Assembly: GCA_022870745.1 (NCBI GenBank)
Contig: CP085323.1
Coordinates: 1,178,001-1,242,000 of the forward strand
Direction: 5' to 3'
Length of the DNA stretch: 64,000 nucleotides
From: Silvibacterium acidisoli
Lineage (GTDB): Bacteria; Acidobacteriota; Terriglobia; Terriglobales; Acidobacteriaceae
Shown here: one piece after another, positions 1-64,000 of the stretch
Layout: each line of letters starts with the position of its first letter
Position numbering within the stretch: the first letter of the stretch is position 1
Translations under genes and position numbers: made by a program
The notes under the pieces: generated by a model
What the model was told of the DNA's origin: nothing
What the model saw: the letters and a program-made list of their open reading frames with translations, nothing else
The model's database searches: none

Positions 1-1
1 T

Positions 2-385
2 GGCTTCGTCGGAGACGACGACACGCGCCGCATCGTAGCCAAGCTGCGCGGCATCTCCGTGCACAGTTATCGCTTCTCCGAGCCAGGACTCTACGACCCG
101 CGCGCGCTCGAAGCGGTCCGCCAGCAGTACCGCGATCGCGGCTGGCAGCACATGGTCGCCAACCAGTCGCACCCCGGCGCTGAAAATCCTAACCACACAG
201 ATATCTGGGTACGCTTCGAGCACGCCAACATCGAGGGCTTCGTCATCCTCATCGCCAACCAGACCAATCTCAACCTGGTTGCGGTCAACGGAACGATCAG
301 TCCGCTCGACCTGCTTCACCTGCGCGGGCACTTCGGCATTCCCCGCTTCTCAGGCGACCAGTTGCAGAACAACAACGACTACTAG
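2..385 (+). CDS. DUF4252-like protein, C-terminal part (partial)
   Basis: The reading frame is open from base 2, so the gene begins before the window; about 127 residues are visible and end at a TAG at 383-385. The GTG at 59 lies inside the gene and is not a start. The visible part, with the pattern VAKLRGISVHSYRF and later VILIANQTNLNLVAVNGTIS, resembles the DUF4252 family of small exported proteins, often seen in Acidobacteria and Bacteroidetes near extracytoplasmic-function sigma factor genes. That context lies outside the window, so the family call is tentative and no function is claimed. The gene converges on the thioredoxin-like gene, with only 9 bases between the two stop codons. Confidence 0.6.
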   Translation, partial: GFVGDDDTRRIVAKLRGISVHSYRFSEPGLYDPRALEAVRQQYRDRGWQHMVANQSHPGAENPNHTDIWVRFEHANIEGFVILIANQTNLNLVAVNGTISPLDLLHLRGHFGIPRFSGDQLQNNNDY

Positions 386-394
386 AAACGTTGG

Positions 395-922
395 CTAATT
401 CTTCGCTGCCAGGGCCTTGTCGACGGCTCCTGTAATCTTGCGAATGCCATCCGTCTCGACGCCGAAGGACTCGTAAACGACGCGCCCCTTGCGGTCCACC
501 ACGTAGGTGCGAGGAATGCCTGCATCGGCGAAAACCTTATAGGTAGAGCGGTCAGGATCGACGGCCAGCGGGAAGGTGTACTCCGGATGCTGCTTCTGGA
601 AGGCGCCAACCGTGTCGATGGTCTGCTCGCGGGCAATGGCGATCATGGCAAAGTCTTTGGACTGGTATTTCTGCCAGACGTTCTTCTGAAGCTCCGGCAT
701 CTCGATTTTGCATGGACCGCACCAGGTCGCCCAGAAATTGACCACAACGACTTTGCCACGCTCCTCGGCCAGCGAAAAGTCACCGCCCTGAAGTTTATGC
801 ACCTTGATCGCAGGCATAGCCTGACCGACGGCGATCTTCGATTTGAAATCCGGATCTTCCGCACGGGAGATTGGAGCAGCAACGCAAAGCAGAAGGACGG
901 CAGTAAGAGCAGATCGAAGCAT
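395..922 (-). CDS. TlpA/ResA-like periplasmic thiol-disulfide oxidoreductase
   Basis: This 175-residue protein has a signal peptide (about residues 1-21, ending ISRA) and one thioredoxin-fold domain. The redox motif WCGPC sits at residues 67-71, preceded by VVNFWAT, and the cis-proline loop GIPRTYVVD is near residue 137. In TlpA/ResA/AhpC-TSA-like proteins this arrangement reduces disulfides in the periplasm, for example in cytochrome c maturation. No cytochrome genes are adjacent, so the substrate is unknown. It starts at an ATG and is followed on the same strand, upstream in coordinates, by no partner gene; MarC lies 46 bases away and is transcribed in the same direction, so the two could share a transcript. 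Confidence 0.85.
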   Translation of the reverse strand: MLRSALTAVLLLCVAAPISRAEDPDFKSKIAVGQAMPAIKVHKLQGGDFSLAEERGKVVVVNFWATWCGPCKIEMPELQKNVWQKYQSKDFAMIAIAREQTIDTVGAFQKQHPEYTFPLAVDPDRSTYKVFADAGIPRTYVVDRKGRVVYESFGVETDGIRKITGAVDKALAAKN

Positions 923-968
923 TCGTTGACCTCACGAAAATTTAGATAAAAGACACCGCTGCCCTCAC

Positions 969-1646
969 TCAGTGCCCCCGCAAGAGTTCGAGATAGGTGC
1001 GCACGCCCGTCGACACAATCTGGATACCGATACAGAGCAGGATGAAGGACGAGAGCCGCATCACAACCGTGGTGCCGGTCTTTCCCAGCAGCCTTTCTGC
1101 CGAGCGCCCATACCGGTAGCAGGTGTAAATAATCACGCAGATGGAAACCACGCCTATAAGTGCTGGGATCAGCACCTCAGGCGCCAGGAATGTACCGTGT
1201 CCAAGGCTCTCGGTCAGGTGCGCACCCAGGGTAATCGCCACGGAGATGGAGCCAGGGCCGACGGTGAGAGGCAGAGTGTACGGATAGAACGCCTTGTCCA
1301 GAGCGCCTTCAGGATCGGTCGCCGTCGAGGCCTGCGTATCGTTCGCCTGATTCAGCAGCGACCAGCCTGCAATCGTAACGACCAGTCCACCGCCAATCTG
1401 TACGGCGTAAATCGAGATGCCGAAAAACGAGAGCACCTCCGCTCCCCAGATCATCGAAACCATCAGCAGGAAGAAGCTGTAGATCGCAATCTTGCGCGAA
1501 ACCAGTTCATGGAGCTTCGGGTCCAGTGGCCCCGCCATGTTGATGAAAATGGCGGCGCTGCCCAGCGGATTGACAATGGGAAAAAGCGCGGCCAGAACGA
1601 GAATCGTCTCGCGCGCGATGCCGGCGATATCCTGTTGTAAGTTCAT
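969..1646 (-). CDS. MarC family integral membrane protein
   Basis: The protein is hydrophobic, 225 residues, with about six membrane segments. The opening MNLQQDIAGIARETILVLAA followed by LFPIVNPLGSAAIFI is the hallmark N-terminus of the MarC/UPF0056 family, and VGPGSISVAITLGA is the second conserved stretch. The frame stays open upstream to 1835, but the extra 63 residues are not hydrophobic and do not match the family, so the ATG at 1646 was chosen. Its job is not established; the link to multiple antibiotic resistance suggested by the name was later disputed. It is divergent from the YciI gene, with a 63-bp gap for both promoters. Confidence 0.85.
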   Translation of the reverse strand: MNLQQDIAGIARETILVLAALFPIVNPLGSAAIFINMAGPLDPKLHELVSRKIAIYSFFLLMVSMIWGAEVLSFFGISIYAVQIGGGLVVTIAGWSLLNQANDTQASTATDPEGALDKAFYPYTLPLTVGPGSISVAITLGAHLTESLGHGTFLAPEVLIPALIGVVSICVIIYTCYRYGRSAERLLGKTGTTVVMRLSSFILLCIGIQIVSTGVRTYLELLRGH

Positions 1647-1709
1647 ACTTGCTGCCAACCTCTTAACGCTTACAAAAATATAGCCGGTATCTACCAGGCC
1701 AGGAATCCC

Positions 1710-2060
1710 ATGTCGAATGAATCCCGCCGTACGCCCAATGTTCCCCGCAACCTCAAAGGCTATTTCCTCTGCCTGCTGAAAAAAGGGCCCAGGTGGAACG
1801 AAGCCGAAGGCTCCGAAGAGCTGATGCCACAGCACCTCGCCTTCTTACGCGAGCAGACCGAAGCCCGGAAGTTCCTCATCACCGGACCGGTGACCGATGA
1901 CGCAGACGACCTCGTCGGCATCACCATTCTCGAAGCCGCCAACCGGACCGACGCCATCATCCTCGCAAGCCTCGACCCGGCAGTGCAGGCTGGCCGCCTC
2001 AAGGCGGAAATCCGCTCGGTCTATCTACCCGCACTCAGCGACATCAAAGTCGAGTACTGA
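1710..2060 (+). CDS. YciI-like (YCII-related domain) protein
   Basis: A 116-residue cytosolic protein with the fold pattern of the YCII-related family: an opening beta strand GYFLCLLKKGPRW, then HLAFLREQTEARKFLITGPV, then DDLVGITILEAANRTDAIILA. The family forms dimeric ferredoxin-like barrels and conserves a His-Asp pair; a His is present in QHLAFLREQ. The biochemical role of most members is unknown. The gene stands alone, divergent from marC and ended by a strong hairpin shared with the convergent rho gene. Confidence 0.75.
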   Translation: MSNESRRTPNVPRNLKGYFLCLLKKGPRWNEAEGSEELMPQHLAFLREQTEARKFLITGPVTDDADDLVGITILEAANRTDAIILASLDPAVQAGRLKAEIRSVYLPALSDIKVEY

Positions 2061-2066
2061 CAACAA

Positions 2067-2091
2067 AAGGCGCCCGTGTTGCGGGCGCCTT
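2067..2091. terminator. Bidirectional hairpin terminator between yciI-like gene and rho
   Basis: A perfect 10-bp stem (AAGGCGCCCG at 2067-2076 and its complement at 2082-2091) closes a 5-base loop. It lies between two convergent stop codons, so it can serve both genes. On the minus strand the stem is followed by TTTTG, giving a short U tract for rho. Confidence 0.8.
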
Positions 2092-2110
2092 CTATCGAGC
2101 ATGATCGCGA

Positions 2111-3361
<1,251 letters not shown>

Positions 3362-3484
3362 TGTCACCTGCGGTAGGCTTTTTTGGGAGTGAGGGGTGGT
3401 GCCAGGAAGGAAGTTACGAGTGGAGAAAACTGCTAAGTGGTTCTCTATTTAGAACTTATTCTCTGGTAAGGATTATGCGGCAAG

Positions 3485-3508
3485 GCCGCGCAGCTTACGC
3501 TGCGCGGC
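3485..3508. repeat. Perfect GC-rich hairpin around a stop codon
   Basis: GCCGCGCAGC at 3485-3494 and its exact complement at 3499-3508 enclose a 4-base loop (TTAC). The TAA stop codon of the omega-like gene on the minus strand overlaps this loop. No U run follows on either strand, so it is not a textbook intrinsic terminator; it could stop decay from the 3' end or help Rho-dependent ending. Confidence 0.7.
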
Positions 3509-3707
3509 GCTCCTGCGCGGAAGACCCAGGGGCAACAACTTTGCCCACGGGGCTGGTTTCATGAAAACGTACGAGCACGTCGTTTGTCGTATCCTGCAGC
3601 CGGGTGTTCGGCTTATGCAACTTGCGAGTAGCTTTCGAAGCAAGCTGGCAAAGTTGATACCGATTCTTCACATGGGCAAGTGCCCCAAAAATCAAATCAG
3701 AACGCAT
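3495..3707 (-). CDS. rpoZ: Small RNA polymerase omega-like (RpoZ/Rpb6-type) protein
   Basis: A 70-residue ORF with a very good ribosome site: AAGGAGAG lies five to seven bases before the ATG at 3707. The core NRYQLCQLASKATRKLH resembles the NR(Y/F)xLxxxAxKxAR signature of the omega subunit, and the following PNTRLQDTTNDVLVRF is the sort of conserved block seen in short acidobacterial omega proteins as I recall them. Omega assists assembly of RNA polymerase. It lies upstream of rho on the same strand, 133 bases away. The assignment is from a motif only; a conserved hypothetical protein is the alternative. The tail after residue 52 looks unstructured. Confidence 0.55.
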   Translation of the reverse strand: MRSDLIFGALAHVKNRYQLCQLASKATRKLHKPNTRLQDTTNDVLVRFHETSPVGKVVAPGSSAQERRAA

Positions 3708-4255
3708 GTTCTCTCCTTATCGTACGGCCGTATCTTCTTATGTGCACGAGAGTAACGGGCACCCTGCCGGGCGATTCGCCCGCTTGTTAGAAGTCAGCCT
3801 GTATGCTTTCCGTCTATTAGACGCAAAAGACTTTGTTATGGGTCAACTTTTTTTGTAATCGCCCATTCACCGTATTGACCCATACGGAGAAGAGCAAAAC
3901 ACTGATTGCCTTCGTGAATTTAATCCGGACTACACAACGAATAGCCACCTGAGCAAGCAAGGCGGAATACTTCTCGCAGGTTGAGTGGGTCGGCGCAGAT
4001 GACCTGAAAGAGATGGCCCAAGGTTGCAAATGCACAGCGGACGTCACGTGTAAATCAGTCGTACTGTTGCAAGGTAAACCCGGCGCAATCTCTCGGTCAA
4101 CTATTTTTTTATAGAATTAGCGATTTTTGATTCCAAGAATGGGAAATCTTAAATTGGTCTAAATTACTCATTCTCAAGCGTTGACCACTGACATTTCGCA
4201 ACGTTTCTACATTTTTTTGTATTTTCCTGGAACCGTTCCCATCCAATCAGCTTCG
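3708..4255. other. 548-bp intergenic region, no gene recognised
   Basis: The stretch is more AT-rich than its surroundings (for example the runs near 3845-3860 and 4103-4145). A 76-codon minus-strand ORF at 3817-4047 has no ribosome site and an unlikely composition. I see no tRNA-like or other recognisable RNA structure. It probably contains the promoter of the omega-like gene near 3720-3790. Confidence 0.4.
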
Positions 4256-4594
4256 TCACTGCTTCGGTACCGTTTGTCCCAGAACCCGTTCGATAGACCG
4301 TATTCTGATGGTGTCGTCCACCATTTCCCCGGTCACCCTGACATTCTCGGCCGCGAATTTTCCGGCCTTCACCTGGGGGTCAAGCTCATAGACATGGTTT
4401 CCGTACCAGAGACCGTATTTTGACCCTCGGCGGACGCACCGGCGTACACACGCCTTATCCGGTGTCATCGAGGAGGTGCGTTGGCAGTTGGTTCCACAAT
4501 GGGTATCGGTGACGAAGCCCTCCCAGGTCTTCACCTCGGCGTTCATCGAACTCCCGTATGCGATCAACATGGCCGCCACCATTAGACGCTTCAT
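4256..4594 (-). CDS. Small secreted protein of DUF5818 type
   Basis: A 112-residue protein with a short signal peptide (residues 1-19, ending MNA). The mature part begins with TWEGFVTDTHCGTNC and has four cysteines in two pairs (about 33/37 and 49/53), then KYGLWYGNHVYELDPQVKAGKFAAENVRVTGEM. This pattern of a 'W-G-x-[VI]-[TS]-D-x-x-C' opening and a C-terminal OB-like strand set is shared by many small acidobacterial exported proteins annotated as DUF5818; the function is unknown. It lies 33 bases downstream of comM on the same strand and may be co-transcribed. Confidence 0.7.
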   Translation of the reverse strand: MKRLMVAAMLIAYGSSMNAEVKTWEGFVTDTHCGTNCQRTSSMTPDKACVRRCVRRGSKYGLWYGNHVYELDPQVKAGKFAAENVRVTGEMVDDTIRIRSIERVLGQTVPKQ

Positions 4595-4627
4595 TTGGAC
4601 GCCTCCCCAGCAGAGGCAGCGATTATG

Positions 4628-6187
4628 TCAGCTCCAGTAACTGCGATCAAGCGTCCTGTACTGGATCGCTTCCGCGATATGGGCAACCGTGACCCGCTCC
4701 TCTCCCGCGAGGTCCGCGATGGTTCGAGCCACCTTCAGGATGCGGTCATGCGCGCGTGCGGTCAGGCCCTGTTGTTGCATGGCCCTCTCCAGCAGCTTCT
4801 CAGCCTCCGGGCCAAGTTCGCAGAAGGCGCGAATCTGCCGGGTGCCCATCTGTGCGTTGGAGTAAATTTTCTCCTTTGCCGACAGGAATCTCTGCCGCTG
4901 CATCTCTCTCGCCCGCAGCACCCGTTCGCGGATCACAGCCGAGCTTTCGCTGGCCGCTCCACCGCGCAGCTCGCGATACTGCACCGCGGGAACCTCTATA
5001 TGGATATCGATCCGGTCAAGCAACGGCCCGGACACCTTGGACACATAGCGCTGGATCAGCGGCGGCGTACAGTGGCACTCGCGTGACCGGTCGTTGAAGT
5101 ATCCGCACGGGCAGGGATTCATCGCCGCAGCCAGCATGAAAGCCGAAGGGAAGCTGAGCGACATCGAGGCGCGTGCGATGGTGACATTGCGGTCCTCAAG
5201 CGGCTGCCTCATCACCTCGAGCACATTGCGCGGGAACTCGGGCAGCTCGTCGAGAAAGAGCACGCCATTGTGCGCCAGCGATACCTCGCCCGGACGCGGT
5301 ACTGCACCGCCTCCGATCAACCCTGCGTCTGAAATCGTGTGGTGAGGCGAGCGGAAGGGCCGCTGCGTCACCAGTCCCGTATCGGCGTCGAGTACCCCGG
5401 CAACCGAATGGATCTTGGTCGTTTCGAGTGCCTCTTCAAAACTCAGAGGCGTCAGAATCGACGGCAGCCGCTTGGCCAGCATGGTCTTACCAGAACCGGG
5501 CGGCCCGATCATCAGGATATTGTGGCCGCCGGCTGCGGCTACCTCGAGAGCGCGCTTCGCAGTCTGCTGGCCGCGCACATCCGCAAAATCGAGAGCATGG
5601 TGGTGCGTCTCGCCGAGCATCTGTGCGGTCGCGATACGAAACGGCTGAGTATGTATGCCGCCGTTCGCTGCTGCGTTGAGCAGGTCGCGCACTTCGATGA
5701 GATTCTCAACCGGGAAAACATTGACGCCTTCGACGACCGCCGCTTCACGCGCGTTTGCCTTCGGAATCACAAGGTTCTTAATGCCCCGCGCCCTGGCCGC
5801 TACAGCAACGGGAAGCATTCCCGATACAGCTCTCAAACCGCCATCGAGCCCCAGTTCGCCCACCAGCAGAAACTGGCTCAGGTCCCGGAGATTGAGTGCG
5901 CCATAAGCTCCGAGGATGCCGATAGCCATGGGCAGATCGAAGCCCGATCCTTCTTTCTTGATATCAGCCGGCGCAAGATTGATGGTGATATGAGTCGGCG
6001 GCACCTCGAAGCCGGAGTTCTTGATTGCCGCCCGCACGCGGTCGCGGCTTTCGCGTACTGCGGCGTCGGGAAGGCCAACCGTATGGAAGTGATCTTCCGT
6101 CGTCTTCACGCCGGAAAAGTCGACCTCGACATCGATGATATTTGCGTCTATACCGTACACAGCAGCACTGAGAGCTTTGAAAAGCAT
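4628..6187 (-). CDS. comM: YifB/ComM family Mg-chelatase-like AAA+ ATPase
   Basis: ComM is a hexameric helicase that drives branch migration during natural transformation in gamma-proteobacteria; in other phyla the family is known as YifB. This 519-residue copy has the N-terminal Lon-like ChlI domain ([20 protein letters not shown] onward), the AAA+ core with Walker A GPPGSGKT at residues 228-235, the family zinc-like patch [15 protein letters not shown] near 360, and the C-terminal Mg-chelatase domain. The open frame extends to 6322, but the family always begins M-L-x-K-x-x-S-A, so the ATG at 6187 was chosen. Complete and of normal length. Whether this organism is transformable cannot be told from the window. 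Confidence 0.92.
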
Positions 6188-6322
6188 AGGTTTAATGGAT
6201 GAAGTGGCTGCAGTATATCCGTTGGACAGCCCCGGCGAGATCGGAAAACTGTCTTTACAACGCTTCACAAGGTAGCGTTGGTAACCACCACCATCAAACC
6301 GCGATGCGGAGACCAGAACCAA

Positions 6323-7279
6323 ATGAGAACGACCGGCAGTAAGCTTCTTCTTCTCCTGTGCCTTTCCCTGCTTTCCACTTCAACCGTAATGCGAGCCCAG
6401 TCCGCCGATCGCGACGACTCGAAGGCCGCCGCCCGCGACGAAGAGCCCGACGCACCGGTTGCTCCTACCTCCGACAAGCTGAAGACCGATCCGGTTGCTG
6501 CGCATGCCGCCGCAATCTCCATCCTGCAGGTATCGGCGGCGTCCACGCGGCCTGAGATCCGCATCGCAGCCGTCGGCGCGCTCGGTACGCTGGGCCGCTC
6601 TCCGGAAGCGAAGAAGCTGATCGAAAAAGCTTACGCCGACAAAGACCAGGATGTGCGCGTGGCGGCACTCACGGCCTCAGCAGCAACCAAAGACCCCACG
6701 CTGATTCCCGAGATGAAGAAGCTGCTCGATGACCCGGTGCCTGAAGTCGCCTTCGCTGCGGCCGTTGCACTCTGGAGAATGAAAGACCATAGCGGCATCG
6801 GAATCCTTTACGGAGTGCTGGGCGGCGATCGCAAATCCGGCTCGAGCTTCATCAAGAGCGGCATGCATCAAGCGGACAAAGACATGCACAGCCCTTCAAC
6901 GCTTGCGAAGATCGGCGCCGAGCAGGGAGCGTATGCGTTGCTCGGACCCTTCGGCATCGGACTTGACGCCATGCGCATGGCGCACAAGAATGGCAGCGGC
7001 AACTCGGCGCGTATTCTCACCGTGAACCTGCTCACCGAGGATCGCAGCGAGGTCACCATGCGGCAACTCGTCGATGCGCTGCAGGATAACGATGCGTTCG
7101 TGCGCAGCGCTGCAGCCAAAGGACTTGCCGAATATCATGGAGCCACTGTGACCGATGGCCTGATCGATGTCTTCGACGACAAGAAGCCCTCGGTTCGCTG
7201 CGCCGCCGCTGCTTCTTATCTCAAGATAACTTCGGCTGCGCGAACTCGTGCCACGAAACCAACAGCAGCGGGGATGTAG
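6323..7279 (+). CDS. Secreted HEAT-repeat protein
   Basis: The 318-residue protein starts at the ATG at 6323 (GGAGA ten bases upstream) with a signal peptide ([20 protein letters not shown]). From about residue 65 it shows HEAT/PBS-lyase-like helical repeats, for example [50 protein letters not shown] and [17 protein letters not shown]. Such repeats make protein-binding superhelices; the partner is unknown. Its coding start is close to the divergent comM start region. It ends 11 bases before the serine dehydratase start, so the two are likely one transcript, though no functional link is evident. Confidence 0.8.
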
Positions 7280-7290
7280 ACTAATCCCTT

Positions 7291-8667
7291 GTGAAGACCA
7301 GTCTCTTCGACCTGTATAAGATCGGCATCGGACCTTCAAGCTCTCACACCGTCGGTCCGATGCGTGCCGCACGACGCTTCTCTCTCTCGCTCCCGGAAGA
7401 AACCCAGCGTGTGCATGCAGAGCTTTACGGCTCGCTGGCCCTTACCGGTCACGGACACGGCACAGATCGCGCCATCCTCCTGGGATTGAGCGGTGAAGAA
7501 CCGGCGACCGTCGACCCGAATGCCGTAGAAGAAAAGCTACTGGCAATTCGCACAACACATCGAATCCATCTTGCCTCCCACGAGATCGAATTCAGCGAAG
7601 GACGCGACCTTCTCTTCCATCGCGACCAGATGAACCCGCCGGGCGCGCACATGCAGCATCCGAACGGGATGCGCTTCACGGCTCTCGACGCAGGAGACAA
7701 CGTTCTCTGCACGCAGATCTTCTTCTCGATCGGCGGCGGCTTTATCGTCGAGGACAATGAGCAGGCGTCCGCCGAACAGCCGGCGATAGCAACACCGTTC
7801 CCCTTCGGCAGCGCCACCGAGCTGCTCTCGCTTGCCGCGGCAAATGGACTCGCCATCTGGCAGCTGATGCTGGCCAATGAAAGCACCTTGCGCCCCGAGC
7901 AAGAGGTACGCAAGGGCATCCTGTACATCTGGCAGGTGATGCAGGGCTGCCTCGATCGCGGCATGTCTACAGAAGGCATTCTTCCCGGAGGGCTCTCTGT
8001 TCGCCGTCGTGCCGCGAGACTCGCCCAACGCCTGCGCAGTAAAGAACTGGCAGGCGGAGGCACAGGCGATCCACTCGCTCCGCTCGACTGGGTCACAGTC
8101 TTCGCCATGGCAGTGAATGAAGAGAACGCCGCAGGCGGCCGTGTCGTCACTGCGCCGACCAATGGAGCCGCAGGCGTTATCCCTGCCGTCGCACGCTACT
8201 ACATCACATTCGTTCCAGGTGCGAACGAGGATGGCCTGCTGCGTTACTTCCTGACTTCGGCGGCCATCGGAGCGCTCTACAAGGAGAATGCTTCGATCAG
8301 CGGAGCCGAGGTTGGATGCCAGGGAGAAGTCGGCGTAGCCTGCTCCATGGCTGCGGGAGGTCTCGTCGCGGCACTGGGCGGAACCAACGGTGAAGTCGAA
8401 CACGCAGCTGAAATTGCAATGGAGCACAACCTCGGTATGACCTGCGACCCCATCGGCGGGCTGGTGCAGATTCCCTGCATCGAGCGCAACGCCATGGGTG
8501 CGGTGAAAGCCGTGCACGCCTGCCGTATCGCGATGAACGAGCAGGAAGAACATAAGGTGTCTCTCGACCAGGTCATCCGCACCATGTATCTCACCGGTCT
8601 CGACATGCAGTCGCGTTACAAGGAGACGTCGCTTGCCGGCCTTGCGCTCAACATCATCGAGTGCTGA
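7291..8667 (+). CDS. sdaA: L-serine ammonia-lyase (L-serine dehydratase), single-chain iron-sulfur type
   Basis: This enzyme deaminates L-serine to pyruvate and ammonia. The 458-residue chain joins the beta domain ([20 protein letters not shown] at the N-terminus) and the alpha domain in one protein. Three cysteines with the spacing needed for the oxygen-labile 4Fe-4S cluster are visible at residues 343 (EVGCQGE), 385 (MTCDPIGG) and 396 (IPCIERN). The start is a GTG at 7291; it lies 11 bases after the HEAT-repeat gene. Length and domain order match the family. Free-standing methyltransferase gene follows on the other strand. Confidence 0.94.
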
Positions 8668-8670
8668 ACT

Positions 8671-9435
8671 TTACCTGAGCCTGCCATAAGTCACAGCGCA
8701 GTCATACTCAAGGCGCACCGTGCCATCGTGTTTGTTCTGAGCGAAAAGCTTCTCAATCGCCTGGCGCATCGAGGCGTACTTCTCACTCCCCGGCTGCGGC
8801 ATGTAAGACGAAGAGAGGATACGACCCTCAAGCGCTTCCAGATCGAGTCGCTGTTCATTGCCGAAGTGCGCCGTCTCTGCTGACTGCGGAGAAAAGAACG
8901 ATACGATCTGCTCTGGAGAGAGATGCCTCTCTTGCACCTGGTAATAATCCGAGCCAAAGCCTGCCAGGATTGCCTCGTAGCCATCGTGAAATGCATCGCC
9001 GCCACGCCGCCGATGGTTGTAGACGATCGCGCACCATCCCTGCGGCTTCAGCACACGCACAAACTCGGCGCGAGCCTTCGGTTGATCGAACCAATGCATC
9101 GCCTGCGCCACCGTAACCAGGTCCGCTGACTCTGCCTGTAAGCCGGTCGCCTCCGCTGTTCCACTCGCGCAGCTCAATCGAGGAAAGCCTGGCATGAGGT
9201 CAGCGCAGGCCTGCCGCATCTTCGCGTTCGGCTCAACTGCCGTCACCTGAAAGCCCTGCTTGAGAAAAACTTCACTCAGCAATCCCGTGCCCGCAGCTAC
9301 GTCTGCGATGACAGAAATTTCAGAAAGAGAACACTCTTTCGCAAGCAGCGTCACAACTCCTTGCGGGTATGCCGGACGATGATGACGATAACTTTCAACA
9401 CGATCTGAAAAACGCTCGGTGACAGGAATGGACAT
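8671..9435 (-). CDS. Class I SAM-dependent methyltransferase
   Basis: A 254-residue cytosolic protein of the Methyltransf_11/25 group. The SAM-binding motif I reads VIADVAAGTGLLSEVF (residues about 41-56), the acidic end of strand 2 is TAVEPNAKM, motif II is ADLVTVAQAMHWFD, and the post-II helix follows. The W-F-D motif after motif II is typical of methyltransferases annotated near UbiE/Trm9-like small-molecule enzymes. The substrate cannot be told. It converges on sdaA with 3 bases between stop codons and begins next to a long non-coding stretch. Confidence 0.85.
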   Translation of the reverse strand: MSIPVTERFSDRVESYRHHRPAYPQGVVTLLAKECSLSEISVIADVAAGTGLLSEVFLKQGFQVTAVEPNAKMRQACADLMPGFPRLSCASGTAEATGLQAESADLVTVAQAMHWFDQPKARAEFVRVLKPQGWCAIVYNHRRRGGDAFHDGYEAILAGFGSDYYQVQERHLSPEQIVSFFSPQSAETAHFGNEQRLDLEALEGRILSSSYMPQPGSEKYASMRQAIEKLFAQNKHDGTVRLEYDCAVTYGRLR

Positions 9436-9812
9436 TCTCTACCTCAAAGAAAAATCAGAAAGCAACATCAGTGAATGAGATGCGACTCGCTATGTCTCTC
9501 CATAACGCGGCACGAAGAATCGCCAGTATTCATGCGGTCTTCAAAGCTTCTCGCTCCGCATCTTCACGATGTTCTGCCTCATGATCTGGATTAAGTGTAC
9601 GACCGCTCTCCGGATGACACTCGTGCCTTCTCCGTTCAGACAACGCACTGACAAAGAGGTGAGCATGGCTCGCTGCATGACGCTGCGGCCAGAGAGAAGT
9701 TTTGAAGACAAAAGCGGTGAAAGACGTCATGCTTCGAGGCGCACATCGAAGCATTCGAGTAACGGTTGCGATGCATAAAGAAAATCTCAAGGTGAAAAAT
9801 ACCATTTTTTTC
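9436..9812. other. Non-coding stretch upstream of the Lys/Ala peptide gene
   Basis: About 375 bases lie between the methyltransferase start and the next promoter. Both strands have short open frames here (69 codons on plus, 91 on minus), but neither has a convincing ribosome site or recognisable sequence. The last 30 bases are very AT-rich and precede a strong promoter, so they may act as an UP element. Nothing else is recognised. Confidence 0.4.
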
Positions 9813-9841
9813 TTGACACTCTTTTTTCAGCCTTCTATACA
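9813..9841 (+). promoter_or_regulatory. Near-consensus sigma-70 promoter
   Basis: TTGACA at 9813-9818 and TATACA at 9836-9841 are separated by exactly 17 bases. The -35 box is perfect and the -10 box matches five of six consensus positions. AT-rich DNA with runs of A and T lies just upstream. Transcription should begin near 9848 and read into the Lys/Ala peptide ORF. Confidence 0.85.
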
Positions 9842-9849
9842 TTCGGTAA

Positions 9850-9887
9850 CTGCAGCGTGTGTGCTGCAGGTTCGATGTCACATCGAA
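9850..9887 (+). promoter_or_regulatory. Two hairpins in the 5' leader of the Lys/Ala peptide gene
   Basis: Hairpin 1 has a perfect 7-bp stem (CTGCAGC at 9850-9856 with 9863-9869) and a 6-base loop. Hairpin 2 has a perfect 7-bp stem (TTCGATG at 9871-9877 with 9881-9887) and a 3-base loop. Both lie between the expected transcript start and the ribosome site, so they may stabilise or control the message. Confidence 0.65.
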
Positions 9888-9904
9888 AAGGGAGAATAGT
9901 AACC

Positions 9905-9973
9905 ATGGCAACCAAGAAAGCAGCAAAGAAGCCGGCGGCTAAGAAGGCTGTGAAGAAGGCGGCCAAGAAGTAG
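9905..9973 (+). CDS. 22-residue lysine/alanine-rich peptide
   Basis: The ORF encodes 22 residues: 11 Lys, 8 Ala, plus Met, Thr, Pro and Val, in KK-AA-KK rhythm (it begins MATKKAAKKPAAKKAVKKA). GGGAGA lies nine or so bases before the ATG, a good ribosome site. A near-consensus promoter lies 64 bases upstream and a strong terminator follows, so the gene is a complete short transcription unit of about 180 bases. The composition matches the tails of bacterial histone H1-like proteins and the C-terminal tail of YbeY in this window, which suggests nucleic-acid binding, but this is an inference. It may instead be a dual RNA/peptide gene. No database match is claimed. Confidence 0.65.
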   Translation: MATKKAAKKPAAKKAVKKAAKK

Positions 9974-9995
9974 CAAGGCAACTGCAACAAGGCAA

Positions 9996-10032
9996 CACAG
10001 AAGGGGAACGCATTCAGCGTTCCCCTTCGTGT
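9996..10032 (+). terminator. Intrinsic terminator of the Lys/Ala peptide gene
   Basis: A perfect 12-bp stem (GAAGGGGAACGC at 10000-10011 with 10017-10028) and a 5-base loop are extended by ACAC/GTGT pairing outside a bulged A and followed by a short GTTT stretch. It separates the peptide gene from rsmE. Confidence 0.8.
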
Positions 10033-10052
10033 TTCTGCGCGACAATATCTAC

Positions 10053-10793
10053 ATGACACGTAGACGCTGGATCGCTGACAGCTGGGACGAAGCTACCGCA
10101 TCACTTACCGGCGAACAGGCAACTCACCTCATCCGCGTCCTGCGCGCCGAGGCAGGCATGGAGTTCGACGTGGTCGCCGGCTCGCGCGTGTGGCATGCAG
10201 TCATCGCCGGCATCACCGGCGACGCGGTTCGCTTCAACCTGGTTGCGGAAGTGAAGTCCGACCCTGCCCTTCCCATTACGCTGCTGCTTTCCGTCTTCAA
10301 GTTCGATCGCATGGAGTGGGCTATCGAAAAAGTGACAGAGATCGGCGTCGAGCGCATCGTTCCCGCAATTGCACGCCGTACTGAGAAACACCTCGCGCAG
10401 GCGGCGGCAAATCGGGTCGAACGCTGGCGGCGCATCGCTCGTGAGGCCGCGCAACAATCTCGCCGCTCTGATGTACCGCTCATCGATGACCCTGTGCCTA
10501 TGAAGGCGGCGGCTCGAACCGGCGCTTCCGACGCGACTCGCCTGCTTCTGGCCGAACAGGAGAGAACTACGACATTGCGTCATGCAGTGGAGGAATCCCT
10601 CGCTCAGCCAGATCTCACTGCAGAACTGCCATCGCTCTGGCTGGCGGTTGGACCGGAAGGCGGATGGACCGCGGAAGAAGAAGCACTCTTCGACAGTGAA
10701 GGCTGGAAAGCAGTGAGCCTGGGGCCGAGAATTCTGCGAGCCGAGACGGCAGCGATCACGGCGTCATCGGTTGTCGCATCACTGCTTGAATAA
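10053..10793 (+). CDS. rsmE: 16S rRNA m3U1498 methyltransferase RsmE
   Basis: RsmE methylates N3 of U1498 in helix 44 of 16S rRNA using SAM. The 246-residue protein has an N-terminal PUA-like RNA-binding part and a C-terminal SPOUT (trefoil knot) domain; knot motifs are LAVGPEGGWTAEEEALF and LGPRILRAETAAITA close to the C-terminus. The frame is open to 10029, but that would overlap the preceding terminator, so the ATG at 10053 (MTRRRWIADSW) was chosen. No strong ribosome site is visible. It is a single-gene unit ended by a shared hairpin. Confidence 0.92.
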   Translation: MTRRRWIADSWDEATASLTGEQATHLIRVLRAEAGMEFDVVAGSRVWHAVIAGITGDAVRFNLVAEVKSDPALPITLLLSVFKFDRMEWAIEKVTEIGVERIVPAIARRTEKHLAQAAANRVERWRRIAREAAQQSRRSDVPLIDDPVPMKAAARTGASDATRLLLAEQERTTTLRHAVEESLAQPDLTAELPSLWLAVGPEGGWTAEEEALFDSEGWKAVSLGPRILRAETAAITASSVVASLLE

Positions 10794-10802
10794 GTCAGAC
10801 AA

Positions 10803-10839
10803 AAGATCAGGGCGACGCCGCTGGCATCGCCCTGATCTT
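10803..10839. terminator. Bidirectional terminator between rsmE and dnaJ
   Basis: A perfect 13-bp stem (AAGATCAGGGCGA at 10803-10815 with 10827-10839) closes an 11-base loop between two convergent genes. On the minus strand it is followed by TTTTG, supporting use by the hrcA-grpE-dnaJ transcript. Confidence 0.8.
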
Positions 10840-10867
10840 CATTGCCATCTCTTGAATCAATCCAAGT

Positions 10868-12001
10868 CTAGGTGAACATCTCTTTCACTTTTTCAAAGAG
10901 ACTGCGCGAGGTGGGAGTGTTCTCCGTTACCAGCGTCTCATCCAGCTGACGCAAAAGCTCTTTCTGCACCTTCGAGAGCTTCTTCGGTGTCTGGATGGCA
11001 ACCTGAACCACCAGGTCGCCGCGTCCGCGCTCATTGAGATACGGAACACCTTTGCCGCGCAGGCGGAACTCCTTGCCGCTCGGCGTGCCTTCCGCAATCT
11101 TGAGCATCGTCTGCCCTTCGAGTGTTGGAATCTCGATCTCGGCGCCAAGCGCCGCCTGTGGGAATGAGATCGGCATCACGCAATGCAGATCGTTACCGTC
11201 GCGCTCGAAGAACTGGTGCGCCTTTACCGACAGCACAATGTACAGATCGCCCGAGGGTCCGCCGAAGCGTCCGGCATCACCCTCACCCTGGTAACGGATG
11301 CGCGTGCCTTCCTCGACACCCGCCGGTATCTGCACATGGATCGAGTGCTCACGTTCCGTGCGGCCATCGCCGCGACAGGTCGTGCATGGGTCGGAGATGA
11401 CGGTGCCTGTTCCACCGCAGGTTCCGCAGGTGCGAGCCACGGAGAAGAACCCCTGCTGGTAGCGAACCTGTCCATGCCCCTGGCACTGCGGGCAGGTCGA
11501 CGGTCCGCGTCCATTCGAGGAGCCCGAGCCACGGCAATCCAGGCAGGCTTCCATGCGGCGAATCCTGACATCGATCTCCTTACCGAAGACCGCATCTTCA
11601 AAACCGATCGTCTGGTCGAAGCGGATGTCGCGTCCCTTCTGCACACGCGATGCCTTGCGGCCGCCACCACCAACATTGAAGCCGAAGAGATCGCCGAAGA
11701 TGTCGCCGAGATCCTGGAAGTCGACGAACGGATTGCCACCGCCTGCCGAACCAGCGCCGGCAACTCCCGCATGACCATAGCGGTCGTAGGCAGCACGCTT
11801 ATCCGGGTCGGTGAGAACCTGGTACGCCTCGCTGCACTGCTTGAACTTATCCTCGGCCTCGGCATTGCCCGGATTGCGATCGGGATGGTACTGCATCGCC
11901 AGCCTGCGATAGGCAGTCTTCAGCTCCTGGTCAGAAGCAGTGCGGGTTACGCCAAGTACTTCGTAGTAGTCAACTTTAGTCACGTTAGAGGTTCGACTCA
12001 T
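10868..12001 (-). CDS. dnaJ: Chaperone DnaJ
   Basis: DnaJ (Hsp40) delivers unfolded proteins to DnaK and stimulates its ATPase. The 377-residue protein has a J domain with HPD at residues 39-41, a Gly/Phe-rich linker (GDIFGDLFGFNVGGGG), and all four CxxCxGxG zinc repeats (CLDCRGSG, CPQCQGHG, CGTCGGTG, CTTCRGDG), then the two beta-barrel substrate domains. It is therefore a full type I DnaJ. The start overlaps the grpE stop by four bases (ATGA), showing translational coupling in the order hrcA-grpE-dnaJ. dnaK is not in the window. Confidence 0.97.
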   Translation of the reverse strand: MSRTSNVTKVDYYEVLGVTRTASDQELKTAYRRLAMQYHPDRNPGNAEAEDKFKQCSEAYQVLTDPDKRAAYDRYGHAGVAGAGSAGGGNPFVDFQDLGDIFGDLFGFNVGGGGRKASRVQKGRDIRFDQTIGFEDAVFGKEIDVRIRRMEACLDCRGSGSSNGRGPSTCPQCQGHGQVRYQQGFFSVARTCGTCGGTGTVISDPCTTCRGDGRTEREHSIHVQIPAGVEEGTRIRYQGEGDAGRFGGPSGDLYIVLSVKAHQFFERDGNDLHCVMPISFPQAALGAEIEIPTLEGQTMLKIAEGTPSGKEFRLRGKGVPYLNERGRGDLVVQVAIQTPKKLSKVQKELLRQLDETLVTENTPTSRSLFEKVKEMFT

Positions 12002-12582
12002 GCTTCCTTCTGTTGCGGATTGCTGGCTACGCGAACCAACGCAGGACGAAGCAGACGCTCCTTGATGCGGTAGCCGCGACGAATCTCGTCAAATACCTGG
12101 TTATCCGGCATGTCCGGCTTCTCGACCATCTCGAGCGCCTCATGCACGCGCGGATCGAATTCTGCGCCGACCGTTTCAACCGTCTGGACGTTCAACGACT
12201 TCAGCGCTTCTTCCATCTGCTTCACGATCAACTCAACGCCGGTACGCAGTTGTTCGATCGAACCGGTAGACTTCAGAGCCAGCTGGAAGTTATCGAGCAC
12301 CGGCAGAAACTGCTCCACGGCTCCCGAAACTGCGTAGTCGCGGAACTCGGCACGTTCCCGGGCCTCGCGCTTGCGGGCGTTCTCGAACTCCGCCTGCAAG
12401 CGTGCCAGCCGGTCGAGCAATGTATCGCGCTCGGCCTTCAGGCGGTCAAACTCTTCGAACGAAACGCCTGGCGTCTCCGGCACGGTTCCGGTCTCCGAAA
12501 CTGTTGCATCGTCTTCAGCGATCACTTCCGCTGCCACCTGCTCTTCGTTCTTCTTTTCGTCGACAAAAATCTTTCTGCTCAT
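11998..12582 (-). CDS. grpE: Nucleotide exchange factor GrpE
   Basis: GrpE releases ADP from DnaK. The 194-residue protein has an acidic, poorly conserved N-terminus, a long coiled coil (about residues 45-90, DRLKAERDTLLDRLARLQAE onward), and the C-terminal beta domain with GAEFDPRVHEALEMVEKPD and GYRIKERLLRPALVRV, which is the family signature. Middle gene of the heat-shock operon; 75 bases downstream of hrcA and overlapping dnaJ by four bases. Confidence 0.96.
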   Translation of the reverse strand: MSRKIFVDEKKNEEQVAAEVIAEDDATVSETGTVPETPGVSFEEFDRLKAERDTLLDRLARLQAEFENARKREARERAEFRDYAVSGAVEQFLPVLDNFQLALKSTGSIEQLRTGVELIVKQMEEALKSLNVQTVETVGAEFDPRVHEALEMVEKPDMPDNQVFDEIRRGYRIKERLLRPALVRVASNPQQKEA

Positions 12583-12657
12583 GGGGTACCTCGTTGCTTC
12601 CCCAGTCTAGCGCGTAACCGGCAGTATGCTTTCGATGCACCGGCCGGCAAAAAGACG

Positions 12658-13722
12658 CTATTGAGGAAGCTGGAATATCTTTTCGGAAAGCTTGGAAATA
12701 TAGGAGACTGCGTTCATCGTCTCCTGGTATTGCATGCGGGTTGAGCCGATTACGGCAACTGTGCCATGGTTTTCCGAGCCGAGCCGCGCCGGAGCGCCGA
12801 TCAGCACCAGGTTCTCCATGCCGGGTATCGCCTCTTCCAACCCAACCACTACCCGTACATTCTGCTGGCGGGCATCGACATACGCGACCAGCAGGTCCAT
12901 CAGCCGCTGCTTGGCTTCGAGAGCCGCCAGCATGACCAGCAGGCGCTCGCGGTCGATCTCGGATGCCAGCAGGTTGGCCACACCCTCGACGTAAATCGTT
13001 GGGCCCTGAACCGCAGGGCCGGCCAGCGCGCCCTTACGATATAACTCTTCGACAGAGTGCATCAGGCGATCGTACTCGCTGCGTTCGGCTTCAAGCCGCC
13101 GCCCCAGTTCCGTGCGAATGCGGTCGATGGACCAGCCGCGAAAATTCTCGTTCAGAAACCGCGCCGCTGCCTCGAGCTCACCCGGCGAAAGCGGTTTATC
13201 GATCACCAGCACGCGATCCTGTACAACGCCGGAGGTCGTGACCACCACGGCAAGTACTCGATTTGGCGTGAGCCGTGAGAAATGAATATGTTCCAGAGCC
13301 TGCGTTTCGCGGATGTGCGCCAGCGCCACACCGACGCCGCTCGATATCAGCGCCAGGACATGCGATGTTCGCTCAAGAAATTGCTGATTCGAACCGATAC
13401 CGGCAAAGATCTCGTCGATCTGCTCACGCCGTTCCGGCGCCAGCAAGGCTCCGCGGGTATTGCCGGAAAGCTGGCCGACATAAAGCCGAAAGGCCTGGGC
13501 CGTGGGAACTCTACCCGACGAAGAATGCGGTTGATCGAGCAGGCCAGCCTCACCCAGGGCGGCCATGATGTTGCGGATGGTCGCCGCGCTCATGCCATTC
13601 TTGTTGCCGAACTGGCGTGCGAGCGCCTGCGAAGCCACCGGCTCGCCGGTCGAGATGTAATTCTCGATAATGCTCGTCAATACCAGCCGCTCACGTGGGC
13701 TGATTCGCAGATCGGTTTCCAT
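12658..13722 (-). CDS. hrcA: Heat-inducible transcription repressor HrcA
   Basis: HrcA represses heat-shock genes by binding the CIRCE inverted repeat, with GroEL helping to keep it active. The 354-residue protein has the N-terminal winged helix (SPRERLVLTSIIENYISTGE, then MSAATIRNIMAALGEAGLL, the recognition helix), a GAF-like middle domain and the C-terminal part. First gene of the hrcA-grpE-dnaJ operon. No CIRCE-like repeat (TTAGCACTC with its complement nine bases away) is visible in the 163 bases upstream, so self-regulation through a normal CIRCE is doubtful here. Confidence 0.95.
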   Translation of the reverse strand: METDLRISPRERLVLTSIIENYISTGEPVASQALARQFGNKNGMSAATIRNIMAALGEAGLLDQPHSSSGRVPTAQAFRLYVGQLSGNTRGALLAPERREQIDEIFAGIGSNQQFLERTSHVLALISSGVGVALAHIRETQALEHIHFSRLTPNRVLAVVVTTSGVVQDRVLVIDKPLSPGELEAAARFLNENFRGWSIDRIRTELGRRLEAERSEYDRLMHSVEELYRKGALAGPAVQGPTIYVEGVANLLASEIDRERLLVMLAALEAKQRLMDLLVAYVDARQQNVRVVVGLEEAIPGMENLVLIGAPARLGSENHGTVAVIGSTRMQYQETMNAVSYISKLSEKIFQLPQ

Positions 13723-13885
13723 GGACCCCGCAAAGACAGTCCCGCCAAACTCTGCCCAGCTTGCACAGAGCTCCGCATCGCTGGATGGGTAAATTGCTCC
13801 TTATTCATTGTAGGAGGGCGATTTCACAGGGTCAACCAGAACGGAAGCGGCACTATTCTGTCATGAAGCCTGCCGCCAGGCAGAT

Positions 13886-15205
13886 TCACTTGCGGGAAAT
13901 CGGCACAGATGGAGGCAGGCTGGCTCCAGGCAGGTCGTAGATTTCAATCGTGCCCTCGCGCAGAATCGCGAAGCGGCGGCCATCGGCCGATATCGCATAG
14001 TTCTGTCCGGCGCTCATCACCGGCGAGGCGTCCCGAACCATTTCGAGCTTACCGGTCCCGGTATTGAACACTCCGACGACCTGGGCGGCAACATCCTCCT
14101 GCCCGAAACTATCCATGGAGCCGACCTTGCGATTCATCTCAAGCGAGCTGTAGACGAAACGCGTTCCATTCTCTGCATAGTCGAAGGTCGGCCAGATGTA
14201 ACGCTCGAGCCAGCGATCCTGCCAGAGCTGCGTTCCACTCGTGGTGTACGCCGTCACGGCATGATCGTCGCCGAAACCCGGCGCACACCCCACGGTCATC
14301 ACCACCTCGCCACTGAGACTGTTCACATCCGGCTGGCAGGTCGAGCGAAACTCAACCATCGTTTGCGGATTGCCAGCATCGCCCTCGAGCGGCTTGTCCA
14401 CCGACTCGGGCAGCGGAAACCTGCGTATCATCCACCGGTCCGGCCCATTTCCGGAGATCAGGCTGAGAATGCCGTTATCAACCATCGGCAACTCGAGCAC
14501 CTGCCGGGATTCCGAGCCGCCAATGGCTCGATTCTCGCCCGGGTGGAGCAGCATCACCTGTATGCGCTTCACCTCCGGCGGAGACGCGCTTCCATCGTCG
14601 CTCAAAAGGCTCGGAGCTTTATGCGTAGCTCCGTCGCCGCTCTGCTGCGCAGCAGGAACGCGCTTCTCTGTCTCGATCACCATCAGCATGCGATTCGGAG
14701 AGACCTCCACCGCGCGCAAGGGAGACTGGAAATCCAGGTATGGCCGCAGCTCCAGCTTTTCATCGGTCAGGTAAAGCGAGTTGCGCTGCCGAACCATGAA
14801 CTTGCCGCCGCGCAGGGACCACAGATAGTGCTGCCGGTCGTGCATGCGCCACTGTGTTTCGTTGAGCACCTTTCCCGTCGCGATGTCGAGGACAACGGCC
14901 TTGATCGACTGGTCGGGATCGTCATCGTTGTCTCCTGGAATGCGCTTCAGAAGCGCATGCTCGCGGAAGGTAAAGAGCAGCTTGTCTTCGTCGATAAAGT
15001 TGAGTGTCGCCATCGACAACCGGTAGCTCAGCAGCGCGCGGCTCGGCGGGAAAAACCCGAGCGGCTCGACGGCGATCCTGGCCACGGGCGGCTTTTCGGG
15101 CTCAGCCTTTTCTGTTTTGTGCTTCGAATCAGCGTGCAGCGGCAACGAGGCCACCACCAGACCCAACACAACGCAGCCGCGCCCGCACCTTGCCAGCAGA
15201 TTCAT
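13886..15205 (-). CDS. Secreted protein of unknown function, propeller-like
   Basis: The frame is open from 15241, but the signal peptide begins best at the ATG at 15205 (MNLLARCGRGCVVLGLVVAS), giving 439 residues; 15214 is another candidate. The mature part lacks a named domain. It contains several WD/YVTN-like strand sets, such as LLSYRLSMATLNFIDEDKLL, KAVVLDIATGKVLNETQWRM and FNTGTGKLEMVRDASPVMS, suggesting a beta-propeller made of about six or seven blades. Acidobacteria encode many such exported propellers. It stands alone between hrcA and the divergent M13 peptidase. Confidence 0.65.
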   Translation of the reverse strand: MNLLARCGRGCVVLGLVVASLPLHADSKHKTEKAEPEKPPVARIAVEPLGFFPPSRALLSYRLSMATLNFIDEDKLLFTFREHALLKRIPGDNDDDPDQSIKAVVLDIATGKVLNETQWRMHDRQHYLWSLRGGKFMVRQRNSLYLTDEKLELRPYLDFQSPLRAVEVSPNRMLMVIETEKRVPAAQQSGDGATHKAPSLLSDDGSASPPEVKRIQVMLLHPGENRAIGGSESRQVLELPMVDNGILSLISGNGPDRWMIRRFPLPESVDKPLEGDAGNPQTMVEFRSTCQPDVNSLSGEVVMTVGCAPGFGDDHAVTAYTTSGTQLWQDRWLERYIWPTFDYAENGTRFVYSSLEMNRKVGSMDSFGQEDVAAQVVGVFNTGTGKLEMVRDASPVMSAGQNYAISADGRRFAILREGTIEIYDLPGASLPPSVPISRK

Positions 15206-15335
15206 CACGAACATTGTCCTCGGGAAGCGCTCCCAGCGCAAACGCGCCGGATCCGCAGAAGGTTAGACGCAGCTCCAGCCGCCGATTCCACTTATGATTG
15301 AGAAACTCAGTTTCTGCCGCTTCAAGAGGCTCAAT

Positions 15336-17399
15336 ATGGATCTTCTGAAAACAACACTACGGGCCGCCTGCGCTGCTATCTTTCTCGCCGCCGCATGCCA
15401 CGCGCAAAGCACAGCCGCTCCCAGGCCGATGAAAGCATTCGACCCCACGCTGATGGATACCGCGACGAATCCCTGCGACAACTTCTACCAGTACGCCTGC
15501 GGGGGCTGGGCAAAGCAGGATCCGATTCCGAATGACGAATCCTCCTATGGACGCGGCACTCAGCTAAGCGACCAGAACGAACTAATCCTCAAGTCCATTC
15601 TCGAAAAAGCCGCGGTCGAGAGCCCCAACCGCACACCGAACCAGCAGAAGACGGGCGATTACTACGCCACCTGCATGGACTCCGCCGCGATCGACAAGGC
15701 CGGACTCGCGCCGCTGCTGAAAACGCTGAGCATCGTCTCAACGATCCACGAAAAGTCGGAGCTGCCCCAGGTCGCGGCACGTCTCGATCGCCTCGGCGTA
15801 AACAGCTTCTTCAGCTTCAGCTCCGATCAGGATGCGAAAGACGCTACACAGGAGATCGGAGAGTTCGACCAGCTCGACCTTGGCTTACCTGAAAAGGGCT
15901 ACTACTCGCGTACCGATGAAAAATCGGTCAAGCTGCGCCAGCAATACCAGGATCACATCGAAAAGATGTTTACGCTGGTCGGCGAACCTGCAGATCAGGC
16001 TGCCAAAGATGCGGCGACCGTTCTGCGCATAGAAACCGCTCTGGCCGCGATCTCACTCAGCAATGAAGAACGCCGCGATCCCTCCGCCGTATATCACAAG
16101 ACTCCTTTGCAGGACTTCACCCGGGCAAACTCCACCTTTGCATACGCTGAGTTTCTGAAAGGTGTCGACACGCCCCCTGTCACTTATCTCAATGTCACCG
16201 TGCCCGCCTACTTCACCGGCCTGGACAAGCTGCTGAATACCGCCAGCCTTGCCGACCTCCAGACGCTGCTGCGCTGGAATATCATCCGCAAGACTTCCTC
16301 CACCTCGTTGCCGCACCAGCTCGACCAGGAAAACTTCGCTTTCTACGGCACCATCTTCTACGGCCAGCCGGAACAGCAGCCGCGCTGGAAGCGCTGCACC
16401 GAAGCGGTCGATTCCGTTCTGGGCGAAGCGCTTGGAGAGGTCTACGTAAGCGAACGCTTCAGCCCACAGGACAAGGCGCGCACCCTCGCCCTGACCCACG
16501 ACATCGAAGCGGCGATGGATCGCAATATCGACGCGCTGACGTGGATGAGTCCGGCAACCAAGGTGAAAGCAAAGGAGAAGCTGCACGGAGTCGCCAACAA
16601 GATCGGCTATCCCGACCACTGGCGCGACTACTCTTCACTTGAGATCGTCCGCGGCGATGCCCTCGGCAACTCGCATCGCGCGGTTGCCTTTGAAGAAAAG
16701 CGCCAGATCGCAAAGATCGGCAAGCCGGTCGATCGCGGCGAGTGGCTGATGAGCCCGCCCACCGTCAACGCCTATTACAACCCGCAGATGAACGACATCA
16801 ACTTCCCTGCCGGAATCCTGCAACCGCCCTACTTCGACGCCACGCAGGATGATGCCGTCAACTACGGCGATGCAGGCGGTGTCATCGGTCACGAGCTGAC
16901 GCACGGCTTCGATGATGAAGGGCGACAGTTCGACGCCAGGGGCAACCTCGTCTCATGGTGGACCGATGAAGATGCGAAGCAGTTCACTGAGCGCAGCAGC
17001 TGCGTAGTGAAGGAGTTCGATCACTTCGTTGCCGTCGACAACCTGCACGTTAACGGAAAGCTGACGCTCGGCGAAAACATCGCCGATCTTGGCGGCCTCA
17101 AGCTCGCCTTCCTCGCCTACCTTGATCGCGCACGGCAGGCAGGCGTCGACCTGAGCAAGCCCGGCTCAGCCGAGTACGGCCATCTCACACCCGAGCAGCA
17201 GTTCTTCGTCGCCTACGGACAGGGATGGTGCCAGAACAACCGGCCCGAGAACCTTCGCGCCCGCGTTGAGACCGATCCGCACTCGCCGGAAGAGTTCCGC
17301 GTGAACGGAGTTATCGTCAACCTGCCTGAATTCCAGAAGGCATTTGCCTGCAAGACCGGCCAGCCGATGGCTCCGGCGCAGCGCTGCACCGTCTGGTAG
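15336..17399 (+). CDS. M13 family zinc metallopeptidase (neprilysin/PepO-like)
   Basis: The 687-residue protein starts at the ATG at 15336 (AGAGG ten bases upstream) with a signal peptide ending near residue 24 (ACHAQ). It carries the M13 N-terminal mark NPCDNFYQYACGGW, the zinc site HELTH at residues 519-523, the third zinc ligand Glu580 in GENIADLGGL, and the C-terminal CxxW (CTVW). Members cleave peptides outside the cytoplasm or in the periplasm. Full length. A hairpin follows the stop codon. The extra 14 codons back to 15294 in the open frame would spoil the signal peptide. Confidence 0.93.
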   Translation: MDLLKTTLRAACAAIFLAAACHAQSTAAPRPMKAFDPTLMDTATNPCDNFYQYACGGWAKQDPIPNDESSYGRGTQLSDQNELILKSILEKAAVESPNRTPNQQKTGDYYATCMDSAAIDKAGLAPLLKTLSIVSTIHEKSELPQVAARLDRLGVNSFFSFSSDQDAKDATQEIGEFDQLDLGLPEKGYYSRTDEKSVKLRQQYQDHIEKMFTLVGEPADQAAKDAATVLRIETALAAISLSNEERRDPSAVYHKTPLQDFTRANSTFAYAEFLKGVDTPPVTYLNVTVPAYFTGLDKLLNTASLADLQTLLRWNIIRKTSSTSLPHQLDQENFAFYGTIFYGQPEQQPRWKRCTEAVDSVLGEALGEVYVSERFSPQDKARTLALTHDIEAAMDRNIDALTWMSPATKVKAKEKLHGVANKIGYPDHWRDYSSLEIVRGDALGNSHRAVAFEEKRQIAKIGKPVDRGEWLMSPPTVNAYYNPQMNDINFPAGILQPPYFDATQDDAVNYGDAGGVIGHELTHGFDDEGRQFDARGNLVSWWTDEDAKQFTERSSCVVKEFDHFVAVDNLHVNGKLTLGENIADLGGLKLAFLAYLDRARQAGVDLSKPGSAEYGHLTPEQQFFVAYGQGWCQNNRPENLRARVETDPHSPEEFRVNGVIVNLPEFQKAFACKTGQPMAPAQRCTVW

Positions 17400-17409
17400 A
17401 ACGACAAAG

Positions 17410-17439
17410 CCACCCATGACCGTAAAACGTCATGGGTGG
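17410..17439. repeat. Palindrome between the M13 peptidase and the EamA gene
   Basis: CCACCCATGAC at 17410-17420 pairs perfectly with 17429-17439 across an 8-base loop. The core CATGGGTGGGCACC resembles the right arms of the three 48-bp palindromes found later in the window. It can act as a terminator-like stop for the peptidase gene. Confidence 0.6.
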
Positions 17440-17464
17440 GCACCCTGGTTTCCTGAAGATCAAG

Positions 17465-18382
17465 ATGACTGCAAATCGCACCCGCTCCTCCACCGTGCTC
17501 GGATACGGCGCCTGCGCGCTCGCCGGAACGCTTTGGGGAACAGGCTTTTATTTTGCGAAGATCGCACTCACCGCCATGGGCGTGGGACACATGGTCTTCT
17601 ATCGCTTCGTCTTCGCGTCCATCGGGATGCTGCCCATGTTGCGCTTTGCAAAACTCACGTGACGCGAATGGGCGATGCTGCTGACCGCTTCGCTGCTCGG
17701 CATTCCCCTTCAGTTTCTGCTTCAGTTCTATGGACTTTCGCTTACCACGGTGAGCCACGCCGCACTGATGGTTGGCACGATGCCAGTGATCCTCGCCATC
17801 GGCGCAACCCTCTTCACGCATGAGCGCCTCGATTGGAAAGGCTGGCTCGCGCTCTCCGGATCGACCACCGGCGTAGTCCTCATTACCCTAAGCGGCCGCA
17901 CGCATAGCGGCACAACTTCCGGCCCAACGCTCGCGGGCGATCTCTTCGTGGTTCTGTCGCTGGTGATCGCGCTCGGGTGGATACTGCTGAACCAGCGGCT
18001 CATGCGGTCGCATCCGCCTATTGTGATCACCGCATACGGAGTGCTCAGCGGTTCCCTCATGCTGATGCTCTGGGTCTGGATCGCGGACGGTCCGCCGCCC
18101 GTACATGCGATCCCCCCACGAGTGTGGATGGCACTCATCGCCAGCGGCCTGCTCTGCACAACCGCTGCGACATTCCTCTGGAACTGGGGCATCCATCACG
18201 TGCCCGCATCGCGCGCTGGCGTCTTCCTGAACATCGAACCGGCACTCGGGTCGATCCTCGGAGTCACACTGCTCGGCGACCGCCTCGGGACGAGCGCTTG
18301 GATCGGCGGCGCGCTGATCATTGCAGCAGCAATCGTGCTGACAACGACAGGCAAGGCCGAGGCTGAAGTGATTTTGGAGTAG
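17465..18382 (+). pseudogene. EamA/DMT family transporter interrupted by an in-frame TGA
   Basis: The ATG at 17465 opens a ten-helix drug/metabolite transporter. After 65 codons (ending RFAKLT) a TGA at 17660-17662 stops the frame, and the same frame continues without shift (REWAMLLTASLLGIPLQF) to 18382 as a complete EamA protein. With the stop counted as one codon the total of 305 codons is normal for the family, and both EamA halves are present (SHAALMVGTMPVILA and, later, PASRAGVFLNIEPALGS). A single C-to-T change from CGA would explain it. Either a young pseudogene, a sequencing error, or readthrough; the TGA is followed by C, the most readthrough-prone context. GTG or ATG restart at 17675 would lack the first two helices. 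Confidence 0.75.
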
Positions 18383-18443
18383 ACCGCGTCTGCCTCTGTT
18401 TCATTCGTGCCCTATGCGTTGTCATACCGAAGGCCGCAAATGA

Positions 18444-18472
18444 AAGCAGACCCGCCCAAAGTGGGTCTGCTT
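18444..18472. terminator. Terminator between the EamA gene and the dnaC-like gene
   Basis: AAGCAGACCC at 18444-18453 pairs perfectly with 18463-18472 over a 9-base loop. It sits between convergent genes. The minus strand reads TTTCATTT after the stem, giving a U-rich end for the loader gene. Confidence 0.75.
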
Positions 18473-18506
18473 AAGTGCGCTCTAAGCTCTGAGCGCCTGC
18501 CTCTGT

Positions 18507-19259
18507 TCATCCGAAGCGCGCACGCTTCACCGTCTGCCGCCAGTCGGTTCCACGCATCTCGATCGACACGCACATCTCCGCCAGGCGCGAGCGCATGCGT
18601 TCACCAATGCGGTCACCAAGACTCTCTTCACGCATGGCGCGCGAAGGATTGCCGTCTCCCCCCGGAGGCAGATCGGCATAGTTCGTCGTGATGATGGTCG
18701 TGCGCCGGTCGTTGTAGCGGGTATTGAGAATATGCGCGACCGTATCCCACACCCACTCGGTCGGCTTCGATGCACCGAGTTCGTCGAGCACCAGCACCTC
18801 GGCATCAAAGACAGGGCGCAGGATCTCCAGTTCCGTCGTCGCGACCTGCGGATTGTAGGAGTGCTGAATTTCCTTAAGCAGCTCGCGGTAGTCGCAGAAG
18901 AGTCCGCGAACACCCTTCTCCATAATCAGCGATCGAAGAATGCCAACAGCGAGATGCGTTTTGCCTACGCCGATCGAGCCGGTTAGAAGCAACCCTTTAC
19001 CTTCGGTCGTGACCGGATAACCGTCCACAAATTGCTGGGCCATCAATCGCGCCGCGACCAGGGAACGGTCCGAGCGCGAATCCGTCGAATATGTCTCAAA
19101 AAAACAATGTTCGTAGCGGTCAGGAATCCGTGCCCTCTTAAGCTTTGAGCTCACGCGAACTTCATGACGGCACTCGCAGGGCTCAGCCGCGGAACGCCCG
19201 TCCGGTTTGCGGACGACGAGCATCCCCATTCCATCGCATTTCGGGCACGGCTGTGTCAT
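18507..19259 (-). CDS. DnaC/DnaI-like helicase loader ATPase
   Basis: The 250-residue protein has a zinc-like N-terminus (CPKCDGMG, then CECRHEV), followed by a AAA+ ATPase: Walker A GSIGVGKTHLAVG (residues about 93-105), Walker B VLVLDELGASKP near 145, sensor 1 TTIITTNY near 180 and an arginine near GDRIGERMRSRL. This is the layout of DnaC/DnaI, which load the replicative helicase, and also of IstB from IS21 transposons. No istA neighbour is present and the Cys-rich N-terminus points to a host loader. It is convergent with the transporter and lies 55 bases from the esterase gene. Confidence 0.82.
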   Translation of the reverse strand: MTQPCPKCDGMGMLVVRKPDGRSAAEPCECRHEVRVSSKLKRARIPDRYEHCFFETYSTDSRSDRSLVAARLMAQQFVDGYPVTTEGKGLLLTGSIGVGKTHLAVGILRSLIMEKGVRGLFCDYRELLKEIQHSYNPQVATTELEILRPVFDAEVLVLDELGASKPTEWVWDTVAHILNTRYNDRRTTIITTNYADLPPGGDGNPSRAMREESLGDRIGERMRSRLAEMCVSIEMRGTDWRQTVKRARFG

Positions 19260-19314
19260 GTATCAAGAATATTGCAGGCAAGAGCCTGTGTATATTCCGA
19301 CCGCCTGAGCAAAA

Positions 19315-20382
19315 CTATTTCCCTAAATGTTCCACGAAAAAACGTGCCGAGATCTCGTGCATTTCCCGCGATTCCGGCAGGCTCATGTCATTCCAGAAGG
19401 CATGCGGCAGAGCCTCGAAAACAACCTGCTGGGTCGGCACCCCCGCCGCCATGAATTTTCGCTGCAGAATGCTCGTGCCACTGAGCAGAATGTCCCGCCC
19501 GCTGGTAACGAATAGCGTAGGAGGCAACCCCGAGAGATCGGAAAAGACCGGCGACAGCGCTGGATCCTTCACGTCGGTCGTGCCGACGTAATCGCTATTG
19601 TGGACCTTCGCATTCGGCGGATCGAGGTGCCCGGAAAGCCCATTCAACGCATACATCGCCTGCGAGTCTCCGCCACGGCTGAAATCGCCCATGCCGGAGA
19701 AGATGCCCAGAGCCGAGGGCTGAGGCATGCCCAGCTGCTTGAGACGAACCGCAACTTCGCCGGTGAGGATCGCCCCGGCAGAGGTTCCGAAAATGCCGAT
19801 ATTCTTCGGGCGATAGGTCTTAAGCAGCTCTTTGTAAACGGCAATCACATCATCGCGACCTGCAGGGTAAGGGTGCTCGGGAGCCAATCGATAGAGGACA
19901 GCCACGACTTTCACCTGGGCGAGATGCGCCACCGGGATACTCTCGGTCAGCGACCCCGAATCGGAGTTGAAGCCGCCACCATGGATATTGATCAGCACCA
20001 TCTGCTGCTTCTCCGCAGGAACGGAGAGCGGCGTGATGACACGCACCGGCACCCCGGCCATCGTGCTCTCCGTAACATCGACCGGATACAACGCTTTCGC
20101 CTCCGCGCCCGCCCGCGCCTGCCAGGTATCAGTAGTAGACCGGCGTACCTCAAGTGTCTGCGGACGCGCCGCGTCCGACATCGGCTTTGCCAGCATCTTC
20201 TGCGCTTCAGGACTGACAGTCGCTGGAACAGGAATCACACGGGTGATATGAGCCGTGCCTTCCGCGTCGATAAAGCTGGTGTCGGTCTGCGGACCGGACT
20301 GCCTAACGGCCTGATCGGCGGTCTGAGCCATCGCCAGGCCGCACAGGAGCAGCATTACGAACAAAGAGCAATTGCGGAGCAT
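19315..20382 (-). CDS. Secreted alpha/beta hydrolase (acetyl-esterase/HSL-like)
   Basis: The ATG at 20382 has GGAG eight bases upstream and opens a signal peptide (MLRNCSLFVMLLLCGLAMA). The 355-residue protein shows the hormone-sensitive-lipase family oxyanion motif HGGG (NIHGGGFNSDSGS), the nucleophile motif GTSAG (catalytic Ser), an acid in SGRD and the His in EALPHAFW. It should cleave short-chain esters in the periplasm or outside. Upstream codons back to 20433 in the open frame are not part of the gene. Alone on its strand; divergent from the propeller-like lipoprotein. Confidence 0.85.
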   Translation of the reverse strand: MLRNCSLFVMLLLCGLAMAQTADQAVRQSGPQTDTSFIDAEGTAHITRVIPVPATVSPEAQKMLAKPMSDAARPQTLEVRRSTTDTWQARAGAEAKALYPVDVTESTMAGVPVRVITPLSVPAEKQQMVLINIHGGGFNSDSGSLTESIPVAHLAQVKVVAVLYRLAPEHPYPAGRDDVIAVYKELLKTYRPKNIGIFGTSAGAILTGEVAVRLKQLGMPQPSALGIFSGMGDFSRGGDSQAMYALNGLSGHLDPPNAKVHNSDYVGTTDVKDPALSPVFSDLSGLPPTLFVTSGRDILLSGTSILQRKFMAAGVPTQQVVFEALPHAFWNDMSLPESREMHEISARFFVEHLGK

Positions 20383-20552
20383 CTCTATTTCTCCCAGCAG
20401 CTTACGACAGCCTGAAATGTTTGTGCCTGCCACTTAAACACAGTGAAAACCAGGTTGTCGAGTTCTTCGCAGGAAGTTGACCCAGGTTCAGGATCGAAAA
20501 CCTCCGTCATGTGACCATCAGGATTCCGGTTAGGAATCCGGAGCTTACCTTT

Positions 20553-21578
20553 ATGAAACGAAGCTGGTTTCCGGTGCTCGCGTGTTCGTCGCTGGGTTTC
20601 TCCCTTGTGGCAGGTTGCGGCGTCTCCAGTAACTTCCCCGCTATGACTGGAGCCACCGTTTACCTCTCCGGCAGCCAACTCAGCTCGTCGGGAAGCAGCT
20701 CAGCCGTCTACTGGAAGGACGGGACAGCCGTCACTCTGCCTGACAAGGGGCACGGATCCGACGCAACTTCGATTGCTGTCGATACCAGCAATATTTACGT
20801 AGCGGGAACTGTGAGCGACGGCACCAATAACATCGCTACCCTCTGGACGAACGGCACAGCAACTGCCTTAAGCACAGACAGCAGCAGCGCGGCTTCCGTC
20901 GCGATCGCAGGCACGGATGTCTATGTTGCCGGCAGCGACGGAAATACCGCCGAATACTGGAAAAATGGAACTGCTGTGAAGTTGACGGATGGTACGAAGC
21001 CCGCCGCAGCCGAATCCATCTTCATCTCGGGAACCGATGTTTATGCCGCCGGCTATGAAGACAGTGCGGCTGATTCCAGCGGAATACCCGTTGCCAAATA
21101 CTGGAAGAACGGCACCGAGATGGACCTCGGAGCGGGCGCGCAATCCTCTGCCTCGTCCATTTATGTCTCAGGATCCGACATCTATGTCGCTGGTTATACC
21201 TGCGTCAGCGCGGGAGCCGTCTGCAGCCAGGCAGCTACCTGGAAAAACGGAACCCTGACGGTGCTCACCGACGCGGTAAATACCAACGCCACCTCCATAG
21301 TCGTTTCTGGATCGGATGTATACATCGCCGGCAACGGCGGCCCGTCAACCGGCGGCGCCCCCACAATCGCCGGATACTGGAAGAACGGAACTGCCACTCC
21401 GCTCGATAGCGATTCGGAAGGAGTCGACGCGACGCAGGTTCTGGTCTCCGGCACGGATGTCTACGTTTCCGGTTCTCTCGAAACGGCTGCGGGATACTGG
21501 AAGAACGGAACACCCGTTCCGGCCGCCACTGGAGCCGGTGGCTCCCTCGCATCCGGCATTGCCGTCGTCGCCCAGTAA
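20553..21578 (+). CDS. Lipoprotein with seven YWKNGT repeats
   Basis: The ATG at 20553 starts a lipoprotein signal (SLGFSLVAGCG, lipobox Cys near residue 22). The 341-residue protein then has seven copies of a 37-56-residue repeat, each with [YTL]W[KT][ND]GT (for example YWKNGTAVKLT), and most with an SG[ST]D[VI]Y[VI]AG strand. Seven similar units suggest a seven-bladed beta-propeller on the cell surface. No ligand can be inferred. Ser, Thr and Gly rich. It is the only gene on its transcript up to rpmE, whose ribosome site is 80 bases later. Confidence 0.75.
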   Translation: MKRSWFPVLACSSLGFSLVAGCGVSSNFPAMTGATVYLSGSQLSSSGSSSAVYWKDGTAVTLPDKGHGSDATSIAVDTSNIYVAGTVSDGTNNIATLWTNGTATALSTDSSSAASVAIAGTDVYVAGSDGNTAEYWKNGTAVKLTDGTKPAAAESIFISGTDVYAAGYEDSAADSSGIPVAKYWKNGTEMDLGAGAQSSASSIYVSGSDIYVAGYTCVSAGAVCSQAATWKNGTLTVLTDAVNTNATSIVVSGSDVYIAGNGGPSTGGAPTIAGYWKNGTATPLDSDSEGVDATQVLVSGTDVYVSGSLETAAGYWKNGTPVPAATGAGGSLASGIAVVAQ

Positions 21579-21659
21579 CCTATCCCGCAGCAAGGGCTTG
21601 CCAAGCAGGCCAAAAACGACCTAAAATAGGAGAATTGTAGGAAAGGTAATAGACACGCT

Positions 21660-21881
21660 ATGCCTAAGACAGGTATTCATCCCTCTTATAACGAAATCAA
21701 GGTCGCATGCGCCTGTGGCAGCGTTTTCGCCACCCGCTCGACCCACAAGGGCGACATTCACGTGGAAATCTGCTCCGCATGCCACCCGTACTTCACCGGC
21801 AAGCAGAAGCTGATCGACACGGCCGGCCGCGTTGAGCGTTTCCGCCGCAAGTACGCCAAGACGGAAGCCGCAGCCAAGTAA
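21660..21881 (+). CDS. rpmE: 50S ribosomal protein L31
   Basis: The 73-residue protein has the L31 core: [23 protein letters not shown] followed by [14 protein letters not shown], with C-x-C and C-x-x-C pairs giving the zinc-binding (C+) form of L31. L31 bridges the ribosomal subunits. A possible ribosome site (GGAAAGG) lies 13 bases upstream. The first strong terminator follows. Confidence 0.96.
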
Positions 21882-21903
21882 GGGTCTGCCAGCAGGATCG
21901 ACA

Positions 21904-21930
21904 AAGGCCTCCGCAATCGCGGGGGCTTTT
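21904..21930 (+). terminator. Terminator of rpmE
   Basis: An 11-bp stem with two G-T wobble pairs (from AAGGCCTCCGC at 21904-21914 to 21919-21929) closes the loop AATC and is followed by a short T run. It lies just before the start of dus. Confidence 0.75.
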
Positions 21931-21944
21931 GCTTGGTGTTACGC

Positions 21945-23105
21945 ATGAAGAAGCATTGGGACAACCCGAACGAGCACACGATGCCCGAGAGCACCCGTGT
22001 GCCTGCATCCTTCATCATCGGCAACGTAGCGGTGGCTCCGGCAACGGTGCTCGCCCCCATGGCCGGTGTGACGGATACGGTCTTCCGCCGCTTCATTCGT
22101 AATGCCAGCGTCTTTTCCGCGGACGCGACCTCTGATGCTTCGGTCGATACCGAGGTCACGAACCAGCAGTCCGGCTGCGGACTCATCATGACCGAGTTCA
22201 CCTCGGCCGACGGCCTGTCGCGCATGCGCGAATCGAAGCGCAAGCGCTACCTGACCTTCTACGAGGACGAGCACCCGATCTCGGCGCAGCTCTTCGGCTC
22301 GAATCCGGACACGCTCGCCGATGCCGCCCGCATCGTCGAAGAAACCGGCTTCGACATGGTCGACCTGAACCTCGGCTGCCCCTCGAAGCGCGTTACCTCC
22401 TGCAACGGAGGCAGCGGCCTGCTACGTGACCTGCCCGCCATTGCGAAGATCTTCGAAGCCGTTCGCGCCGCCGTCACCATTCCCTTTACGGTCAAGTTCC
22501 GCATGGGCTGGAACGACTCGCAGATCATCTGCGTCGAGCTGGCACGCATGGCGCAGGAGAGCGGACTGAACGCCGTCGCGCTCCACGCCCGCACCCGCGA
22601 GCAGGGCTACACCGGCCAGGCACGCTGGGAGTGGATCGCCGCCGTGAAGGACGCCGTCACCATCCCGGTCATCGGTAACGGAGACATCCGCACGCCCGAA
22701 GACGCCGCCGCCATGGTAGCCCAGACCAACTGCGACGCCGTCATGATCGGCCGCGCCGCGCCGCAGAATCCGTGGCTCTTCCGCCAGATCGCCCAGTACA
22801 CCGCGCTCGGACGCTACGACGAACCGACCGACCTCGACCGCTACCGGATGATCAAGACCTACTTCCAGATGCTGCTAGAGGCCGACTTCCCGGAATCACA
22901 GGGCAAGATGAAGCAGTTCGCCTCCTGGTTCACCCACGGAGTACCCGGAGGCGCCCGTCTGCGCAAATCCATCTTCGCGGCCAAGAAAGGCGACGCCGTC
23001 CTCGAAGCCGTCGAAGAGTTCTTCGCAACACCCCGCCCCGATGCAGACGAACCCGTCGAAGTAGTCGACGCCGCAGAGCTGGTCACAACGACCGTCTGCG
23101 ATTAA
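21945..23105 (+). CDS. dus: tRNA-dihydrouridine synthase (Dus family)
   Basis: Dus enzymes reduce uridines in the tRNA D-loop with FMN and NADPH. The 386-residue protein has VLAPMAGVTDTVFRR at the start of the TIM barrel, DLNLGCPSKRVT with the active-site Cys of the motif GCP, the FMN-binding KFRMGWND, VALHARTREQGYTGQA, PVIGNGDI and VMIGRAAPQNPW. The insertion after residue 40 (SVFSADATSDASVDTEVTNQ) is longer than in E. coli DusB. Start: ATG 21945, or ATG 21981, which has a clearer family-like N-terminus; TTG at 21933 would overlap the rpmE terminator. It is not possible to name dusA, B or C safely; the overall pattern is DusB-like. Confidence 0.9.
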   Translation: MKKHWDNPNEHTMPESTRVPASFIIGNVAVAPATVLAPMAGVTDTVFRRFIRNASVFSADATSDASVDTEVTNQQSGCGLIMTEFTSADGLSRMRESKRKRYLTFYEDEHPISAQLFGSNPDTLADAARIVEETGFDMVDLNLGCPSKRVTSCNGGSGLLRDLPAIAKIFEAVRAAVTIPFTVKFRMGWNDSQIICVELARMAQESGLNAVALHARTREQGYTGQARWEWIAAVKDAVTIPVIGNGDIRTPEDAAAMVAQTNCDAVMIGRAAPQNPWLFRQIAQYTALGRYDEPTDLDRYRMIKTYFQMLLEADFPESQGKMKQFASWFTHGVPGGARLRKSIFAAKKGDAVLEAVEEFFATPRPDADEPVEVVDAAELVTTTVCD

Positions 23106-23143
23106 GGCACTCTTTCCAAAGTCTCCAAGAAACTTGCCTCAAG

Positions 23144-23254
23144 CGATTGAGGCAAAAGTTGACGACGATCTCCCGAACAAGATTACTGGCGATAAGTCAA
23201 CTTATCGTTACTAACCCGGGCACGATGAGTGCACTGGCGATTTGGCGTAAACCC
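23144..23254. repeat. Structured ~110-bp intergenic element, copy 1
   Basis: This stretch begins CGATTGAGGCAAAAG and is similar over about 110 bases to 27804-27915, with mostly A/G and C/T differences. A perfect 8-bp inverted repeat (AAGTTGAC at 23156-23163 with 23196-23203) lies inside. Just before it, TTGCCTCA at 23134-23141 pairs with 23148-23155, a terminator-like hairpin after dus. Confidence 0.5.
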
Positions 23255-23366
23255 AGACGGATCAGTGGCGGGAAGCGCGTTTGACGGGATTCTTCACTTC
23301 GAAAGCTGCGCCTGGTTCGGGGCCAAAGGAATGTAAGATTTATGGCAATCCGGAGAATTGAGCCAA

Positions 23367-25427
23367 ATGCATCTCAAAAAATTGGAAATCCGCAACTTTC
23401 GCGCAATCGCTGAATTGACCGTCGATCTCGTAGACGGAGCGAATCTCTTGGTCGGGCCGAACGCGGTTGGCAAGACGACCGTCTTAGAGGCGATCAGGAT
23501 GGCCAAAGGAATCTTGGCTCCGAGGACACAAAACGAGGCCCGTCAGATTCTGATTAATCTCGGAGTTATGTCCCCGAACCTGCCTCAGCAGATAAACTAC
23601 GGGGCCATCGCGCGCGACAGTGACAAGCCGGTGACAGTGAATTGTACGTTTGAGCTCTCTGCTACCGAGATTGGTCGACTGCCAGAATACGTCGAGAAGC
23701 TCGCACAGCAAGTCGTCGCGGCGCAGCACGGGATCGGAATGGATAATGGCCCTCTGACGCTTGTTCAGTTTCTGTCTTCTCCGTCCGGACAAGCAGCAAT
23801 GCAGGCGGCTGCGCCCTTTATCCAAGAGGCTATCGCGAGGTTCGCCAGAGAGAAAGAGTGCAGGATGTTCTTGACCGGCGATCCAAAGATGGGGTTCCGG
23901 GGGGAAGACGGAATATCGCAGGCCCTGTTCGCGGTCATGGAAAACTCGTTGGCACCAAATCAAACGCTGTTTAGCTATTTCACTGCAGATAGAGCAATGC
24001 CCGTCGGCGAGACGCCAATTCAACTCGGCGCTGCCGACGCACAGCAGCAACTTGAATCTCATAACTCCAATCCGTCATTAAAGTATCAACGATTCAAGAA
24101 CGTCATTTTCTCCTCAATGGTCGAGAGCGATGAGAGCGCCCTGAAACAGAAGGAAACATTCAAGGAGATATTTGAGACTCTATTGAGGGAAAAGAGCATT
24201 GAGAAGTTCACCGTAAACAGGTTCGGCCAAGCGTCGATCCTAATTCGCGATATTTCCTCTGACAAAATATTTGACATCGATTCCATGAGCAGCGGGGAGA
24301 AGGGCTTAATCCTCACCCTCCTAATCATGTCCAAGGCGATCGCAGTTGACGGCTTTGTCCTCATTGACGAACTAGAATTGCACTTGAACCCTGCGGTGCA
24401 CAAGGATCTGCTCGATTTCCTTCTAGACAAGTATCTGCTACCAAAGAGCATCCAAGCCATTATCTGCACGCACTCTCCAGGAGTGATGAGCGCTGCTCTT
24501 CGAAGAGCGGATTGTAAGGTTTTTCATATAAGGCGGGGCTCACCTATTTCTCCCATCAGGCGGCACGACCAGCCCGAGGCAGTCGAGGCGCTGAAACTAT
24601 TGGGGACCTCGGAGATTGAGGAACTCCTTTACGAAGCCACGGTCTTTGTTGAGGGGCCAGACGACGTGGAGCTATTGGAATTCGCCTTCAGAAGCGCTCT
24701 CGCCCGGGTAAAGTTTAGAGAACTCATGGGCAGGGGGGAGGTTGAAAAGTTAATACTGAAACTGCAGCAAGCAGACAGGATGGGCCAAAAGGAAAACATA
24801 TCCTACTTCTTGTTCGATTTTGACAACCGCCCAGCAGGGCTGACCGATACACCCAAGGTAAAAGTCAAGCAGTGGGAGCGCTATTGCTTGGAAAACTACC
24901 TGCTTGAACCAGAGGTTCTGTACGACATTGTAAGGCTAGATTGCAAGCCTAAGACTTGGCCAGCGAGCCTTGGGGAGGCAACAAAGCAGTTTGCCCAAAT
25001 AGCAAAGAAGCAACTTCACTCCATAATCGTCGATGAGGTGTATAAGGAGTACGGGTTTGGCGATATTCGCCTAAGAGGCAACGATAAGGCTCACGACTTC
25101 CCTAGCTCCGCGAACAACATCTTTAAGAAGATTGAGACATTGAAGACACAACTGGCACCGTTGTCCGAAGCGGATTGGACGGCTGAATTCGTGCAGCGTT
25201 GCGCGTCCCGGCTTCAGGAGCGGGAGCAGGAGTGGGACAGCTCCTGGAAGCAGAAATGCAATGGCAAACAGTTCTTCAAAGACCTAAACCGCTATGCCGG
25301 AGATTTCGGAGTAGATTGGCTTGGCCTGAAGAAGCGCCTGCTTGCAGGCAACAGAGATGCCGACAATGGAGGTACCGAGAGCTGGAAACTCTTGCGCGGA
25401 ACATTGCAGGACCTCCTCGGCGCATAA
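23367..25427 (+). CDS. AAA ATPase fused to DUF4435 (fused PARIS/OLD-like defence candidate)
   Basis: The 686-residue protein (ATG 23367; a TTG at 23358 is possible) has an SMC/OLD-like ABC ATPase N-terminus: FRAIAELTVDLVDGANLLVG, Walker A GPNAVGKT at residues 30-37, a long insert, signature SSGEKG near 307, Walker B VLIDELELHLNP near 330 and switch His in ICTHSPG near 366. A second domain from about 420 begins VFVEGPDDVELLEFAF, then SYFLFDFDN and WERYCLENYLLEPE, the marks of DUF4435, a Toprim-related nuclease fold. AriA (ATPase) and AriB (DUF4435) of the PARIS anti-phage system have the same two parts, and fused forms are known. Base use is more AT-rich than its neighbours, with ATA, AGG and AAA codons, suggesting transfer. 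It is a lone gene flanked by repeats. Confidence 0.75.
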   Translation: MHLKKLEIRNFRAIAELTVDLVDGANLLVGPNAVGKTTVLEAIRMAKGILAPRTQNEARQILINLGVMSPNLPQQINYGAIARDSDKPVTVNCTFELSATEIGRLPEYVEKLAQQVVAAQHGIGMDNGPLTLVQFLSSPSGQAAMQAAAPFIQEAIARFAREKECRMFLTGDPKMGFRGEDGISQALFAVMENSLAPNQTLFSYFTADRAMPVGETPIQLGAADAQQQLESHNSNPSLKYQRFKNVIFSSMVESDESALKQKETFKEIFETLLREKSIEKFTVNRFGQASILIRDISSDKIFDIDSMSSGEKGLILTLLIMSKAIAVDGFVLIDELELHLNPAVHKDLLDFLLDKYLLPKSIQAIICTHSPGVMSAALRRADCKVFHIRRGSPISPIRRHDQPEAVEALKLLGTSEIEELLYEATVFVEGPDDVELLEFAFRSALARVKFRELMGRGEVEKLILKLQQADRMGQKENISYFLFDFDNRPAGLTDTPKVKVKQWERYCLENYLLEPEVLYDIVRLDCKPKTWPASLGEATKQFAQIAKKQLHSIIVDEVYKEYGFGDIRLRGNDKAHDFPSSANNIFKKIETLKTQLAPLSEADWTAEFVQRCASRLQEREQEWDSSWKQKCNGKQFFKDLNRYAGDFGVDWLGLKKRLLAGNRDADNGGTESWKLLRGTLQDLLGA

Positions 25428-25634
25428 AGTTTGCCGGGGCTGGGCATGCCCCTCAACACTGTTCATAAAGTTATGAAAATTGTCGGTATCCAGGCCGTTT
25501 CCGTGAGGTCGCCTTATGGCTTCTGACGGGCGGTCACGTCAGAAGTCAACTGTCGATAACAGGCCAACGCGCTCATTTATCATGAGGGTTCCGCACCGAT
25601 GCTCTAGTCCTTACAAACGCGTCTAGTGGAACCT
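25428..25634. other. Intergenic region after the AAA-DUF4435 gene
   Basis: A perfect 9-bp hairpin (CTTCTGACG at 25520-25528 with 25537-25545) could end the upstream gene. No ORF is supported. The rest up to the palindrome at 25635 shows nothing recognisable. Confidence 0.4.
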
Positions 25635-25682
25635 GTGCCATCCCACTCATGCCGCGATGTAGCTGCGTCATGAATGGGGCAC
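25635..25682. repeat. 48-bp dispersed palindrome, copy A
   Basis: Left arm GTGCCATCCCACTCATGCCG and right arm TGCGTCATGAATGGGGCAC are imperfect complements around a GATGTAGC-like centre. Near-identical copies lie at 27756-27800 and 30690-30735. It behaves as a REP-like element between two genes. Confidence 0.75.
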
Positions 25683-25733
25683 CCGGGATGATCTGCGCTT
25701 ACCTCATCTTCTTCGCAAGCGGGAAGGGCCCGG

Positions 25734-27599
25734 CTAGCGTCCGTCCTTCAGAAACGCCTTATCGTTGATGAATACCGCCTTGGGGTCCGGGTCTTGATTC
25801 TCAAAGACCGCCGTGTACAGTTCCGGCTCACCGCTCGACGGAGTCAGCGTCAGTGTGTATCCGTCGAACTTGTACTGACCGCTACCCAGTCCTCGATTGC
25901 TCATCGTCGTCGCTCCCGCAGATCCGGTTTGGAAGCTCGCCGATGAGAATCCGGATTTCTGATAGCTGCCATTTGGGGTGAAGGAGATGAATGTCTGCGC
26001 CACCACGCTGTGCGATCCGCCGATGTTGCCCGTCTGCGCGAAGGTGCTCGTGTACTTGCCGGCCAGCGTCTTGCCGTGCACCGGAAGCACTTCAAAGGCC
26101 CTGGTGCTGTGATAGCTGGCGATGATCGAGTGTCCGGGCTCACCAGCGGTGAAGGGCGAACTCGTGTGCGTCACCAGTCCGTACGCATCGCGTTCCGTGA
26201 AGGTGAGCGTGCCACCTTCCAGCTTGTACGTGCCGCATTTCTTCGGAGCCTGGTGGCAGGCCTCGGCGAAGTTCAGATCGAGCACATGTCCGCCCTCAGG
26301 CAGACCAAAGTACGCCTGCCCGGTCGGCAGCAGAACTACGTATTCACGGCGTGCCACCAGATCCATGCCGCCGAGCGGATTGAGCTGGTTCTGCAGGGCC
26401 GAGCCAAAAAACAGGCCGGACCGGCCGCCCGCCATCTTCTCCGGATGCAGCGGATCCCATGTTCCGCTTCCGTCCCCGTGCAGTACCGCGGCGGACATCA
26501 TGTCGTCCAACTGGTTGCGAAACTTGATATTCTCTCCGCCCCAGTCCCCGCTGATTAAAAGCGCCATCTGCAACTTCCCGCCTATGGCGTACCCCACGGC
26601 GGCAATGTCTTCACGCTGCCGGTTCACCACTCCCGAGTCCAGCACATATATTGCAGGGCTGCCCCCGCCTGTCGTGCCCGAATGCGGATATTTGAAGGTC
26701 AATCCGGTGCCCGGGAAGTTGGCGCGCACGCCGCTGTAAAGTGCTTGCTCGGGGCTGCCGCTCAGAGGCACGGTCGTGAGCAAAATCACCGCCGCTGTGT
26801 GTTGCGTCTGCGTCTTGAGGATTGCCGCCTCGGGAGTATTTTTCTGCACCGTCCATCCCGGCGGAGGCGTCACCGTCATTGCGCCCACGGTGATCGCGCC
26901 AGCCCCCGATACCGGCTGCGCAACTCCGAGCGCATGCGCGGTCTCCGCTGCTGTTCCCGAGCTCGCGGTCGTACCGGCTGCAGCCGTAGCCGTGGAGGCG
27001 GTGGCTGTCGCGGCTGGAGAGGGTTGGGTGTGCACAGGCTCAGGCAGCATCGATGGAGCGGCATCGGCCTTCTTCGCACGCCCTTCACCGCCGCCGTTTG
27101 CCCCCTGATCCATTCCCATCAGGTCAGGAGCATTTGCAGCCTTTTGTGTAGCCGATGGATCGTGTGCCGGATTGCGCAATGTGCGCGCCAGCATCGTGCA
27201 GGACAGCGTGCTCTTGAAGCGATGCCTGTTCAGTTCCATCTGCTCGGCGAGCTTCGCATTCTGGAAGGCATGCTGCAGGGCAGGATCGTTCGCGATCCTG
27301 GTCTTCGCGTCCTCCCAGTGGTTGCGCTGCTCCCAACCCTGCATCTGCACGGTGTAGCCCGACGCGCCGAGAGAATTGGCTCCCATGCAATAGCCTACGT
27401 AGGCGTCAACGAAGCCTCCCTGCTCGGCAACCGTCTGCAACCCGGGATCGGACGCCTTTTGCGGAGCCGGCATGGTTACGGGAGGCGATGCCGGAGCAGG
27501 CGTCTGGGCGGATGTCTGAGCAGGCGTCGATTGTGTTTGCGAAAGTAGCGGGAACGAAATCAGACCCATAGCCGAAACGAACGCGAGCAGTGTTCGCAA
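25734..27599 (-). CDS. Large secreted protein of unknown function
   Basis: The 621-residue protein has a signal peptide (MRTLLAFVSAMGLISFPLLS) and a Pro/Ala/Thr-rich segment. Residues about 50-150 form a conserved-looking helical domain with few cysteines (VDAYVGYCMGANS, FKSTLSCTMLARTL). A second low-complexity linker (Ala/Thr rich, about 190-230) leads to a C-terminal part with PPGWTVQKN, typical of a PsbP/Mog1-like fold, and then an extended beta-rich region. No known family was recognised. It stands alone between repeat copies A and B, which hints at a recently shuffled region. Confidence 0.6.
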   Translation of the reverse strand: MRTLLAFVSAMGLISFPLLSQTQSTPAQTSAQTPAPASPPVTMPAPQKASDPGLQTVAEQGGFVDAYVGYCMGANSLGASGYTVQMQGWEQRNHWEDAKTRIANDPALQHAFQNAKLAEQMELNRHRFKSTLSCTMLARTLRNPAHDPSATQKAANAPDLMGMDQGANGGGEGRAKKADAAPSMLPEPVHTQPSPAATATASTATAAAGTTASSGTAAETAHALGVAQPVSGAGAITVGAMTVTPPPGWTVQKNTPEAAILKTQTQHTAAVILLTTVPLSGSPEQALYSGVRANFPGTGLTFKYPHSGTTGGGSPAIYVLDSGVVNRQREDIAAVGYAIGGKLQMALLISGDWGGENIKFRNQLDDMMSAAVLHGDGSGTWDPLHPEKMAGGRSGLFFGSALQNQLNPLGGMDLVARREYVVLLPTGQAYFGLPEGGHVLDLNFAEACHQAPKKCGTYKLEGGTLTFTERDAYGLVTHTSSPFTAGEPGHSIIASYHSTRAFEVLPVHGKTLAGKYTSTFAQTGNIGGSHSVVAQTFISFTPNGSYQKSGFSSASFQTGSAGATTMSNRGLGSGQYKFDGYTLTLTPSSGEPELYTAVFENQDPDPKAVFINDKAFLKDGR

Positions 27600-27755
27600 T
27601 GGGAAAACCTCTTATTTTTGATTGATTGGTACAAGAATGTTTCTACTTCGCAGGAGTGAGAGTGCAAAAGTAGCGTAGGGGTTTGCTTCCCGGACATTTC
27701 AAACCCATGAATTTTTGACTCGCAACAAGCGCGCCGATTCCAACCACGTTGGTTA
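27600..27755. other. Promoter region of the 621-residue secreted protein gene
   Basis: About 155 bases, including an AT-rich stretch at 27601-27640. A short minus-strand ORF at 27560-27799 is only a chance translation of the palindrome. Nothing further is seen. Confidence 0.35.
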
Positions 27756-27800
27756 GCCATCCCACTCATGCCGCGATGAAGCGGCGTCATGAATGGCACC
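27756..27800. repeat. 48-bp dispersed palindrome, copy B
   Basis: The sequence GCCATCCCACTCATGCCGCG and the right arm GCGTCATGAATGGCACC match copy A with small changes; three G residues of the right arm are missing. It is followed within 5 bases by copy 2 of the ~110-bp element. Confidence 0.75.
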
Positions 27801-27803
27801 CGG

Positions 27804-27915
27804 CGATTGGGGCAAAAGTTGGCGGCGATGATCTCCTAAAACAACATCACTGACGACGAGCCGCCTTATAAGGCCCAACCGGTGTGGCTCGAATGACGAG
27901 TGCGGCGGTTGTCAG
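27804..27915. repeat. Structured ~110-bp intergenic element, copy 2
   Basis: It shares the opening CGATTG-GGCAAAAGTTG with copy 1 at 23144 and aligns to its end with mostly transitions. The inner pairing is kept in part: AAGTTGGC at 27816-27823 faces GCCGCCTT at 27860-27867, where one A-T pair of copy 1 became G-C. Confidence 0.5.
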
Positions 27916-27921
27916 GATTTG

Positions 27922-28281
27922 TTAAGCCTTCGATCTTACAGGCACGATTCCTCTGCGATCCATCCAGACCTTTCCCCATAAGTCCAGCTTCAAAAGAATC
28001 GGTTGGAGAGATCTTCCTTCGTCGGTAAGACTGTATTCAACCTTAGGCGGGACGACAGGGTATACCTTCCTGCTCACCAAGCCATCGTCTTCAAGCTCAC
28101 GAAGCTGCTTGATGACCATGCGAGGCGAAGCACCGGCAGCAAGTCGTGTGAGTTGATTGAACCGCAGGGTTCCCTCCAAGAGGTGATAGAGAAAGACGCC
28201 TTTCCACTTGCCTCCGATGCGATTCAACGCGGCCTCGATCGCGCATCCAGGGATTTCGTCGTACTCTCTTTTCTTGCTCAA
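27922..28281 (-). CDS. HxlR family transcriptional regulator
   Basis: A winged-helix redox- or aldehyde-responsive regulator of about 119 residues. The family marks are visible: GCAIEAALNRIGGKWKGVFL with the conserved Cys that can act as sensor, RFNQLTRLAAGASPRMVIKQ as the recognition helix, and KVEYSLTDEGRSL. The listed frame can start at a GTG at 28299, but that codon lies inside a perfect palindrome and has no ribosome site; the TTG at 28281 is preceded by AGGAAGAG and was preferred. It is divergent from the Old Yellow Enzyme gene and very likely controls it. Confidence 0.88.
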   Translation of the reverse strand: MSKKREYDEIPGCAIEAALNRIGGKWKGVFLYHLLEGTLRFNQLTRLAAGASPRMVIKQLRELEDDGLVSRKVYPVVPPKVEYSLTDEGRSLQPILLKLDLWGKVWMDRRGIVPVRSKA

Positions 28282-28297
28282 ACTCTTCCTCGCGGGC

Positions 28298-28315
28298 ACT
28301 ATACATTTGTATAGT
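28298..28315. promoter_or_regulatory. Probable HxlR operator palindrome
   Basis: ACTATAC and GTATAGT form a perfect 7-bp inverted repeat around ATTT, in the only gap between the hxlR-type gene and the divergent flavin oxidoreductase gene. Its size and place match operators of MarR/HxlR-like dimers. Confidence 0.65.
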
Positions 28316-28383
28316 ATGTGACTTTTATTGCTGTATTTACGGTTATTCCAGTATTTCCTATCTTACATAGCAGAGGTAGGAAA

Positions 28384-29457
28384 ATGCTTTTCGAACCGAT
28401 ACAAATTGGCGGTGTTGAGTTCCACAACCGAGTTTTTATGTCTCCGATGTGTATGCACTCGGGAGACGAGGAAGGTCGCGTCAGCGACTTCCATCTGGTG
28501 CATTACGGTGCACGCGCCCTGGGTGGCGCGTCTCTTGTCTTCCTGGAGACCACGGCAATCCTGCCGAACGGCGTCATCGGCCCCGGTGACATCGGCATCT
28601 GGAGCGATGAACATATTCCGGGCCTCGCTCGTGTCGTGGATGTGATCCACAAGATGGGCGGCAAGGCGGGAGCGCAGCTCGGTCACGCGGGCAGAGTGCT
28701 CGGGGTTACGGGCCGTCCGGTCATCGCCCCATCAGCCATTCCGTTTGCAGATGGTTTCGCGACACCGACTGCGTTGGATGAAGCTGGCATTCAGCAAGTC
28801 ATCGCGGCTTTCCGGGACGGCGCACGCCGCGCTCGTGAAGCCGGTTTCGATGTCATCGAGATTCACACGGCGCATGGCTACCTGCTCAATGAGTTCCTTT
28901 CTCCGTTGGCGAATCACCGTACGGATCAGTGGGGCGGGTCTCACGAAAATCGCTATCGCATCGTCCGCGCGATCATCAATGAGGTCAAGCGTGAATGGAG
29001 CGGTCCATTGTTCGTGCGTGTTTCGACAACGGACTATGCCGAAGGCGGCAATCGCCCCGAAGACTTCCTGATCTACGGGAAATGGATGAAGGAGCAAGGC
29101 GTTCATCTCATCGATTGCTCGTCGGGTGGTATCGCCATGATGAAGATCGACAGCTATCCGGGCTACCAGGTTCCTGCTGCAGAACTGCTTCGTCGGGAAC
29201 TGGGCATCATGACGGGCGCTGTGGGGCTGATCGAAAACGGTGCCCAGGCGGAAGGTATCCTGCGCGACGGACGTGCCGATGTGGTGCTGATCGGTCGAGA
29301 GATGTTGCGTGATCCGTTCTGGGTTCGCTCTGCCGCAGACGCACTGCGTGCGACGGTTCCGGTTCCCGACCAGTACACCCGTTACGGTGCTTACTGGCTG
29401 CGGCACAAGCCCAATCCGGCAGCGTCAGCACCGGCTCTCACCACATCGCGTTACTAA
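28384..29457 (+). CDS. Old Yellow Enzyme family NADH:flavin oxidoreductase (YqjM-like)
   Basis: The ATG at 28384 follows GAGGTAGGAAA. The 357-residue protein is an FMN-containing TIM barrel reducing electron-poor C=C bonds such as enones. It has VFMSPMCMHSGDEEGRV with the thermophilic-like Cys near residue 26, QLGHAGR, the substrate-binding HTAHGYLLNEFLSPLANHRT, GSHENRYRIV and the FMN-phosphate loop LIGREMLRDP. Length fits the YqjM class. The open frame back to 28318 adds residues that do not fit. It is followed by a dehydrogenase gene 53 bases later; the two probably form a unit controlled by the HxlR regulator. Confidence 0.93.
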   Translation: MLFEPIQIGGVEFHNRVFMSPMCMHSGDEEGRVSDFHLVHYGARALGGASLVFLETTAILPNGVIGPGDIGIWSDEHIPGLARVVDVIHKMGGKAGAQLGHAGRVLGVTGRPVIAPSAIPFADGFATPTALDEAGIQQVIAAFRDGARRAREAGFDVIEIHTAHGYLLNEFLSPLANHRTDQWGGSHENRYRIVRAIINEVKREWSGPLFVRVSTTDYAEGGNRPEDFLIYGKWMKEQGVHLIDCSSGGIAMMKIDSYPGYQVPAAELLRRELGIMTGAVGLIENGAQAEGILRDGRADVVLIGREMLRDPFWVRSAADALRATVPVPDQYTRYGAYWLRHKPNPAASAPALTTSRY

Positions 29458-29510
29458 CCACGCAATGCTGTCACAGTTCACAACAGCACTTCACCTGAAA
29501 GGTAAAGACA

Positions 29511-30503
29511 ATGCCAAAGCTAGTACGTTTCCATGAAGTCGGTGGCCCCGACGTTTTGAAGATTGAAGAAGTTGAGATTCCTACTCCGAGCGCGGGGCAG
29601 GTGCGAATCAAGGTCAAGGCGATTGGACTGAATCGCGCTGAATCGATGTATCGCACTGGCGCGTATGTCGAAGAGCCAGTGTTTCCTGCGCTGCTCGGAT
29701 ATGAAGCAGCCGGTGAGATCGAAGCCGTGGGACCGGATATCACCGAGTTCAAAATCGGAGACAAGGTGAGTGTCGTACCTGCATTCAGCTTCTTGGACTA
29801 CGGTCTCTACGGAGAACTGGTCCTTGCTCCGGCCCGCGCGGTCGTCAAGCATCCCGAGACTCTGAGCTGGGAAGAGGCTGCTGCTGTCTGGATGCAGTAT
29901 GTGACAGCTTGGGGCGGTCTCATCGAGTTCGCGAAGCTCGGCAAGGGCGACACTGTCGTCATTTCCGCCGCATCGAGCAGCGTTGGCATCGCCGCGATTC
30001 AAATTGCCAAGCAGGTGGGTGCGACCTCGATTGCGCTGACCCGCACCAACACGAAGGTCGCCGAGCTGAAAGCTGCCGGTGCTGACTTTGTGGTCGTCAC
30101 GGACGAACAAGACCTGGTGAAGGAGATCCTCGCGATCACTGGAGGAAAGGGCGCGGAAGTAGTCTTCGATCCCGTTGGCGGCCCGACTTTCTCGAAGCTG
30201 GCAGGCGCAACAGCGATCGACGGGACGATGATTCTGTACGGAGCACTAAGCCCCGAGCCAACGACGTTGTCCGCAGTCGAAGTTCTGGGACGGCACCTGA
30301 CTATCCGCGGCTTTCAACTCTTCGAGGCTTCGACCGACGACGCGCGACTCGAAAAGGCAAAGAAGTTCATCGTCGAAGGCCTGGCTTCCGGCTCTCTCAA
30401 GCCCGTGCTTGCCAAGACCTTCCCGTTTGAGGCGATCGTGAACGCACATCACTACCTCGAAAGCAATGCACAGATCGGCAAAGTGGTGGTGAGCGTCAAC
30501 TAA
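29511..30503 (+). CDS. Zinc-independent MDR-family alcohol dehydrogenase/quinone oxidoreductase
   Basis: A 330-residue medium-chain dehydrogenase/reductase. The GroES-like N-terminus has AGQVRIKVKAIGLNRAESMYRTG and PALLGYEAAGEIEAVGPD; the NADP-binding fold has VVISAASSSVGIAAIQIAK followed by ALTRTNTKV. The structural-zinc cysteines of classical ADHs are absent, so it is a quinone oxidoreductase-type enzyme. Together with the flavin oxidoreductase gene it fits detoxification of reactive electrophiles. The ribosome site GAAAGGTAAAG lies just upstream of the start. Confidence 0.88.
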   Translation: MPKLVRFHEVGGPDVLKIEEVEIPTPSAGQVRIKVKAIGLNRAESMYRTGAYVEEPVFPALLGYEAAGEIEAVGPDITEFKIGDKVSVVPAFSFLDYGLYGELVLAPARAVVKHPETLSWEEAAAVWMQYVTAWGGLIEFAKLGKGDTVVISAASSSVGIAAIQIAKQVGATSIALTRTNTKVAELKAAGADFVVVTDEQDLVKEILAITGGKGAEVVFDPVGGPTFSKLAGATAIDGTMILYGALSPEPTTLSAVEVLGRHLTIRGFQLFEASTDDARLEKAKKFIVEGLASGSLKPVLAKTFPFEAIVNAHHYLESNAQIGKVVVSVN

Positions 30504-30775
30504 CGACTCGGCTCCGATCAACGTAGAACGCTGTTCATATGGCCTCTGGAACACAATGCTGGGCATCTCTCGACGAGGTGCCCGGCGCTCTGCTGCCGAT
30601 TCAGATAGGTTCGCTGCCTCGATCGACGGCGTTTGCATTTGGAGCGGTTAAACCTCATAAGTCCCGACAAACGCGGTTTGCGGAAGCAATGCCATCCACT
30701 TATGCCGCGATGAAGCTGCGTCATGAATGGGGCACTCGGTTTGATTGTCGACCTGGCGATTCGCCAGATTTCTTC
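30504..30775. other. Intergenic region with palindrome copy C
   Basis: About 270 bases between the dehydrogenase gene and the ArsR promoter. Apart from palindrome copy C at 30690 nothing is recognised. Short open frames on both strands (30518-30784 minus, 30539-30817 plus) translate the palindrome and have no start signals. Confidence 0.4.
30690..30735. repeat. 48-bp dispersed palindrome, copy C
   Basis: TGCCATCCACTTATGCCGCG and GCGTCATGAATGGGGCAC correspond to copies A and B. It lacks one C and carries C-to-T at one left-arm position, yet the right arm is unchanged. Confidence 0.75.
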
Positions 30776-30813
30776 TTGACACAAACTAAAAATCCACTAC
30801 CATTTGGTTGTGG
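30776..30813 (+). promoter_or_regulatory. Promoter and ArsR-type operator for the arsR-SRPBCC pair
   Basis: TTGACA at 30776-30781 is a perfect -35 box; TACCAT at 30798-30803 is the best -10 box after 16 bases. CCACTACCA at 30794-30802 is an imperfect inverted repeat of TGGTTGTGG at 30805-30813, including the core ACCATTTGGT. The operator overlaps the -10 box and the translation start, so a bound regulator would block transcription. Confidence 0.7.
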
Positions 30814-31154
30814 ATAGGTTGGATTCTACATTCGCGGCTTTGTCTGATCCCACGCGCCGGGCTATGCTCGCGCAGCTTTCGCGGGGGCCTGCCTCTGTGC
30901 ATGCCTTGACGGAGCCTTTTGCACTCTCGCAGCAAATGATTTCAAAGCATATTGCTTGTCTTGTACGGGCGCGGATCGTAATCAAGACCAAGCGTGGACG
31001 GGAGAGCGTGTGCACCCTTCGGCCAGAGGCGATCAAGACAGTCAGCGACTGGGCGATGAGCTATCGCCAACTCTGGGAAGAGCGTTTCGACAAGCTGGAT
31101 GTGGTAGTCAGGCAAATGAAACAAGAGGAGGATGACAAAAAGCATGGTCAATGA
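30810..31154 (+). CDS. ArsR family transcriptional regulator
   Basis: A 114-residue winged-helix repressor. It shows FAALSDPTRRAMLAQLSRGP, the start of the HTH, FALSQQMISKHIACLVRA as the recognition helix, and IVIKTKRGRESVCTL as the wing. Its usual metal-binding Cys motif (ELCVCDL) is absent. In this pairing it regulates a downstream SRPBCC gene rather than metals. The most likely start is the GTG at 30810, at the expected transcription start (leaderless); a TTG at 30804 is also in frame. The stop overlaps the next gene. Confidence 0.9.
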   Translation: MDRLDSTFAALSDPTRRAMLAQLSRGPASVHALTEPFALSQQMISKHIACLVRARIVIKTKRGRESVCTLRPEAIKTVSDWAMSYRQLWEERFDKLDVVVRQMKQEEDDKKHGQ

Positions 31155-31641
31155 GACAGAGCGGATGATGATTACAAGAATTTTCGATGCCCCACGCGAA
31201 CTGGTCTGGAAGGCGTGGACAGACCCGAAGTACGTCATGCAATGGTGGGGACCGAAAGGTTTTACTGCGCCTGTCTGCAAGATGGATTTTCGCGTTGGTG
31301 GAAAATTCCTGTGCTGCATGAGAACTCCGGATGGGCAGGATTTCTGGAATGCCGGTGAATACCACGAGATTGTTCCGCACGAGAAGATCGTTTCCTCCAT
31401 GTACTTTTCCGACGCGGACGGAAACAAGGTTGAACCCGAGCACTATGGAATAGAGCACACAGCCAACGCCGATGTGTACGACGTGACTCTTTTCGAAGAT
31501 CTAGGAAACGGTCAGACGAAGCTCACCTTCATTGGCAATGAAACCATGGAAGAGGCAACGAAGAGCGGTCAGGTCGAGGGCTGGCAGCAGATCCTCGATA
31601 AAGTTGCTGCGGTTGTTGAGGAACTGCAGCAGGCGAAGTAA
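31132..31641 (+). CDS. SRPBCC (AHSA1-like) domain protein
   Basis: A 169-residue protein with the START/SRPBCC helix-grip fold: ITRIFDAPRELVWKAWTDPK, then WWGPKGFTAPVCKMDFRVGG and QVEGWQQILDKVAAVVEEL. The family binds hydrophobic ligands in its cavity; the exact ligand is unknown. It is paired with the ArsR regulator, and its start lies 23 bases before that stop codon (ATG at 31132 or 31144), so translation is coupled. The GAGGAGG sequence just upstream is a strong ribosome site but sits very close to 31132, which supports 31144 as an alternative. Confidence 0.88.
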   Translation: MTKSMVNETERMMITRIFDAPRELVWKAWTDPKYVMQWWGPKGFTAPVCKMDFRVGGKFLCCMRTPDGQDFWNAGEYHEIVPHEKIVSSMYFSDADGNKVEPEHYGIEHTANADVYDVTLFEDLGNGQTKLTFIGNETMEEATKSGQVEGWQQILDKVAAVVEELQQAK

Positions 31642-31790
31642 GGCGCAGCGGGTTTCAACCACCGCTGGCAGAGTCAGGGGCCGCCTGTGCATGTGGGCGG
31701 CCCCGCCTCAATTGTTGCTTTAGAGGCAACGCACTCAAAGTGAGAAACGACCACCGGAAACGCTCTCCTAAAACCATCCGGCCGCTGGTC

Positions 31791-33038
31791 TCACGCGGGA
31801 ACCGCTTCCGTTTTCTGACGGGAGAGCAGCTGGGTAATTCCCAGCGCTGTCAGTACGCATAGGAACGCAAACAGGAAAGCGCTGGGGTAGCCGAAGGCTT
31901 CGATCAGGGCTCCAGCTACGGGGCCTACCAGGAAGAAGGACACGTCCGCGAAACCGGTGTAGACGCCCAGGGCCGCGCCGCGATTTCGCTGGGGTACGCG
32001 GCGGACGGCTTCGACTCCCATGGCGGGAAAGACGAGCGACAGCCCGAGGCCGGTCAGCAGCGCTCCTGCGACCGCCATCCAGGGGGCACGTGCCTGCCAG
32101 ACGAGCATGGTGCCCACCGACTCTATCGCCAGGCTGATGAGGCCGACCGGGAAGGCTCCCCAGCGGTCGATCGAGCCCATGAAGAAGACGCGCGAGGCCA
32201 CGTAGGCGAGGCCGAAGGCGGTGAGGCACTCCACGGCTCCGTCCCAATGGCGGTGGTTGTAGAGCAGCGCCGCGAAGGTGGCTAGTACGCTGTATCCGAC
32301 GCCGCCGAGGGCCAGCACCACTCCGTAGGGAGTGACGCGCCCCAGCACCTGGCGGAAGGGCAGATGCTCGCCGGGCGCGGAGAGAATGTTCTCCTTGTAG
32401 ATGGCGAAAAGGAAGCCGGCCACGCAGCCGGTGAGGGTGAGCACGCCGATCGCCTCCAGCCCCCAGTGCTTTTGCAGAATGACGCCGAGCGGCGCGCCGA
32501 ATGCCAGGGCGGAGTAGGTGCAGATGCCGTTCCAGCCGATGACCTTCACGGTGTGTTCGGGCCCGACTCCGCTGATGCCCCAGAGCGTGGCGCCGGTCGA
32601 GCCGAGGCTTTCTCCGAAGCCGAGCACGAGGCGGCTGGCGATCAGCATGCCCAGGCCGACGCGCACCTGCGCGTGCGCCATGGGAGCGAGCGTGAGCAGC
32701 AGGCCGCTGAAAGCGCACAGGGCCATGCCCCAGACGACCGAAATTTTGGGCCCGTAGGTATCGGAGATGCGGCCTGCCCAGGGGCGGCTGATCAGTGTCG
32801 CCATGTACTGCACGCTGATGACAAAGCCGGCCATCGTGGTGCTGAAGCCCATGGCCAGGTGCACATGGGTGGGAAGCACGGCCAGCGGGAGCCCCATGGA
32901 GAGATACACAAGAAAGGTAAAAGCGGTGTAGCCGAGAATTTTTAGCGTATTGCCTTTATCGGGCCCAGTTTTATCCGGCACAGTTGTGACGGAGGCCTCC
33001 ACAGAAGGCTGTTGGCTGAGGACTTGCAAGGGACTCAT
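31791..33038 (-). CDS. MFS transporter (YfcJ/YhhS-like)
   Basis: The 415-residue protein has twelve predicted membrane segments. The MFS loop motif between helices 2 and 3 reads SRPWAGRISDTYGPK. Motifs such as GFGESLGSTGATLWGI and the long hydrophilic N-terminus (about 30 residues) match the YhhS/YfcJ group of putative efflux transporters, substrate unknown. The 316-codon minus-strand frame at 31768-32718 is Arg/Pro-rich and is a shadow of this gene. Divergent from the GT2 gene, with about 100 bases between. Confidence 0.87.
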   Translation of the reverse strand: MSPLQVLSQQPSVEASVTTVPDKTGPDKGNTLKILGYTAFTFLVYLSMGLPLAVLPTHVHLAMGFSTTMAGFVISVQYMATLISRPWAGRISDTYGPKISVVWGMALCAFSGLLLTLAPMAHAQVRVGLGMLIASRLVLGFGESLGSTGATLWGISGVGPEHTVKVIGWNGICTYSALAFGAPLGVILQKHWGLEAIGVLTLTGCVAGFLFAIYKENILSAPGEHLPFRQVLGRVTPYGVVLALGGVGYSVLATFAALLYNHRHWDGAVECLTAFGLAYVASRVFFMGSIDRWGAFPVGLISLAIESVGTMLVWQARAPWMAVAGALLTGLGLSLVFPAMGVEAVRRVPQRNRGAALGVYTGFADVSFFLVGPVAGALIEAFGYPSAFLFAFLCVLTALGITQLLSRQKTEAVPA

Positions 33039-33139
33039 ACTCTATTATCGTTCATCCGGAAGGGGCTGGCTTCCGTCTGGCTTCGCCTTATCCCGCACCG
33101 TACAATAGAGTTGCAGCACTTTCCCCGGAGGCATTTGCC

Positions 33140-34807
33140 CTGCTCGAACAACTGGCTTCTTTCCTGACGACGCAAAGCTTCGCAGCGGCACAGACGCTCG
33201 GGTTTTTCATGCCGAAGAACGACCTCCGGCACTACCTCCGCTACCACTACGGCGACCACACCTTCGAGCACCTTTACCGCTGGAACTGGTTCGACACCTC
33301 GCTGCTGATTCCGTACTTCATCGTCATGATCATCCTGGCGTTCTACGGACTGCATCGCTACCAGCTGGTCTATCTCTATTACAAGAATCGCAAGAACGCC
33401 GCAAAGGAACCGCCGAAGCGCTTCGAGACGCTGCCCAAGGTGACCATCCAGCTGCCCATCTTCAATGAGCAGTTCGTCATCGACCGCCTGATAGATGCCT
33501 GCTCGAAGATCGACTATCCGCGCGAGCTGCTCGAGATCCAGGTGCTCGACGACTCGACCGACGAGACGAAAGACGTAGCCAGCGCCATCTGCACGCGCTA
33601 CCAGGCGATGGGCACGCCCATCGTCTACCTGCACCGCACCAATCGCCACGGCTTCAAGGCCGGTGCGCTCGACGAAGGCCTGAAGGTTGCCAAGGGCGAC
33701 TTCGTGGCCATCTTCGACGCCGACTTTGTGCCTCCGCCGGACTGGCTGATGAAGGTTGTGCACCACTTCGCCGAGCCTGAAATCGGCATGGTGCAGACGC
33801 GCTGGACGCACCTGAACCGCGACTACAGCTTTCTCACGCAGGTGGAAGCCATCCTGCTCGACGGACATTTTGTACTGGAGCATGGAGGTCGTTCGCGCGC
33901 CGGTGTCTTCTTCAACTTCAACGGCACGGCTGGCATGTGGCGCCGCGAGGTGATCGGCGAGGCAGGCGGATGGCAACACGATACGCTTACCGAAGACACC
34001 GACCTCAGCTATCGCGCACAGCTCAAGGGCTGGAAGTTCAAATACCTGCAGGACGTCGAATGTCCGGCCGAGCTGCCCATCGAGATGACGGCATTCAAGA
34101 CGCAGCAGGCGCGCTGGGCCAAGGGACTCATCCAGACCTCGAAAAAGGTTCTGCCGAATGTCTTCAAGAGCGATCTGCCATGGCACATCAAGCTCGAGGC
34201 CTGGTATCACCTGACGGCGAACCTGAGCTATCCGCTGATGGTGGTGCTCTCCGTGCTGCTCATGCCGGCCATGGTCATCCGCTTTTACCAGGGATGGTTC
34301 CAGATGCTGCTGATCGACTTTCCGCTCTTCATGGCGTCGACCTTCTCGATCTCGTCGTTCTACCTTGTCTCGCAGAAAGAGCTGTTCCCGAAGCGCTGGT
34401 ATCGCACGTTTCTCTATCTGCCGTTCCTGATGTCGCTGGGCGTGGGCCTGACCGTGACGAACACCCGCGCGGTGATGGAAGCGATCTTCGGCATCAAGAG
34501 CTCCTTCAAGCGCACGCCGAAGTATCGCGTGGAGAAGCGCGGCGAAAAATCGCAGGCTGCAAAATATCGCAAGCGGCTCGGTATCGTTCCGTGGATCGAG
34601 CTGGCCATCGGCTGCTACTTCGCGCTGACTATCTGGTACGCGTGGGTGAATGAGAACTACTTCACCATCCCGTTCCTTCTGCTGTTCGTCATCGGCTACT
34701 GGTACACCGGTCTGCTGTCGTTGCTGCAAGGGCGCTTCGAGCGCTGGCGCAGCGGCGGAGCGAATCTCGATGAATCGTCACCGAAGCCTTTCCCGGTTGG
34801 GGTGTAG
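33140..34807 (+). CDS. Processive GT2 glycosyltransferase (CslA/cellulose-synthase-like)
   Basis: The protein polymerises a beta-linked polysaccharide at the inner membrane. It has a first membrane segment (LLIPYFIVMIILAFYGLHRY), the GT-A domain with PKVTIQLPIFNE, VLDDSTDE, DADF (metal binding), TEDTDLSYR and the processive-synthase motif QQARW (TQQARWAKG), then four or five further helices. It is closest in pattern to beta-mannan synthase-like enzymes. The ATG at 33209 gives 532 residues but has no ribosome site; a CTG at 33140, with GGAGG eight bases upstream (33127-33131), would add 23 plausible residues and is used here. The cause of the choice is stated in the findings. Confidence 0.85.
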   Translation: MLEQLASFLTTQSFAAAQTLGFFMPKNDLRHYLRYHYGDHTFEHLYRWNWFDTSLLIPYFIVMIILAFYGLHRYQLVYLYYKNRKNAAKEPPKRFETLPKVTIQLPIFNEQFVIDRLIDACSKIDYPRELLEIQVLDDSTDETKDVASAICTRYQAMGTPIVYLHRTNRHGFKAGALDEGLKVAKGDFVAIFDADFVPPPDWLMKVVHHFAEPEIGMVQTRWTHLNRDYSFLTQVEAILLDGHFVLEHGGRSRAGVFFNFNGTAGMWRREVIGEAGGWQHDTLTEDTDLSYRAQLKGWKFKYLQDVECPAELPIEMTAFKTQQARWAKGLIQTSKKVLPNVFKSDLPWHIKLEAWYHLTANLSYPLMVVLSVLLMPAMVIRFYQGWFQMLLIDFPLFMASTFSISSFYLVSQKELFPKRWYRTFLYLPFLMSLGVGLTVTNTRAVMEAIFGIKSSFKRTPKYRVEKRGEKSQAAKYRKRLGIVPWIELAIGCYFALTIWYAWVNENYFTIPFLLLFVIGYWYTGLLSLLQGRFERWRSGGANLDESSPKPFPVGV

Positions 34808-34818
34808 ATCGTAAGAAT

Positions 34819-35256
34819 ATGTTCGGTTTCTTTCTCGTATTCGCTCTTTCCGCATTCAGCGCACTCTGGTGCCTGCTCTGCTATCTCATTTCGTATCTGA
34901 GCGGATGGATGAAACTATCGAACCACTTCGCTGCAGATCGCTCCTTCACTTTCTCCGGCGAACGCGTTCGCTTCTGCAGCGGCTCGATGCTCCGGCACAT
35001 TCAGTACAGAGGCATCCTCGAAGTCGGCTGCAACGAAGACGGCTTGCATCTTGCACTCATCTGGCCGTTTCGCATCAGCCATCCGCGTCTGATCATTCCC
35101 TGGGGCGAGATCGCTATCGGCGAACCGGAAAAGCGATTTGGCATTTTCACGGTCACACCGCTTCTACTGGGAAGAACACTGCAGACGCCGTTCACGGTCT
35201 ACACCGGCCGCGCCCGGCAACTCATCGAAAAGTGGGTCGCGGAAGTCGCTCCGTAA
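34819..35256 (+). CDS. Small membrane-anchored protein of unknown function
   Basis: A 145-residue protein with one strong N-terminal membrane helix (FFLVFALSAFSALWCLLCYL) and a soluble, beta-rich remainder (HIQYRGILEVGCNEDGLHLA, TLQTPFTVYTGRARQL). No family recognised. It starts 11 bases after the GT2 gene and is probably co-transcribed, so it may assist that synthase or its export. Confidence 0.65.
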   Translation: MFGFFLVFALSAFSALWCLLCYLISYLSGWMKLSNHFAADRSFTFSGERVRFCSGSMLRHIQYRGILEVGCNEDGLHLALIWPFRISHPRLIIPWGEIAIGEPEKRFGIFTVTPLLLGRTLQTPFTVYTGRARQLIEKWVAEVAP

Positions 35257-35308
35257 AAGATACGGTTCGGGAATGGATGACGCGCCTTTGCTTTAGGGGA
35301 GGGTAAAA

Positions 35309-35339
35309 GTGCAGATCCCTCATTGCCTTCGAAATGAAA
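35309..35339 (+). repeat. Degenerate copy of the 31-bp GTGCAGATCC repeat
   Basis: It begins GTGCAGATCCCTCA exactly like the perfect copies at 41 kb, preceded by TAAAA as at 41671, then diverges (five mismatches in total). Confidence 0.6.
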
Positions 35340-35470
35340 GACGAATAGAGATCAGCGGACAAACGGGTGGCGCAAAAAAGGTGTCGCTTAAAAACAAGCG
35401 AAGACTGAGAAGAAGCAGGTCAGCGCTTTAGCCCTGATATTTCCGGTTCAGTGAGAAAAGGGATTGCCGC

Positions 35471-35507
35471 CCTTGAGGTAAGTTCCAGAACCTTGAGGTA
35501 AGTTCCA
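35471..35507 (+). repeat. Tandem direct repeat, period 20
   Basis: CCTTGAGGTAAGTTCCA occurs at 35471-35487 and again at 35491-35507, just before a terminator stem. Function unknown; it may be slippage-made. Confidence 0.7.
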
Positions 35508-35508
35508 C

Positions 35509-35546
35509 AACGAAAGAGCGGAGGCCAAGGCCTCCGCTCTTTCGTT
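35509..35546. terminator. Long hairpin terminator of the beta-barrel gene
   Basis: A perfect 18-bp stem (35509-35526 with 35529-35546) and a 2-base loop lie 16 bases past the stop codon of the minus-strand OMP gene. The core is AGAGCGGAGGCC. Confidence 0.85.
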
Positions 35547-35562
35547 TGATTTGTGAAACGGG

Positions 35563-36468
35563 TTAGAAGCGAACGCCGAATGTAACCGGCAGCAGGCTCG
35601 AAGTTCCCGAGTTAAAGTTGTTGGCGTCGACGCCGTTGTATGTAGGCGAGTTCACCCACGTATAGCGAACCTCAGCGAAGAGCTTGCCGTTGCTGTCAGG
35701 ACCGAAGGCCTTCCAATAAGCGCCTACGCCGAAGTTCAGGCCGCCCTGGTTGCTGGATGAGTGCGCGACGGTTGCCGGCACGCCGTAGCAGCCATAGAAG
35801 TAGTCGCATTCAGCGACCTGCTCGGTGAGGTTGGTCACCTTGCGATAGAAGCCGCCGCCACCGGTGACGTATCCGCCGAAGGTCTTCGTCAACGGCTGGT
35901 ACCAGACCGGCTGAATCGTGAACGACCAGATGTTTACATTGCCGCCCAGCGGCTGATCCAGTCCGCTGCCCACGGCCAGTTCCGTCAGAGTGCTGCCCGG
36001 AATCTTGTCGCGGTTGAAGTTGTATTCAATGAGCGTGGCAAAGTGCTTGGTGAAGTTCCAGCCGCCACCCGCGCGAATGTTGTAGCCGTAGGTCTCGCCG
36101 ATGCTGAGCGGATAGTCGGGACCGCCGTGCGTGGTATTTCCAAGAGGCGCGGTAAAGCCGGCACCCGCTTCGATGGCGATGTGGCTCCAGCGATCGTTCG
36201 ATGAGCCGGGGTAGCGATGGTAGCCGCCGCCATACTGGGGAGCGGGTGCATTCGAGCCGCCGACTCCGCCTTCGCCGCCGTCCACGTCGGAGTTCAGTAT
36301 CGCTTTCCAATCGGAAGAGCTTGAGTACGCGTGACCGCTGTCATCAGTTGTGGCCGTCGCATTGCTCTGGGCCGACGCCATGAAAGGCATCGCGGCAAAA
36401 GCAACAGCTGTAACAGTCATAGCGATGCGTCGCATCAGGCTCCGTGAAGAATTGCAGTTCTCAACCAT
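35563..36468 (-). CDS. Outer-membrane beta-barrel protein
   Basis: The 301-residue protein starts at an ATG with GAGGAA eight bases upstream and has a signal peptide cleaved near residue 34 (MASAQ). Mature chain is rich in Gly, Asn, Ser and aromatic residues with alternating strands (HIAIEAGAGFTAPLGNT, YGYNIRAGGGWNF, GGYVTGGGGFYRK, LFAEVRYTWVNS) and ends VTFGVRF, the C-terminal Phe signature recognised by BamA. An 8-stranded OmpX/OmpW-like barrel is expected. The N-terminal stretch with GGEGGVGG and proline residues is probably flexible. Substrate or role is unknown. Confidence 0.82.
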   Translation of the reverse strand: MVENCNSSRSLMRRIAMTVTAVAFAAMPFMASAQSNATATTDDSGHAYSSSSDWKAILNSDVDGGEGGVGGSNAPAPQYGGGYHRYPGSSNDRWSHIAIEAGAGFTAPLGNTTHGGPDYPLSIGETYGYNIRAGGGWNFTKHFATLIEYNFNRDKIPGSTLTELAVGSGLDQPLGGNVNIWSFTIQPVWYQPLTKTFGGYVTGGGGFYRKVTNLTEQVAECDYFYGCYGVPATVAHSSSNQGGLNFGVGAYWKAFGPDSNGKLFAEVRYTWVNSPTYNGVDANNFNSGTSSLLPVTFGVRF

Positions 36469-36590
36469 GAAGATTCCTCGAAGGATCGGTAGATTTACCG
36501 GAGGCCGCGGCTTGATAGGCAGTCCCCTTGTACGGTCGAACCCCGATCTTAGGGTTTAGACGCGGTATTGCGGCATTTTGTTTTACAAAA

Positions 36591-36621
36591 ACATGAAGGC
36601 CGGGAGACCCGGCCTTCATGT
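36591..36621. terminator. Terminator of the RNase E/G gene
   Basis: A perfect 14-bp stem (ACATGAAGGCCGGG at 36591-36604 with 36608-36621) has a 3-base loop and is followed on the minus strand by TTTTTG, a clear U tract. Confidence 0.88.
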
Positions 36622-36636
36622 TTCATCTGTCTCGAC

Positions 36637-39600
36637 CTAGTGGATGTCGAATTGCTCCGGGTGCAGGGTCGGATCGCTCTTGACGATGATCGTCTTGCCT
36701 GCCAGCTCTTCCAGCTCGTTGAGCCAGTGGCCGTTACCCGCCTTCAGCGTCTTTACTACTTCCGGATTCACGCGCAGCATCACGTCATTGCGATCGAGAT
36801 GCTTCTGCATCTTCCGCATCTCGACATAGATCTCGTTCGCGACCGTCACCGGGCTCTTTACCATTCCGGTACCGGTGCAGATGGAGCACGGCGTGCTAAG
36901 CGTGCGCTCGAGCGACTGCTTGACGCGCTTACGTGTGATAGCCACGAGACCGAAGTCATTAAACTGAAGCACCTTGGAAGGAGCGCGATCCTTCTTGAGC
37001 TCCTCTTCGAGCGCTGCCATCACCTTATGGCGATTCTTGCGCTCATCCATGTCAATAAAGTCGATCACGATGATGCCGCCCAGGTCGCGCAGGCGAATCT
37101 GGCGCACAATCTCCGGAATCGCATCGAGGTTCGTCTTGAGGATCGTATCCTCGAGGCGAGCCGTCTTGCCCACATACTTGCCGGTGTTGATGTCGATAGC
37201 CACCAGTGCTTCGGTCTGGTTGATGACGATCGAACCACCCGACTTGAGCCACACCTTCGATTTGAGAGCCTTCGAGATTTCGTCCTGGATACCAAAGTGT
37301 TCGAAGAGCGGCGTTTCCTTGGTATAGAGCTTCACGCGGCGCACCAGCGAAGGCTGGAAGCGGTTGAGGAAGCGCACCGTCCGCTCATATTCAACTTCGT
37401 TGTCGACCCAGATGGCCGAGAAGTTATCGCTCACCTGGTCGCGGAGCACGCGCTCGACAAGATTGAGATCGTGATAAATCAGCGCCGGAGCCTTGCTCGA
37501 CTCTTCACGCTGCTTAATCTCAGTCCACAGGCTGATGAGGAAGCGTAGATCGGCGCGAAGCTCTTCTTCGCTCGCTCCATCGGCAGCAGTACGAACGATA
37601 AACCCTCCGCCTGCCTCGCCACGCTCGCTGATCAGAATGCGCTTGAGCCGCTGGCGCTCTTCGTCGGAAGAAATCTTGCGCGACACACCAACATGGTTGA
37701 CCGTCGGCATAAACACCAGGAAGCGGCCCGGCAACGCAATGTGGCTGGTGATGCGCGCGCCCTTCTTGGCGATCGGTTCCTTCGCAATCTGGACAAGAAT
37801 CTCCTGGCCCTGCTTCAACAGGTCGCTGATGATCGGCAGGTCCATGGTCTGGGCCGACTGGCGGCGTCCGCCCTGGCGTCCGCGGCCACCCTGGTGACCA
37901 CCGCCACCACGGCGGTTGTCACGGCGATCTCCGCGGCGTCCGCGATCCTCGCGGCGCGGTGCACGCCCGGGAGTCGCGACGGATTCACCCACGCTCGCTC
38001 CGGCCTCGGCTACCTCATAGCCACCGGCATCCTCCACGTCTTCGAGGACGCTTTCGGCATCTTCGTAGCCGTTCTCTTCCTCGGCTTCTTCTTCAGGCTC
38101 ATCGGAAACGCGCTGGCTCAGGTGTACTTCGCGAACCAGCTCGCCGATCTCGGGGGCCGTGTGATCGAGCGTCTCTTCCTCGAGCTCTTCATCCTGATCA
38201 TCTGCGTAGGCATGCAGCGGCTCGAAGTCATACTCTTCTTCGTCGATCGTCTCTTCTTCGAGCGATCCTTCGCCCGGAGCAAATCCATAGGGCGGCTCAG
38301 CAGCTTCGGTCGCGGGCTCTTCTTCTATCTCAACAGCTGAGGCCTGCACTTCGACCGGCAGTTCTTCAGTCATCTGCCCGGGCTCATGAATCGTCTCGTC
38401 AATCTCGTGAGTCTCGTGAGTCTCGTTGGCGTCTTCTACGTGAGATTCTTCTTCCGGTTCGCTGGCCACGCGGAACTCGCTGGGGGCAACCGGATCGACG
38501 CGGTGCGAAGCCGAAGCGTTTTCCGGCTCGAACTCGTGCACCTCTTCGATCATCTCCTCGGCATGTTCAGGCTGCTCGGTTTCGAGGTGAAGCGATCCGT
38601 TCTCCTCAACCACGGAGGGCTCAGGCGAAGCATCCTCAGCCGGGGTCTCATTCACCTCGGCAACGGCCATGCCGAACTGCTCGGTTTCCTCAGGTACAAG
38701 TTCTTCGCTGGGCGACTGCGTCTCGATCGGCGCAGCATCGCTTTCCTCGCCGACTGCCGGCGCGGAAACTTCCGCCGCAGCAACTTCCGGCTCCTGCACG
38801 GTAGAGACGGCCTCAAGTTCTTCCGGAGCATTTTCTTCTGTTGCAGAGACGGCCTCAACAGCAGGAACTTCCTCGCGATCGCGATAGCGCGAAAGAGACT
38901 CGCCCGGCAGCAGACCCTTACCATCCCACTCGATCGGAGCTTCGATCAGCGTGGAAGGTTTAGGCGCAACGTAGTTGATCTTCGGCTGCGGCTTTGTCAC
39001 AGCAGCCTCGGCCTTCGGCTCTTCTGCCTTGGGTACACCGCCGTACTTCGAGAGCGACTCGCCCGGCAGCACAAACGCGGGTGCGTGCGGTGCGTGCGCA
39101 GCCGGTGCGGCGGCTACCGGAACCGGAGCGGCAACAGGCTCTTCGTCGGCCGAAGGCAAAAAACCGTCGATCTCTTCAATGATTTCGTTCGTATCGACAG
39201 CTTCGATCTCGGTTTCTGTCGAAGCAGGTGCGTTCTGAGCCTCTTCCTGGCTGCGGTTGCGGACTCCGCGGCGGCGGCCGCGACGTCCGCGCCAGCGGCG
39301 GGTTCCTGAAGGAGCCTCGCTATCCTCGCCTTCTTCCGCGGATGAAGACGACGCAACAGCAGCATCAGGCTGAGCCTGCGCCTGCTGGCGATTGTCCCGG
39401 TTCTGGTCGCGATTTTGATCGCGATGTTCGCGACGGCCCTTCGGGGCTGCGTCCGCCGACTCAAAGTCGGCTCCGTCTTCCTGTTCTTCGAGGAAATCGG
39501 TTACGTAAAGGAAGGCATCGCGCTCCAGGCCGATATCGACAAACGCCGACTGCATGCCGGGAAGCACGCGGGTAACTTTACCCTTGTAAATGGAACCGGC

Positions 39601-39711
39601 GAGTGTGTATTCGTTCTCGCGCTCGTAGTAGATCTCGGAAAGTTCGTCGTTCTCGAGAATCGCCAGCCGCGTCTCGTGCGGCGTGGTGGAAATGCAAATT
39701 TCTTTCGACAT
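36637..39711 (-). CDS. rng: Rne/Rng family ribonuclease (RNase E/G) with large insert
   Basis: RNase E/G cuts single-stranded A/U-rich RNA and matures rRNA. The 1024-residue chain opens with the S1-domain half (GSIYKGKVTRVLPGMQSAFV, DIGLERDAFLYVTDF), then is interrupted by about 550 residues of low-complexity acidic sequence, and the S1 domain resumes near residue 622 with ISDLLKQGQEILVQ and continues with the catalytic core: RDLGGIIVIDFIDM with the magnesium-binding Asp pair, VAIDINTGKY and the zinc-link CSICTGTG. The insert contains two LPGESLS[KR]Y motifs and ends in an Arg/Gly-rich tract. Start: ATG at 39711 with GAGAGG upstream. Symbol rng or rne is uncertain. Confidence 0.93.
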   Translation of the reverse strand: MSKEICISTTPHETRLAILENDELSEIYYERENEYTLAGSIYKGKVTRVLPGMQSAFVDIGLERDAFLYVTDFLEEQEDGADFESADAAPKGRREHRDQNRDQNRDNRQQAQAQPDAAVASSSSAEEGEDSEAPSGTRRWRGRRGRRRGVRNRSQEEAQNAPASTETEIEAVDTNEIIEEIDGFLPSADEEPVAAPVPVAAAPAAHAPHAPAFVLPGESLSKYGGVPKAEEPKAEAAVTKPQPKINYVAPKPSTLIEAPIEWDGKGLLPGESLSRYRDREEVPAVEAVSATEENAPEELEAVSTVQEPEVAAAEVSAPAVGEESDAAPIETQSPSEELVPEETEQFGMAVAEVNETPAEDASPEPSVVEENGSLHLETEQPEHAEEMIEEVHEFEPENASASHRVDPVAPSEFRVASEPEEESHVEDANETHETHEIDETIHEPGQMTEELPVEVQASAVEIEEEPATEAAEPPYGFAPGEGSLEEETIDEEEYDFEPLHAYADDQDEELEEETLDHTAPEIGELVREVHLSQRVSDEPEEEAEEENGYEDAESVLEDVEDAGGYEVAEAGASVGESVATPGRAPRREDRGRRGDRRDNRRGGGGHQGGRGRQGGRRQSAQTMDLPIISDLLKQGQEILVQIAKEPIAKKGARITSHIALPGRFLVFMPTVNHVGVSRKISSDEERQRLKRILISERGEAGGGFIVRTAADGASEEELRADLRFLISLWTEIKQREESSKAPALIYHDLNLVERVLRDQVSDNFSAIWVDNEVEYERTVRFLNRFQPSLVRRVKLYTKETPLFEHFGIQDEISKALKSKVWLKSGGSIVINQTEALVAIDINTGKYVGKTARLEDTILKTNLDAIPEIVRQIRLRDLGGIIVIDFIDMDERKNRHKVMAALEEELKKDRAPSKVLQFNDFGLVAITRKRVKQSLERTLSTPCSICTGTGMVKSPVTVANEIYVEMRKMQKHLDRNDVMLRVNPEVVKTLKAGNGHWLNELEELAGKTIIVKSDPTLHPEQFDIH

Positions 39712-40097
39712 GCTGCCTCTCTCATCTCACGGACAAGCCGTGAAATAACGGTCGAGACAGATCAGCGCGGGAGCCCGGACGAAAGCAGGGATGACGAAGA
39801 GATGGCCGGCTCGAAGCAGATTCTTTGCGTGACGGTGCGATAGCGCACCGGCCGGTTGCCCGGCGGGTCCTCACTGAAAAAACCAACATTCTGAAGGTGG
39901 ACATCCGGGCGCAGGGAGTTTGTGACCGCTCTTGCCGTTCGAACCGGCGGGGCCGTTACCCATCCTTGCGCGCTCATTCCTGAATCCTGTCCGGCCCGGC
40001 AACCTGCCCGGCCGGCTAAAGTTAAATTACTTAAATTCTTCAACTTCCCACTCGCCTCAGGCGAGTGTTGTGCTGCAAAACCTGTATGCGCCGGGGA
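39712..40097. other. 385-bp leader/promoter region of the RNase E/G gene
   Basis: Long non-coding stretch upstream of the nuclease gene. It holds a perfect 5-bp hairpin GTGCG-ATAG-CGCAC at 39834-39847, repeated GCCGGC/CCCGGC-type blocks (39850-40015) and an AT-rich patch at 40020-40045. RNase E messages in other bacteria have long, structured, self-regulating leaders; whether this one does is inference. No ORF is supported. Confidence 0.45.
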
Positions 40098-41198
40098 CTA
40101 GTTCACGAAGCGGTTCATGCGGACATTCATCACCATGCCCAGAGCCAGAAACGTAAACAGTACCGAAGAGCCTCCGTAACTCATCAACGGGAGGGGTATT
40201 CCGGTAACCGGCATCAGCCCTATGACCATTCCCACGTTGACCGCGATCTGAAAGATCAGCACGGCCACCACGCCCATCACCAGGAACGTACCTGAGAGAT
40301 CTGCGGCTGTCTGTGCGTTTTGAATCAAACGCATCAATATGAGGAAGTATATCAGCAGGACCACAACCGCGCCGATAAACCCATGCTCTTCAGCAAATGC
40401 GGCGAAAATGAAGTCCGTGTAAGGAATCGGCAGAAAATCGCCCTGGGTCTGCGTACCCTTGGTCGCACCCCGGCCAAAAACACCGCCGTCACCGACGGCA
40501 ATCTTCGATTGATTGATCTGGTAACCACTGCCCTTGGGGTCGGCATCAGGATTCATGAAGCTGGTCAGACGCGCTTTTTGGTACGGCTTGAGAATCTTGC
40601 CGCTGCCAAAAGCGATTCCGACCAGCAGCAATCCGCAGCTGACGAGGACCAGCGCTTTTTTCCAATCGATACCGCCGAGGAAAAGCCCCGCCAGCAGAAT
40701 AGGCGAATAAGTCAGTGCCGTTCCCAGGTCAGGCTGCTTCAAGACCAGCAGCATGGGTATCCCGACAATTGCCATGGCTTTGCCGATGTCGAGCCAGGAA
40801 AGCTGCTTCCCTGCAAGGTTCACGAAATACTTCGCGATGGCGAAGATCAGGATGAGCTTGACCCACTCCGATGGCTGAAAATGAATGCCTCCAGGCAGCT
40901 TGATCCAGCGCCGCGCGCCCAGCACCTTTGTGCCCACCACGATCACCGCGACCAAAGAAACCAGGCAGAAGCCATAGATCCAATGGATGATGTCGAGAAT
41001 GCGATGGTAGTCCACCAGCGACAGCGCGAACATCGCCACCATGCCGCCCAGAAGCCATAAAATCTGCGTCTTATAAAACCCGACAAACTTGGTATGCAGG
41101 GTAGCCGAGTAGATTTCGAAGACGCTGATAACCGACAGCAACAGCACAAACCCAAGCAGGGTCCAGTCGAAATCGCGGAAGGAGAGAAATCGTCGCAT
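40098..41198 (-). CDS. rodA: RodA, SEDS peptidoglycan glycosyltransferase
   Basis: RodA polymerises glycan strands during lateral wall growth together with PBP2. The 366-residue protein has about ten membrane segments and the SEDS family sequence GGIHFQPSEWVKLILIF, KQPDLGTALTYSP with the essential Asp region, DFIFAAFAEEHGFIGA and IPLPLMSYGGSSVLF. The start codon lies 169 bases from the GIY-YIG gene; in many Acidobacteria I would expect it next to mrdA, so the insertion of the GIY-YIG unit splits the operon. Confidence 0.95.
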   Translation of the reverse strand: MRRFLSFRDFDWTLLGFVLLLSVISVFEIYSATLHTKFVGFYKTQILWLLGGMVAMFALSLVDYHRILDIIHWIYGFCLVSLVAVIVVGTKVLGARRWIKLPGGIHFQPSEWVKLILIFAIAKYFVNLAGKQLSWLDIGKAMAIVGIPMLLVLKQPDLGTALTYSPILLAGLFLGGIDWKKALVLVSCGLLLVGIAFGSGKILKPYQKARLTSFMNPDADPKGSGYQINQSKIAVGDGGVFGRGATKGTQTQGDFLPIPYTDFIFAAFAEEHGFIGAVVVLLIYFLILMRLIQNAQTAADLSGTFLVMGVVAVLIFQIAVNVGMVIGLMPVTGIPLPLMSYGGSSVLFTFLALGMVMNVRMNRFVN

Positions 41199-41244
41199 CG
41201 GGGGCTATCTCATCTTAACGACTTCTGGCGGTATCGGCTAACAA

Positions 41245-41275
41245 GTGCGGATTCCTCACTTCGTTCGGAATGACA
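41245..41275 (+). repeat. 31-bp repeat, variant copy
   Basis: GTGCGGATTCCTCACTTCGT and the following bases match the perfect copies with four changes. In the paired parts TCCC/GGGA has become TTCC/GGAA, a double change that keeps pairing. It lies upstream of rodA. Confidence 0.7.
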
Positions 41276-41333
41276 AAGGGTGTGGTCGGGATGACCAATG
41301 GGTGCTGAGTATCAGCATTGATTCCAATTGAAC

Positions 41334-41364
41334 TGTCATCCCGAACGCAGTGAGGGATCTGCAC
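41334..41364 (-). repeat. 31-bp repeat, left flank of the GIY-YIG gene
   Basis: TGTCATCCCGAACGCAGTGA onward; perfect copy on the minus strand. It ends four bases before the stop codon of the GIY-YIG gene. Confidence 0.9.
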
Positions 41365-41367
41365 CTT

Positions 41368-41667
41368 TTATTTCCGCCAATCCTCGCTGAGGTCATGCCA
41401 CGAAGGGTTTTGCTTCTCAATCAGCGCAAGCTTCTTAGCGCGGCTCCAGCCCTTGATCTCTTTCTCACGATCAATCGCATTGGTGACGTATTGAAAGTGT
41501 TCAAACCACACGAGCCGCTCACACTTGTATTTCTGACTGAAGCCGGGAATGGTGCCGGATCTGTGCTCTTCAACTCGTCTCTGAATACTATTAGTCATTC
41601 CGCAATAAAGAACGCGAGTACGACTGGCAACGATATAGACGTAGTAATGATGGTCTTTCACCGACAA
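41368..41667 (-). CDS. GIY-YIG domain nuclease
   Basis: A 99-residue single-domain protein of the COG2827-type GIY-YIG group. The two-strand core reads YYVYIVASRTRVLYCGMTN (YVY...YCG in place of GIY...YIG), followed by the catalytic Arg in IQRRVEEH, the metal-binding Glu in DREKEIKGWSR, and Asn in KQNPSWHDL. These residues fit an active endonuclease. It starts at a TTG (41667) or GTG (41661); no ribosome site is visible. The flanking inverted repeats overlap its borders. Similar small GIY-YIG genes occur widely in Acidobacteria, to my knowledge without known function. Confidence 0.85.
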   Translation of the reverse strand: MSVKDHHYYVYIVASRTRVLYCGMTNSIQRRVEEHRSGTIPGFSQKYKCERLVWFEHFQYVTNAIDREKEIKGWSRAKKLALIEKQNPSWHDLSEDWRK

Positions 41668-41674
41668 GAGTAAA

Positions 41675-41705
41675 GTGCAGATCCCTCACTGCGTTCGGGA
41701 TGACA
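41675..41705 (+). repeat. 31-bp repeat, right flank of the GIY-YIG gene
   Basis: GTGCAGATCCCTCACTGCGT onward; perfect copy on the plus strand, seven bases from the gene's start codon. It and the copy at 41750 form a second inverted pair with a 44-base spacer. Confidence 0.9.
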
Positions 41706-41749
41706 ACCTTTAGGGTATCTCTCTACTCTTGAGGATATCTCTCTACTTT
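41706..41749. repeat. Spacer with a period-20 direct repeat
   Basis: TATCTCTCTACT occurs at 41716-41727 and 41736-41747 inside the spacer between two repeat copies. Confidence 0.7.
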
Positions 41750-41780
41750 TGTCATCCCGAACGCAGTGAGGGATCTGCAC
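41750..41780 (-). repeat. 31-bp repeat, third perfect copy
   Basis: TGTCATCCCGAACGCAGTGA onward, identical to the left flank copy. It ends 29 bases before the mrdA stop codon. Confidence 0.9.
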
Positions 41781-41809
41781 CTTATATAAACCTCGCACCG
41801 GAACAATCC

Positions 41810-43873
41810 CTACTGCTGCTCTTCCGGCTTTGCGGGAGTAACCGGTGCAGGCTTAGGCACTGCCGGCTTCGGATGCTGAACCGGCTGATCGCCGGCGGCG
41901 GCGTTTCCAGAGGGCTTCAACGCGAAGTGTCCGGTGTGAACGGTCCCCACCGCGTCGGTCGCATCCTCCGCTCCAGCAGCGTCCTTCTTCGCCGGATCGG
42001 CCCAGACTGCGCCGACCTCGACGGGCTTCTCCGCCGCCTCCGCCACGAGATTATGATTCAGACGCCGCTGCTTATCGACGAAGGCCTCGATCACCTTCGC
42101 AGCCAGCGGAGCAGAAACGTTGCCCCAGCCGCCGTGCTGCCAGAAGACGGCAACCACGATGTCCGGGTTGCGACGGGGAGCCATGCCGACGAACCATGCA
42201 TTCGCGCGCTCGTTTACATTTGACGAAACCTTCAGCGCGCCGAAGCTGTGGTTGACGACCTGGGCCGTGCCTGTCTTACCGGCAAAGTCAATATTTTCGA
42301 GGTGATCCGCGAACGCCGTGCCGCCGGGGCCGGTGACCGCGGCCATCCCATCTGTGATCGTCTCCCAGTTTGCCGGATCGATCTGCATGGTCTTGTCGCC
42401 GGAGCCGGGGAAAGAATCCCTCATTGCCGTACGAAACTCCGCAGGCAGTTCATCCGGAAAAACAACATGGGGGCGCTTCAACACGCCGCCCGAGGCGATG
42501 CCGCCGAGCGCCCGAGCCAGCTGAATCGGGGTTGCGGCAACTGCGCCCTGTCCGATACCCACCGAAACAGCCTCGCCTGCGTACCACTTTTCGTGAAAGG
42601 TCTTCATCTTCCACTCGGTGGAGGGCATGACGCCGGTGATCTCATCCGGCAGGTCGATACCTGTCTTCATACCGATACCCAGCCCATGCGCATATTTCGC
42701 GATGGTGTCGATACCCAGGCGCGCGGCAAGATTGTAGTAATAGGTGTCGCAGGAGAGCGGAATGGCATTGTGAATGTCCACCGCGCCGTGATGGCGGTCG
42801 CAGGCGTAAAAGTGGCCGTACAACTCGGCACCGCCCTGGCAATTTACCTTCAGATTTTGCGCGACGCCTTCCTGCAATCCGGCGACCGACATGATGATCT
42901 TGAAAGTCGAGCCAGGAGGCGACTGCGCCTGGATCGCCTTGTTCAGCAGCGGATGATTCGGATCGGTAATGAGCTTGTTCCACTCGTCGCGGCCGATCTT
43001 CACGGCGAAGGCATTCGGGTCGAAGGTCGGGCGGCTCACCATGGCAAGCACCTCGCCGGTATGCGGATCGAGCGCGACAATCGCGCCCTGGCGATCGCCA
43101 AGGGCATTTTCCGCAGCTCTTTGGATGTCCAGATCGATGGTCAGCCTCAGGCTCTGGCCGGGCTTCGAGCGCTCGGTGCCGAGCTTGCCTACTTCGCGGC
43201 CATGGCTGTCGACCAGCACATCGCGCGAGCCGTCGGTGCCGCGCAGGATGGCGTCATAAGAAGCCTCAACGCCGGACTTGCCGACCACGTCGCCAGGTTC
43301 GTAATACGCATAGCGGGGATCGTTCAGCATCTCTTCGCTGACTTCACCCACGTAGCCGATCAGGTGGGCAGCGAATCCGTCTTTTGGATAGAGACGCCGC
43401 TGTTCGTCAACGGTTTCAAGCTCGGGCATCTCGTCACGGTGCGCTTCGATGAACTCCTGTTCGTCGGGCGTGATGTCCTGCTTGAGCGGCAACGGCTGAT
43501 ACTTCGGAGCGGCGCGGTACTTTCGCAGGATGGCGTGGATCTGGTCCACGGTCATGTGCAGGCCGCGAGCGATCAACGGCAGATCCGGCTCGAAGTCGTG
43601 CCCCTGCTCACGAACCAGGAAGCAGGAGACGGACGGATAGTTATCTACGAGGAGACGGCCTTCGCGGTCGAAGATCTGGCCGCGCGGGGCGAGGATCGGA
43701 ACCTTGCGAATGCGATTCGCTTCAGCCAGCGCGCGATAGTTCTCCGCGCCGACGACCTGCAACCTCCACAGTCCGAAGATAAGCACCAGCATGACGCCGA
43801 CGATCACATACTGAAAGATCGTCAGCTTAATCGCCGGGAGCTTTTCTTCCTTCTGTACTACTTCCAGATCCAT
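41810..43873 (-). CDS. mrdA: Penicillin-binding protein 2
   Basis: PBP2 cross-links peptidoglycan during elongation, working with RodA. The 687-residue protein has one N-terminal membrane anchor (IFQYVIVGVMLVLIFGLWRL), the dimerisation/pedestal domain (ANRIRKVPILAPRGQIFDRE), and the transpeptidase domain with SxxK in SPPGSTFK near residue 319, the SxD/N-type motif SCDTYYYNLA and KTGTAQ near 530. A C-terminal Pro/Lys-rich tail of about 70 residues (ending TPAKPEEQQ) is extra. Stop codon lies near the third repeat copy. It follows mreD by 24 bases. Confidence 0.95.
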   Translation of the reverse strand: MDLEVVQKEEKLPAIKLTIFQYVIVGVMLVLIFGLWRLQVVGAENYRALAEANRIRKVPILAPRGQIFDREGRLLVDNYPSVSCFLVREQGHDFEPDLPLIARGLHMTVDQIHAILRKYRAAPKYQPLPLKQDITPDEQEFIEAHRDEMPELETVDEQRRLYPKDGFAAHLIGYVGEVSEEMLNDPRYAYYEPGDVVGKSGVEASYDAILRGTDGSRDVLVDSHGREVGKLGTERSKPGQSLRLTIDLDIQRAAENALGDRQGAIVALDPHTGEVLAMVSRPTFDPNAFAVKIGRDEWNKLITDPNHPLLNKAIQAQSPPGSTFKIIMSVAGLQEGVAQNLKVNCQGGAELYGHFYACDRHHGAVDIHNAIPLSCDTYYYNLAARLGIDTIAKYAHGLGIGMKTGIDLPDEITGVMPSTEWKMKTFHEKWYAGEAVSVGIGQGAVAATPIQLARALGGIASGGVLKRPHVVFPDELPAEFRTAMRDSFPGSGDKTMQIDPANWETITDGMAAVTGPGGTAFADHLENIDFAGKTGTAQVVNHSFGALKVSSNVNERANAWFVGMAPRRNPDIVVAVFWQHGGWGNVSAPLAAKVIEAFVDKQRRLNHNLVAEAAEKPVEVGAVWADPAKKDAAGAEDATDAVGTVHTGHFALKPSGNAAAGDQPVQHPKPAVPKPAPVTPAKPEEQQ

Positions 43874-43897
43874 GGGGGATGCCTGTTCCTTTTGACG

Positions 43898-44416
43898 TTA
43901 CTCCCGCGGCTTCGTAAGGTCGAGCAGGGCGAAGATCACGACAGCCAATAGTGCGTTGATACCGATGCGCAACAGTTCATGCAGCCAGTTCCAGGGCATG
44001 GGCTGGGCGAGCAGATGCCGTACCAGCACCCAATCGATGGCATTGTGCAGCATGAAAAAGGCAATGCTCAACAACAACCGGGTGCCGTGGCTCTCCGTGT
44101 CGACAAGCGCGCCGACCGAACCGGCAAGATAACCGATGACGCACTTCGCAATGCCGAATACACCGAGCGGCTGGCCGGTTATCGCGTCCTGCGCGAGACC
44201 CATGAATGCTCCGCCGATGGTGCCGGCGATGGGGCTGCGCCGCTGCATCGAGAAGTAAATCACCACGATCAGCGGCAGATCCAGGATAGCCAGCGGCGCA
44301 AAATGTAACGGCAGAAATGACTGCAGTCCCAGTGCGAGCAGGGGCGTCAGCACGTACACGATGAGCGGAAAAGACTGTTCATCCACCTCGCGGCGGTTGG
44401 AGGCCATCAAGGGCAA
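43898..44416 (-). CDS. mreD: Rod shape-determining protein MreD
   Basis: A 172-residue polytopic protein of the elongasome, with about five membrane segments (for example PLLALGLQSFLPLHFA, IGGAFMGLAQDAITGQPLGV, VFGIAKCVIGYLAGSVGALV). The motif FxGLxxDx(7)G is seen as FMGLAQDAITGQPLG. Located between mreC and mrdA in the conserved order; the start is only 2 bases from the mreC stop. Confidence 0.88.
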   Translation of the reverse strand: MPLMASNRREVDEQSFPLIVYVLTPLLALGLQSFLPLHFAPLAILDLPLIVVIYFSMQRRSPIAGTIGGAFMGLAQDAITGQPLGVFGIAKCVIGYLAGSVGALVDTESHGTRLLLSIAFFMLHNAIDWVLVRHLLAQPMPWNWLHELLRIGINALLAVVIFALLDLTKPRE

Positions 44417-44418
44417 CT

Positions 44419-46401
44419 TTAATTTCCTCCCGGAGGCGTGGTGGATTGCTGTTTCGGTCGCGACGAGGGCGGACGGCTGCCATCGTCGGGAACCAGTGTC
44501 GGTCCACGGCGGGCTGGCGGCGTCGAAGATGTAGCGCCATTTCCCTGCGCCGGGTGTTGCGTGGCTGGTTTGGGCGCGGCCGTGCCACCGGTTGCCGGCT
44601 TGGCCGTTCCGGGGCCATTGTTTGCTGGGCGCGTGGCGGAAGGAGCTGCGGGCTTCGGCGTCGTGCTCTTTACCGGCCCGTCCACAATCACGTTGACATG
44701 GGAGCGCGTCTGCTGAGCCGGAGCCGGGGGCGTTCCAGGATTCGTAGATCGAGCGGCCGGGTTCGCGGTTCGCGGCGAGGTAGATTCAGAGCCCGTCGTA
44801 GTACGCGGAGTTCCGGTAGCTGTGGCCGCCGGCGGCCTCGAAGCTGGCTGCGTCGAGCCCGATGCTGATGACGATCTCGGCGATCCGGGAAGCGCGGAAG
44901 ACGGTGCCGCTGGATGCACCGTGCCTGAGCTGCTTCCGGAAACGCCTGATGGAGTTCCGGTGGTCGTTCGCGGCAATGCCGTACCTGTCGCAGGCCGGTT
45001 AGCAGATCCTGTCGCAGTCGAGCCGGTCCGGGGTGCAGCGCTAACACCACTGGCGGGAAGTGCCGAATGAGTCGTTCCGGTTGCGGATGCTGAAGGCGAA
45101 GGACGCGGCACACCCCCTGCAGCTCCTGCTCCGGCTGCATGAGTAACTGCCGTCGAGCCCGCTGGATGAGCGGCTTCGGCTGCGGAATGCGCACCCGAGC
45201 CGTTCTCGGCGGAAGCTGGCGCGGCCGCTGCGTTTTCCGCCGGTTTCGGCCTGGCTGCATTCGGAATTTCTTCGGTGCCGCGACGCAACGGAGCAAGGTG
45301 CTCGCCGGGGGTCATGGAACTGGCCGAAGGAACCGAACCGGGGGTGTACTGGTCCGGATGCAGGTTTCTCGGCGGAGGAATCGGCCTCATCGCGGGGCTG
45401 TTACTCGTCGTGTTGGCGTCCGGATTCGTGTCGGCAGGCGCATTGGGATCGCTCTTGGCGGGCAAACGCTCGGAGAGGATATCCGAAGCACGCTTCTGCG
45501 CCGCCTCGCCTTCGGCCTCGCTTGCAGCCAGATCCTTTGCTGTCTGCGGCGACATCGACGGTCCGACGTTCGTCACTACCAGGACTTCTTCAAGCCGCGA
45601 AAGATTTGCCGCGGGATGGATACTCACATCGACCAGTGGATCGCGGTCGGGGTCGGTGGCAATCTTATCGACCGTCCCTACCGGCAGGCCACGCGGAAAA
45701 ATCTGGTCGCCACCGCTGGTCAGGATGCGGTCGCCGGCCTGGATGCGCTCATCGGGCGAGACATTGATTACCTGCGGCTGCCCATTAAAAGTGCCCTTCA
45801 ACACGCCGCGAGTGCGCGTCTTCTCCAGGATGACGCCCACACCGCTGGTCGGATCGGAGATGAGCAGTACCTGCGCGGAACGGGCGAAAACGTCCTTCAC
45901 TCGCCCTACAATGCCATCGCCTGTAACAACGGGCATGTCCTGCTCAAGGCCGTCTTCTGAGCCTTTGTCGATGTAGAGAACGCGCGACTGGTCGGTGCCC
46001 GAGGTGCCGACCACTTCTGCCGGCACGGTCTTATAGATGTAGCTCTTCCGGAAATCGAGCAGCTTCTGAAGCCGCTGGCCCTGGCGGGCATCTTCGGCAA
46101 GGCCAGCCTGCTCAAGCTGGAGGCGCTCCACCTGATTCTTTAGCTCGGCGTTATCCCGGCGGACATGGATAAGATCCACGTAGCCGAACCAAAGCCCGCG
46201 AAACCACTCCCCTGTGGCGCGCAGGGCGTGCTCGGGAGGAGTAACCACCGTAGTCACCACAGAGCGAACAATGCCGACGCCTTCGCGATCTCGCGCGTCG
46301 GGCGTAGAACGCCTGGCCTGTACCGCCAGTACCAGTAACTGCAGTACCAGTACGGCGATCAGCACCAGAACGTTTTTAAATCGGCTGAGAAAAGATTCCA
46401 T
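44419..46401 (-). CDS. mreC: Rod shape-determining protein MreC, with a long low-complexity tail
   Basis: MreC links MreB to the wall enzymes in the periplasm. The first 300 residues fit the family: one N-terminal membrane helix (NVLVLIAVLVLQLLVLAVQ), the coiled coil (NAELKNQVERLQLEQAGLAE), and the beta-domain with VVTGDGIVGRVKDVF, VLLISDPTSGVGVIL and LVDVSIHPAANLSRLEEVLV. Residues from about 310 to 660 are almost all Ala, Pro, Thr, Ser and Gly, in a stretch not found in typical MreC (about 280-350 residues). The tail is probably disordered in the periplasm. Confidence 0.9.
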   Translation of the reverse strand: MESFLSRFKNVLVLIAVLVLQLLVLAVQARRSTPDARDREGVGIVRSVVTTVVTPPEHALRATGEWFRGLWFGYVDLIHVRRDNAELKNQVERLQLEQAGLAEDARQGQRLQKLLDFRKSYIYKTVPAEVVGTSGTDQSRVLYIDKGSEDGLEQDMPVVTGDGIVGRVKDVFARSAQVLLISDPTSGVGVILEKTRTRGVLKGTFNGQPQVINVSPDERIQAGDRILTSGGDQIFPRGLPVGTVDKIATDPDRDPLVDVSIHPAANLSRLEEVLVVTNVGPSMSPQTAKDLAASEAEGEAAQKRASDILSERLPAKSDPNAPADTNPDANTTSNSPAMRPIPPPRNLHPDQYTPGSVPSASSMTPGEHLAPLRRGTEEIPNAARPKPAENAAAAPASAENGSGAHSAAEAAHPAGSTAVTHAAGAGAAGGVPRPSPSASATGTTHSALPASGVSAAPRTGSTATGSANRPATGTALPRTTTGTPSGVSGSSSGTVHPAAPSSALPGSPRSSSASGSTQPASRPPAATATGTPRTTTGSESTSPRTANPAARSTNPGTPPAPAQQTRSHVNVIVDGPVKSTTPKPAAPSATRPANNGPGTAKPATGGTAAPKPATQHPAQGNGATSSTPPARRGPTLVPDDGSRPPSSRPKQQSTTPPGGN

Positions 46402-46458
46402 TACCTGATTCGAAACCTGGCGGTTACCCTCGTACCGCCATTCTCTTCCGCGCCTCTG

Positions 46459-47523
46459 TTAGTCGATCTTGATCTTGCGCAGCAGACGGAAGTCGCTGAG
46501 CATCTTTCCTGTTCCCAGCACCACGCTGGCGAGCGGATCGTCGGCAATCGAGACCGGCAGCCCGGTTTCTTCACGAATACGCTTGTCCAGATTCTTAATA
46601 AGCGCGCCGCCACCGGTAAGCACAATGCCGCGGTCGCTGATATCGGCGCTCAGTTCGGGAGGCGTGCGTTCAAGCGCTACACGGATGGCGTTCATGATGG
46701 TCGAGATACTCTCGCCCAGCGCTTCGCGAATTTCGCTGTCTTCGATGGAGATGGTCTTCGGCACGCCCTCGATGAGGTTGCGGCCCTTGATCTCCATGGT
46801 CAGAGGCTTGTCCAGCGGATAAGCCGAGCCCAGCTCGATCTTGATCTGCTCGGCGGTGCGCTCACCGATGAGCAGGTTATATTTCCGCTTCAGATAATTC
46901 ATGATCGCTTCGTCCATCTGGTTGCCGGCCATGCGGACCGACCGCGAATAGACGATGCCCGAAAGCGAGATCACTGCAATGTCAGTAGTGCCGCCGCCGA
47001 TGTCGACGACCATGTTGCCCGAAGGCTCAGTGATCGGCAGACCCGCGCCGATAGCCGCGACCATCGCCTGCTCTACCAGGAACACTTCGCTGGCCTTGGC
47101 ACGGTAGGCTGAGTCCTCGACGGCGCGCTTTTCTACCTGCGTAATCTCAGAGGGCACGCCGATGACGATGCGCGGATGCACCATCATCTTGCGATTGTGA
47201 GCCTTCTGGATGAAGTAGTTCAGCATCTTCTCCGTCACCTTGAAGTCGGCGATGACGCCGTCCTTCATCGGTTTGATGGCGACGATGTTGCCCGGAGTGC
47301 GGCCCAGCATCTCCTTGGCTTCCTTGCCGACGGCCTCTACTTCACCGGTGTTCTTGTTGATCGCTACGATCGAGGGCTCGTTGACAACGATGCCTTTGTT
47401 GGCCGCGTAGACAAGCGTGTTTGCTGTGCCCAGGTCGATCGCCAGATCGCTGGAAAAAACACTGAACAACGAGCGCACTCCGTGTGCCCGCGACGAGCGA
47501 GACTGAAAACCATTCGATGACAT
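46459..47523 (-). CDS. mreB: Rod shape-determining protein MreB
   Basis: MreB is the bacterial actin that steers wall synthesis along the cell cylinder. The 354-residue protein has all actin-like motifs: phosphate 1 [31 protein letters not shown], phosphate 2 [15 protein letters not shown], and adenosine motif [14 protein letters not shown] short N-terminal Ser/Arg-rich extension precedes the first strand ([12 protein letters not shown]). First gene of the mreB-mreC-mreD-mrdA-(GIY-YIG)-rodA operon. Confidence 0.97.
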
Positions 47524-47725
47524 GAAGTAGATGACTTCTCTTAGAGGAGTTCCACCCTAATTGTAAGGCCATAAGGGCAATTGCTGCACCGCTCAAAACC
47601 GTGGAATTTCTTGGGTAACCCTCACGAATATTTGTGTACCTATCACGTTCCAGCATAGTAAAACGTCCTGTGACGAGGATCGGAGCCAGTCTCACCGCAC
47701 CTCCCTATTGCTCCGAATACAAATA

Positions 47726-48853
47726 ATGACGACACAGTCGATAGTCAATGTGCCACAGCACGGGACCGGCGGATCGCTCACATTTCATCGCACACCCCTT
47801 CCTGCCCTCACTGGAATCCGCTTCGTCGCGGCGATCCAGGTGGTGCTCTTTCATTTCGGAGCAGGTTTTGCAGGCCGGCATAACGCCCCTGTCCTGCTGA
47901 CGAATGCTCTTGCCAACGGCTGGACGGCAGTTACTCTCTTTTTCATCCTCTCCGGATTCATTCTGAGCTACACCTACTGCGGCCAGATCGAAGAACCTGG
48001 AGGCAAGACCCGTTTCTGGGAAGCCCGCTTCGCCCGCATCTATCCGGTTTATTTCCTTTCGCTCATCCTCTGCTGGCCTTTCAACAGTCATCCGGGGCCT
48101 GGTCTGTCGATCGCCGTCTTCACCATGGTGCAGAACTGGAATCCTTTCCACGTTGAATATGGCGGCGCCTGGAACATGCCCGCCTGGACGCTTTCGACCG
48201 AGGCTTTTTTCTACCTGCTTTTCCCCTTCGTACTACCCCTGCTCGAAAAATGCTCGGTCCGGGCGCTGAGATTCGTCGCGGCTGCCACGCTGCTCCTCAT
48301 CGTCTTTGGACACACCATGACGCATGCGATCGATCCGCTGACGCGGGTCACGGGACTTCCCCTCCCTGTATTCCGGTTCCCGGAGTTCCTGGCCGGAATG
48401 ACGCTCGGGTTAATTTTCTTGCGGAGTCCCCGCCCTTCTCCGCGACCCTGGCTCTCGCTGGCCGCGATTCTCTCCCTGCTGGTGATACTCTGCTTCGTAA
48501 AAGGATCATGGCTGTCACTTATGGCCATCCCTCTCGCCGTCCTCATCTACGAACTGGCTGCCGGCAACAGCCTTCTCGCCCGATTCCTTGGCTCCAGGCC
48601 GCTCACCCTGCTTGGAGGCGCGAGCTATGCCATTTACCTGCTTCAGGAACCGGTGCGCTCCTGGTTGCATGTGGCCGTGACTGGCTCCTACGACCTGAGA
48701 ACTGCGAAAGGCGGCATCGACGTACTGCTCAGCCCCGTTGTGCTCGTCATATTCTCCATCGGGGTCTTTCTACTCTGGGAGGAACCGATGCGCAAACAGA
48801 TTCGCCTCTGGTTTAAGCGGCACAACCGGGCTTCACCGGTAAAGGCTGCATAA
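47726..48853 (+). CDS. Acyltransferase family 3 membrane protein (OafA/YrhL-like)
   Basis: The 375-residue protein has about ten membrane segments and the acyltransferase-3 pattern: LTGIRFVAAIQVVLFHF with the catalytic His, AVTLFFILSGFILSYTY, EARFARIYPVYFLSLIL, SYAIYLLQEPV. The family moves acyl groups to sugars of surface polymers. It starts at ATG 47726 (a TTG at 47708 is in frame). The gap to mreB is about 200 bases. No sugar-polymer gene is nearby, so the acceptor is unknown. Confidence 0.88.
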   Translation: MTTQSIVNVPQHGTGGSLTFHRTPLPALTGIRFVAAIQVVLFHFGAGFAGRHNAPVLLTNALANGWTAVTLFFILSGFILSYTYCGQIEEPGGKTRFWEARFARIYPVYFLSLILCWPFNSHPGPGLSIAVFTMVQNWNPFHVEYGGAWNMPAWTLSTEAFFYLLFPFVLPLLEKCSVRALRFVAAATLLLIVFGHTMTHAIDPLTRVTGLPLPVFRFPEFLAGMTLGLIFLRSPRPSPRPWLSLAAILSLLVILCFVKGSWLSLMAIPLAVLIYELAAGNSLLARFLGSRPLTLLGGASYAIYLLQEPVRSWLHVAVTGSYDLRTAKGGIDVLLSPVVLVIFSIGVFLLWEEPMRKQIRLWFKRHNRASPVKAA

Positions 48854-49000
48854 AACTGTCGTCACAGGGCAAACTCCGATCGGGCAGCGCGAATCGCGGC
48901 GCGAGATTCATACTGACTTCGACCCCGGGGATATTGAGGCGTCACAAGGGCCGCGCCTTCCGTTATCCTTGAATGTTTCAGCCTCAAGGAGAAATCGAGC

Positions 49001-50491
49001 ATGTCGCACACCGTTTATACGAACCTGATCGGCGGACAGTGGACGCCGGCCCGCACCGGCAAGAGCTTTGCCAACGTCAACCCCGCCGATTCCGATGACG
49101 TGCTGGGCGATTTCCCCTCTTCGGGCGCGGAAGACGTGAACGATGCCGTGGCCGCCGCAGCGGAAGCATGGAAGACCTGGCGGCTGGTTCCGGCGCCCAA
49201 GCGGGCCGAAATCCTCTATCGCACCGGCGAGATTCTCACGCAGCGCAAGGAACAATATGCCCGTGAGATGACCCGCGAAATGGGCAAGGTGCTGAGCGAA
49301 ACCCGCGGCGACGTACAGGAAGCCATCGACACCGCGTATTACATGGCCGGCGAAGGCCGCAGGCTCTTCGGACAGACTACGCCGTCGGAGTTGCAGAGCA
49401 AATTCGCCATGTCCGTCCGCATGCCGGTGGGCGTTGTCGGCATGATCGCGCCGTGGAACTTCCCCATGGCCATCCCTTCGTGGAAGCTCTTCCCCGCGCT
49501 GGTCTGCGGCAACACCTGCGTTATCAAGCCCGCGGAAGACACGCCGCTCTCGACCTACAACCTTGTTCAGGCACTTATGGACGCAGGGCTCCCACCAGGC
49601 GTGGTGAATATCGTTTCCGGCTTCGGACCGGATGCCGGCGCACCACTGGTTTCGCATCCTGGCGTCCGCGCGATCTCGTTTACCGGGTCGAGCGAGGTGG
49701 GGCGTATCGTCGGTCAGACGGCCGCGGCCAACTTCAAGCCCTGCTCGCTCGAGATGGGCGGCAAGAACGCCATGATCGTCCTCGACGATGCCAATCTCGA
49801 TCTTGCCCTCGACGGGGCAGTCTGGGGAGCCTTCGGCACGACAGGCCAGCGCTGCACGGCGACCAGCCGCATCATCCTTCATGAAAAAATCGCCGCTGAA
49901 TTTACGAAGAAGCTCGTGGCCCGTGCCGACGCGCTGAAGGTCGGCAACGGACTGGATGAATCCGTGCAAATGGGACCGCAGGTAAACCAGCAGCAGATCG
50001 AGACCTCGATCCGCTACTGCGAAATTGCCCGCAAGGAAGGCGCAAAGCTGCTTACCGGCGGCGATCCGCTCGAAGACGGCAGCTTTGATCGCGGACATTT
50101 CTTTGCGCCGACGGTCTTCGGCGACGTATCGGCGAAGATGCGCATCGGTCAGGAAGAAGTGTTCGGACCCGTGGTCAGCCTGATTACCTGCCGCGATTTC
50201 GACGAAGCGCTTGAGATCGCCAATGGCATCGAGTACGGACTTTCGACCGCACTCTACTCCCGCGATGTAAACAAAGCCTTTAGGGCGATGCGCGACCTGG
50301 AAGCCGGCATCACCTACGTGAACGCCCCAACGATCGGAGCAGAAGTCCACCTGCCTTTCGGCGGCGTAAAGAAGACCGGCAACGGGCACCGCGAGGGCGG
50401 CACCGGCGCACTCGATTTCTATACCACCTGGAAGTCGGTGTACGTCGATTATTCCGACAAGCTGCAAAGAGCGCAGATCGATAATGCGTAG
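49001..50491 (+). CDS. NAD-dependent aldehyde dehydrogenase
   Basis: AAGGAG lies nine bases upstream of the ATG. The 496-residue protein has the ALDH pattern: NAD-binding [28 protein letters not shown], the base-catalyst Glu in [17 protein letters not shown], the nucleophile Cys in [11 protein letters not shown], and [10 protein letters not shown]. The C-terminal [20 protein letters not shown] with GHREGG looks similar to alpha-aminoadipate-semialdehyde dehydrogenase-like enzymes, so an amino-acid-derived aldehyde is a possible substrate. It is a single gene. The 546-codon minus-strand frame over it is a shadow. Confidence 0.92.
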
Positions 50492-50637
50492 GAACAGATC
50501 CTGGAACAATGTTCCGGGGTAATAACTTCCGAGCCTTGTGAAATTCACCCTATTTTCAGCTCATTTCCGCATAACCGATGCGGAAATGAGCGAGCAGCAG
50601 CATCTAAAGGAAAAACCAAGCTGACCCGGGAGACTTC

Positions 50638-51888
50638 ATGACACTTCTGCTCGTTCAGATGGCCACGGTTCTGCTGGTCGCATTGGCCTGCGGATGGCTT
50701 GCGCGCAAACTAGGGCAGTCCCGTGTGATCGGAGAGATCATCGGCGGCATCCTCATCGGCCCATCTGTTCTCGGACGCCTTGCGCCTCATGTTTCAGCCT
50801 CGCTGTTTCCGATTGGCTCGCTGGGGTCTTTTGAAATTCTCAGCAATATCGGTCTCGTTCTCTTTCTTTTCCTCATCGGCAGCGAGCTGGACTACGAACA
50901 CCTTCGCAAGCAGAAATCGACTGCGACGCTTGCCAGTTTCATGAGTATCCTCTTCCCGTTCATCATGGCCGCGGTAGCCGCTCATTCCTTGCGCATCCGT
51001 TTCGCGCCTGATGGAATTGGCCGCATACCGTTCGTGCTCTTCCTCGGCATATCGATGAGCATTACCGCCTTTCCAGTGCTCGCGCGCATTCTGGAAGAAC
51101 GCAAACTGCAATCGACGCCGCTCGGCACCACGGCTCTGATGTGCGCCGCTGTCGACGATGTCTGCGCATGGTCGCTGCTCGCCATCGGGCTCACGCTGCT
51201 GCCCCAGGCAGGTCATTCCACTCCGATCGGATTTCGTCTTCTATGGCTGGCCGGCTACCTGCTGGTTATGCTGTTCGTCATTCGCCCCATGGGCGCGTGG
51301 GTGGTCAAACGGCAGCAGAGCGTAACCCTTTCCTACGAGATGCTGGGGGTGGTTCTGGCCATTGTGCTGGCCTCCGCTGCGGCGACCGAGGCTATCGGCG
51401 TGCATCCGCTCTTCGGAGCCTTTCTGGCCGGCATTTGTTTTCCCCGCATCGAGCAATGGCAGACGGCGATCCGCACGCGGCTGGATATGGTCGTTTCCAT
51501 CCTTCTGCTTCCGCTTTTCTTTGCGTTAACAGGCATGCGCACGCGACTGGACCTGCTGAGCGGCGGAAGAATCTGGCTATGGACCGCGATCGTGCTGCTC
51601 GTAGCGGTTGCCGGCAAAATGGGTGGCGCGATTCTTGCTGCGCGCTGGACGGGCCAGGGCTGGCGTGATGCAGCAGCACTTGGAGCCCTGTTAAACACCC
51701 GCGGACTGGTCGAACTGGTTGTGCTGAATATCGCTTACAACGCGCATGTATTTTCGCCCACGCTCTTTACCATGCTGGTCGTAATGGCGCTGGTCACCAC
51801 CATGATCACCACGCCGATCCTCAACCTGCTCGGCGTTGAAGACCGGGGCAAACAGACCGAAGATCTCTCGGCGGTTCAAGTGGCATAG
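50638..51888 (+). CDS. Cation:proton antiporter (Na+/H+ exchanger, CPA2-type)
   Basis: Twelve or so membrane segments in 416 residues, with the antiporter motifs GRLAPHVSASLF, LFLFLIGSELDYEHLRK, GISMSITAFPVLARIL and AVDDVCAWSLLAIGL with the Asp pair used in ion exchange. No regulatory TrkA domains follow, so it is a short-form antiporter. GGGAG lies seven bases before the start. Next gene overlaps its end. Confidence 0.92.
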   Translation: MTLLLVQMATVLLVALACGWLARKLGQSRVIGEIIGGILIGPSVLGRLAPHVSASLFPIGSLGSFEILSNIGLVLFLFLIGSELDYEHLRKQKSTATLASFMSILFPFIMAAVAAHSLRIRFAPDGIGRIPFVLFLGISMSITAFPVLARILEERKLQSTPLGTTALMCAAVDDVCAWSLLAIGLTLLPQAGHSTPIGFRLLWLAGYLLVMLFVIRPMGAWVVKRQQSVTLSYEMLGVVLAIVLASAAATEAIGVHPLFGAFLAGICFPRIEQWQTAIRTRLDMVVSILLLPLFFALTGMRTRLDLLSGGRIWLWTAIVLLVAVAGKMGGAILAARWTGQGWRDAAALGALLNTRGLVELVVLNIAYNAHVFSPTLFTMLVVMALVTTMITTPILNLLGVEDRGKQTEDLSAVQVA

Positions 51889-52534
51889 GCTGAAGAGCTT
51901 GCTTGCACGCTACAACACGGCGCGGCGGATCGCCGCCCTGGTACTCGCCCTCACCGGATGGGCTGCCCTGCTGCTGCAACTTCGCCTGACCGTAAGCACC
52001 TACATGGCTCAGGGCAAATCGCCCTGGGCCGCATTCTTTTACTACCTTGGTTTCTTCACCATCCTGACGAACCTGCTTGCCGCAACCTGCCTGTCGGTCA
52101 CGGCAGCGCAAAAGCAACTGGCGCCCCGTACGGCAACCGTGCTCTCAGCGGTCACGGTCTACATGGCCATGGTGGGAGGGACCCACGCACTATTGCTGCG
52201 CCATGCATGGAATCCCCAGGGATTACAGAAACTTGCCGATGGACTGCTGCACGACATTCTGCCGCTCTCGATCCTCGTCTTCTGGCTGCTGCTGGTACCG
52301 AAGGGCCGCTTGCAGTGGCGCTCTCCACTGCCGTGGCTTATCTATCCGCTGGGCTACCTCGGATTGACCATGGTTACGGGCGCAGTAACGCGACAATATC
52401 CGTATTTTTTTATCGACGTAACGCTGCTCGGCTATGGACGCGTCCTGCTGTATGCATTTTTCATCACCCTCGCATTTCTTGCCCTCTCTTACATCACGGT
52501 CGCGATCGATCGCGCCATGGCCGCGGTGCGTTAG
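51836..52534 (+). CDS. Pr6Pr family membrane protein
   Basis: The protein has six membrane segments (for example AALLLQLRLTVSTYM, FFYYLGFFTILTNLLAAT, ILPLSILVFWLLLVPKG, YPLGYLGLTMVTGAVTRQYP, LLYAFFITLAFLALSYI). The pattern 'FFT.LTN' and 'PLxYxxxxxxrg' is that of the Pr6Pr-type six-helix membrane proteins of unknown function. The start is uncertain: TTG at 51836 overlaps the antiporter by 53 bases, and TTG at 51899 after it would give 211 residues. Confidence 0.75.
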   Translation: MKTGANRPKISRRFKWHRLKSLLARYNTARRIAALVLALTGWAALLLQLRLTVSTYMAQGKSPWAAFFYYLGFFTILTNLLAATCLSVTAAQKQLAPRTATVLSAVTVYMAMVGGTHALLLRHAWNPQGLQKLADGLLHDILPLSILVFWLLLVPKGRLQWRSPLPWLIYPLGYLGLTMVTGAVTRQYPYFFIDVTLLGYGRVLLYAFFITLAFLALSYITVAIDRAMAAVR

Positions 52535-52561
52535 CATGAAAGGTTCGGCAAAGGACAAATC

Positions 52562-53677
52562 ATGATCATCGGTGTACCCAAAGAAGTGAAGGATCACGAG
52601 AGCCGGGTTGGCATTACCCCGGCCGGCGTGAAGGCTCTCAGCGAGAACGGCCACAAGGTTCTTGTCGAAACACACGCAGGTGATCTATCTGCATTCACAG
52701 ACGACGAATACCAGGCCGCCGGGGCGGAGATCGTTGGCTCTGCCCACAACGTGTGGGGCATGGCCGACATGGTCGTCAAGGTAAAGGAGCCGGTCGAAAA
52801 AGAATATGGCTTCTTCCGCGAAGGACTGACGCTCTTCACCTACCTGCACCTGGCTCCGCTGCCCGATCTGACCGATCGCCTGCTCGACAAGAAGGTCACC
52901 GGCATCGCCTACGAGACCATTCGCGACAAGGCAGGCACACTGCCCCTGCTCACTCCCATGTCTGAAGTTGCCGGGCGCATGTCCGTACAGGTTGGCGCTT
53001 CGTTCCTCGAAAAAGAGCGCGGTGGCCGTGGCCTGCTGCTGGGCGGCGTACCGGGTGTTCCTCCGGCGAACGTCTGCATCATCGGCGGCGGCATCGTTGG
53101 TACAAACGCTGCAAAGATTGCCGTGGGCATGGGCGCCAAGGTCACGATCGTTGATCTGAACCTGAACCGTCTCCGTGAGCTGGACGATATCTTCAATGGC
53201 AAGCTCTTTACGCTGGCCTCGAACTCCTACAACCTGGCCCATGCCACGCGGGAAGCCGATCTCGTCATCGGCGGCGTACTGATTCCGGGCGCCGCGGCTC
53301 CCAAGATCGTGACCCGCGAAATGGTTTCGAAGATGAAGAAGGGCGCAGTCATCGTGGACGTCGCCATTGACCAGGGCGGCTGCATCGAGACGGCCAAACC
53401 GACGACGCACAGCGCGCCTGCCTACGAAGTTGACGGCGTGGTCCACTACTGCGTGACCAACATGCCAGCCGCGGTACCCAACACCTCAACGCTGGCGCTG
53501 ACCAACGCCACTTTCCCTTACGTGCTGAAGCTGGCCAAGCTGGGAGCGAAGGCAGCGATTCTGAATGACAACGGAATCTGCGATGGCGTGAACACCTGGG
53601 AGGGCAACCTGACCTGCGAGCCGGTTGCAGTTTCTCAGAAGAAGCCATGGTCGCCGGTACGGGAGCTGATCCTTTAA
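52562..53677 (+). CDS. ald: Alanine dehydrogenase
   Basis: The 371-residue enzyme converts L-alanine to pyruvate and ammonia with NAD. Family features are [20 protein letters not shown] with the substrate Arg and Lys, [13 protein letters not shown] with the catalytic His, the NAD fold [15 protein letters not shown] followed by [11 protein letters not shown], and [20 protein letters not shown] with the substrate-binding Asp/Asn region. AAAGGAC lies upstream of the ATG. Normal length; single gene, terminator follows. Confidence 0.96.
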
Positions 53678-53693
53678 TTTCAACAACATAAAG

Positions 53694-53718
53694 AGGGCGC
53701 GGCTTATGGCCGCGCCCT
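53694..53718. terminator. Terminator between ald and the lipoprotein gene
   Basis: AGGGCGCGGC at 53694-53703 pairs perfectly with 53709-53718 over loop TTATG, followed by TCTCGTT. It lies between convergent genes and can serve both. Confidence 0.8.
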
Positions 53719-53734
53719 TCTCGTTAATGTGGAA

Positions 53735-54532
53735 TTACTTGACGTGGACCGAGCGCTCGAGGCGGAAGGTGAGCGTCGTTTCGGCCGGGATTACGATTTC
53801 CTTGTTCCCGGTGAGCCCCGCGCCTGCGGTACCGGCTCCGGCGCCTGCCAGGCCGCCGATCAGAGCACCCTTGCCGCCGCCGGCGAGGCCGCCGATGATG
53901 GCGCCGAGCCCGCCGCCGCCGCCGATGAAGCCCGCGGTGCGCTTGCCCTTGCCCTTTTCAGCGCGCTCAATCGTGCTGCTCTCCACATCGTAGGTGGCGC
54001 CGTTGGCGCGGATGGTATCGAGGCGCAGCGAAAGAACTGCTCCGCCCTTGAAGTGTCCCAGGGCCTTGGCATCCACCACGGTGCCGCTGGCGCTGGCGCC
54101 GGCGCGAACAGCCGTCCTGCCGCCGACAACGATAGCGCGAGCCACGGTCGCCGTGAAGGTCTCACCCGGCTGGCTGATCTTCGAACCAAGAGCCTGCTGG
54201 GTAGTCACAGCAATATGGGTACCGGCCGGAATGACCAGCACTGGAGGCGGCGGAGGCGGAGCCGGAGCAGCGGCGGCAGGTGCTGGAGCGGGAGCAGGTG
54301 CAGGTGCAGGCGTTGCGGCTGGCGGGGCCGCTGGTGCTGATGTCGTAGGCGAGGTCGCAGGCGCAGGGGTTGCCGCCGAGGACTGGTCGGCAGGCGGCGC
54401 AGGCGGATTTGCCTGCGAAGTGGCCGGAGCTTCATTGCTGGCGGGTGGAGTGCTTTTATTGCAACCGCCGACGAACAGTAGGCTAGCCAGGGCGACGGAA
54501 AGGATAGGCGCGTAGGTCCGGTTAAATTTCAT
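53735..54532 (-). CDS. Lipoprotein with Pro/Ala linker and glycine-zipper domain
   Basis: The ATG at 54532 opens a lipoprotein signal (VALASLLFVGGCNKS; lipobox GGC). It is followed by an Ala/Pro-rich linker of about 90 residues, then a beta-rich part (VLVIPAGTHIAVTTQQALGS) and a glycine-zipper stretch (GLGAIIGGLAGGGKGALIGG and on). It ends ETTLTFRLERSVHVK. Acidobacteria carry several such proteins, role unknown. The longer open frame from 54601 precedes the signal and is not used. Confidence 0.78.
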   Translation of the reverse strand: MKFNRTYAPILSVALASLLFVGGCNKSTPPASNEAPATSQANPPAPPADQSSAATPAPATSPTTSAPAAPPAATPAPAPAPAPAPAAAAPAPPPPPPVLVIPAGTHIAVTTQQALGSKISQPGETFTATVARAIVVGGRTAVRAGASASGTVVDAKALGHFKGGAVLSLRLDTIRANGATYDVESSTIERAEKGKGKRTAGFIGGGGGLGAIIGGLAGGGKGALIGGLAGAGAGTAGAGLTGNKEIVIPAETTLTFRLERSVHVK

Positions 54533-54629
54533 AACGGCACATATGATGCCACAACTGAGGTAAAAGTCGTCTGAATTCTTATATCTCCACCGGAAGTACA
54601 CGGCCTATAATCGTCGGGCAGGGGGACTT

Positions 54630-56918
54630 TTGGGCGAATCAAGACACCGGCGGATGACCGTCATTCTGCTGGCTGCAGCTGTGCTGTTGCTGGTTATGCT
54701 GCTGGGCGCGCTGAATGCCTTCAAGCTGAGCTTCCTGGAGCCTCAGACAACCGGGCAGATTTTTCTCTATACGGCGCTCTCCGTTCTGGCTTTTCTGCTT
54801 TTCGTTACGCTCCTCGTTCTGCTCGTCCGCAATATTCTGAAAATGCTGGCCGACCAGCGCAGCCAGGTGCTGGGTTCGCGCCTGCGCTCCCGCATGTTGC
54901 TCGGAGCTCTACTGATCTCGTTTGCTCCGGCACTTTTTATGTTTCTGTTCAGCTTCGGGCTGATGAATCGCTCGATCGACCGCTGGTTTTCACAACCCGT
55001 CGCCGAACTGCGTGAAAACTCCAACCGCATCGCACTCGACCTGGCTCACTACGTCAGTCTCAATGCGAGAGCGGAGGCCGAATCGCTCTCGCGGTCGGAA
55101 GATTTTACCTTCGCCTACAAGACGACCAACGCCGAAGCGATGCTGACCGAGATTCGCAGCCATCGCATTACCCTGCAGGGCGGCTTCGCGATTGTGTTTC
55201 GCGATGGCACTGACCTGGTTCGATACCAGATTCCGGAAACAACCCAGCCTGCGGTCGTTCATTCGTGGCTGGAAGGCGACGCCGACTCCGACACCACCGG
55301 CAGCTTCATCGCTTCGGCTCTCAAGACCGCCCAGCGCACCGATGAACCGGTTCTCTCCGTCGGTGACGCGCAGTTTGCGGTCGGGGATGCCACCATCGAA
55401 GGCGGAGGCGTGATTGTCGTCGGCCTGCCGATGCCTGCCGGCCTCAGCTCAGTGGTTGAGCAGATCCGCAGCGGGACCGACCAGTACTGGAGCATCTACC
55501 GCGAACGCCGTACGGTCCGCAGCACATTTTTCCTGCTGTTGCTGATGCTTAGCGCGCTGATCTTCTTCGCCAGCAGCTGGCTTGCGCTCTACCTCTCCAA
55601 GCAGATCACGCGGCCGGTTGAAGCTCTTGCCGATGCCATGAACGAAATCGGCAACGGCCGCTACGAGCAGCGCATCACGATCTCCGCAACCGAAGAGCTC
55701 GGCGAGCTGATCCGTTCCTTCAACCACATGGCGGCGGATCTTGAGCAAAGCCGCACGCTTGCTGAGACCTCGGCGGCACAGCTCTCTGCCGTCAACCTTA
55801 CCCTCGAAACCCGCCGTAAAGAGCTGGAGACGATTCTCGAAACCATCCCCAGCGCGGTGGCGACGCTCGATGCGAACCGCTGCATTCTGCAGGCAAACCG
55901 CGCCTTCCAGGACATTGCCCTGCTGCACAGCCAGCGTTCGACACCCGCACCATCCCTTGCCGGGACTTCGCTCTCCGCGGTTTTTGCCAACGACCTCTAC
56001 GGCGAACTCGCGCTGCTGGAGCGCCGCGCGCAGCGCATGGGCATTGCCGCCGCTGAGGTCGAGATGCCCGTCTCCTCCGGCAACCTGAGCCTCACAGCAA
56101 CGATCGCGGTTCTCGACCTGGGCGTACATAAACGCGGCTCGATCCTTGTGATTGAAGACGTAACCGAGCTGCTGCGTGCGCAACGCCAGCTGGCGTGGAA
56201 GGAAGTAGCGCAGCGGGTGGCGCATGAGATCAAGAATCCTCTGACGCCGATCGCACTCTCCGCTGAGCGCATCCGCCGCCATATGGATCGCAACCTTCCG
56301 GAGTCGGCCAACGTGATTCGCCGCTGCGTGGATGTAATTCTGACTTCGGTGGAATCGATGAGCACGCTGGTAGGCCAGTTCGCGGTGCTCGCCGAGTTCC
56401 CGGTGGCACAGCCTCGCCCGACTGACCTGAATGCCATTGTCGAAAGTGCGCTCATGCTCTTCCAGGGACGCCTGAGCCACATTCGCATCGAGCGCCGCTT
56501 CAGTGAGAACCTGCCGCCGGTTATGGCCGATGAACAATCGCTGCGCCGCGCGCTGGCCAACCTGGTAGACAATGCGGCCGAGGCCATGCAGAACAGCCTG
56601 GTCCGCGTGCTTTCCATCGAGACATGCATGAGCGAGAGCTCCGGCATGGCGGAGCTGGTGCTCTCCGATACCGGCCACGGCCTTACCGATGACATGCGCG
56701 AGCGGCTCTTTCTGCCCTATGTTTCCACCAAGCAGAGAGGCACCGGACTCGGACTGGCCATCGCCGCGAAGATCATTCAGGAGCACCACGGCGCCATTCG
56801 CGCCGAAAATAACACGCCCGCTGGTGCGCGCTTTATTCTTGAGCTCCCTCTGGCCGACAATGGTGTTGTGAAGAAGACTGAGACATCGCTTCTGCCATCG
56901 TCGGAGATGAGCCAGTGA
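54630..56918 (+). CDS. Sensor histidine kinase, NtrY-like
   Basis: The 762-residue kinase has two membrane segments near the start (VILLAAAVLLLVMLLGALNA and the next), a third near residue 85, a periplasmic sensor stretch, and a last helix near 300 (FFLLLLMLSALIFFASSWLA). HAMP, a PAS domain (near 400-500), the HisKA box HEIKNPLTPIALSAERIRRH and HATPase blocks (NLVDNAAEAM, DTGHGLT, GTGLGLAIA) follow. This is the NtrY architecture. Start is a TTG at 54630 with GGGGGA upstream. The stop codon overlaps the regulator's GTG by four bases. Confidence 0.92.
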   Translation: MGESRHRRMTVILLAAAVLLLVMLLGALNAFKLSFLEPQTTGQIFLYTALSVLAFLLFVTLLVLLVRNILKMLADQRSQVLGSRLRSRMLLGALLISFAPALFMFLFSFGLMNRSIDRWFSQPVAELRENSNRIALDLAHYVSLNARAEAESLSRSEDFTFAYKTTNAEAMLTEIRSHRITLQGGFAIVFRDGTDLVRYQIPETTQPAVVHSWLEGDADSDTTGSFIASALKTAQRTDEPVLSVGDAQFAVGDATIEGGGVIVVGLPMPAGLSSVVEQIRSGTDQYWSIYRERRTVRSTFFLLLLMLSALIFFASSWLALYLSKQITRPVEALADAMNEIGNGRYEQRITISATEELGELIRSFNHMAADLEQSRTLAETSAAQLSAVNLTLETRRKELETILETIPSAVATLDANRCILQANRAFQDIALLHSQRSTPAPSLAGTSLSAVFANDLYGELALLERRAQRMGIAAAEVEMPVSSGNLSLTATIAVLDLGVHKRGSILVIEDVTELLRAQRQLAWKEVAQRVAHEIKNPLTPIALSAERIRRHMDRNLPESANVIRRCVDVILTSVESMSTLVGQFAVLAEFPVAQPRPTDLNAIVESALMLFQGRLSHIRIERRFSENLPPVMADEQSLRRALANLVDNAAEAMQNSLVRVLSIETCMSESSGMAELVLSDTGHGLTDDMRERLFLPYVSTKQRGTGLGLAIAAKIIQEHHGAIRAENNTPAGARFILELPLADNGVVKKTETSLLPSSEMSQ

Positions 56919-58270
56919 ATCGCATCCTGATCGTTGATGATGAGCAGGAAATCCGTAAGTCGCTTGAAGAGATTCTGACCGAAGAAGGTTATTCGGTGAC
57001 CAGCACCGCAAGCGGCGCCGAAGCCATCGTGTTGCTGCGCGATGCGCCCTACGACGTGATGCTGCTCGACATCTGGCTGCCCGACCGCGACGGCCTCGAC
57101 GTGCTCGGCGAGATGCGCTCCATCGATACGGAGGATAAACCTGAGGTCGTTGTCGTCTCAGGCCACGCAACCATCGAGACGGCCGTGAAAGCCACCAAGC
57201 TCGGCGCCTTCGATTTTCTCGAAAAGCCGCTGTCGCTTGAGCGCACGCTGATCGTGGTAAAAAACGCGATCGAGGCAAAGCGGCTGCGCAATGAGAATCT
57301 CGAATACAAACGGCAGCTCGCTCTCGAAACCGCGATTACCGGCGAGAGCGTGCCTGCCAAGGCGCTGCGCCAGCAGGTAAAGCTGATGGCGCCGACCAAT
57401 GGACGGGTGCTGATCTACGGCGAGTCCGGAACCGGCAAGGAACTGATTGCACGCGCGATTCATGCGGAGAGCACGCGTGCCGACCGCGTTTTCATCGAGC
57501 TGAACTGCGCCGCCATTCCCGAGGACTACATCGAGAGCGAGCTCTTCGGCTATCGCAACGGCGCTGTTCCCGGCGGGCCCGCGGAAAAGCGCGGCACCTT
57601 CGAACGCGCCAATGGCGGCACGCTTTTTCTCGACGAAGTCGGCGACATGAGCCTGAAGACGCAGGCCAAGGTCTTGCGGGCACTCGACGAGCAGCGCTTC
57701 GTGCCCGTGGGAGCGACGCAGCCGATCAGCGTGGATGTGCGTGTGATCGCGGCGACAAACAAGAACCTCGAAGAGGAAACGGCGAAGGGAAATTTCCGCG
57801 AGGATCTCTTCTACCGCCTCAATGTGATTCCGTTCTTCGTCCCGCCGCTGCGTGAGCGCAAGGAAGATATCCCGCTGCTGACACGCGAGTTCCTGCGCGC
57901 TTACGGACGCGAGTATGGACGCCCGCGCATCGAGATCGAAGACGAAGCGCTTGAGTTGCTCAAGCAGTATCCGTGGCCAGGGAATGTGCGCGAGCTGAAG
58001 AACATTCTCGAGCGCGTGGTCATTCTCAATCCGCAGGTGCAACGCATCGAGCGCAGGCACCTGCCTATGCTGGTGCATCGCGCAGCCAATCGCCGCACTG
58101 CCGGCTTCAGCACGTTGCAGGACGCGCGAGAGAGCTACGAACGGGAGTACATCCTCAAAAAGATCGACGAGTGCAACGGCAACATGAGCCGCGCTGCGGA
58201 GTCTTTAGGGCTTGAGCGCAGCCACCTGTACCGGAAGATGCGCACGCTCGGCATCAGCACACGCGAATAG
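56915..58270 (+). CDS. NtrX-like response regulator with degenerate GAFTGA loop
   Basis: The 451-residue protein has a receiver domain with Asp52 (VMLLDIWLPDRDG), a sigma-54 AAA+ domain with Walker A GESGTGKE near 169, Walker B GGTLFLDEVGDM, sensor regions and the Arg finger region REDLFYRL, and a Fis-type C-terminal HTH (NMSRAAESLGLERSHLYRKM). The loop that normally reads GAFTGA and contacts sigma-54 reads GAVPGG (residues 216-221). It therefore might not activate sigma-54 in the standard way. Start GTG overlaps the kinase stop. Confidence 0.92.
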   Translation: MNRILIVDDEQEIRKSLEEILTEEGYSVTSTASGAEAIVLLRDAPYDVMLLDIWLPDRDGLDVLGEMRSIDTEDKPEVVVVSGHATIETAVKATKLGAFDFLEKPLSLERTLIVVKNAIEAKRLRNENLEYKRQLALETAITGESVPAKALRQQVKLMAPTNGRVLIYGESGTGKELIARAIHAESTRADRVFIELNCAAIPEDYIESELFGYRNGAVPGGPAEKRGTFERANGGTLFLDEVGDMSLKTQAKVLRALDEQRFVPVGATQPISVDVRVIAATNKNLEEETAKGNFREDLFYRLNVIPFFVPPLRERKEDIPLLTREFLRAYGREYGRPRIEIEDEALELLKQYPWPGNVRELKNILERVVILNPQVQRIERRHLPMLVHRAANRRTAGFSTLQDARESYEREYILKKIDECNGNMSRAAESLGLERSHLYRKMRTLGISTRE

Positions 58271-58290
58271 CCTGTTCTTAAAAACATTCA

Positions 58291-58351
58291 CCGCAAAGGC
58301 GCAAAGAAGAACCGCGAAGCTCTGCGGACCTTGGTTTTTGCGCCTTTGCGG
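58291..58351. repeat. Inverted repeat between the regulator and era
   Basis: CCGCAAAGGCGCAAA at 58291-58305 pairs perfectly with 58337-58351 (15 bp). The 31-base loop also has a CCGC/GCGG stem. It lies between convergent genes, so it may end both transcripts. This sequence type is often repeated in acidobacterial and other genomes, as I recall. Confidence 0.75.
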
Positions 58352-58375
58352 CGAAGAACTTTTCTTTCTTACTGC

Positions 58376-59497
58376 CTACTCGCCTTCCTCTTCCTGCTTT
58401 TCCTTCTCAGCCTTGTGGGCTGCGATCTCTTCCATCTGGCGGCGCCAGTCGAGAGCATCGACAAAGCCGCGTGAGTCGCGCCACTTCTCCTTCACGATCA
58501 CGTGCAGTTCGAGAAAGACACGCGTGCCCAGGAGCGATTCAATCTCCTTGCGGGCGGAAGCGCCGATCGCCTTGAGCTTGCTGCCCTGCTTGCCGATCAG
58601 GATCGCTTTCTGCCCCTGGCGCTCGCAGTAGATCACGGCGGAGATGCTGGTCAGCGGCAGTTTTGCATTGGGGCGAGGCTTGGCAGGCGGTGGTGGCGGC
58701 TCCTCGAAGCGCTCGATAACAACCGCGGAAGCATAAGGCACCTCTTCGCCGGTTTCCATCAGGATGCGTTCGCGGATCAGTTCGGCTACGAGGAAGCGCT
58801 CGGGCTGGTCGGTGTACTGGTCCTTGGGGAAGTAGCGCTGGCCCTCGGGCAACGCGTTCACGAGCTTGTCGAGCAGCGGTTCCAGCCCGTCGCGCTTGCG
58901 TGCGGATATGGGAAAGACTTCTGCGAAGGGATAGAGCTCCATCAGTTGCTGGATCAGCGGCAGCAGGTCGGAGCGCTTCACCAGGTCGATCTTGTTCAGC
59001 AGCAAAAAGACAGGGCAGTCGAGCTTCTTTACGAGGTTAAATACAAACTCGTCCTCGCTCTGCACTTTGCGGCCGCTTGCGTCCTTCGGCGTGGAACGCG
59101 TCACCTGCTTGCCGTCTGTAGACGTGATGGTGAGGCCCAGCTTCGCGCCTTCTCCTGCTTCGGCGTCGGGATCGAGCCCTGGCAGCTCCAACCGGCGCGT
59201 GGCATCGACCATCAGCAGCACCACGTCGCGCGTTTCGAGCGCGTCGTAGACCTCCTGCATCATGCGCTTGTCGAGCGAGGAATCGGCCAGGTGTACGCCC
59301 GGCGTGTCGACGAAAACTACCTGCGCGGCCGGATGCTTCCCTTTACGCGCGGCAACTTCCAGCACGCCGTGGATGCGGTTGCGCGTGGTCTGCGGCTTGG
59401 CCGTGACGATAGCAACCTTCTCTCCAACCAGCGCGTTTAACAACGTGGACTTGCCCGCATTGGGCCGTCCGATAATCGATACAAATCCTGACCGCAA
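58376..59497 (-). CDS. era: GTPase Era
   Basis: Era binds 16S rRNA and acts in 30S assembly. G1 is GRPNAGKS (residues 10-17), G2 lies in KPQTTRNRIHG, G3 is DTPG, G4 is NKID and the C-terminal KH domain has GKQGSKLKAIGASARKEIE. At 373 residues it is about 70 longer than E. coli Era; an insert of some 45 residues (LELPGLDPDAEAGEGAKLG and following) splits the region between G3 and G4, and the C-terminus has a Lys/Glu-rich extra tail. It begins 3 bases after the corC stop. Confidence 0.94.
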   Translation of the reverse strand: MRSGFVSIIGRPNAGKSTLLNALVGEKVAIVTAKPQTTRNRIHGVLEVAARKGKHPAAQVVFVDTPGVHLADSSLDKRMMQEVYDALETRDVVLLMVDATRRLELPGLDPDAEAGEGAKLGLTITSTDGKQVTRSTPKDASGRKVQSEDEFVFNLVKKLDCPVFLLLNKIDLVKRSDLLPLIQQLMELYPFAEVFPISARKRDGLEPLLDKLVNALPEGQRYFPKDQYTDQPERFLVAELIRERILMETGEEVPYASAVVIERFEEPPPPPAKPRPNAKLPLTSISAVIYCERQGQKAILIGKQGSKLKAIGASARKEIESLLGTRVFLELHVIVKEKWRDSRGFVDALDWRRQMEEIAAHKAEKEKQEEEGE

Positions 59498-59500
59498 AGG

Positions 59501-60784
59501 TCACTCTCCTTCGTTCTTCTCCGCGCGCGCCAGGCGCACGCGTTCGATCCTGCGATCGGTTGATGCGAGAATCTCAACTCGCACCCCATACAGCACGACC
59601 ACTTCACCTGCCTGTGGAATGCGTCCGGCTTCTTCGCTGATAAGACCGCCGATGGTGGTCGCTTCATAGTCTTCCGGCAGGTCGACCTCTCCGCCCAGCA
59701 GCTCTTCCACTCGGCTCAGCTCCAGGTTGCCAGGCGCGATCCACGAACCATCCTGCTCGTGCAGGATCGACTCGGAATCTTCCTCGTGCTCGTCGGTGAT
59801 GTTTCCGACAATCTCTTCAAGCAGGTCTTCGATGGTAACGAGCCCGGCGACGCCACCATACTCGTCAATCACGATACGCATGTGCTGCTTCTCGCGCTGC
59901 ATCTCACGCAGCAGCTCATTCACCTTTTTCGTCTCGGGAATTACCGTTGCCGGGCGCCGAATGCTGCCCACCGTCTGCGTCTTCGCGTCTTCGTCGCTGA
60001 TGTGTAGCAGGTCATGCGCGAAGACGATGCCGATGATGTGGTCTACTCCGCCGCGATACACCGGGACGCGCGAGTAAGGTTGTTCCTCGATCCGGCTGAT
60101 GAACTCTCCGATAGTGGTCGTGTCGGGAACGGCAAACATCTCGGGACGCGGTGTCATCACTTCCCGCACCACCTTATCGCCGAACTCTACCGCGGAGCGC
60201 ACCAGCTCGCGGTCGCTCTCCTCGAGGATGCCTTCTTCTTCGCCTGCTTCGAGCAGCGCGTCGACTGCTTCCTGCGATGTCTCCTCTTCGTTGTGCGGGG
60301 CCGACTCGGCCAGCGCGGCAATCGACAGCAGAAAGCCGAGGAAGAACGTGATCGGCATGGTGAGGTAGAAGAGTACGCGCAGAGGCTTCCGCAGACGAAC
60401 GATCCAGATGCCCCGCGTACGCGTGAAAAAGACGAACGGCAGAAACTGATTAAAGATCAATATGACCAGCAGGACGCCTAGAACCACCTGTGCGATCTCA
60501 GGTGCCGTCGGCCGGTCGTGGAGCGAGGCGCGATCGAAGAGCAGCTCGCCGAAAAGCAGCGTCAGGCTCGAAAGCGAGAAGAGCACGAGAATCGAGGCCG
60601 AGAGGCGAATATGCTCGCTGCCCAGCTTCATGCGTGGCTCGACATGCTGCTCCCAGGCGTCGATGTTCTCCTGGAACTCGCGGGCGAGAAACTTCCCCAT
60701 CTCCGAATACAACCGCTCTACGTAGGAAGCGAGCGTGAAGATGACCAACAGGATCGTGATGAGAATGGCAGAGAGAACGGTCAT
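59501..60784 (-). CDS. HlyC/CorC family (CNNM/CBS) membrane protein
   Basis: The 427-residue protein has an N-terminal CNNM/DUF21-like membrane part with four segments (ILITILLVIFTLASYV, LVLFSLSSLTLLFGELLF, IAQVVLGVLLVILIFNQF, VLFYLTMPITFFLGFLLS), a CBS domain pair (VMTPRPEMFAVPDTTTIGEF to VTIEDLLEEIVGNITDEH) and the CorC_HlyC C-terminal domain (SWIAPGNLELSRVEELLG). The N-terminal membrane part is more diverged than typical. Related proteins are linked to magnesium or cobalt transport. Its start overlaps the ybeY stop by four bases. Confidence 0.9.
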   Translation of the reverse strand: MTVLSAILITILLVIFTLASYVERLYSEMGKFLAREFQENIDAWEQHVEPRMKLGSEHIRLSASILVLFSLSSLTLLFGELLFDRASLHDRPTAPEIAQVVLGVLLVILIFNQFLPFVFFTRTRGIWIVRLRKPLRVLFYLTMPITFFLGFLLSIAALAESAPHNEEETSQEAVDALLEAGEEEGILEESDRELVRSAVEFGDKVVREVMTPRPEMFAVPDTTTIGEFISRIEEQPYSRVPVYRGGVDHIIGIVFAHDLLHISDEDAKTQTVGSIRRPATVIPETKKVNELLREMQREKQHMRIVIDEYGGVAGLVTIEDLLEEIVGNITDEHEEDSESILHEQDGSWIAPGNLELSRVEELLGGEVDLPEDYEATTIGGLISEEAGRIPQAGEVVVLYGVRVEILASTDRRIERVRLARAEKNEGE

Positions 60785-61308
60785 GCCTTTGCCTTTTTGG
60801 CTGCTGTCTTCTTTGCGGGTTTTGTGATTTTCTTCAACGCCGTTTTTGCGACAGTTCGCTCGATCAGGCCATGCTCCAATCCGAGTTTCTTACGAAGGGC
60901 GGCTTCGCGCCGGGCCATCTGGCCGTCGTCGGTTTCATGATCGTATCCGGCAAGATGCAGCGCGCCGTGCAGCAGCAGAACCTTCACCTCGTGTTCGAGG
61001 GAGTGTCCGCGCAATTGCGCCTCGCGCGCAGCCGTCTCAAGAGAGATCGCAAGGTCTCCGGCTACCTGCTCGCTCTTCGGCATGCCCGGAATGGGAGCCG
61101 CCGGGAAGGAAAGCACGTCGGTGGCTTTGTCCTTCTTCCGGAAATCGCGATTGAGCATGCGGATCTCTTCATCGCCGGTCAGCAGCACGGAGACGTCGCC
61201 ATTGAGCTTCACTGCCTCGATGGCGTTCCCGAGGAAATCGGTCATCCGCTGTTTGCCGAGCAGTCTGGCGGGGAAGAGCTTTCGTATGTCGGGGTCGATC
61301 TGGATCAT
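60781..61308 (-). CDS. ybeY: rRNA maturation RNase YbeY
   Basis: YbeY is a zinc endoribonuclease involved in 16S rRNA 3'-end maturation and ribosome quality control. The active site HGALHLAGYDH uses His114, His118 and His124 (numbered from the ATG at 61308; a TTG at 61314 is in frame). The preceding VLSFP is the conserved strand. A Lys/Ala/Thr-rich tail of about 25 residues (KKITKPAKKTAAKKAKA at the end) extends beyond the usual end. Part of the phoH-ybeY-corC-era cluster. Confidence 0.95.
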   Translation of the reverse strand: MIQIDPDIRKLFPARLLGKQRMTDFLGNAIEAVKLNGDVSVLLTGDEEIRMLNRDFRKKDKATDVLSFPAAPIPGMPKSEQVAGDLAISLETAAREAQLRGHSLEHEVKVLLLHGALHLAGYDHETDDGQMARREAALRKKLGLEHGLIERTVAKTALKKITKPAKKTAAKKAKA

Positions 61309-61327
61309 TGGCAACGGACCGCAAAAA

Positions 61328-61354
61328 CAAAGGAGGGCACCGGGCCCTCCTTTG
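61328..61354 (-). terminator. Terminator of phoH
   Basis: CAAAGGAGGGC at 61328-61338 pairs perfectly with 61344-61354. On the minus strand the stem is followed by TTTTTGC, a strong U tract. It separates phoH from ybeY, so ybeY needs its own promoter or readthrough. Confidence 0.85.
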
Positions 61355-61379
61355 CTATGTTACCGTAACGGGTCTTCAT

Positions 61380-62444
61380 TTACTGCGGTTTGGAAGCAGT
61401 CTTGCCCTGCTCCTCGTTGAAGCCAAGCGGCAGCTCGCGTTGCGAGCGTCCGAAATTGTCGTAAGCCTGGATGACGCGCTGCACCAGCTGGTGGCGGACA
61501 ACGTCTCCGCTCTCGAAGTGAATGAAGCGCACACCGTCTACCCCGTCGAGCACCGCCATCGCCTCGAGCAGGCCGGACTTGCGCGGATTGGGCAGATCGA
61601 TCTGCGTGACGTCGCCGGTGATCACAGCCTTGGAGTTGTTGCCAAGGCGCGTGAGGAACATCTTCATCTGTTCACCGGTGGTGTTCTGCGCTTCGTCCAT
61701 GATGATGAAAGCGTCATTGAGGGTGCGGCCGCGCATGAAGGCGAGCGGCGCAATCTCGATGACGTTCTTTTCGAGCATGCGGTCGACCCGGTCGGGTTCG
61801 AGCAGGTCATAAAGCGCGTCGTAAAGGGGACGCAGGTAGGGATCGACTTTTTCCTGCAGACTGCCGGGCAGGAAACCCAGCTTTTCGCCGGCTTCGACTG
61901 CCGGGCGGACCAATATGATGCGGCTGACCTTCTTTGCCAAGAGCGCGGCTGCCGCCATGGCGACCGCGAGGTAGGTCTTGCCGGTACCGGCGGGGCCGAT
62001 GCCGAAGACCATGTCCGACTGCTCAATTGCTTCAAAATAAAGGCGCTGGTTGACTGAACGGGGCTGTACGATGCGCTTTACACCGGCACCGCCGGATCGC
62101 TGCTTCCCTGTCTCTGCCAGGCTGCGCAGGGTCACCGATGGGTCGGAAACCACGAGACGCAGCATGCCATGCAACTCACCATTCATCAGGCTGGTGCCTG
62201 ACTTCCTCAAACTTTCGTAGTCGGAGAAAATGCGCTCGACCCGGCTGATATTCTCCGGCGAGCCCTCCACCACCACGGCATCCGATTTCAGATCGATGCG
62301 CACATGGAGCATATCTTCCATGAGCCTGAGGTTTTCATCGCGGGTCCCGAAGAGGGACTCAAGATTCGCAGTGATGTTGAGAGCTTTTTTCGTCAAGTCG
62401 GAAAATTCCCTCCGTGGCAGTCCGAAATGGTATCCGGACTCCAT
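61380..62444 (-). CDS. phoH: PhoH family ATPase
   Basis: A 354-residue cytosolic P-loop ATPase. It has an N-terminal KH-like region (MLHVRIDLKSDAVVVEGSPE), Walker A GPAGTGKT near residue 139, VRPAVEAGEKLGFLPGSLQE, Walker B FIIMDEAQN and the GDVTQIDLP sensor. PhoH-like proteins next to ybeY are thought to act on RNA and ribosome maturation. Its gene lies upstream of ybeY in the same direction, with a terminator between. Starts at ATG 62444; no strong ribosome site is seen. Confidence 0.93.
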   Translation of the reverse strand: MESGYHFGLPRREFSDLTKKALNITANLESLFGTRDENLRLMEDMLHVRIDLKSDAVVVEGSPENISRVERIFSDYESLRKSGTSLMNGELHGMLRLVVSDPSVTLRSLAETGKQRSGGAGVKRIVQPRSVNQRLYFEAIEQSDMVFGIGPAGTGKTYLAVAMAAAALLAKKVSRIILVRPAVEAGEKLGFLPGSLQEKVDPYLRPLYDALYDLLEPDRVDRMLEKNVIEIAPLAFMRGRTLNDAFIIMDEAQNTTGEQMKMFLTRLGNNSKAVITGDVTQIDLPNPRKSGLLEAMAVLDGVDGVRFIHFESGDVVRHQLVQRVIQAYDNFGRSQRELPLGFNEEQGKTASKPQ

Positions 62445-62724
62445 GTAATTGGATGCACTGGTGTTTGGAATCGAAGCGCTCGAAGGAGCATACCCAGCCG
62501 GTTGGCCCGCTGGAGGGAAGGACTTGCTGACTGCGTCCGTCGTTGCGCCTGAGCTTCGATGGGCTCAGAGTAGCCCCGGACCGAAGCTGCGTCAATGCCT
62601 GTGCCATGAAATATCTGGAAAAGGGAGGTCAAAATAGCAATTCCTAGCCTTAACGGTTAATCTCAATAAAGCGAAGAGCACCCCGAAGGTGGCCGCCGCC
62701 CGACGGCAAACATGCCGAAACCGG
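62445..62724. other. Divergent promoter region of phoH and rpsT
   Basis: About 280 bases, GC-rich near 62500-62590 and AT-rich near 62630-62670. No ORF and no RNA structure is recognised. Confidence 0.4.
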
Positions 62725-62753
62725 TTGACCGGGGCCGCGACCTCACATAAACT
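62725..62753 (+). promoter_or_regulatory. rpsT promoter
   Basis: TTGACC at 62725-62730 and TAAACT at 62748-62753 are 17 bases apart, a good sigma-70 arrangement. Transcription would begin near 62760 and give a leader of about 58 bases. Confidence 0.65.
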
Positions 62754-62761
62754 TATCTATT

Positions 62762-62789
62762 GCAGGGGATGTGAAATTGCCTGCATCCC
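62762..62789 (+). promoter_or_regulatory. rpsT leader with crossed pairings
   Basis: GCAGG (62762-62766) can pair with CCTGC (62780-62784), and GGGATG (62766-62771) can pair with CATCCC (62784-62789). The two pairings cross or exclude each other: either an H-type pseudoknot with shared bases or two alternative hairpins. It may take part in S20 autoregulation. Confidence 0.4.
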
Positions 62790-62817
62790 ATATTCAAGAA
62801 AAGAGTTTCGAACTACC

Positions 62818-63096
62818 ATGGCAAATCACGTCTCATCCCTGAAGCGCGTCCGTCAGACCGAGCGCAAGACTGCGGTCAACCGCGCCAACAAGAGCCGTAT
62901 CCGTGGCAGCCTGCGTCTTCTGCGCGAAGCGATCCAGAAGGGTGATGTCCAGGCCGCTTCCGAACAGTACCGCAAGACCGCCTCGGCCCTCGACAAGAGC
63001 GTCCAGAAGGGCGTTCTGCATGCGAACACGGCTTCCCGTTACAAGAGCCGCCTCAACGCCCGCGTCAAGGCGCTGGCCACCACGAAGGCCGCTTAA
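62818..63096 (+). CDS. rpsT: 30S ribosomal protein S20
   Basis: The 92-residue protein starts at the ATG at 62818 ([20 protein letters not shown]) and shows the S20 pattern: [40 protein letters not shown] and [12 protein letters not shown]. It is very basic and helical and binds the 5' domain of 16S rRNA. The longer open frame from 62689 includes the promoter and leader and is not coding. It ends in a strong terminator. Confidence 0.97.
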
Positions 63097-63110
63097 AAGC
63101 TTTAGAATCA

Positions 63111-63145
63111 ATGAAAAAGGCCGGCCTTACGCCGGCCTTTTTCAT
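63111..63145. terminator. Terminator between rpsT and the CocE-like gene
   Basis: ATGAAAAAGGCCGGC at 63111-63125 pairs perfectly with 63131-63145 (15 bp) over loop CTTAC, with a T run on the plus strand. It overlaps the stop codon of the convergent gene and serves both. Confidence 0.9.
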
Positions 63146-64000
63146 TTTTGAGACAAAACCGGCAGATCAATGTGCGACCCGGCGTAAATGCGCTGAGCGG
63201 CCTTGCGATAGGCGTTCTTTTTCGCGGTCATAATGTCCGGCACGAAGCTCTGCGGGTTGCGGTCGTAAAGCGGAAACCAGCTGCTCTGCACCTGAACCAT
63301 GATCCGATGTCCCTTGAGAAAGGTGTGGTCAGCCCCATGCAGGCTGAACCGGTACTCCTCTGCCTTATTCACCGGAATCGCCTCCGGCTTCTCGAAGCTC
63401 TCCCGATAGCGGCCCTGGAAGATCTCATCGACGATCATCAGCTGATAACCGGCCATATCCTTCTCCGATGGCTCGTCCGGGTAAACATCGACCAGCTTGA
63501 CGACCCAGTCGCTGTCGGTACCGGAGGTCGAAGCCAAAAGGTCCGCCATGACATCTCCGGAGATCGTCAGGTCAGACTTGAGCGGCTGGGTTGTCCAGGT
63601 CGCAACATCCTTCCGGCTGCCGTACGGGCGCTGATCCTGCACCAGCCACGTATACCAACCTGACCCGTTCGGCGAATAAGTCGCTTCAATGGGCCGTTCG
63701 CGATACGGAACAGGTTTTGCGGGATCGGAGACGTAACCGCGGAAGGCGTTTTCAGAGGCTGGCGCATCGAATTGCAGGCTTCCGTCGGCTCCCAGGTAAA
63801 GCCTGCGGATCTTTGCTTCAGACGGAGGCCAGGTGCCGTAATACTTCCACCGATCGCTGCCGGTCTCGAACGCAGCAACTCCGGCCAACTCGAAGCCCGG
63901 CTCGTCTTTGAGATATTTCGCAAAGAACGGAGCTTCGATTTTCGCCCGGAACTGGTCACCGGTTGCCGCGCCGAAATTCACGGCTCCGAGATGGCGCGTG
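63142..64000 (-). CDS. CocE/NonD family hydrolase, C-terminal part (partial)
   Basis: The frame stays open to the window end, so the N-terminal half with the catalytic Ser is missing. The visible 285 residues include RHLGAVNFGAATGDQFRAKI, then the jelly-roll C-terminal domain typical of X-Pro dipeptidyl-peptidase/CocE-like enzymes (LKSDLTISGDVMADLLASTS, WVVKLVDVYPDE, GADHTFLKGHRIMVQVQSSW, FPLYDRNPQ). Relatives include glutaryl-7-aminocephalosporanic acid acylase-type and alpha-amino-acid ester hydrolases, which cleave amides or esters in the periplasm. The exact substrate is not known. Confidence 0.85.
   Translation of the reverse strand, partial: TRHLGAVNFGAATGDQFRAKIEAPFFAKYLKDEPGFELAGVAAFETGSDRWKYYGTWPPSEAKIRRLYLGADGSLQFDAPASENAFRGYVSDPAKPVPYRERPIEATYSPNGSGWYTWLVQDQRPYGSRKDVATWTTQPLKSDLTISGDVMADLLASTSGTDSDWVVKLVDVYPDEPSEKDMAGYQLMIVDEIFQGRYRESFEKPEAIPVNKAEEYRFSLHGADHTFLKGHRIMVQVQSSWFPLYDRNPQSFVPDIMTAKKNAYRKAAQRIYAGSHIDLPVLSQK

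Follow-up and report, generated by a model that had tools for sequence, protein, structure and literature searches.

What is a small nuclease gene doing between mrdA and rodA, and why is it bracketed by perfect inverted repeats? The 64-kb stretch of Silvibacterium acidisoli DNA analyzed here (the window) contains such an arrangement, and an earlier note on it proposed that the gene and its repeats form a self-spreading unit, similar in idea to REP elements and their RAYT enzymes but with a GIY-YIG nuclease instead of a Y1 transposase. The features of the locus, in window coordinates, are the following.

40098..41198, minus strand: rodA, the downstream neighbor (TIGR02210)
41247..41274, minus strand: REP copy four, degenerate, of the CATTCC/GGAAT subtype (genome 1219247-1219274, 3 mismatches)
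41334..41364, plus strand: REP copy on the 3' side of the nuclease gene, TGTC tag facing outward
41368..41667, minus strand: GIY-YIG nuclease gene, 99 aa, TTG start (Pfam match, structure model)
41675..41705, minus strand: REP copy on the 5' side of the nuclease gene, TGTC tag outward, perfect inverted partner of 41334-41364
41750..41780, plus strand: REP copy three, perfect; the matching stretch extends to 41787 at 97%
41810..43873, minus strand: mrdA, encoding penicillin-binding protein 2 (PBP2), the upstream neighbor (TIGR03423)

The gene cluster reads mreC-mreD-mrdA-rodA, with the nuclease ORF on the same strand between the last two genes. The two bracketing 31-bp repeats are exact reverse complements that stand 3 and 7 bases from the ORF, just as first described, and profile matches agree with the names given to the nuclease and to both neighbors. 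The 100 codons originally counted are 99 amino acids plus a stop, and an alternative in-frame GTG start lies two codons downstream of the TTG. Copies three and four share the mrdA-rodA gap with the bracketing pair. The repeat core had 0 matches in 100 shuffled versions of the window, and an Rfam search of positions 41100-41900 returned nothing at gathering score. A 20-bp direct tandem repeat (CTTTAGGGTATCTCTCTACT, 90%) occupies positions 41708-41747, between REP copies two and three.

The GIY-YIG protein

The sole Pfam family matched by the 99-aa protein at E 0.001 is GIY-YIG (PF01541; E 6.6e-15, 55.6 bits against a cut-off of 22.6), and profile searches of NCBIfam and PHROGs gave no model at E 0.001. 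The Y1/HUH transposase domain, a hallmark of RAYTs, is absent from the protein (Pfam, E 0.001). Among 25 aligned relatives, residues Y11, Y21, G23, H35, E68, and N87 are invariant and R31 is nearly so; we take all of these to have catalytic roles. The profile match and the conserved residues place the protein in the GIY-YIG nuclease superfamily. Structurally, the protein was modeled by AlphaFold2 with high confidence (mean pLDDT 93.2). The closest solved structures by sequence are the stand-alone UPF0213 proteins 1zg2 and 1ywl, and a fold search with the predicted model found 1zg2 as the only match below E 0.001, followed by Slx1 and the UvrC nuclease domain at E 0.01-0.1.

The genome holds two GIY-YIG matches, the window gene and one in a 643-aa frame that is taken to be UvrC from its length; the 5' motif of the REP was not found in the 3.2 kb around that frame. 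In relatives, the nuclease ORFs at loci L055, L038, and L086 appear to run into the 3' REP, which gives C-terminal tails such as ...QVLRCAQDDK.

The repeat and its genomic population

The REP is made up of an unpaired (T)GTC tag, a stem ATCCC/GGGAT, a GA/GA internal loop, an AC/GT step, and a 3-base loop G-N-A whose middle base varies freely. With a few variants, TGTC precedes the stem both in the window and in the genome REP pairs inspected. A genome count of the 31-bp sequence had been suggested, and it gave scattered copies that often form inverted pairs: the 5.36-Mb genome contains 60 copies with at most 3 mismatches to GTCATCCCGAACGNAGTGAGGGATCTGC (33 forward, 27 reverse; control 0), and a wider pattern finds 91 with at most 2 mismatches (control 0). 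Among the 60 copies, 48 are distinct, and in 11 of these 48 the stem pair 6-22 has changed from C-G to T-A. Both the covariation score and the percentage of paired positions in the own-genome copies lie above all 500 shuffles. Two-sided change is confined to 1 of 7 stem pairs, and neither the number of such pairs nor that of pair types is above shuffles.

Inverted pairs with the tags outward are called HH dimers in the REP literature and REPINs in the RAYT literature. Such a pair, with copies 22-46 bp apart, was present at 12 of 24 loci examined, which were drawn from the best 30 of the 60 genome matches. Neighboring pairs less than 300 bp apart among the 60 copies number nine, namely 6 HH, 2 TT, and 1 HT, and both TT pairs belong to the mrdA-rodA locus of the window itself. 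At two loci of the own genome (L014, ~1500-1730, and L030, ~1300-1530) another palindromic repeat (TTTCACCACAGAGGACAC...) lies as cargo within the tag-outward REP pair, which suggests that such pairs may carry other elements. Decayed GIY-YIG remnants were considered for the interior of the two REP pairs that stand ~200 bp apart; none were evident at the sensitivity used, and another palindromic repeat lies there.

RAYT-type enzymes of the same genome might also be considered as mobilizers of the REP. Three Y1 transposase genes are present in the genome (G000).

1897109-1897381: Y1 transposase gene (L260)
781998-782324: Y1 transposase gene (L261)
1030250-1030576: Y1 transposase gene (L262)

Each is bracketed by a different inverted repeat of 23-40 bp, and no copy of the window REP was found within 3.3 kb around any of them. 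These bracketed genes fit the acidobacterial TIRYTs mentioned in the available part of PMC3733652. Since the three Y1_Tnp genes carry other repeats, mobilization of the REP by RAYT-type enzymes was set aside, this being the simplest reading.

Resemblance to CGTC-tagged REPs

Di Nocera et al. (2013) divided bacterial REPs into two super-families, of which the CGTC-tagged one is apparently without a dedicated transposase; in the accessible text of their paper no transposase gene is flanked by CGTC REPs, bar a few fortuitous cases (PMC3733652). The CGTC REPs comprise CGTC-1 to CGTC-4 and include dRS3 of Neisseria and RPE-4 and RPE-6 of Rickettsia, as set out in the same text (PMC3733652). The window repeat has the unpaired [C/T]GTC tag of this CGTC/TGTC super-family, together with its high copy number (60-91 copies) and its preponderance of HH pairs. 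The earlier note had not recognized the repeat as a named family; it resembles the CGTC/TGTC-tagged REPs as far as these are described in PMC3733652, and the pairing of enzyme and repeat was not found in the literature searched. The described class has a stem of 8-9 bp that opens with AT. The stem of the window REP begins AT..AT and has 5 bp (ATCCC/GGGAT) plus AC/GT beyond the GA/GA loop; a long stem is seen in the REPs that flank the related nuclease genes of Alphaproteobacteria. Folded singly as DNA, the short window REP shows no unusual stability (z 0.28), and two long-stem CGTC forms are unusually stable (z -3.9 and -4.7).

A tblastn search of plasmid records with a nuclease relative from Roseibium matched 35 records, 16 of which were fetched as flanks. 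The fetched loci include Azospirillum lipoferum 4B, Novosphingobium aromaticivorans DSM 12444, Sinorhizobium meliloti, and Neisseria gonorrhoeae, all of them named, as species or genera, in the available part of the CGTC-REP paper (PMC3733652). CGTC REPs lie around the GIY-YIG gene in each of these four; in A. lipoferum they form a 36-bp inverted repeat with one mismatch, and in N. aromaticivorans a perfect 31-bp one. With a strict CGTCAT/TGTCAT motif, an outward REP was found on either side at 11 of the 16 plasmid loci and on both sides at 9, against a background of 4/128. N. aromaticivorans and Sphingobium escape this motif, since CGTCGC and CGTCAC stand in its place in their repeats. Rhizobium tumorigenes and Sinorhizobium C101, also among the 16, have no such REP, and the Photobacterium locus has no tag-outward REP. 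The Neisseria locus carries little weight, because the gene there is surrounded by several REPs on both strands.

Association of nuclease and repeat across genomes

Within the same family, the nuclease gene is present in 94 of 150 genomes, in 1-9 copies each. Inverted repeats (score at least 14) bracket the gene at 60 of 70 family loci and in 1 of 122 displaced windows. When flanks were paired across different family loci, inverted repeats still appeared in 14/70 pairings, because the REP motif is common to the loci. A relaxed REP motif (tag, AT, a 3-base stem, and its complement) was found upstream at 54 of the 70 loci, downstream at 51, on both sides at 43, and on either side at 62 (background 8/318), and was missing in any orientation at 5.

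The association extends well beyond the family. A collection of GTDB genomes was scanned with a conserved motif, and the best 80 of 553 confirmed matches were kept; 20 named phyla account for 75 of these, and the other 5 have no phylum assigned. Plain inverted repeats (score at least 14) bracket the gene at 35 of these best 80 of 553, compared with 2 of 268 displaced windows. A tag-outward REP, by the relaxed motif, stands upstream at 53, downstream at 51, on both sides at 39, and on either side at 65 of the same 80 loci, compared with 25 of 1904 background strand-windows (1.3%), each 310 bp long and taken from these loci; tag orientations other than outward are rarer (32 and 29), and 8 loci have the motif in no orientation. 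Among the best 80 of 553, at least one outward-flanked locus occurs in 18 of the 20 phyla, and flanking on both sides in 16.

Genome-wide REP counts were made in the own-family genomes. The copies of one REP subtype have a median of 17.5 in genomes with the nuclease and 4.0 in those without (p 1.2e-4), and at least 20 copies are found in 42/94 nuclease-positive and 13/56 nuclease-negative genomes. Together with the bracketing described above, the counts show the arrangement expected of a functional analogue of RAYT, in which inverted REPs both flank the enzyme gene and are spread over the genome. A Pfam search of the 13 REP-rich negative genomes found long, UvrC-sized GIY-YIG frames in 11, with one shorter frame in addition in G109, and no GIY-YIG match in G087 and G121. 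The exact fraction of REP copies has a median of 0.36 in positive and 0.20 in negative genomes (p 0.027; genomes with at least 10 copies, 61 and 21). The REPs of nuclease-negative genomes are thus somewhat more decayed, though not in all, as G010 and G032 are near-complete negative genomes with fresh-looking copies. Escherichia coli genomes without a RAYT likewise keep REPINs, in smaller numbers, according to the accessible portion of PMC8049555. The REPs of nuclease-negative genomes leave room for another mobilizer.

Repeat subtype follows nuclease clade

If the nuclease acts on the REPs, the two would be expected to vary together. In a tree of 88 nucleases, those with the short GA-type REPs and those with long-stem CGTC-type REPs part almost cleanly. 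Across phyla, REP type changes 3 times on the tree (all groups) compared with 16.1 times when labels are shuffled (0/200 as low). Removal of one long-stem row (L223) gave 3 against 15.3, and removal of two long rows (L194, L225) again 3, against 15.2. The GA side forms a single branch with a support of 92 (89 without the two long rows), on few alignment columns.

The composition of this tree bears on how it is read. REP labels were assigned to 166 loci (G 119, P 13, mixed 11, other 5, no REP found 18). As G rows the tree has 63 that do not belong to the 70 family loci, 7 of the family's 56, and L055, a mixed locus entered as G. For the 14 long-stem (P) rows, L170 was removed by hand, L196 (mixed, with a clear REP) was put in, and L223 was included. 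The unflanked group consists of L220, L221, and L224, which are rows without a REP, and 14 further rows without a REP, 9 mixed, and 5 other rows were left out. The cross-phylum match is weakened by the small number of alignment columns and by the origin of the long-stem rows, 11 of the 14 having been supplied by a single search with a P-type protein as its seed.

The host does not account fully for the match. The nuclease of Winogradskyella (Bacteroidota), which has a long-stem REP, groups with the proteobacterial ones, its place as a long row being unsure. Among Pseudomonadota with GA-type REPs, L175 (Lysobacter), L146, and L192 sit among the GA rows, and L162 and L206 (Rhodospirillales) fall just beside the long-stem group and outside it.

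A finer correspondence is seen within the own family, where the three bases after the stem follow the nuclease clade (10 changes vs 20.6 shuffled, 0/200). Several nucleases share a genomic locus, so the family test was redone with one row per locus. This set comprises 46 of the 70 rows, of which 41 have a tail and 34 a tail class that recurs, the REP parts having been typed by hand. Tail type then changes 7 times vs 11.7 (0/200) and one of the stem bases 7 times vs 13.2 (0/500); a coarser split, TGC vs other, is weaker (9 vs 13.8, 6/500 as low). On these comparisons REP subtype follows nuclease clade, with enzyme and REP co-varying. In Stenotrophomonas, RAYT and REP trees have been reported with the same topology in the available text of PMC2817692.

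Sites with and without the gene

The mrdA-rodA junction of relatives provides insight into whether the element moves. An empty junction in close relatives had been named as a check, and it exists: leaving G152 aside, in five genomes of the same genus (G154, G141, G150, G153, G117) the junction measures 0-22 bp and has no nuclease gene. The gene is also absent from the 550-bp junction of G066, in the same genus, and from 19 more resolved junctions elsewhere in the family and beyond. The junction of G151, again of the same genus, contains a 67% identical nuclease with its own REP-like repeats, and in two further genera (G119 and G035) the nuclease gene is found with the same flanking genes on both sides as in the own genome. 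The presence of the nuclease at mrdA-rodA in genomes of three genera makes it long-resident, not freely moving there. By these sequence comparisons the mrdA-rodA element is either an old one with patchy loss or one gained more than once. At the same junction in G009 (L119), 221 bp without a nuclease hold what appears by eye to be a lone REP-like hairpin ending AAGATGACA.

The idea of a self-spreading unit therefore holds in part: filled and empty sites in relatives favor it, and long residence in three genera counts against it at mrdA-rodA. The earlier note would have doubted a mobile unit on two findings taken together, a repeat frequent far from GIY-YIG genes and a lack of empty sites. The 31-bp repeat is indeed frequent far from such genes, yet this is REP-type behavior, and empty sites are present.

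Clearer cases of presence and absence come from alphaproteobacterial replicons. At sufB-sufC of A. lipoferum, the gene lies between two REP pairs, and three relatives (94-95% identity) have neither gene nor REP. A Shinella sp. PSBB067 replicon (L228) has a different nuclease and different REPs at sufB-sufC than A. lipoferum (L213), the site having been equated by alignment, and these look like independent insertions into one operon gap. Of seven aligned Sphingobium plasmids, 3 are filled, 2 have a single near-symmetric CGTC...GACG palindrome, and 2 are without a REP. Over 50 kb compared in three Sphingobium plasmids, one of two REP pairs is seemingly in one strain only. At gltA-lpxB of S. meliloti Ak57 (L215, ~1000-2100), an internally truncated nuclease copy with REP ends lies beside a full copy, possibly a sign of how a miniature unit could arise from a complete one, and Sinorhizobium K101 has one near-symmetric palindrome at gltA-lpxB (L229). 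The gene-free palindromes (L230 and L232 of Sphingobium; L229) resemble the two flanking REPs reduced to their outer halves, and the symmetric CGTC...GACG palindrome at gene-free sites may be a scar or a target.

No target-site duplication was seen by eye when the A. lipoferum, Sphingobium, and Sinorhizobium sites were compared with relatives; the edges are untidy, and a clean uninterrupted recognition site was not seen among the sites compared. An empty-site comparison of one own-genome REP pair with the rest of the genus was set aside, the sequences being too diverged (best ~67% identity).

Proposed mechanism and alternatives

The best explanation of these observations is a REP/RAYT-like system with a small GIY-YIG nuclease in place of the Y1 transposase, to which cleavage and mobilization would fall. 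The bracketing REPs, their scattered population, the inverted pairs, and the match of subtype and clade all uphold the analogy first drawn by the earlier note. We put the probability that the 99-aa protein is the dedicated partner enzyme of [C/T]GTC-tagged REPs, as RAYT is for GTAG-tagged REPs, at about 0.7.

In such a system, the nuclease would recognize the hairpin or cruciform formed by an inverted REP pair in single-stranded or supercoiled DNA and nick at the hairpin base, beside the GTC tag. Cutting of branched DNA is plausible because the predicted fold is Slx1-like, and Slx1 is described as a structure-specific nuclease in the available text of PMC6902002. The copied unit would be the REP pair or, rarely, the pair with the nuclease gene inside. 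GIY-YIG enzymes hydrolyze DNA and are not known to join it, so the copy of the REP pair would have to be made and inserted by host replication and break repair. Insertion by host repair would account for the untidy edges and for the symmetric palindromes at gene-free sites. The gene itself would move rarely and be inherited at old sites such as mrdA-rodA, with the REP pairs as the mobile part. For the wider proposition, that these are transposase-free mobile repeats, CGTC/TGTC REPs copied across phyla by a structure-specific GIY-YIG nuclease of ~100 aa and joined by host repair, we see the chances as evenly balanced.

The main rival holds that another enzyme makes and moves the REPs and that the GIY-YIG gene is a homing passenger, whose product cuts REPs so that recombination copies the gene into REP pairs. 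Homing endonucleases classically include GIY-YIG enzymes (PMC1564403, as far as its text was available), REPs persist in genomes that lack the nuclease gene, and two REP pairs of the own genome, ~200 bp apart, carry a different palindromic repeat as cargo. The single CGTC...GACG palindrome at alphaproteobacterial gene-free sites, which takes the place of REP-gene-REP in the filled allele, could be a target for such a gene as well as a scar. However, there is no need for a passenger's clade to agree with the REP subtype from locus to locus; the three Y1 transposase genes of the own genome are bracketed by other repeats, and the accessible part of PMC3733652 reports no transposase flanked by CGTC REPs beyond the few fortuitous cases. 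We regard the passenger as unlikely, though it deserves to be taken seriously.

Alternatively, the protein may be a domesticated resolvase or repair factor that trims REP cruciforms or hairpins, in which case the linkage would serve regulation or protection rather than spread. This would suit the long residence at mrdA-rodA and other shared loci, as well as a predicted fold nearest to UPF0213 and to Slx1, a branched-DNA nuclease; RAYTs are likewise described as domesticated in the available text of PMC8049555. Such a host function nevertheless leaves the bracketing of the gene itself without explanation, and the patchy distribution (94/150 genomes, 1-9 copies, absent at the same junction in same-genus genomes) is not that of a housekeeping gene, which makes this a decidedly improbable reading. 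Chance co-occurrence of REPs and small GIY-YIG genes in intergenic gaps could draw on the abundance of REPs in these genomes and on the many Neisseria REPs on both strands around the gene, but it is scarcely credible and largely contradicted by the controls, since among the best 80 of 553 loci REPs are ~50-fold above background on each side (with control windows not restricted to intergenic DNA) and tag-outward copies are favored (53 and 51 vs 32 and 29), and since REP subtype matches nuclease clade.

Recurring as it does with such repeats across many bacterial phyla, the GIY-YIG nuclease is the strongest contender for the role of missing partner to a repeat class that is large and has been recognized for many years. 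If this is true, it answers the question from 2013 of what mobilizes CGTC REPs, as posed in the accessible text of PMC3733652, and very common bacterial intergenic hairpins gain an owner. REP systems would then have arisen at least twice from unrelated enzymes, the second origin being independent of RAYT. The question can be tested directly with one 100-aa protein and a short DNA hairpin.

Comparison with known systems

The REP class, RAYT systems, and GIY-YIG nucleases are each already known, and what appears new is the pairing of CGTC/TGTC REPs with GIY-YIG genes, which was not seen in the literature searched. That search, of open-license literature without preprints and not exhaustive, found nothing linking GIY-YIG genes with [C/T]GTC REPs, and a search with the letters of the REP core found nothing about these repeats by title or start of abstract. 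A Moraxella paper, judged from its accessible part, was set aside as a chance co-occurrence of terms.

On the protein side, UPF0213 (1zg2, 1ywl) and Slx1 are the nearest solved structures by sequence or by fold. Slx1 differs in being eukaryotic and acting with Slx4, and no association of UPF0213 or Slx1 with REPs was seen in the literature passages and listings at hand. Homing endonucleases of the I-TevI type share the GIY-YIG catalytic domain and a mobile-DNA context, according to the available text of PMC1564403. They differ in that the window protein consists of the GIY-YIG domain only, in 99 aa (Pfam), and in that the repeats on both sides of its gene are scattered through the genome as well. 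Insertion sequences are known by their target-site duplication, which elements of the window type lack, by eye, at the compared sites.

On the side of the repeat, the CGTC REPs described in the accessible text of PMC3733652 are alike in their [C/T]GTC tag, in a stem opening with AT, and in pairs that are mostly HH. The window repeat differs from them in its short outer stem, GA/GA internal loop, and small inner stem, and its tail reads CTGC, not CCA. That text names five phyla with CGTC REPs, and Acidobacteria are not one of them.

With the REP/RAYT (REPIN) systems the comparison takes in enzyme and repeat together. The enzyme here is a GIY-YIG nuclease of ~100 aa, whereas RAYT is a Y1 (HUH) tyrosine transposase, and the tag is [C/T]GTC where RAYT REPs have GTAG. 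Joining chemistry is not expected of a GIY-YIG partner, unlike RAYT. The nuclease reaches up to 9 copies per genome, while RAYTs are described as single-copy in the available text of PMC8049555. Both kinds of system have an enzyme gene between two inverted REPs, REPs scattered through the genome, and inverted pairs, and in both the REP type tracks the enzyme clade, enzyme-positive genomes have more REPs, and the enzyme is long-resident, as far as RAYT systems are described in the accessible parts of PMC2817692 and PMC8049555.
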